Origin: a virus
Length of the DNA stretch: 20,162 nt
Virus record (IMG/VR): IMGVR_UViG_3300025645_000598
Coordinates: 1 to 20,162 of that record
Strand: one strand, 5' to 3'
Each line of letters starts with the position of its first letter. Positions within the stretch are counted from its first letter, which is position 1. The position numbers and the translations under genes were made by a program. Below, piece after piece: positions 1 to 20,162 of this stretch. The notes beneath the pieces are model-generated. The model did not search any database, was not told the origin of the DNA, and was given only the letters and a program-made list of their open reading frames with translations.

Positions 1-1051
1 CCGGAGTAGCCAGAAGACCGCAAGCGGCTTCAAGCGTAGCGTCGTCAACCTTGCCGGCCAGAAGGGCGCGGAGCTTGTCGGCTGGCGATTCGTCCGCGGC
101 GGCGGCCGGGGTTTCGACCGGCTTCGGGTCTTGCTCCACGTCCAGAATTGCGTCGAGAACGGCGTCGAGTTGATTGGAGTCGATGGACGCGTCGAGGGCC
201 AGGAGCTTGGCCTTAACGTCGTCCTTCTTGAAGGTCTTGCGGTTGGCAGTGCCTACCAGCGCCGGCAAGGCGGAATCCGCCGCAAGCACAGGAGAGGCCG
301 CGCACAATGCCGCAAAGAGGGCTTTGCCCAGCTTGCTCATTTTCATGGCGGATTCCTTGAGTATAAAAGGGTTTGCGTCGACGGCCAAAGTGCTGACCGC
401 CACAACATCATACAGCAGTTGCTCATCTAAACCGAGAGCGGTTATTGCGTCTCTCGGCGTTTTGTACTTAGCCTTCAGCGCGGCGATCCTGTGCCATTGA
501 ATTTCTTCAGCACTATCCGAGACAACTACGTCAGGCCCGGCACGACCAGTTTCCACAAGTGCCAGGTGATTGCCCTGTATTTCCGTCATGCGCCCGTCGT
601 AGGGCTGGCCTTCAAATTCGCCGGGCTCCATAACAGGTACATAACGATAAGCACAGGATAATTCTCGTACTTTATCAGTTTCAATGCCCGCTATGGCGGT
701 CGCGTCCCAAACACACAGGTCGGCGTCGAGATACGGGGGCGTAAAAGTGATTTCGGAACCGATGGCGCCGACGACCAAATCTGGCCGCGGGGCTTCAACG
801 GTAACGGGCACATGCTTCGAAAGAACGGGGAGGCGTGCGAAAGTGGGGGCGGCCCGCTCCAATTCCACGGGGTCACGGAGCAGGCGGTAAACCTTATCCG
901 CCGCCAGGCCCAAGGCTTCATAGCCCGGAATTTCCTTGCCGTAATACGGCGAAATTTGAGCTTTTGATATGTGCGATTTTCCCACATGCAGTCGACCGTC
1001 GGCATCGACCACGCGGGCGCTTTTATCGAGAGCTAGACGAAGAATAGGCAT
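1..1051 (-). CDS. DUF2213-family phage prohead protein (probable protease/scaffold), 3' end outside window
   Basis: I translated this frame by hand from the ATG at 1051-1049. It stays open for 350 codons to the window edge, so the gene is partial. The N-terminal half carries the pattern I associate with DUF2213 phage proteins: ISPYYGKEIPGYEALGL near residues 31-47, LPVLSKHVPV near 73-82, VVGAIGSE, LSCAYRYVPVMEPGEF, YDGRM, IQGNHLALVETGRAGPDVVVSDS. The second half (from about residue 235) holds the MSKLGKALFAAL / LAADSALPALVG element and then an acidic, Ala-rich tail, as in scaffold regions. DUF2213 proteins sit between the head-morphogenesis and major capsid genes and are thought to act in prohead assembly; the protease role is inference. 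The start overlaps the upstream HNH gene stop by one base (TAATG), with GGGA about 9 nt upstream. Confidence 0.85.
   Translation of the reverse strand, partial: MPILRLALDKSARVVDADGRLHVGKSHISKAQISPYYGKEIPGYEALGLAADKVYRLLRDPVELERAAPTFARLPVLSKHVPVTVEAPRPDLVVGAIGSEITFTPPYLDADLCVWDATAIAGIETDKVRELSCAYRYVPVMEPGEFEGQPYDGRMTEIQGNHLALVETGRAGPDVVVSDSAEEIQWHRIAALKAKYKTPRDAITALGLDEQLLYDVVAVSTLAVDANPFILKESAMKMSKLGKALFAALCAASPVLAADSALPALVGTANRKTFKKDDVKAKLLALDASIDSNQLDAVLDAILDVEQDPKPVETPAAAADESPADKLRALLAGKVDDATLEAACGLLATP
338..358 (-). promoter_or_regulatory. Possible internal ribosome site and in-frame start inside the DUF2213 gene
   Basis: AAGGA (358-354) lies 7 nt before an in-frame ATG (346-344), and a second ATG follows at 340-338. 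Initiation here would give a shorter C-terminal product containing only the scaffold-like half. Nested scaffold genes inside prohead protease genes are established for lambda C/Nu3; applying that here is inference. Confidence 0.35.
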
Positions 1052-1338
1052 TACGGCATTCCCGGCCAAACACGATTGCTTTTAGCCAAATTATCAGACT
1101 TGGCAATAATCTCAAGATTTGCCGGCACATGCAAGCCGCAAACAAACTTAGATTTCAGCGGAACCACATGGTCAACGTGGACTTCCGTCATCTTTGCCAG
1201 CCAGTCCTTTTTTAACGCGGCGCAACAAACCTTGCATTTTTGCTGTAGACCGTCAAGCGATTTTGCGCGACGACTGAATGCCGAAACAGGTTTGATCTGT
1301 TTGCAGTCGGAGCAAGTCTTTTCGGTCAACGTAGGCAT
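1051..1338 (-). CDS. Small HNH endonuclease with Cys4 zinc motif (homing-type)
   Basis: This 95-residue protein begins with a CxxC...CxxC zinc ribbon-like motif (CSDC near residues 9-12, CKVC near 35-38). After a short linker comes an HNH core: VDHVVPL (HH-type first strand), CGLHVPANLEII and a final DNLAKSN. Free-standing phage HNH proteins of this kind cut DNA and often behave as homing endonucleases. It is short for the family because the linker between the zinc motif and the HNH core is only about 15 residues, so activity is not certain. It sits between the head-morphogenesis gene (stop at 1383) and the DUF2213 gene, whose ATG overlaps its TAA. I see no clear ribosome site; a CATAAT hexamer lies 7 nt upstream of the ATG. 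Confidence 0.8.
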   Translation of the reverse strand: MPTLTEKTCSDCKQIKPVSAFSRRAKSLDGLQQKCKVCCAALKKDWLAKMTEVHVDHVVPLKSKFVCGLHVPANLEIIAKSDNLAKSNRVWPGMP

Positions 1339-1382
1339 GTTTCGGATTATGACGCTATTTCATTCGTAGACGCAAGGTTACT

Positions 1383-2195
1383 TCAAATTGGTAAAACCGG
1401 CCGCCAAGTACACCGGCAATTTATGAGTTCACCGGGGAGAATCATTTCACCATCAATCAGGCAACCTTCTGCGATTTTGAATTCCTTCCCATTCGCGGCG
1501 ACGTGTGACGGTCTAGGATTCTTCCCAGCGTGCGAGTGCATCCACTTTCCGCTCACAATCCCAAGTTCCATTTGCCTTGCCCGGTTGACGACGGCGTTCG
1601 CCTTATTCGATTGGTCCCGGGCTATCAGTTCGGCCCGATGGCTGGCCGCGGGGTAAAGTTGCTTTAGGTCTTTGACCATCGTCGCCAGGTCACGGCCGGC
1701 GCTGTATGACCGCATCACGACGCCTTCTACCTGTTGCAAGTATTTTTCGGGAATGGACCGAATCAAGCCGACGTTTTCTTCAAGAGAAGCATTGAAGGCG
1801 TCGCGGATTGCCGGCGTCATCTTGAATTCAACCGTCCACCCCGCATCCTTCAACGCCTGGCGCATGGCGCTGTCGCTGGTCTTGAACATGCCTTGCAAGT
1901 AGGCTTCGGCAATCTTGGGCGCCCAATCGTCAAACTTGGCAATCCAGCGCCGGGCCAGTTCGTCCAAAATCTTTTTGATCTTGGCCGACGGCGCCGCGTC
2001 TTGCGCTTGCTCAACCAGCGCCAGCATGCGGGGCGGGTCTTTGCGATAGGCGGCCGTAAGCCAGTATTCGACCGACCCGTGCATTTCGGCAATCATGCGC
2101 AGCAGGGCCTTGCTGTATTTCGCCTCAACGCCTCGATTTGCATGGGTACTTCGCACCACTTTTTCGTTATTTTTCATATTTCCACGAGTATCCAT
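1383..2195 (-). CDS. Phage head morphogenesis protein, SPP1 gp7 / Mu F-like
   Basis: The 270-residue protein has a long helical N-terminal region and the C-terminal signature of the Phage_Mu_F/SPP1 gp7 minor head family: IARDQSNKANAVVNRARQ, WMHSHAGKNPRPSHVAANG, and a closing PGELINCRCTWRP. These minor capsid proteins sit at or near the portal vertex and act in head assembly or DNA ejection. Its place after the portal gene and before DUF2213 is the standard order. I favour the ATG at 2195 because AAGGA lies about 9 nt upstream; the ATG at 2177 (six codons later) is possible but has only a close, weak GGA. Either start lies inside the 3' end of the upstream GIY-YIG gene. Confidence 0.87.
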   Translation of the reverse strand: MDTRGNMKNNEKVVRSTHANRGVEAKYSKALLRMIAEMHGSVEYWLTAAYRKDPPRMLALVEQAQDAAPSAKIKKILDELARRWIAKFDDWAPKIAEAYLQGMFKTSDSAMRQALKDAGWTVEFKMTPAIRDAFNASLEENVGLIRSIPEKYLQQVEGVVMRSYSAGRDLATMVKDLKQLYPAASHRAELIARDQSNKANAVVNRARQMELGIVSGKWMHSHAGKNPRPSHVAANGKEFKIAEGCLIDGEMILPGELINCRCTWRPVLPI

Positions 2196-2943
2196 ACGCC
2201 AATTTCCTTTTTCCTCGACAGCATGCGGTGATTGCAGAAACCGCAGCTTTCGGATGACCGACGGTTTTCATAAAGTCACACGCGGCCGTAGCGCTGGGAT
2301 ATACAAGCCCGTCAGAACGAACAACAGCAATTCTATTTTTGGCCGGCAAACCGATCTTTGCTTTAGATTGGTTTGCGCGCCTGACTTTATCTATTTCCAA
2401 AAGGTCGCATTTCGGAAAGTCTGAGTAAGACCAAGCCAAGCCGTATGCACTTTTACGTAAACCGGCAGCGCATCGTGAAATTACACTAGCTTTGCCGGAT
2501 ACAAATTTCGCAGCGTCGCCCGCTCCGTCAAACTTCATGCCGTTTGAGCAATAAACAGATTTCTTAAACGCAAGCCCCATTTTTGCTTTCGACGCGTCCG
2601 AATGCTTGCGACCAAGTTGTGCCGCCGCCATTCTGGCTTTAGTTTCGTCGCTCGGTTCCCACCCGGCAACCCCTTCGCCGCCGTCAGTGTGATTACAAAG
2701 AAACCCCCGCCCCAAAGTGAGAATGGTCGATTTCTCCAATTCAAACGCGTCAATTTCGGAAAGACCGGTCTTTAAGATTTCAACTTTTAACCCGTGCTTT
2801 GCGACTATTCGATTCCATTGAACGCTTCGGCCGTCCGTTCTCCATGCTCGATTTGCTCGACCTTTGCCGACATAAAACGGCAACCCGTCGTCGCTTCTGA
2901 AATGGAGGTAAACGTAAAATTCTAATTGTGGTTTGTTTTTCAT
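2167..2943 (-). CDS. GIY-YIG homing endonuclease with NUMOD motifs
   Basis: From the ATG at 2943 this is 258 residues. The N-terminus shows a GIY-YIG nuclease core (FYVYLHFRSDDGLPFYVGKG near residues 9-28, the Glu in FELEKSTI, then LCNHTDGGEG). A NUMOD3-like stretch follows (SDETKARMAAAQLGRKHSDASKAKMG). The C-terminus holds two tandem, related helix-turn-helix-like modules (NGMKFDGAGDAAKFV...YGLAWSY and DGLVYPSATAACDFM...YGYSWKY), which is an internal duplication of the DNA-binding part. It is poorer in G+C than its structural neighbours, as expected for a mobile gene. A TTG at 2961 extends the frame but lacks support. The ATG at 2943 has no good ribosome site, but a promoter ends just before it. 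It separates the portal and head-morphogenesis genes. Confidence 0.9.
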   Translation of the reverse strand: MKNKPQLEFYVYLHFRSDDGLPFYVGKGRANRAWRTDGRSVQWNRIVAKHGLKVEILKTGLSEIDAFELEKSTILTLGRGFLCNHTDGGEGVAGWEPSDETKARMAAAQLGRKHSDASKAKMGLAFKKSVYCSNGMKFDGAGDAAKFVSGKASVISRCAAGLRKSAYGLAWSYSDFPKCDLLEIDKVRRANQSKAKIGLPAKNRIAVVRSDGLVYPSATAACDFMKTVGHPKAAVSAITACCRGKRKLAYGYSWKYEK

Positions 2944-2949
2944 ACCAAA

Positions 2950-2978
2950 ATTGTACCGCAATTAGAATGTACAATCAA
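2950..2978 (-). promoter_or_regulatory. Sigma70-like promoter for the GIY-YIG gene, probably giving a leaderless mRNA
   Basis: On the minus strand TTGATT (2978-2973), a 17-nt spacer and TACAAT (2955-2950) precede the ATG at 2943. The start point predicted from spacing is within about one base of the ATG, so the mRNA would be leaderless or nearly so. The TGA stop of the portal gene lies inside the -35 box. Confidence 0.5.
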
Positions 2979-4459
2979 ACGCTATCGGTCAACCCTTTGT
3001 CTTCAAGTCCGGCCGGGGGCTCTTCGCCGGGGGCGGGCGCCGGGGGCACGATTACCGCGTCGGCGTCCAAGCCCATATAGCCGCTGTTCGGGTCTTTCGC
3101 CAGGCGGTCCCGCACTTCGCTGGGGTCAAGGATGCCGGCGGCCACATACGCGCAATCCGTTACGCCGTCCTTCGCCCTAATGTCCGATTCTTCGGCCGGC
3201 GTCATTTGGTACAGCGGGGTAAAGGTAAAGCCGATATCCGGGTCGATTTCCCCGAATAACGAAAGCTGTACGGCCTTCAAGATTACTTCCAACGGCTCCC
3301 GCCAATGGGCTTCTTGTTGGGCGGCAATCCAATCGTAAAAAATCCGGATTTCGCCGTCGCTGGAAGCGTTCAAGCCGCTGGGGGAGATACCCGTCAACAC
3401 AATGGCCGGCATGCGGGACACGCTGCACATTTGTTCTTGGCTTTGGGCTTGGAGTTCATGCAGGCCGGATAGCGGGGTATTGACTTGTACCAATTCCTCC
3501 CGCTCTTTGTCTAAGAGCATCAAGCCCTTATTGCTCCGCGTGGCCGTGAAGAGGTCCGCCCGATTCAGCAGGTCGACGCCGTCGTCATCCCCTTGCAAAA
3601 TCTGGTCCATGCTTGTGGCAAGCGCCGTCGTGCTGAAATTGTTAATCAGGTCCGCAACGCTTTGACGCGTGCGGAGCCAGTTGTCGACGTAGGGCTCCGC
3701 AAGCTGGGAAAGGCTCATGCCGGCGAAGTTGAAAGCCGGTTTCAGAATGTCCGGGAGCGGGCGCGTTACGACCGTCATCAGGCGGGACGCGTGAACCTCT
3801 TGGCCCAGCATGAACCACTTGGACGGCTTGTAGAAGTCCGGCGCCACGGGGTCCAAGGCGTTATAGCCGGCCGGGGTTGTCCACACGGCTTCGACCGGGA
3901 CGATGCGGGCAAGGCTTCCTTTCTTGACCGTGCGGGGGTCCAAGATAAGCGGGGTGCCGCGGTCAGCGCCGTCAATCTCAAGGAAGATTTGCGCCCGCCC
4001 GAAGTAACAATCATGCTCCGCGCCCGTTTGGATTGCCGCCCGCACGTTGAGCCGCTTAAATTCGGCTTCAATCAATTTGATTTTTTCGGCGCTGTCCGTG
4101 TCGTCGTCTTGCTTGCTGGTGAATTCCAGCCATTCCCGGGTCAACTCCGTCGCCAGCGCGGAAGCCATTTGCCGGAATTCGGCGCGGGTTGCCAGTTGGG
4201 ACAGGTACGCGAAGCCAGGGAAGCCGCCGCCGGGGAACTGTTGGGCCGCGAAGGTGTAGGGGTTGGCGTCCATGCTCATGACGGGGACAGCCACACCAGC
4301 CGGGGCGACGCCGGGCATGAGTTCCGGGGGCTTTACCGGGAAGGTGTAGGACTTCGCGGGGCTGGCGCCTTCCTTGGCCTTGTTCGCTGCACGACGCAAA
4401 CCGCCGGACTTCTTGGCCGCCGGGGCTTTCTCTTGGTTTCGTTTCAACGCTGGGGCCAT
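2975..4459 (-). CDS. Phage portal protein, DUF1073 (anti-CBASS Acb1/portal-like) family
   Basis: The product is 494 residues from the ATG at 4459. After a basic, Ala/Lys-rich leader come features of DUF1073 portal proteins: an N-terminal region with YLSQLATRAEFRQMASALATELTREWLEF, then SRLMTVVTRPLPDILKP, GMSLSQLAEPYVDNW, MPAIVLTGISPSGLNASSDGEIRIFYDWIAAQQE, and FTPLYQMTPAEESDIRAKD, followed by a Pro/Glu-rich tail. Portals form the dodecameric vertex through which terminase packages DNA; the gene lies directly after TerL. I chose 4459 because GGAG lies 8 nt upstream (GGAGCGTCGACCATG). The in-frame ATG at 4489 has no ribosome site. Some DUF1073-annotated proteins in databases are fusions; I see only the portal part here. 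Confidence 0.85.
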   Translation of the reverse strand: MAPALKRNQEKAPAAKKSGGLRRAANKAKEGASPAKSYTFPVKPPELMPGVAPAGVAVPVMSMDANPYTFAAQQFPGGGFPGFAYLSQLATRAEFRQMASALATELTREWLEFTSKQDDDTDSAEKIKLIEAEFKRLNVRAAIQTGAEHDCYFGRAQIFLEIDGADRGTPLILDPRTVKKGSLARIVPVEAVWTTPAGYNALDPVAPDFYKPSKWFMLGQEVHASRLMTVVTRPLPDILKPAFNFAGMSLSQLAEPYVDNWLRTRQSVADLINNFSTTALATSMDQILQGDDDGVDLLNRADLFTATRSNKGLMLLDKEREELVQVNTPLSGLHELQAQSQEQMCSVSRMPAIVLTGISPSGLNASSDGEIRIFYDWIAAQQEAHWREPLEVILKAVQLSLFGEIDPDIGFTFTPLYQMTPAEESDIRAKDGVTDCAYVAAGILDPSEVRDRLAKDPNSGYMGLDADAVIVPPAPAPGEEPPAGLEDKGLTDSV

Positions 4460-4505
4460 GGTCGACGCTCCGGGTAAATTATTGGGCATTGTACAGCCGC
4501 GGGCG

Positions 4506-5951
4506 TTATCTGCCCATGGCCTTGTTAAGTGCTTCTTGGCTAATTTTCAGCTTGTTGAACAGCGGGTATAACTGACGCAACGCCTGAGTCATCGCGTCAA
4601 CCTGGTCGTCATTAGCGGCAGCCGGGAACGCCGTCAACTCTGCGACTAGGTCTTTGACCCATGGCGCAAGCTCCGGATGTGGAATCCACACGTTCCCCGC
4701 TTCCCATACATGAGTAACCGCGTGCGCCCTTGCCAGCTTTGAGCCGTCAGGCTCGACCGGAATCAATCCCGACACAATTCCCTTTAGTGCGTCAATGACG
4801 GCCGGCCCGTTCGCTTTATCTTCAACGTAAAACTGACGAATTCTAGGGTGATCGCGCTTGAGCCTGACAACTTCCGAAATTGTTTTTGTAAAACTCATGC
4901 GGGCGCGAGACTGTTCCAGAAGGTACGAATTTGCCCCAAGTTTGCCCCAAACCTGGAACACGACAAAATCAGTTCCATCTGTATCCTTGAATGTAGCGTC
5001 GAGGCTGGCGATAACCTTGTCGAACTTGGCCGGCAAATCCTTGGGCAGATAGTAGCGTATGCCTTCTTCCTTGAAGACGTTGCCGCCCAGCGCCCGGGGG
5101 CTTTGCTGGTACATGGCCGACCACCAGTAGTCGCTAAACAGGCTTTTGACTTCTTGCAGGAATGCCAGGCTTTTAAGTTCCGGAACCAATGGGCCTTGCG
5201 GCAAGTTCGGGTTATAGCCAACCTCTCCGGGCAAGTTGATTGCCGGGAAGCGCAACACAGTAAGCCGCGGGTCGCCGTTGAAATGCTTGCAGATGCGGGC
5301 GGGTAAGTCGTCTTCCGCCCAACTGGTCGCCATGATGATTTGCCCGGAGTTCTCCGATAGCCGGGTCGTGAATACGGTTTGATACCAATTCCAATGCCCT
5401 TCCTTGACCGTGGGCGACAAGGCTTCCTTTTCGTTCTTTACCGGGTCGTCAATGATGCCAATGTCGACCGGGCGTCCCGTCAGGCCGGCGCCCACACCGA
5501 CGCCAAGATAGCCGCCAGCGCCGCCGGGCGCCGTAAATTCTCCGGTTCGGTTGACGTCATACCGGCGTTTTTCGGCCGGCTGGGGGAATAGCTTGCGATG
5601 CCGGTCGTCGGCCAGGTTGCGCCGCACGTCTTGGGCCATGGCGTTTGCCAGTTCGTCCGAATAGGACGCGGCGCCGACCCGCCAATCCGGGAAGCGCCCC
5701 AAGATATAGGCGGGCAGCTTCCGGCTAACAATTTCCGACTTCCCGTGCTGGGGCGGGGCCTGCAAAATCAGAACGGGCCGCTTGCCCGCTTGCATGTCAT
5801 CCAAGAACATGTCGAGGGCGGCGCATACCGACGCACTAAAGCCGCTTTGCTTGTACTTCGGGGAAGTGAAATTGATATAGGCGGCTAGTTGCCGCCTGGC
5901 TTCCCTACGCCGTAGCAGTTCGGCCGCGGCTTCACGCTTCGTCGGTAGCAT
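4506..5951 (-). CDS. terL: Terminase large subunit (ATPase/nuclease packaging motor)
   Basis: The protein has 481 residues. The ATPase domain shows a variant Walker A (QAPPQHGKSE, about residues 64-73) and a Walker B (IGIIDDP, about 164-170), followed by a motif III-like IIMATSWAEDD. The C-terminal RNase H-fold nuclease begins at ASLDATFKDTDGTDF (metal-binding Asp near 318) and ends with the conserved NDDQVDAMTQAL. It cuts concatemeric phage DNA and drives it into proheads through the portal encoded next. I chose the ATG at 5951 because GGAG lies 5 nt upstream. The ATG at 5972 has no ribosome site. The first 20 bases overlap the 3' end of the upstream GIY-YIG gene, whose Trp-Ser codons supply the GGAG. 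Confidence 0.95.
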   Translation of the reverse strand: MLPTKREAAAELLRRREARRQLAAYINFTSPKYKQSGFSASVCAALDMFLDDMQAGKRPVLILQAPPQHGKSEIVSRKLPAYILGRFPDWRVGAASYSDELANAMAQDVRRNLADDRHRKLFPQPAEKRRYDVNRTGEFTAPGGAGGYLGVGVGAGLTGRPVDIGIIDDPVKNEKEALSPTVKEGHWNWYQTVFTTRLSENSGQIIMATSWAEDDLPARICKHFNGDPRLTVLRFPAINLPGEVGYNPNLPQGPLVPELKSLAFLQEVKSLFSDYWWSAMYQQSPRALGGNVFKEEGIRYYLPKDLPAKFDKVIASLDATFKDTDGTDFVVFQVWGKLGANSYLLEQSRARMSFTKTISEVVRLKRDHPRIRQFYVEDKANGPAVIDALKGIVSGLIPVEPDGSKLARAHAVTHVWEAGNVWIPHPELAPWVKDLVAELTAFPAAANDDQVDAMTQALRQLYPLFNKLKISQEALNKAMGR

Positions 5952-6702
5952 CGTAGCTCCATCTGAAACCATACGCCGTGCGAACCTTACCTTTGCAGCA
6001 TTGCGAAATGTTCGACGGGATCGCCTTCGGGAACCCGTTTTGGCGCAACCAATCGGACGCCCATTTCACGCTTCCGAAGCGCATTCCATTCGAGCATCGT
6101 ACCGCCACGCGGCACGCGGCCGCCGCCTTTTCCGTATGTTCTGGTGAGCATTTGCGGCCGGTGAGTGCCGCCGATATTTTGGCCCGATGTTCGTTTGAAA
6201 ACTTACGGCCGCGCAACGCCACCGAACGTTTCTCCAAGGTTTCTCCACTCGGAAATAGCCCAAGGTTTGCGGCAGACAGCTTGCGGCGGGTTTCCTCCGA
6301 AACTGTTCGACCTTTGCTTTTCGCACCAATCAAGGCTTTAGTCGCTTCACTATGCCGCCTACCGATCAACGACGCCCGAAGTTTAGCTAAAGTTTCGGCA
6401 GATTTGACGTTCCCCGACATACCTTCGCCGCCATCGGTGAAATTGCAAAGAAACCCGCGACCAAGCAGAAGAATCGTTGATTTTTCAAATTCAAATGCGT
6501 CTGATTCGCTCATGGAGTCCTTGAGTATCTCCACGATCAGGCCGTGCTTCGCGACAATTCTTTGCCAGTGGACATTACGCCCATGAGTGAACCACGCTCG
6601 ATTTTTACGACCTTTTCCGACATAAAACGGCATGCCGTCGTCGGCCCGCAAATGCAGGTAGACGTAAAAGTCATTCGCTTGATTTTTCTCCGGTAACTTC
6701 AT
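5932..6702 (-). CDS. GIY-YIG homing endonuclease with several NUMOD3 repeats
   Basis: The 256-residue product has the GIY-YIG core (FYVYLHLRADDGMPFYVGKG near residues 12-31; Glu in FEFEKSTI; LCNFTDGGEG). It is followed by about five NUMOD3-like helical repeats (for example SAETLAKLRASLIGRRHSE, SEETRRKLSAANLG, SNEHRAKISAALTGRKCSPEH) and a C-terminal helix-turn-helix-like module ending AYGFRWSYD. It is clearly related to the endonuclease at 2167-2943 but has more NUMOD3 repeats and one terminal module rather than two. It lies between terS and terL. Its ATG (6702-6700) is inside the last 32 bases of terS in another frame, and its end overlaps terL. I see no strong ribosome site, so translation may be coupled to terS. 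Confidence 0.9.
   Translation of the reverse strand: MKLPEKNQANDFYVYLHLRADDGMPFYVGKGRKNRAWFTHGRNVHWQRIVAKHGLIVEILKDSMSESDAFEFEKSTILLLGRGFLCNFTDGGEGMSGNVKSAETLAKLRASLIGRRHSEATKALIGAKSKGRTVSEETRRKLSAANLGLFPSGETLEKRSVALRGRKFSNEHRAKISAALTGRKCSPEHTEKAAAACRVAVRCSNGMRFGSVKWASDWLRQNGFPKAIPSNISQCCKGKVRTAYGFRWSYDATDEA
5952..5960 (-). promoter_or_regulatory. Ribosome binding site fixing the terL start, inside the GIY-YIG gene
   Basis: GGAG (5960-5957) with a 5-nt spacer leads to the ATG at 5951. It is formed by the Trp-Ser codons near the end of the overlapping endonuclease gene, so the endonuclease reading frame carries the translation signal of an essential gene. Confidence 0.7.
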
Positions 6703-7393
6703 TTATAACCGCCGCCAGTTGTTCGTCAGTCAGGTCGTCGGCGGACAGTGTAACATTAACATTCGGAGACATGGCGATTATTTTATCCGGCTGCATCATC
6801 CCCAGGTAACGGGCCAGGTTGACGACCGCGGCGTCCTTGTCCCGCATGTGAATCTTGATGCCGTTGCGGGTCCGTTCGGCGCCAGCATAAAGCACCTTTG
6901 CAGGGCCGCGGAGTTTGCGAGTATCCGCGACGTGGACGTCTTCAATCCCCAGGCCGCCGCACTCCGGGCAATCGGCCGCGGGCGCCGCGTTCGGGTTGAA
7001 CCCAAAGCCGCCCATGCCGTCGGGGGCGGGCTTGCCGGAATCCACAGCACGGTCGACGGCGGCGCTGTATTCCGCTTCCGTCCATTGGTATTGATTCCCG
7101 AAACCATGGCAATGCCGGCAACAGGTTCGGCGGACCTGAACAATGTCGTTCGGGTTTGATTGAGCGATGGCCGCCCATTGGCCGACGACCCATTCGGGCG
7201 TGATGCTTGCCGCGACGGCCAATTCTTCCATGCGCTCTTTGATCGCCTCCGCTATATTAATATTTTTCAATAGTAAATGGGCTTGCTGGCCGGCTCCGTT
7301 TTCGGAGTATCCGGCGCGAATGGCGGCCTGCGTCGCGTTCTCATCGACGCAATACTCGTTCACGAATCGGCGTTGTTTAGGTGTCAGGCTCAT
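6671..7393 (-). CDS. terS: Terminase small subunit with an inserted Cys4 zinc motif
   Basis: The 240-residue protein begins with the classic Terminase_2 opening (LTPKQRRFVNEYCVDENATQAAIRAGYSE), the helix-turn-helix DNA-recognition domain that binds the packaging site. The middle holds a CRHCHG...CPECGG zinc-knuckle pair (near residues 92-97 and 141-146), an insertion seen in a subset of phage small terminases. The C-terminus (NVNVTLSADDLTDEQLAAVINEV) is typical of the segment that contacts the large subunit. It heads the left-facing structural operon. There is no recognisable ribosome site before the ATG; instead the short palindrome CTAGATTCTAG (7399-7409) occupies that place. Confidence 0.93.
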   Translation of the reverse strand: MSLTPKQRRFVNEYCVDENATQAAIRAGYSENGAGQQAHLLLKNINIAEAIKERMEELAVAASITPEWVVGQWAAIAQSNPNDIVQVRRTCCRHCHGFGNQYQWTEAEYSAAVDRAVDSGKPAPDGMGGFGFNPNAAPAADCPECGGLGIEDVHVADTRKLRGPAKVLYAGAERTRNGIKIHMRDKDAAVVNLARYLGMMQPDKIIAMSPNVNVTLSADDLTDEQLAAVINEVTGEKSSE

Positions 7394-7736
7394 AGTGACT
7401 AGATTCTAGCCCCTGGCGGCCACAAGAAGCAACCACAACGAGGGCGACGACGGGTTTCACCCTGTCAATTTTAAGGGGTAAATACGGGGTTGTGTAAAAA
7501 TTACCCTTTATAATCAATAGTCTACTCTATATATACCCCGATACACTGTAATAATAAAACGCTGTACACCCTAGACCCATGTATATTACTATAGTGGATA
7601 GTACTATCGTATATAGTAATATACACATTGCTGTATACCGTAGAACTTGAACGGCTGCGGGTAATGAGTTACGGGGTACTTGTTTTCCCTATATTTATAT
7701 GATATTCTAACCACTCAATCACATAAGGGGCATATG
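7394..7736. other. AT-rich intergenic regulatory region, possible origin or control region
   Basis: This 343-base gap separates divergent terS and the gene at 7737. From about 7495 to 7715 it is strikingly AT-rich compared with the rest of the window. It holds a 46-bp palindrome (7580-7625), a pair of imperfect direct repeats flanking it (GCTGTACACCCTAGACC at 7561-7577 and GCTGTATACCGTAGAAC at 7630-7646, 14 of 17 identical), two TACGGGGT motifs (7483-7490, 7670-7677), a perfect TATAAT on the plus strand (7509-7514) and a consensus TTGACA on the minus strand (7468-7463) without a matching -10 box. I see no open frame of note. Dyad symmetry, repeats and AT-richness fit an origin or a complex operator; which of these it is remains inference. 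Confidence 0.6.
7580..7625. repeat. 46-bp near-perfect palindrome (20 of 23 pairs)
   Basis: The outer arms TGTATATTACTATA (7580-7593) and TATAGTAATATACA (7612-7625) are exact reverse complements. The centre GATAGTACTATC (7597-7608) is itself a perfect palindrome with the same midpoint (between 7602 and 7603). Only three position pairs (7594-7596 against 7609-7611) mismatch. The element could extrude as a cruciform or bind a dimeric or tetrameric protein. No T-run follows it, so it is not an intrinsic terminator. Confidence 0.85.
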
Positions 7737-8306
7737 ATGGACATTAAAACTCGGAAGCAAGCGATGTTCGACGGTGAGAATACTTATTTCACCGGGACTC
7801 CATGCAAAAACGGACATATTACATATCGCTACGTACAGTCAGGAACTTGCTATGAATGTATTAACGGGCATAGGATTTCTGCAGATTCCAACACCGCTAA
7901 ACTTAGGGAATCCAGATTGGCGGAAACTTCTAGCGCATTGAAGGTGAAAACTGACGCGAAATCAAGTTTGGTTCTGGTCAAGGTTCGTATTGTCCCGAAG
8001 GTACGTGAACAAGTTGCGGCCGCGGCGTTCGCTCTAGCAAACTTGCGTTACCCGTGCTTGAGCATGACGGACGTCGACCCGGAGCGGGCGCCAACTGACC
8101 GCCACCCATCATCAGGCCAGGCGCTCTACTCTTTCTATTGTCACGACGACGATGTGGCGATGCTGCGGCTTATCGCCAAGGAGGCGGTCGCGGCCGTTAC
8201 GCCCACGTTTCATATCGACTTGAATGCCCAAATTGCCCTGAATGTTGGCCAGGCGATTGCTGCGGGCGATATCGTAGACTCGACGCCCCCTATGTCCTTC
8301 AAGTAG
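7737..8306 (+). CDS. Unrecognised protein with N-terminal Cys/His zinc-like motif
   Basis: This 189-residue protein is the only complete gene on the plus strand. AAGGGG (7725-7730) lies 6 nt before the ATG at 7737; the adjacent ATG at 7734 is too close to it. Residues 1-45 contain YFTGTPCKNGHITYRYVQSG and then CYEC, a CxxGH...CxxC arrangement often seen as a small zinc module in phage DNA-binding or endonuclease-associated proteins. The rest (VKVRIVPKVREQVAAAAFALANL onward, with PCLSMTDVDPERAPTDR and ALYSFYCHDDDVAMLRLIAKEAV) I cannot assign. The 5' third is AT-rich and the remainder GC-rich, suggesting a mosaic gene. Its position beside the palindromic control region makes a regulatory or replication role conceivable, but this is not shown. 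Confidence 0.75.
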   Translation: MDIKTRKQAMFDGENTYFTGTPCKNGHITYRYVQSGTCYECINGHRISADSNTAKLRESRLAETSSALKVKTDAKSSLVLVKVRIVPKVREQVAAAAFALANLRYPCLSMTDVDPERAPTDRHPSSGQALYSFYCHDDDVAMLRLIAKEAVAAVTPTFHIDLNAQIALNVGQAIAAGDIVDSTPPMSFK

Positions 8307-8329
8307 CCCCGGGAGCCCTTGGCGGGGCT
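8305..8329. terminator. Hairpin between convergent genes, possible bidirectional terminator
   Basis: AGCCCC (8305-8310) and GGGGCT (8324-8329) form a 6-bp GC-rich stem with a 13-nt loop. It begins in the stop codon of the plus-strand gene and lies before the end of the minus-strand gene at 8347. No T-run follows on either strand, so efficient intrinsic termination is uncertain. Confidence 0.4.
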
Positions 8330-8346
8330 CCGTGTGGCCGCTAATG

Positions 8347-8553
8347 TCAAAGGTGCGTGTCGACCCGCCTGGCGGCCAGGTAGTTGCAACGGGCGACCGC
8401 AATACTTAAGCCGTCCGTGGTGCGTTCGTAGGCGCTGTCGCTAGTGCTATGGGTCACGCCCACAACCATGACGGCATAGGCTTTGCCAGTATCCAAGACC
8501 CAATAGCGGCCCCCGTGGGCCTCATGCTTTATGTCTTTCTCGCGGTAGCTCAT
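8347..8553 (-). CDS. Small hypothetical phage protein, 68 residues
   Basis: I do not recognise a named family. The sequence (YWVLDTGKAYAVMVVGVTHSTSDSAYERT, then DGLSIAVARCNYLAARR) looks like a real compact protein with beta strands followed by a helix, and is of a type found in accessory regions of phages. AAGG about 7 nt upstream supports the ATG at 8553. That ATG overlaps the stop of the preceding gene as ATGA, so the two are probably translationally coupled and transcribed from the promoter at 8826-8854. Confidence 0.7.
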   Translation of the reverse strand: MSYREKDIKHEAHGGRYWVLDTGKAYAVMVVGVTHSTSDSAYERTTDGLSIAVARCNYLAARRVDTHL

Positions 8554-8795
8554 AGGTGCGCCTTAGCAGCCGACGCGAACGCCAGATGAAGATCGACCGC
8601 TTCTTGCCACTCCCGCACCACATAAGCTGGCTCCTTGCTACGGATAGCGGCTTTCAGTGCAACGCCGCAAGCATCGGCCGCTTCAACTTCAATTGTGTAG
8701 CACTTAAACCAATCAATGGGGCGACCGATGCTGTTGGTCGAAAAGTCGTCGGAAGCCTTGCGGCATTTATTGGCGAAGTTGAAGGCGTTGTACAT
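8550..8795 (-). CDS. Small hypothetical phage protein, 81 residues
   Basis: The frame is open upstream to 8957, but the credible start is the ATG at 8795 (MYNAFNFANKCRK), because GGAG lies 9 nt upstream and the strong promoter at 8826-8854 would begin transcription only about 25 bases before it. The product is mainly helical (EVEAADACGVALKAAIRS, VVREWQEAVDLHLAFASAAKAHL) and has no transmembrane segment or signal peptide. No family recognised. It is first in a two-gene unit with the 68-residue gene (ATGA overlap), under the palindrome-containing promoter. Confidence 0.65.
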   Translation of the reverse strand: MYNAFNFANKCRKASDDFSTNSIGRPIDWFKCYTIEVEAADACGVALKAAIRSKEPAYVVREWQEAVDLHLAFASAAKAHL

Positions 8796-8825
8796 TTGGT
8801 TGCGCTCCGTTGAGTTGATGAATGA

Positions 8826-8854
8826 AGTATAGATAAATAATTTATCTATGTCAA
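8826..8854 (-). promoter_or_regulatory. Promoter P1 with 19-bp operator palindrome in the spacer
   Basis: On the minus strand a consensus -35 TTGACA (8854-8849), a 17-nt spacer and -10 TATACT (8831-8826) drive the two small genes at 8795 and 8553. The spacer and first -10 bases form TAGATAAAT-N-ATTTATCTA (8830-8848), a perfect 9+1+9 palindrome. A dimeric protein bound there would occlude RNA polymerase. Confidence 0.85.
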
Positions 8855-9015
8855 CGGGTAATTGTGTCGCGGTAGTGCATTGCATAGGAGCCCGCCGGGC
8901 AAGTGCAAATGCCACACGTCGGCCGGAGCGTCCGAATGTAGTAGAGGGCTTCCGCAAAGGTCAGGAACGAAGCCGGGGGGAACCCGCCGGCCCGGGACGG
9001 ATAAACGGTAGTCAC
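8851..9015 (-). CDS. Possible 54-residue gene with GTG start overlapping the previous stop
   Basis: A GTG at 9015-9013 overlaps the TGA of the upstream gene (GTGA), preceded by a G-rich stretch (ATGGGGGCGCT) that could serve as ribosome site. The product reads TTVYPSRAGGFPPASFLTFAEALYYIRTLRPTC and continues GICTCPAGSYAMHYRD, with a Cys trio near its end and an amphipathic middle helix. The stop codon lies inside the -35 box of promoter P1. The tight junctions at both ends favour a real gene. The lack of a recognised family and the permissive GC content argue for caution. Confidence 0.45.
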   Translation of the reverse strand: MTTVYPSRAGGFPPASFLTFAEALYYIRTLRPTCGICTCPAGSYAMHYRDTITR

Positions 9016-9254
9016 AGCGCCCCCATGCTCAAGAGTGTCGGAAGGGCGGCAAAGGCTTTGCAATCTTCGACGCGGTCGTAATACTTGCCGCCGCCATCAT
9101 GACGGCCCAGCGCCAGGCGGTGCGATGCGACAAACCATTTGCCAGCGGACGCCATGAAATAGGCGCAATACTCAACGCCGGCCCGGGTTGCGGTGAAGTA
9201 GTCGACGCCGCCTTCGGTGGTTTTGGTAATCGGGGTGCTGTTTGCTGTTGCCAT
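9012..9254 (-). CDS. Small hypothetical phage protein, 80 residues
   Basis: AAGGAG lies 8 nt before the ATG at 9254, and the strong promoter at 9283-9311 lies about 30 bases upstream, so start and expression are well supported. The product (MATANSTPITKTTEGGVDYFTATRAGVEYCAYFM, then KWFVASHRLALGRHDGGGKYYDRVEDCKAFAAL) appears to be a small beta-rich cytoplasmic protein with no membrane segment. I do not recognise a family. Its 5' leader is nearly the same as that of the gene at 8795, showing that promoter and leader were duplicated together. A possible GTG-start gene overlaps its stop. Confidence 0.75.
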   Translation of the reverse strand: MATANSTPITKTTEGGVDYFTATRAGVEYCAYFMASAGKWFVASHRLALGRHDGGGKYYDRVEDCKAFAALPTLLSMGAL

Positions 9255-9282
9255 GTTCGCCGCTCCTTGAGTTGATGAACGA

Positions 9283-9311
9283 ATTATAGATAAATTATTT
9301 ATCTATGTCAA
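9283..9311 (-). promoter_or_regulatory. Promoter P2, fully consensus, with 19-bp operator palindrome
   Basis: On the minus strand, TTGACA (9311-9306), 17-nt spacer, TATAAT (9288-9283): a perfect sigma70 consensus at optimal spacing. The same palindrome TAGATAAAT-N-ATTTATCTA occupies 9287-9305. It drives the gene at 9254. It starts 5 bases after the terminator of the preceding gene. Confidence 0.92.
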
Positions 9312-9313
9312 CA

Positions 9314-9341
9314 AGAAAAAGCCCCAATTAAGGGGCCTATA
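9314..9341 (-). terminator. Intrinsic terminator of the pentapeptide gene
   Basis: On the minus strand GCCCC (9336-9332), loop TTAATT, GGGGC (9325-9321), followed by TTTTTCTT. The stem can be extended with an A-T and a G-T pair. It lies just after the stop at 9349 and is immediately followed by promoter P2, separating the two transcription units. Confidence 0.85.
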
Positions 9342-9348
9342 AAGTTGT

Positions 9349-10200
9349 TCAGGATTTCACAGTAGCCGGCCAAGCGTTGTAATGGGCTTCTACCAGCACC
9401 AGGGCGGCCCGGTATTCAACGGCATGCACGTTGTCGCCGTGTTCCCCTTGCAGTTTGTCCCGGAACTCTTCCACGGTCCCGAAGAAGCAACCGGCACGAA
9501 GGTAGACGCCCTTTTCCGTGAGAAATGCTGCTAAAACGTCTTGCCGCGAACCGATTGGGCCAACCGCGAAATACGGACGGTCGCCCGTCAACTTACCCGC
9601 GTCCCCCAGGTTCGCGCCGCGCAGGTTCGCGTCCCCCAGGTCCGCGCCGTACAGGTCCGCGCCGCGCAGGTCCGCGCCGCGCAGGTCCGCGCCGCGCAGG
9701 TTCGCGTCCCCCAGGTTCGCGCCGCGCAGGTTCGCGCCGTACAGGTCCGCGCCGCGCAGGTTCGCGCCGCGCAGGTCCGCGCCGTACAGGTCCGCGCCGC
9801 GCAGGTCCGCGCCGCGCAGGTTCGCGTCCCCCAGGTCCGCGCCGCGCAGGTCCGCGCCGCGCAGGTTCGCGTCCCCCAGGTCCGCGCCGCGCAGGTCCGC
9901 GTCGCGCAGGTTCGCGTCGCGCAGGTTCGCGTCCCCCAGGTTCGCGTCCCCCAGGTTCGCGCCGCGCAGGTTCGCGCCGCGCAGGTTCGCGCCGCGCAGG
10001 TTCGCGTCCCCCAGGTTCGCGCCGTACAGGTCCGCGCCGCGCAGGTCCGCGCCGCGCAGGTTCGCGCCGCGCAGGTTCGCGCGGTACAGGTTCGTTTTCG
10101 CGTTTACCGCAACGGCCAACGTAATGGCGAGGGTGTTGTCGGTGCACTCGTGTGAGAAAAGTATTTCAAGATCAAAGTGGCTTTTGATTTCGATTTTCAT
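9349..10200 (-). CDS. Pentapeptide-repeat protein with conserved phage N- and C-terminal caps
   Basis: The product has 283 residues. Residues 36 to about 200 form 33 consecutive pentapeptides of the form A(N/D)L(R/G/Y)(G/D), predicting a right-handed quadrilateral beta-helix of about eight coils. The N-terminal cap (FDLEILFSHECTDNTLAITLAVAVNAKTNLYRA) and the C-terminal part (GPIGSRQDVLAAFLTEKGVYLRAGCFFGTVEEFRDKL...VEYRAALVLVEAHY) match the pattern common in phage pentapeptide proteins. Some pentapeptide proteins (Qnr, MfpA) mimic DNA and bind gyrase; no such role can be read from this sequence. GGAG lies 8 nt before the ATG. It is transcribed from promoter P3 and ended by an intrinsic terminator. 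The repeat DNA is almost identical between units, pointing to recent expansion. Confidence 0.93.
   Translation of the reverse strand: MKIEIKSHFDLEILFSHECTDNTLAITLAVAVNAKTNLYRANLRGANLRGADLRGADLYGANLGDANLRGANLRGANLRGANLGDANLGDANLRDANLRDADLRGADLGDANLRGADLRGADLGDANLRGADLRGADLYGADLRGANLRGADLYGANLRGANLGDANLRGADLRGADLRGADLYGADLGDANLRGANLGDAGKLTGDRPYFAVGPIGSRQDVLAAFLTEKGVYLRAGCFFGTVEEFRDKLQGEHGDNVHAVEYRAALVLVEAHYNAWPATVKS
9598..10094. repeat. 15-bp tandem repeats encoding the pentapeptides, about 33 units
   Basis: On the plus strand, units such as CAGGTTCGCGCCGCG, CAGGTCCGCGCCGCG, CAGGTTCGCGTCCCC and CAGGTCCGCGCCGTA repeat without interruption. Variation is confined to a T/C that switches Asn and Asp and to a few bases that switch RG, GD, YG and RD. 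Because the unit is a multiple of three and lacks stops, several other frames stay open and give meaningless repetitive ORFs. Confidence 0.95.
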
Positions 10201-10238
10201 GGTATACGCTCCGGGTTGTTTGTAAGGACTACGGTTGT

Positions 10239-10268
10239 ATTATAGATAAATTATTTATCTAGTGTCAA
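10239..10268 (-). promoter_or_regulatory. Promoter P3 with 19-bp operator palindrome
   Basis: On the minus strand TTGACA (10268-10263), 18-nt spacer, TATAAT (10244-10239), with the palindrome TAGATAAAT-N-ATTTATCTA at 10243-10261. It drives the pentapeptide gene. Its -35 box and half of the operator are also the last codons and stop of the zinc-ribbon gene upstream. Confidence 0.9.
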
Positions 10269-10436
10269 CACAAATTGCACGGGCGTCGGAGCGGGAAAGC
10301 ATCGCGCCCAATCCTCCAAGCACTCCGGGCAAATAGGTTGACCGGCGCGCTCCTCGTGCGGTTGCGACCGGATGATATTAGGCCTCATGCAAAAGCCGCA
10401 TGTTGCGTGCGTGTGAGGCTGTCGGCGCTCAAGCAT
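10251..10436 (-). CDS. Small zinc-ribbon protein, 61 residues
   Basis: A strong AAGGAG lies 6 nt before the ATG at 10436, which overlaps the end of the primase gene by 8 bases. The protein (MLERRQPHTHATCGFCMRP...) has two CxxC pairs, CGFC and CPEC, spaced about 20 residues apart: a treble-clef or zinc-ribbon fold. Such small proteins often bind nucleic acid or accompany replication proteins; here the function is unknown. The stop TAA (10253-10251) lies within the operator palindrome of promoter P3, so its C-terminal codons double as promoter. It is the last gene of the replication operon. Confidence 0.75.
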   Translation of the reverse strand: MLERRQPHTHATCGFCMRPNIIRSQPHEERAGQPICPECLEDWARCFPAPTPVQFVLTLDK

Positions 10437-12843
10437 GGGCCACTCCTTGCAACGGGAAGGGGACGCCGGCCCGCGCATTGTTGGCGCGCTCGTAAGCCTT
10501 GGCGGCCTCTCCGGCGCCTTGAATGTGGAAGTCAGCGGCGGCCACATTGCAGAATAAGCGCGGCTTTCCTCCGTCCGGAAGAACTAGATTATTCACCCGC
10601 CCGTCGTGCAATGCTGGGTGAAATTCGTAACCCATGGCCTTGAGCATTTCCCGGCGCTTGGAGTGCGTGACACGGCGGCCGGCGCCCAAGCGCTCAAGGA
10701 GGCGGTCGAGTTGGATAGAGGAAATCCAGCCGCCGCAAAAGCCCGGGAGCCCCTGGCCGACGGCTTCGACAATTTCTTGCTCAATGCCGCCCGTGCTGGC
10801 CTCGATAGCCTCAGCGGTCGAGCTGGTAGCCGGAGCGCGCTGGCATTTCGTTGCCGGGTTGTAATCATCCGGGATTGGGAAGGTGTGCAAAAGCTCCGAC
10901 ACGATGGCGTAACCGTCCGCCCTGAGCCAATCGTACAGCTTGGGGAAGTAATCCCCGACCATGCCGTCCCGCGTAAGGTCGGCCGCCTGTTGTTGAGCTG
11001 AGAAGAGGGTACAAATACGGCGGTCGTTTTGCGTCTTGCGTACCGCGTCTTTATGGTTGCTGTTGAGCATGAAATTGCCGCACACGTCCGCGGAGATTTG
11101 GTCGACGCCCTTGCCTTCAATCTCAAGGCCGTCGCCGCCGGTAATCATCGGCTTCAATTCCTCAAAGACTTCCGCCCGGCTGTCCGGTAAATAGATATCC
11201 TCAACGCCATAGAAGACTTTGCCCAGCATCCAGCTATTGAACTGCGCGGCCAGTTTGGAAGCCTTCGGCCAATGCACGTACCGGCGCCCCACGGCTTCCG
11301 CAACGCAACGGGTGAACAAGGTTTTGCCGTTCCCTTCGACGCCTTGCAGCAAGGGTGCCCATTGGAATTTAATCCCCTTGTGTTGCACGCATGCGGCCAT
11401 GTAGCTGAGGAGAATCAAGCGGTCGCGCTCGTCAGGGAGCACCCGGCGCAAATGGTCAAGGAACGGCGTCGCGTCCCCAACTTTGCGGGGCACGTCGACC
11501 GGCCAATAGGTGTTAACAAATACCTGGCCGCCGCGTTGAATGAGGGCGCCGGGCGCTTCGTCAGGGCGGAAGCAAGGCGCATTGGCCCGGGGGCAGCGGT
11601 ACGCCTGGCTTTGCGTGAAGGCTTCCCAGGCGTCGCGGGTTGTCTTTTCGTTCGCCGTGTCCATGGTGAAGGTGTAGCCACCATAAGCAACTTTGAATTG
11701 CTCCGGCTTGAGCATGACGCCGCCGGGGACCAAGACCCGGTGCAAATCCTGTATATACACGCACCCAGCGAAAAGGCGCAATTGCTCTTCATTGTTGGCG
11801 AAGGTAGAGCCCGTGACCAAGGTCGGCTTTGGGGGTTCGTTCGTGGCGCTTGGCGCGGGGCTGTCAGGGGCGCCGGCCACGGGCTCCGGGGCCTTGTCCG
11901 TCAGCACTTCAAATTGACGCCCTACGGCCCCCAGGATGGTGCGCTCAAGATATGGGTCGCTATGCCTGTCCCACTTGTCGCGGACGAGGGCACTTTGTCG
12001 CATCAGGCGGTCAATTCGCTCACAGTTTGCGCCGGTCCAAAAACTAAGATGTTGTGCCAGCGCAGCGTCGGCCGACGATGCGTCATATGCCCGAACGGGG
12101 TCAGGGTAGCAGCGAGAAAGCGCGTCAATGTTGGCAGTCCATAAATCGGCAAAACTAGCACGACCGCCGAACGCGGAAGCCGTGGATTGTGACCGCAACG
12201 CCCGTTTAATCAGTTCTTCATCTGAAGTCGGTCCGCGCCACTCGCTCCGCGCTTCGGTGGTCCATTCTTGGGCCAAGCCTTGGGCGGATTCGTTCGGGAA
12301 ATAATCGGCAACTATCGCCGGGAGAAGATGCGAGAAGTCGACGCCAGCGTTGCCGACTGCGTTCATGCCCGTCAAAGTCATGAAGCGTCCGCTATGATAA
12401 AATTCAAGCCCCAGCGCGATATTCTTGCAACCGTGCGCAGGCGGTCGACCTGATCCAAATATGTGAAGCCCGGTCCCGCTGGGGCTCACTTCGATTGCGG
12501 CCCCGTTAAGCAATTGGCAAAGTTGATTTGCGACAGGCGACCATTGCCCGTTGACTAGACATGCGTCAATGTCGAGTGCCCAAAACGGGTCGGATTCGGT
12601 AAAAACAAACCCGAGTCCGAAACTTTGCCCAAAGTTTGCGGCGGCGGCATATGCGGTGCCGGAATCAGTCCAATACGCAGGATCATGAGCGGATACCACG
12701 CGGCCGGTGCGAAAATCACACGGTAATTTGTCCCACTTTCCGGGTCTACTTTGACTCGCAACCAATTTGTAGACGATGAATTGGCGGTATTGCGCCATTG
12801 CCGAAAGCGGCCCTTGTAGGGCAGTAATTATTGAATTAAGCAT
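10429..12843 (-). CDS. Primase-polymerase/SF3 helicase-type replication protein (DUF5906-like)
   Basis: The 804-residue protein combines an N-terminal archaeo-eukaryotic primase (PrimPol-like) part with a C-terminal helicase. Seen in order: KWDKLPCDFRTG near residues 36-47, the metal-binding DID (91-93, in FWALDIDAC), SPSGTGLHIFG (120-130), GLEFYHSGRFMTLTG (145-159), a Pro-rich linker (about 319-342), then an SF3-type Walker A GVEGNGKT (501-508), a Walker B-like VFYGVEDIYL, and FMLNSNHKDAVRKTQNDRR. These proteins prime and unwind phage or plasmid DNA, so this is the likely core replication initiator. The ATG at 12843 lies 4 bases after the TetR-like gene; its ribosome site is weak. ATG 12798 is an alternative without better support. 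Confidence 0.9.
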   Translation of the reverse strand: MLNSIITALQGPLSAMAQYRQFIVYKLVASQSRPGKWDKLPCDFRTGRVVSAHDPAYWTDSGTAYAAAANFGQSFGLGFVFTESDPFWALDIDACLVNGQWSPVANQLCQLLNGAAIEVSPSGTGLHIFGSGRPPAHGCKNIALGLEFYHSGRFMTLTGMNAVGNAGVDFSHLLPAIVADYFPNESAQGLAQEWTTEARSEWRGPTSDEELIKRALRSQSTASAFGGRASFADLWTANIDALSRCYPDPVRAYDASSADAALAQHLSFWTGANCERIDRLMRQSALVRDKWDRHSDPYLERTILGAVGRQFEVLTDKAPEPVAGAPDSPAPSATNEPPKPTLVTGSTFANNEEQLRLFAGCVYIQDLHRVLVPGGVMLKPEQFKVAYGGYTFTMDTANEKTTRDAWEAFTQSQAYRCPRANAPCFRPDEAPGALIQRGGQVFVNTYWPVDVPRKVGDATPFLDHLRRVLPDERDRLILLSYMAACVQHKGIKFQWAPLLQGVEGNGKTLFTRCVAEAVGRRYVHWPKASKLAAQFNSWMLGKVFYGVEDIYLPDSRAEVFEELKPMITGGDGLEIEGKGVDQISADVCGNFMLNSNHKDAVRKTQNDRRICTLFSAQQQAADLTRDGMVGDYFPKLYDWLRADGYAIVSELLHTFPIPDDYNPATKCQRAPATSSTAEAIEASTGGIEQEIVEAVGQGLPGFCGGWISSIQLDRLLERLGAGRRVTHSKRREMLKAMGYEFHPALHDGRVNNLVLPDGGKPRLFCNVAAADFHIQGAGEAAKAYERANNARAGVPFPLQGVAHA

Positions 12844-12847
12844 GGAT

Positions 12848-13150
12848 TCAGCCCGCCAGCGTATTCAATGCGCGGGCCTTCAATTCCGGGTCGGCCTTTT
12901 GGGCATGCACGTCGCCCATCGCCAAACCTTGAGCCAAAATCGACAAATTTTCAGTCAGCACAGCCGACCTCATGATCGTTCGACGCATGGCCGTCATGGT
13001 GCCGAAATATTTTGAGACAAGCCCGTCGGCGCATTTCGCCTCACGCGCAACAGCGTCACGGGTCAACTTCGACCAGCCGCCGGGCTCGCCGGCCACAATC
13101 AGCGCCGCGGTTAAAATCTCATATTTCCGGTCGTCGGGTTTTTTTCTCAT
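12848..13150 (-). CDS. TetR-type helix-turn-helix protein without a ligand-binding domain
   Basis: The product is 100 residues. ILTAALIVAGEPGGWSKLTR followed by DAVAREAKCADGLVSKYFGTMTAMRRTIMRSAV matches the TetR N-terminal DNA-binding fold: helix 1, then an HTH with the typical A..A.V....V..YF pattern. Classical TetR proteins are about 200 residues with a C-terminal ligand and dimerisation domain; here only about 35 residues follow. It could be a dedicated phage regulator of the downstream primase. The ribosome site is weak (GAG about 10 nt upstream). A candidate promoter and an inverted repeat lie upstream (13179-13207). Which operator it binds is unknown. Confidence 0.75.
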   Translation of the reverse strand: MRKKPDDRKYEILTAALIVAGEPGGWSKLTRDAVAREAKCADGLVSKYFGTMTAMRRTIMRSAVLTENLSILAQGLAMGDVHAQKADPELKARALNTLAG

Positions 13151-13178
13151 GGTTGTCTACTCGAAAAATGTACGGGGT

Positions 13179-13207
13179 ATTGTGTATTTTATTGACGCGG
13201 CCGTCAA
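13179..13207 (-). promoter_or_regulatory. Weak promoter candidate and inverted repeat upstream of the TetR-like gene
   Basis: On the minus strand TTGACG (13207-13202), 17-nt spacer, CACAAT (13184-13179). TTGACG and CGTCAA form 6-bp inverted arms spanning 13192-13207. The motif TACCCCGTACA (downstream, around 13180-13170) resembles sequences in the 7400-7700 control region. The -10 box matches only 4 of 6. Confidence 0.35.
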
Positions 13208-13716
13208 CGATAAATATCAGCGCGTCCGATGTTGATAAAACAATTTTCTTTCGACCACGGTAGCTTGTTGTTAACTCGACTAATCGTCTGATTGGCTGAT
13301 ATTTGCCGGAAATCGTTTAAAAATTGCTCGAAGTCTACCCATCGCGGGTCGAACTCGTGGCAAACCTTGTTGACGTTTCGTTCCTTACCTAGCTTGCAAA
13401 TCCCGATGATTTTTGCCCAAGCGCGATATATCGACGTCCGATTGCCTGGCGTTTGCTCAATATCCCCAGTGCAATTCGCGTGTTTAGTTTTAGTCCCGAC
13501 GTTTCCTTCCTTATACAAGCAACCGCACGACTTTGTGATACCGTCTCGCAAACTTCCGGGGTTGACGACTTTTTGAGCACCACATTCGCATAAGCAAACA
13601 AGCATATGGCGCGACCCTCGATTAGCTTTCGGTCGATGTTCGTACCCCGTGACGAGAAGACGCCCGAATTTCTTATGCAAATATGGGGATATATCGAAAA
13701 TCAGGCCCCTGCTCAT
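13204..13716 (-). CDS. HNH-type (AP2/HNH-like) homing endonuclease
   Basis: The product is 170 residues from the ATG at 13716. The N-terminal part has the module FGRLLVTGYEHRP...LVCLCECGAQKVVNPGSL and DGITKSCGCL, a Cys-rich motif typical of phage AP2/HNH endonucleases. The second part has SIYRAWAKIIG and then WVDFEQFLNDF...TISRVNNKLPWSKENCFIN, the degenerate HNH finish (Asn-x-N-x...W-x-x-E-N-C). The usual TIDRIDN is TISRVNN here, so a catalytic Asp is replaced by Ser and activity may be reduced. It begins with ATGA overlap on the nuclease gene upstream; AGAGGG lies 6 nt before the ATG. A longer frame reaches 13779 but lacks support. It is AT-richer than its neighbours, as expected for a mobile gene. 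Confidence 0.8.
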   Translation of the reverse strand: MSRGLIFDISPYLHKKFGRLLVTGYEHRPKANRGSRHMLVCLCECGAQKVVNPGSLRDGITKSCGCLYKEGNVGTKTKHANCTGDIEQTPGNRTSIYRAWAKIIGICKLGKERNVNKVCHEFDPRWVDFEQFLNDFRQISANQTISRVNNKLPWSKENCFINIGRADIYR

Positions 13717-14198
13717 AGCGTGCCCTCTCCCGTGCAGAAGGCAGCGTCGCCGCCGCCCGACGTGACCAGTTGAGCCCATGCCAATTGCGCTTGCTCATGG
13801 TCGTCGCCGGTATAGCGCCAGCCAACTTTTTTACATTCGCGGGACACGAAGAGCGCAACGCATTGGCCGACGTGCCGCTGCTCAATAAGCATTGGGCGCC
13901 AGCCTATCAGGTCCGCGGACTTCATGACTGCGTTGACCTGCTTTGACTCATTCGCCAGGCCATAGCGCACAGGGACGCCCCGGGAATCAATCAGGGCGCC
14001 GACATTGTTGCGGAATAGGCGTACCCCTTTGCGGGCGGCTTCCAGGCGAACGGCGGCTTGTACCGCGGCTTCACTGGTGCCCTTTACTTCCGGCGGTAGG
14101 CCGTGGCCGCCGTGCATGCCAAAGAGCCCGGCAAGCTCTTGGAGTGCGGCCATAGTGACCCCGTGTCGGGCGGCCCATTGGTAGACGGCGGGGCTCAT
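13713..14198 (-). CDS. VRR-NUC domain nuclease
   Basis: The 161-residue protein carries the VRR-NUC (PD-(D/E)XK) pattern: SEAAVQAAVRLEAARKGVRLFRNNVG (catalytic Glu in the first helix), RGVPVRYGL, SADLIGWRPM (metal-binding Asp), ALFVSRECKKVGWRYT (E-x-K) and QLAWAQLVTSGGGDAAFCTG. Stand-alone VRR-NUC proteins in phages are structure-selective nucleases that process branched DNA, often near helicases and replication genes, as here. About 55 residues precede the nuclease core. The start at 14198 overlaps the preceding stop as ATGA, and the end overlaps the HNH gene as ATGA, so it is a coupled member of the replication operon. Confidence 0.88.
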   Translation of the reverse strand: MSPAVYQWAARHGVTMAALQELAGLFGMHGGHGLPPEVKGTSEAAVQAAVRLEAARKGVRLFRNNVGALIDSRGVPVRYGLANESKQVNAVMKSADLIGWRPMLIEQRHVGQCVALFVSRECKKVGWRYTGDDHEQAQLAWAQLVTSGGGDAAFCTGEGTL

Positions 14199-14401
14199 TG
14201 ACGCGACCAGTATCCATTATCAATAGGTGCGTCAATTTCCAAATTTGCCACAGGAACCGCCCGCGTTCGATCTTGAAATTTAACATCAACCGTTTTGCCA
14301 AAAACTCCGACAACTTCCCCTCGAAGATCGGCCATATTTTTGTCGCTACCGCAACGTTTAACGACGGACGATTTGAATTTAACTTGATTTCCAATTTTCA
14401 T
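14195..14401 (-). CDS. Small hypothetical protein, 68 residues, SH3/KOW-like
   Basis: GGAG lies 8 nt before the ATG at 14401; a GTG at 14410 in the same frame is too close to it. The sequence ([18 protein letters not shown], then LRGEVVGVFGKTVDVKFQDRTRAVPVANLEI) has the rhythm of a small beta-barrel (SH3- or KOW-like), with G-x-V-x-G turns and a V-x-V-x-F strand. Such barrels bind nucleic acid or partner proteins; no function can be assigned. Its ATG overlaps the stop of the cytosine methyltransferase gene (ATGA), and its stop overlaps the nuclease start (ATGA). Confidence 0.7.
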   Translation of the reverse strand: MKIGNQVKFKSSVVKRCGSDKNMADLRGEVVGVFGKTVDVKFQDRTRAVPVANLEIDAPIDNGYWSRQ

Positions 14402-15411
14402 GGTCGGCACTCCAAATAAGTTTCTATGAAAGCTTGCGCTTGCGCGGCGTTGATCGCGTTACCGTAGGCGCGCAGGCGTCCCACTCGGGCGGGAGCCCCA
14501 TGAGCCAACGGGAATGTGCCGGGTTCAACTGGCCGCCACTTTCCATCTCGGCAAAAGAGCCAATCAGCATCCGACCATCTGCCGTTAACCGGGCCGGTTG
14601 AGGGTGTTGCGTCAATAACGCCTGAAACTCCGTGCAACTGCCGCCCTGCGCGTATTGCGTCGACTGCTGGTTCGCCGTTGGTGTGGTCCACCCGGCAAGC
14701 AAATCTTGCCGGGGCAACTGGTCGAACCTCTCCGAACCGTCCGCCCTCGGTTTTATGTCCGCTCCCGAATCTTTCCAATCCCGCGTCGTTGGTGTTGTCC
14801 ACGCGCTCAATTTGGCGGCCCCTGGCAACTTCAACGCTATTTTGCGCGACCCGTCCAGATTGGTCCCGGTGTAGCAATGCGTTGACCCAAGGCTGTCGTT
14901 GACTATCGGAGTCGGCCAGCCAGTAAAGCCGGTCGCGGATATGCGGGGCGCCGACGCCCGCAGACGGAAACGGGACCGCCCCGAAGGCGTAACCCAAGGC
15001 TTCCATGTCAGTTTGTACAAGGTCGACCCATATATCAGCGTCTTTGCTGCTAACCTGTTCACCAAAGACGACGACAGGGCTTCGCTGTCCAATGAGATGG
15101 AACCATGCTGGCCATAAATGCCGCTCGTCAGCAAACCCATTTCCCTGGCCTGCTTGGCTGAAAGGTTGGCAGGGGCAAGAGCCCGTCCAAACAGGGCGGC
15201 TGTCGCCCCATCCGGCACGACGCAAGGCATAGGACCAAACCCCGATGCCGGCAAAGAAATGGCATTGTGTGAATCCGGCAAGGTCGCTTGGTTTAACATC
15301 CTCAATACTCCTTTGGTCTACTTCACCCGGCGCAATGTGGCCGGCGGCAATTAGGTTCCGTAACCACTGTGCGGCGTACGGGTCGTTTTCATTAAAATAG
15401 GCTTTAGGCAT
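14398..15411 (-). CDS. DNA (cytosine-5) methyltransferase, phage type
   Basis: The 337-residue protein has the ordered motifs of C5-cytosine methyltransferases: motif [15 protein letters not shown] (near residue 50), motif [11 protein letters not shown] with catalytic Cys81, motif VI FGEQV (116-120, replacing ENV), motif [15 protein letters not shown] (157-166) and motif [13 protein letters not shown] near the C-terminus. The stretch between motifs VIII and X is a variable target-recognition region. It transfers a methyl group from S-adenosylmethionine to cytosine and probably protects phage DNA from host restriction. It follows the DEAH helicase gene by 11 bases. Another long open frame lies completely inside it. 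Confidence 0.92.
14424..15299 (-). CDS. Overlapping gene inside the cytosine methyltransferase, 291 residues, unknown function
   Basis: This frame is nested wholly within the methyltransferase gene. AAAGGAG (15314-15308) lies 8 nt before the ATG at 15299, a better ribosome site than the methyltransferase itself has. The protein contains [35 protein letters not shown], three WxTP motifs (GWPTP, AWTTP, GWTTP), [11 protein letters not shown], a [12 protein letters not shown] stretch, and a closing [20 protein letters not shown]. From memory, proteins with these motifs are widespread in phages and annotated as hypothetical or methyltransferase-associated; I could not check this. In GC-rich DNA long chance frames are common, but the ribosome site and motif pattern argue for real dual coding. 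Function unknown. Confidence 0.6.
15300..15314 (-). promoter_or_regulatory. Strong internal ribosome binding site for the nested frame
   Basis: AAAGGAG (15314-15308) with an 8-nt spacer before the ATG at 15299. It lies in the methyltransferase codons for Gln-Arg-Ser and has no use for that frame. Confidence 0.6.
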
Positions 15412-15422
15412 GGTCGTCGCTT

Positions 15423-17174
15423 TTATGGGTTAGTCGAGAAGTATGCCCCAGCGTTGACGGTTCCGTCAATACCGAACTTGGCAAGCTCGACGGTCACGCG
15501 CTCCGCAAGCTCCGCGGCTTCCCTGGCGTTGAGGGTTTGCGCGTTCGCAACGTCGACGCCGAACTTGTGATAGAAGCGGCGGTAACTTTCGGACTCCCCG
15601 CGGCCTTGGGCATTCTCAAGCCCCGCCCACCAGGCAATGACATTCCGCAAAGCCTTTTGGCCTTCCCGGCGTTCCCAATGCCGTCGGCGCACGGCCCCGA
15701 CCACTTCCGGCCCGGCGCCGTAGGGAATGACCGGGTCGCCGTCAATGCGGGCAATCTCCCCGCGCAAGGCGGCCAGGGTTTCCGCGTCAAGCTCCAACAG
15801 GTCGCCGTCGACAAACTCCGGGACGCTCCGGCTGGGCGGGGGCGGGTAGTGGCCGCAGTAGGGGCAGCATTTATAAATCCGCTCATAGGGTTGGATGCAC
15901 TCCGGGTTGACGCAAACCCGCATTGGGATGGCGTCCGACTTGCCGCTGCTTCGGCGCTCCCGGCGGTCTAGTGACCACTCCCGGCGGGCGTCCGGGAGCC
16001 CGTGCCGGAGTACGTTGCCGACGTGGTCGATGATGTAGGCGACGGGCTTTTCGCTGGCCGCGATTGCCGCCCGGCGCTGTTCGTCCGTCAAGTGGGCATG
16101 TACGGCCGCGGCTTGCTTGGACAGCATGAGGCGCAACGCCCGTCCAAACTGTTGGCAGAAGAGCGCGAAAGACTCCGTCGGCCTGGCGAAGCTCACGACC
16201 TCAATTGCTGGAAGGTCGAAGCCTTCCCCGAACAAATCCACATTGACAAGCTGCAGGATTTCCCGGGCCTTGAAGCGCCGGAGAATTTGGGAGCGGAGCG
16301 CGTCCGGGGTCTTGGCGCTTACCACTTCCGCGGGCACGCCGGCCGCACGGAACGCCGCGGCAATTTCGGTCGCCGCTTCAACGTCGACGGCGAAGGTAAC
16401 GCCAAGCTTGCCCGGCGCCAGCTTCAAATAATGGGCCACGACGTCCCCGGTAATGTGAGACTTGTGGACCGCCTTGCGTAGCTGGTCCGCGTTGTAATCG
16501 CCAGTTGCCTGGCTCAAGGCGACTTGGGTCAGGTCAAGGTCGGACGGCGGCGCAAAAATGCGGTAATCCGTCAAATACCCCATGTTGATAATGTCCCGCA
16601 TGGAAGGGGCCAAGACCATGGCGTCGACCAGGCCGTCCGCGTGCCGCCCCAGGCCCTTGCCGTCCGCACGTAGCGGCGTGGCCGTTGGGAGTAGCGACCG
16701 GGCGTTCGGGAACATGACGGCAGCAATGCCCCACTTGTTGGCCTTTAGGACGTGGTGCGCTTCGTCTTGGACGACCAAGCGGGTTTGCATGAAGAAGGGG
16801 TCGGCCGGGTCCATGCGTATGACGGTATCAACCCCGCCGACGCCGGTCTTCGCGTTCGGGTCAAAGAAGGAATAGCCAAGCTCCGCAACCTGTAGGGCGC
16901 TGATTATCCGTATCAGGTTCGACCCCTTCTTGGCGCCAAGGATGCGATGCCGCACGCCGTTACGGGCCAGGGCAATAGAAATTTGGCTTACCAGTTCTTG
17001 ACGGTGCGCGATGGCCGCCGACGCGCCCGGTTCGTCATAAAGTACCTTTGACAGAATCACGGTTTTACCGGACCCCGTGGCCGCCACGGGCATTACGTTC
17101 AAGGCGCCCGCGTTCCATGCTTCGTACACGCGGCGCTCAAGCTCGGCTTGAAAGGGTCTAAGGGCGACTGGCAT
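15423..17174 (-). CDS. DEAD/DEAH-box SF2 helicase with C-terminal zinc finger
   Basis: The 583-residue protein shows SF2 motifs in order: Q-like LRPFQAEL, Walker A ATGSGKT (32-38), motif II DEAH (137-140), motif III TATP (164-167), motif V-like VDLFGEGFDLP (about 312-322) and motif VI QQFGRALR (341-348). A Cys cluster CVNPEC...CCPYC (421-440) forms a likely zinc finger. It resembles the phage UvsW/RadD-type helicases that remodel branched DNA or restart forks. It starts directly after the upstream methyltransferase stop (TAAATG, no gap); GGGAGG lies about 11 nt upstream, inside that gene. It ends 11 bases before the cytosine methyltransferase. High G+C, unlike the two genes upstream. Confidence 0.92.
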   Translation of the reverse strand: MPVALRPFQAELERRVYEAWNAGALNVMPVAATGSGKTVILSKVLYDEPGASAAIAHRQELVSQISIALARNGVRHRILGAKKGSNLIRIISALQVAELGYSFFDPNAKTGVGGVDTVIRMDPADPFFMQTRLVVQDEAHHVLKANKWGIAAVMFPNARSLLPTATPLRADGKGLGRHADGLVDAMVLAPSMRDIINMGYLTDYRIFAPPSDLDLTQVALSQATGDYNADQLRKAVHKSHITGDVVAHYLKLAPGKLGVTFAVDVEAATEIAAAFRAAGVPAEVVSAKTPDALRSQILRRFKAREILQLVNVDLFGEGFDLPAIEVVSFARPTESFALFCQQFGRALRLMLSKQAAAVHAHLTDEQRRAAIAASEKPVAYIIDHVGNVLRHGLPDARREWSLDRRERRSSGKSDAIPMRVCVNPECIQPYERIYKCCPYCGHYPPPPSRSVPEFVDGDLLELDAETLAALRGEIARIDGDPVIPYGAGPEVVGAVRRRHWERREGQKALRNVIAWWAGLENAQGRGESESYRRFYHKFGVDVANAQTLNAREAAELAERVTVELAKFGIDGTVNAGAYFSTNP

Positions 17175-18197
17175 TTATGAGCAAGCCTCCCAAATTGGAT
17201 CGCCAGTAACGTCTTGAAATTTGTCGTTTGCAACAATTGATCCGTCATGGCATTCGATTACAGCGAATGTTTGCAAATTCAAAAATAATTTGCGATTGAA
17301 CAATTCGGCCAAATTGTTTACTGCCATGTTGAAATATGACGGCTTTAACTCAGATCCGGCAAATTTGCGATCAGCTTTAATTGCGCAATGTGCAGTTGAT
17401 CCAATTCCGCTAAATGGGTCAAACACAATATCGCCCGGATTGCTCCAAAGCTCAATGCCTCGCTCGATGATGTCAAGTGCCATCGGGCAAATGTGGCGTT
17501 CATCTTCATCATCACGCCCGCCGCGATAGTTGAGCGTGCGACTTGATCTGACGTCCATCCATACTGGTGACGCGTATCTGCGCCAGCGGTTATGACTCAA
17601 GTTACCATCAGTCGGTTCGTCCTCACCAATAAATTCGGTCAGCCCGTGTTCGTGCGCCACCGGTTCGGCATTCACGCCAGGCTTGCGGAATGTCAAAAGG
17701 TATTGCGGAAGTCCTGCGCGAGATAGTGCCGAATCCTTGCAAAGTTGCTTGTGCATTAGGCCTATGGCTTTGGTGCGAGTAGCTTCGATCAGAGGGTCTT
17801 TCCATATCACATGCTCACTGTGATAGATAAACCCGTGTTTGATGAATGCCGCGATCAAAGCCCCGCGAAAATCCTTTAATCCGATGTATCCGTCGCGGCT
17901 TTTCATCGCGGGCAGATTCATGCAATCGACAGACACATTGCGCCCCGGCATCATGATTCGCATCAGCCCTTGAATCACAAAATCAAAGTGTGCAAAAAAT
18001 TCAACATCAGACCTGCAATTACCAATGTCGCGCTCAGAGTTCGAATATGCGTACAGGTTTGAATATGGCGGCGAAAAGATAGAATAGCCGACCGAATTTG
18101 CTGGCATCATGTTCATGACTTCAACACAATCCCCGTTGTAAAGGGCGCATTTGTCGTTAACGAATTGATCGATGATTTGCATATTGATTACATCCAT
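17175..18197 (-). CDS. DNA N4-cytosine/N6-adenine methyltransferase, class beta
   Basis: The 340-residue protein has motif IV SPPY at 42-45 and the SAM-binding motif I DPFSGIGST at 260-268, followed by GSELKPSYF. This order (IV before I) marks the beta class of amino-methyltransferases; SPPY is commoner in N4-cytosine enzymes but does not exclude adenine. The long middle segment (about 100-250) would hold the target recognition part. It probably modifies phage DNA to escape restriction; no cognate restriction nuclease is visible. The ATG at 18197 overlaps the end of the SNF2 gene by 10 bases; an ATG five codons later (18182) is an alternative, and neither has a strong ribosome site. G+C is visibly lower than in the helicase gene downstream. 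Confidence 0.9.
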   Translation of the reverse strand: MDVINMQIIDQFVNDKCALYNGDCVEVMNMMPANSVGYSIFSPPYSNLYAYSNSERDIGNCRSDVEFFAHFDFVIQGLMRIMMPGRNVSVDCMNLPAMKSRDGYIGLKDFRGALIAAFIKHGFIYHSEHVIWKDPLIEATRTKAIGLMHKQLCKDSALSRAGLPQYLLTFRKPGVNAEPVAHEHGLTEFIGEDEPTDGNLSHNRWRRYASPVWMDVRSSRTLNYRGGRDDEDERHICPMALDIIERGIELWSNPGDIVFDPFSGIGSTAHCAIKADRKFAGSELKPSYFNMAVNNLAELFNRKLFLNLQTFAVIECHDGSIVANDKFQDVTGDPIWEACS

Positions 18198-19531
18198 GAA
18201 GGTAAGTTGATGAATTTTTTAGGGGCGTAGTCGGTGCGTTCTCTGATAGTGCCGACAACCTCTCGCCGTGTGAACTCTCGCATGTGACTGACCATTTGAT
18301 CGGCCATCACATCGGCTTGCGCTTGTTTGCGGTCAAGATTGTCTTTGACTGCACCTTCGGCCGATGTGTAGATGATGTACGTACACACCTCGCGTTTTTG
18401 GCCGAACCGATAGCATCGGCGCACGGCTTGATAAAACTTTTCGTAGGAATCATCAAGCCCAACAAATGCCACATTTCGGCAATGCTGCCAGTTGAGTCCG
18501 AATCCGCAGATTTTTGGCTTGCTGATAATTACCCGAGCATTGCCGTGTGAAAATTTGGTTATCAATTCTTCTTTTTTGGATGATGGCAATGATCCAAAAA
18601 CCTCGACTGCATCGGGAATCAGGCTTGCTAGAAGTGCAGATTCGTCATTCAAATTGCACCAGATCACCCACGGTTCATCTGACATGTTCACCATATCAGC
18701 GAGAAGTCTGCATCGAGCGTCAATCGATACCTTGCGAGCGTTGCGGCGTTCGGTCATTGTGTTGGCCCGTGGTGCGTCAACATCAATCTGACAATCGACC
18801 ATATGCATGGGGGGCAGTTTGTACCGTGATCCATCAAACCCCAGATCGGTCGGACTACGGATGAACGCTGCCCATGTTGCTAGCCATTCCCAAAACTTTG
18901 TCTTTCCGTGACCCTTCAATCGCCATTTACTTGTGTCAGATCCATCGTGCGTGAAGAACATCGCCAGCATCTCAGTGTGTTTCATGACTCCCAAAAATTC
19001 AGCCTGACTGCCAAGCTCCATGTAATCATTCGGGCTCGGCGTAGCCGTGCAACTTAGCCGATACGGGGTTTCCGCAAATTTGGCAATTGTTGCCATGCGC
19101 GTTTTGGAATCTTCGCCCTTCAAAATGGATGATTCATCTAGCACCACTCCGATAAATTGTGATGCGTCAAAATGTTGAATCATTTCATAATTCGTGATGA
19201 TGATCCGATGGCCATTCACCTCTGATTGATGGCGCATGTATGTGACTGTGATGCCAAAATGCGCGCCTTCTTCAACTGTTTGCTGCGCTACGCAAAGCGG
19301 CGCCACAATCATTACAGGTTTGCCGGTGTAATCTGCCACGGCGTCAGCCCATGACAATTGCATCAGTGTCTTACCTAGGCCGGTGTCGGCAAACACTGCG
19401 CTACGCCCCTTTTTCAACGCCCATCTGACGATGGCTTCTTGAAAGTCAAACAAGTTGACATTGAGATCTTCTGCATCAAATCCCCCATAGACGTCCGTGA
19501 CGGACTTGCGCTTTAAAAATTCCTCGTACAT
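18188..19531 (-). CDS. SNF2-like DNA helicase/translocase
   Basis: The 447-residue protein contains the two RecA-like lobes of SNF2-type SF2 ATPases: LFDFQEAIVRWAL (Q-motif region), Walker A ADTGLGKT (48-55), motif II LDES (131-134, DES instead of DEAH), motif III TATP (162-165), motif IV-like PWVIWCNLNDES, motif V SKPKICGFGLNWQHC and motif VI QAVRRCYRFGQ (368-378). Phage SNF2 proteins of this size act in replication, recombination or remodelling of protein-DNA complexes. AGGAG lies 9 nt before the ATG at 19531, and a promoter is positioned at 19561-19590. It is the first gene of the left-facing operon and overlaps the methyltransferase gene. The pair shares a lower G+C than their neighbours. 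Confidence 0.92.
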   Translation of the reverse strand: MYEEFLKRKSVTDVYGGFDAEDLNVNLFDFQEAIVRWALKKGRSAVFADTGLGKTLMQLSWADAVADYTGKPVMIVAPLCVAQQTVEEGAHFGITVTYMRHQSEVNGHRIIITNYEMIQHFDASQFIGVVLDESSILKGEDSKTRMATIAKFAETPYRLSCTATPSPNDYMELGSQAEFLGVMKHTEMLAMFFTHDGSDTSKWRLKGHGKTKFWEWLATWAAFIRSPTDLGFDGSRYKLPPMHMVDCQIDVDAPRANTMTERRNARKVSIDARCRLLADMVNMSDEPWVIWCNLNDESALLASLIPDAVEVFGSLPSSKKEELITKFSHGNARVIISKPKICGFGLNWQHCRNVAFVGLDDSYEKFYQAVRRCYRFGQKREVCTYIIYTSAEGAVKDNLDRKQAQADVMADQMVSHMREFTRREVVGTIRERTDYAPKKFINLPSWM

Positions 19532-19546
19532 GTGCTGGCTCTCCTG

Positions 19547-19576
19547 TTGACGTGTTCGTCATTATCGGTTTATAGT
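19547..19576 (+). promoter_or_regulatory. Rightward sigma70-like promoter
   Basis: TTGACG (19547-19552), 18-nt spacer, TATAGT (19571-19576) on the plus strand, with a predicted start near 19583, about 40 bases before the ATG at 19624. It physically overlaps the leftward promoter. Confidence 0.65.
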
Positions 19577-19590
19577 TGCCCCGTAGTCAA
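19561..19590 (-). promoter_or_regulatory. Leftward sigma70-like promoter of the replication operon
   Basis: On the minus strand TTGACT (19590-19585), 18-nt spacer, GATAAT (19566-19561): five of six in each box. The predicted start lies near 19554, about 23 bases before the SNF2 helicase ATG. Most of it overlaps the rightward promoter, so the two should compete for polymerase. Confidence 0.65.
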
Positions 19591-19623
19591 TCCCCTGTAA
19601 TCATTTTTTGGAGAGTTTCCACC

Positions 19624-20162
19624 ATGAGTATGCAAATCAACGTCGACCCTGCAGCCCTCTCGCAAGAACAACGCGAAGCGGTAGCCGGTTTCATTCTCGC
19701 TTACCCTGGCAAGGCTTGCGCCGGAACGTGCTGCCATGCTGTTGCGGAGATTCACGCCCACACGCACCAGGCGCCGGTCGCTTCCGGCGAAACTGGCCCG
19801 GCACTCGACCCGGAGATTGCCGCCCTTGTCAAAGACGACGGGGAGTTCCAAGCGTCCGTCGCTTTCGGCTCCCACGGTTCGCCGGCACTTGACGCGGACG
19901 CCGCCAAACTGAACGCCATTTTTGGACAAGGTGCCGCCGGTCCCACTATTGGCGACGTCGGCCTTGCCCCGGTCGCGGCTTTCGGAGTGCCCGCCGCCCC
20001 TTTGGCCCTTTCCACCCCCGCAATTGCGGGGGCCTCTACCGTTGCCCCGCCGCCCCCGGCGAATACTGCCCCGATTACGACGACGCCTGGCGTTGCCTCT
20101 TCGGTCGCCCCTGCAAGTTTGACCGCATCTAACTCGGGTGTAGATTTGGACGCCAAGGGCTT
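19624..20162 (+). CDS. Unrecognised phage protein with Ala/Pro-rich linker, 3' end outside window
   Basis: GGAGAG lies 8 nt before the ATG at 19624. The frame stays open to the window edge (179 codons). Residues 1-45 (MSMQINVDPAALSQEQREAV, then AGFILAYPGKACAGTCC) form a helix plus a Cys cluster with nearby His residues. Residues about 100-165 are an Ala/Pro/Thr-rich linker (repeated VAP, APP, TTT). The visible end (SGVDLDAKGL) resembles the beginning of a small phage domain that I recall continuing as LPWDxRIH, but the key part lies outside the window, so this is a guess. It is transcribed divergently from the replication operon by the promoter at 19547-19576. Confidence 0.75.
   Translation, partial: MSMQINVDPAALSQEQREAVAGFILAYPGKACAGTCCHAVAEIHAHTHQAPVASGETGPALDPEIAALVKDDGEFQASVAFGSHGSPALDADAAKLNAIFGQGAAGPTIGDVGLAPVAAFGVPAAPLALSTPAIAGASTVAPPPPANTAPITTTPGVASSVAPASLTASNSGVDLDAKG

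Follow-up and report, generated by a model that had tools for sequence, protein, structure and literature searches.

Introduction

The methyltransferase M.EcoHK31I has the specificity YGGCCR and needs both of its polypeptides for methylation. Its smaller polypeptide was reportedly found by Lee, Kam and Shaw in 1995 to be read from a different frame of the gene for the larger one. The larger polypeptide comprises motifs I-VIII and X and the smaller one motif IX; the placement of the TRD in the larger subunit is a published prediction and not a demonstrated property (PMC3404938). M.AquI is a C5 methyltransferase made of two polypeptides, with the division falling in the variable region; the smaller one comprises motifs IX and X together with half of this region (PMC3404938).

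In this study a viral C5 cytosine methyltransferase gene and a second ORF nested within it were analysed in a stretch of DNA of 20,162 nucleotides, in the following called the window. An initial annotation had reported the nested, 291-codon ORF as lying out of frame in the methyltransferase gene. The ORF was found as described, and both ORFs are located on the minus strand, which had not been stated before. Our results indicate that the nested ORF very probably encodes the TRD and motif IX subunit (beta) of a heterodimeric C5 methyltransferase, with the enclosing gene encoding the alpha subunit. A description of this phage overlap was not found in the literature searched, which took in few subscription journals.

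Materials and methods

A database search with the nested protein and an analysis of constraint in both frames, as proposed in the initial annotation, were carried out. In-frame stops were counted in 128 distinct homologous methyltransferase genes and compared with expectations obtained by shuffling synonymous codons within each gene. Two-frame dN/dS ratios were determined in the manner of OLGenie (PMC7531306) for 46 independent gene pairs with 78-99% identity, taken from a set of 195 genes; changes were classed as synonymous or nonsynonymous in each frame, and intervals were obtained by bootstrap over the pairs. Alignment A2 comprised 74 alpha sequences. Two samples of 80 viral loci each were taken, one using only similarity to the methyltransferase and the other using similarity to the nested protein. 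Layouts were surveyed by an automated motif scan of loci from phages related to Mycobacterium phage Rita (actinophages).

Results

The beta ORF extends from an ATG at 15299-15297 to a stop codon at 14426-14424, and all its 291 codons lie in the +1 frame within alpha (Table 1). The sequence AAAGGAG was confirmed exactly 8 nt ahead of the ATG; its position at 15314-15308 explains why 15314 had initially been given as the end coordinate of the ORF. The ordered motifs noticed in the nested protein were also all present, namely three WxTP repeats at residues 128-131, 167-170 and 204-207 as well as RDWKDSG and DQLPRQ. Alpha matched PF00145 (E 2.4e-11; 44.1 bits, cut-off 22) and phrog_363 (E 9.6e-88), its residues 77-166 matched M.HhaI (phmmer, E 1.3e-6), and its score of 28.1 against the dcm model TIGR00675 stayed under the cut-off of 100.65. 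For beta, matches were obtained to phrog_31772 (E 2.9e-37) and phrog_1008 (E 2.8e-31), both labelled 'DNA methyltransferase', and none in Pfam, NCBIfam or PDB.

Table 1 Features of the nested methyltransferase locus, in positions of the window
Feature	Position	Strand	Remarks
Alpha, C5 cytosine methyltransferase ORF	14398..15411	minus	337 aa; catalytic subunit with motifs I, IV, VI, VIII and X
Beta, nested +1-frame ORF	14424..15299	minus	291 aa; putative TRD and motif IX subunit
Shine-Dalgarno sequence AAAGGAG of beta	15308..15314	minus	inside alpha codons 33-35 (Q-R-S); 8 nt upstream of ATG
Alpha motif I, FAGIG, residues 53-57	15241..15255	minus	A54, G55 and G57 invariant in A2
Alpha motif IV, PCQPFS, catalytic Cys81	15157..15174	minus	P80, C81, Q82, P83 and S85 invariant, 74 sequences
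Alpha motif VI position, GEQV	15052..15063	minus	G117, E118, Q119 and V120 invariant in A2
Alpha motif, residues 154-161	14929..14952	minus	phmmer to M.HhaI and alignment A2
Alpha linker, residues 173-306	14494..14895	minus	at the expected TRD position; modelled as disordered, pLDDT about 40
Alpha motif X	14413..14472	minus	Y316, G317 and N318 invariant; modelled helix 307-335
Beta conserved N-terminal part, residues 43-129	14913..15173	minus	overlaps alpha motifs IV-VIII; both frames constrained
Beta variable region, three WxTP repeats, read as TRD	14532..14921	minus	aligns with xTP repeats of single-chain methyltransferases
Beta motif IX-like sequence, residues 258-273	14481..14528	minus	matches LAPAFSEWMMGWPAGW beside GNGVVPQQA in Rita gp76

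Alpha contains, in this order, the SAM-binding motif I, the catalytic PCQ of motif IV, motif VIII and motif X. Motif IX is absent from alpha, and the chain is modelled without a folded TRD or small domain. In the structural model, which matched M.HhaI and M.HaeIII (Foldseek, E 3e-6 to 1e-5), residues 1-172, except for short loops, and the motif X helix were predicted with confidence. The last third of the linker between these parts is conserved. At motif VI all 74 aligned sequences carry GEQV (residues 117-120 in A2) instead of the usual ENV, which is retained in single-chain enzymes of the Rita type.

The initial annotation had regarded the nested ORF as more than a chance frame, which was borne out by the distribution of stop codons. 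Only 12 in-frame stops were observed in the nested core of the 128 genes, compared with 436 expected under synonymous shuffling, and the core was fully open in 117 genes at a mean chance of 2.8% per gene. The third positions of alpha codons, which are the second positions of the nested frame, vary before alpha codon 80; their variability then drops, and over codons 201-240 the third position is the least variable of the codon positions.

The dN/dS ratios revealed purifying selection on the nested frame inside beta. Upstream of beta, where the same frame served as negative control, the ratios were 1.01 and 1.17, as in unconstrained sequence, and residues 1-42 of beta exhibited little constraint (0.87 and 0.42). 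From residue 43 to residue 291 the bootstrap intervals of the beta frame remained below 1 in all three segments. Both frames were under purifying selection over residues 43-129 (beta 0.38 and 0.16; alpha 0.20 and 0.08) and 242-291 (beta 0.35 and 0.21; alpha 0.24 and 0.15). The nested ORF is thus a genuine gene, and both frames are selected as genes. Over residues 130-241 the beta frame was constrained (0.52 and 0.33), whereas the alpha frame was nearly neutral (0.89, interval 0.82-0.97, and 0.57); the nested frame dominates there, and the variable region therefore belongs mainly to the nested protein. It was unexpected that the apparent target-recognition stretch of alpha is nearly neutral over much of its length and modelled as disordered. 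The initial view that sharing the variable region would constrain both proteins held in part: the overlap covers this region and both frames are constrained over much of the overlap, but alpha is near-neutral over the variable region itself.

Codon choice in alpha also bears on the start of beta. The rare codon AGG encodes Arg34 in 71/172 homologues against a background of 8% (p 6e-33), and GAT encodes Asp38 in 142/167 against 39% (p 4e-34). These two codons create the SD sequence and the ATG of beta, indicating that the start signal is kept by codon choice. The ATG was present in 133 of the 172 homologues and absent from 39; an SD-like sequence occurred in 97, all of which also possessed the ATG (97/97). 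Between the beta ATG and codon 91, nested-frame stops were found in none of the 97 homologues with both elements versus 8 of the 75 without them. Given the weak constraint on the first ~42 residues and the lack of the ATG in the 39 homologues, beta may not always start at the same position. A TTG or ATG near alpha codons 92-93 that is accompanied by an SD-like sequence is common and represents a second candidate start, from which shorter forms of beta are possible; this SD-like sequence may also result simply from the alpha residues that are conserved at this place. The two candidate start sites showed no anti-correlation (p 0.60).

The C-terminus of beta, LNPxHSRWLMGxPxEW, is nearly invariant, with L258, R264, W265, L266, P270 and W273 unchanged in 83 sequences. 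Judged by its sequence, it looks like the C5 motif IX that alpha lacks. In profile comparisons, residues 127-283 of beta aligned with the xTP-repeat and motif IX region of single-chain methyltransferases (hhalign, E 1.8e-6, probability 89.7%), and alpha aligned with their motifs I-VIII (E 1e-20). Beta would accordingly be expected to adopt a small-domain fold, a suggestion drawn from these sequence comparisons. The AlphaFold model of beta alone was poor (pTM 0.29), and only a helix at residues 71-90 and a hairpin at 96-116 were well modelled; no solved structure was matched by a model too weak for a useful fold search. Such an outcome would be expected if beta folds on its partner and does not constitute evidence in itself.

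Homologues of the nested protein had been supposed to exist in many phages. The search retrieved the beta frame from 199 of 50,697 phage records (E<=1e-5), in 124 of them over at least 80% of its length and in all with less than 60% identity. The nested frame was located at +1 in every viral locus of both samples (80 selected by alpha, 80 by beta); one deviating offset value belonged to the locus of the window itself, whose sequence is stored in reverse orientation. The 80 best loci by beta in cellular genomes, mostly Proteobacteria, likewise contained alpha and beta as a nested pair (80/80; 79 full-length and one cut by a contig end); these loci are presumably prophages. Beta without alpha was not encountered among the 80 best cellular or the sampled viral loci. 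Pairs of the same layout were also found in phages of Paenibacillus, Lacticaseibacillus, Stenotrophomonas and Mycobacterium. The records of Erythrobacter phage R6L (L006) and Cylindrospermopsis phage Cr-LKS3 (L179) annotate as methyltransferase the ORF in the beta frame and have no annotation for alpha.

The identity of beta is supported most clearly by the protein gp76 of Mycobacterium phage Rita, which contains in a single frame motifs I-VIII, three LPTP repeats, LAPAFSEWMMGWPAGW and then GNGVVPQQA (motif X). It consists of the same parts as the alpha and beta pair, but all of them reside in one ORF frame, and its +1 frame retains only a beta-like beginning. Three layouts were distinguished among the Rita-related loci. 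In about 27 split loci alpha ends before motif IX, which is found in the +1 frame (together with motif X in 26); in about 38 nested loci motif IX lies in the +1 frame within alpha and motif X was assigned to the alpha frame in 26; and in 20 fused loci a single frame carries all motifs. In those fused members that were inspected directly (Rita, L180 and L183) the beta-like beginning persists in the +1 frame. These layouts, together with the +1 remnant in fused members, suggest that the TRD moved repeatedly between frames. In Mycobacterium phage Jarcob (L173, 1621-2791), a sequence nearly identical to that of Rita gp76 is annotated as two ORFs; the frame break sits between motifs VI and VIII, and the single-chain methyltransferase looks interrupted.

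Elsewhere in the window, a second DNA methyltransferase of the N6/N4 type (PF01555, E 2e-18) adjoins a SNF2-type helicase on the minus strand (17175-18197 and 18188-19531), and positions 10429-12843 (minus) encode a large replication protein carrying DUF5906 in addition to an NrS-1 polymerase HBD domain. Next to the portal and terminase genes lie two related minus-strand ORFs (2167-2961 and 5932-6702), both of which combine a NUMOD3 motif with a GIY-YIG-like beginning (FYVYLHFRSDDGLPFYVGKG) and are probably free-standing homing endonucleases. The gene at 9349-10200 (minus) encodes a pentapeptide-repeat protein. On both strands several further frames of this region remain open over about 180-235 codons; these look like by-products of the pentapeptide repeat.

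Discussion

Alpha and beta would be two translation products of a single mRNA that join to form one methyltransferase. Alpha would contribute the catalytic domain, and beta the small domain with motif IX, through which the DNA target is read. The enzyme would probably methylate the phage DNA as an orphan methyltransferase and in this way act against host restriction. A restriction gene was not recognised in the scanned parts of the window.

Although a true single-frame fusion exists in some actinophages, so that a joined chain works, we regard it as very improbable that a programmed +1 frameshift from alpha to beta yields one fused product in the canonical order of motifs I-VIII, TRD and IX. 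Beta possesses a conserved SD sequence and ATG of its own, its residues 43-129 are constrained despite lying upstream of any sensible junction, and motif X remains conserved in the alpha frame.

The initial annotation had proposed an independent overprinted protein that couples modification to another anti-host function. A start signal and PHROG families of its own would agree with such a protein, but this proposal was not supported by the comparison of loci and now appears very unlikely. Beta co-occurred with alpha throughout the sampled loci (80/80 and 80/80), it provides the very motif that is missing from alpha, and its counterpart in single-chain methyltransferases occupies the canonical place of TRD and motif IX.

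Finally, overlapping frames in conserved GC-rich genes often appear open, and one antisense frame is long too in many of the homologues (median 171 codons), but a chance frame that stays open owing to the GC content of the methyltransferase gene and its codon bias was rejected by the stop deficit and the two-frame selection tests and has a negligible probability in view of dN/dS ratios well below 1 inside beta only, a start signal maintained by rare codon choice and homologous protein sequence in single-chain methyltransferases.

With the nested ORF taken as the beta subunit, a wider reading can be offered for the whole class, towards which we lean with some reservation. The TRD would reside wholly in the nested beta, and most of the long variable region of alpha would be a frame-compatible spacer. 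Frame changes would have shifted the parts repeatedly among nested, split and fused layouts, so that C5 methyltransferases could evolve between single-chain and two-subunit forms by way of overlapping coding.

The locus is a well-supported phage example of a gene within a gene, and relatives with nested, split and fused layouts exist in nature for comparison. Gene callers often retain one of the two frames, and many phage and prophage records consequently contain half an enzyme; either half may be named 'DNA methyltransferase'. If, as is probable, beta carries target recognition, the specificity becomes testable, and the unconstrained appearance of much of the alpha 'variable region' is explained.

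Two phage records contain the same +1 nested pair with both ORFs annotated, Escherichia phage K1H (ORF29, 'C-specific methylase', and ORF28, 'Mte8-like') and Paenibacillus phage Shelly (gp55 and gp56, the latter as 'g55 internal gene'). These records name the inner ORF without a subunit role, and most other records inspected annotate only one of the two. A paper analysing the nested ORFs of K1H or Shelly was not found in the literature searched.

Compared with M.AquI, in which motif X is part of the smaller subunit, motif X remains in alpha at this locus; the actinophage relatives L201, L203 and L204 come nearer to the M.AquI division, but their genes overlap. The division into motifs I-VIII and X on one chain and motif IX on the other agrees with the published description of M.EcoHK31I, to which the comparison refers. 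Here the smaller gene lies inside the larger one in another frame, an arrangement that M.EcoHK31I reportedly shares. The two differ in the TRD, which was predicted for the larger subunit of M.EcoHK31I; here the TRD-like region is found in beta. Given that the corresponding stretch of alpha is near-neutral and modelled as disordered, target recognition probably resides in beta, against the published assignment for M.EcoHK31I. Owing to the shared division of motifs, the alpha and beta pair most likely belongs to the known two-subunit kind of the M.EcoHK31I type, a layout that is widespread but under-annotated.
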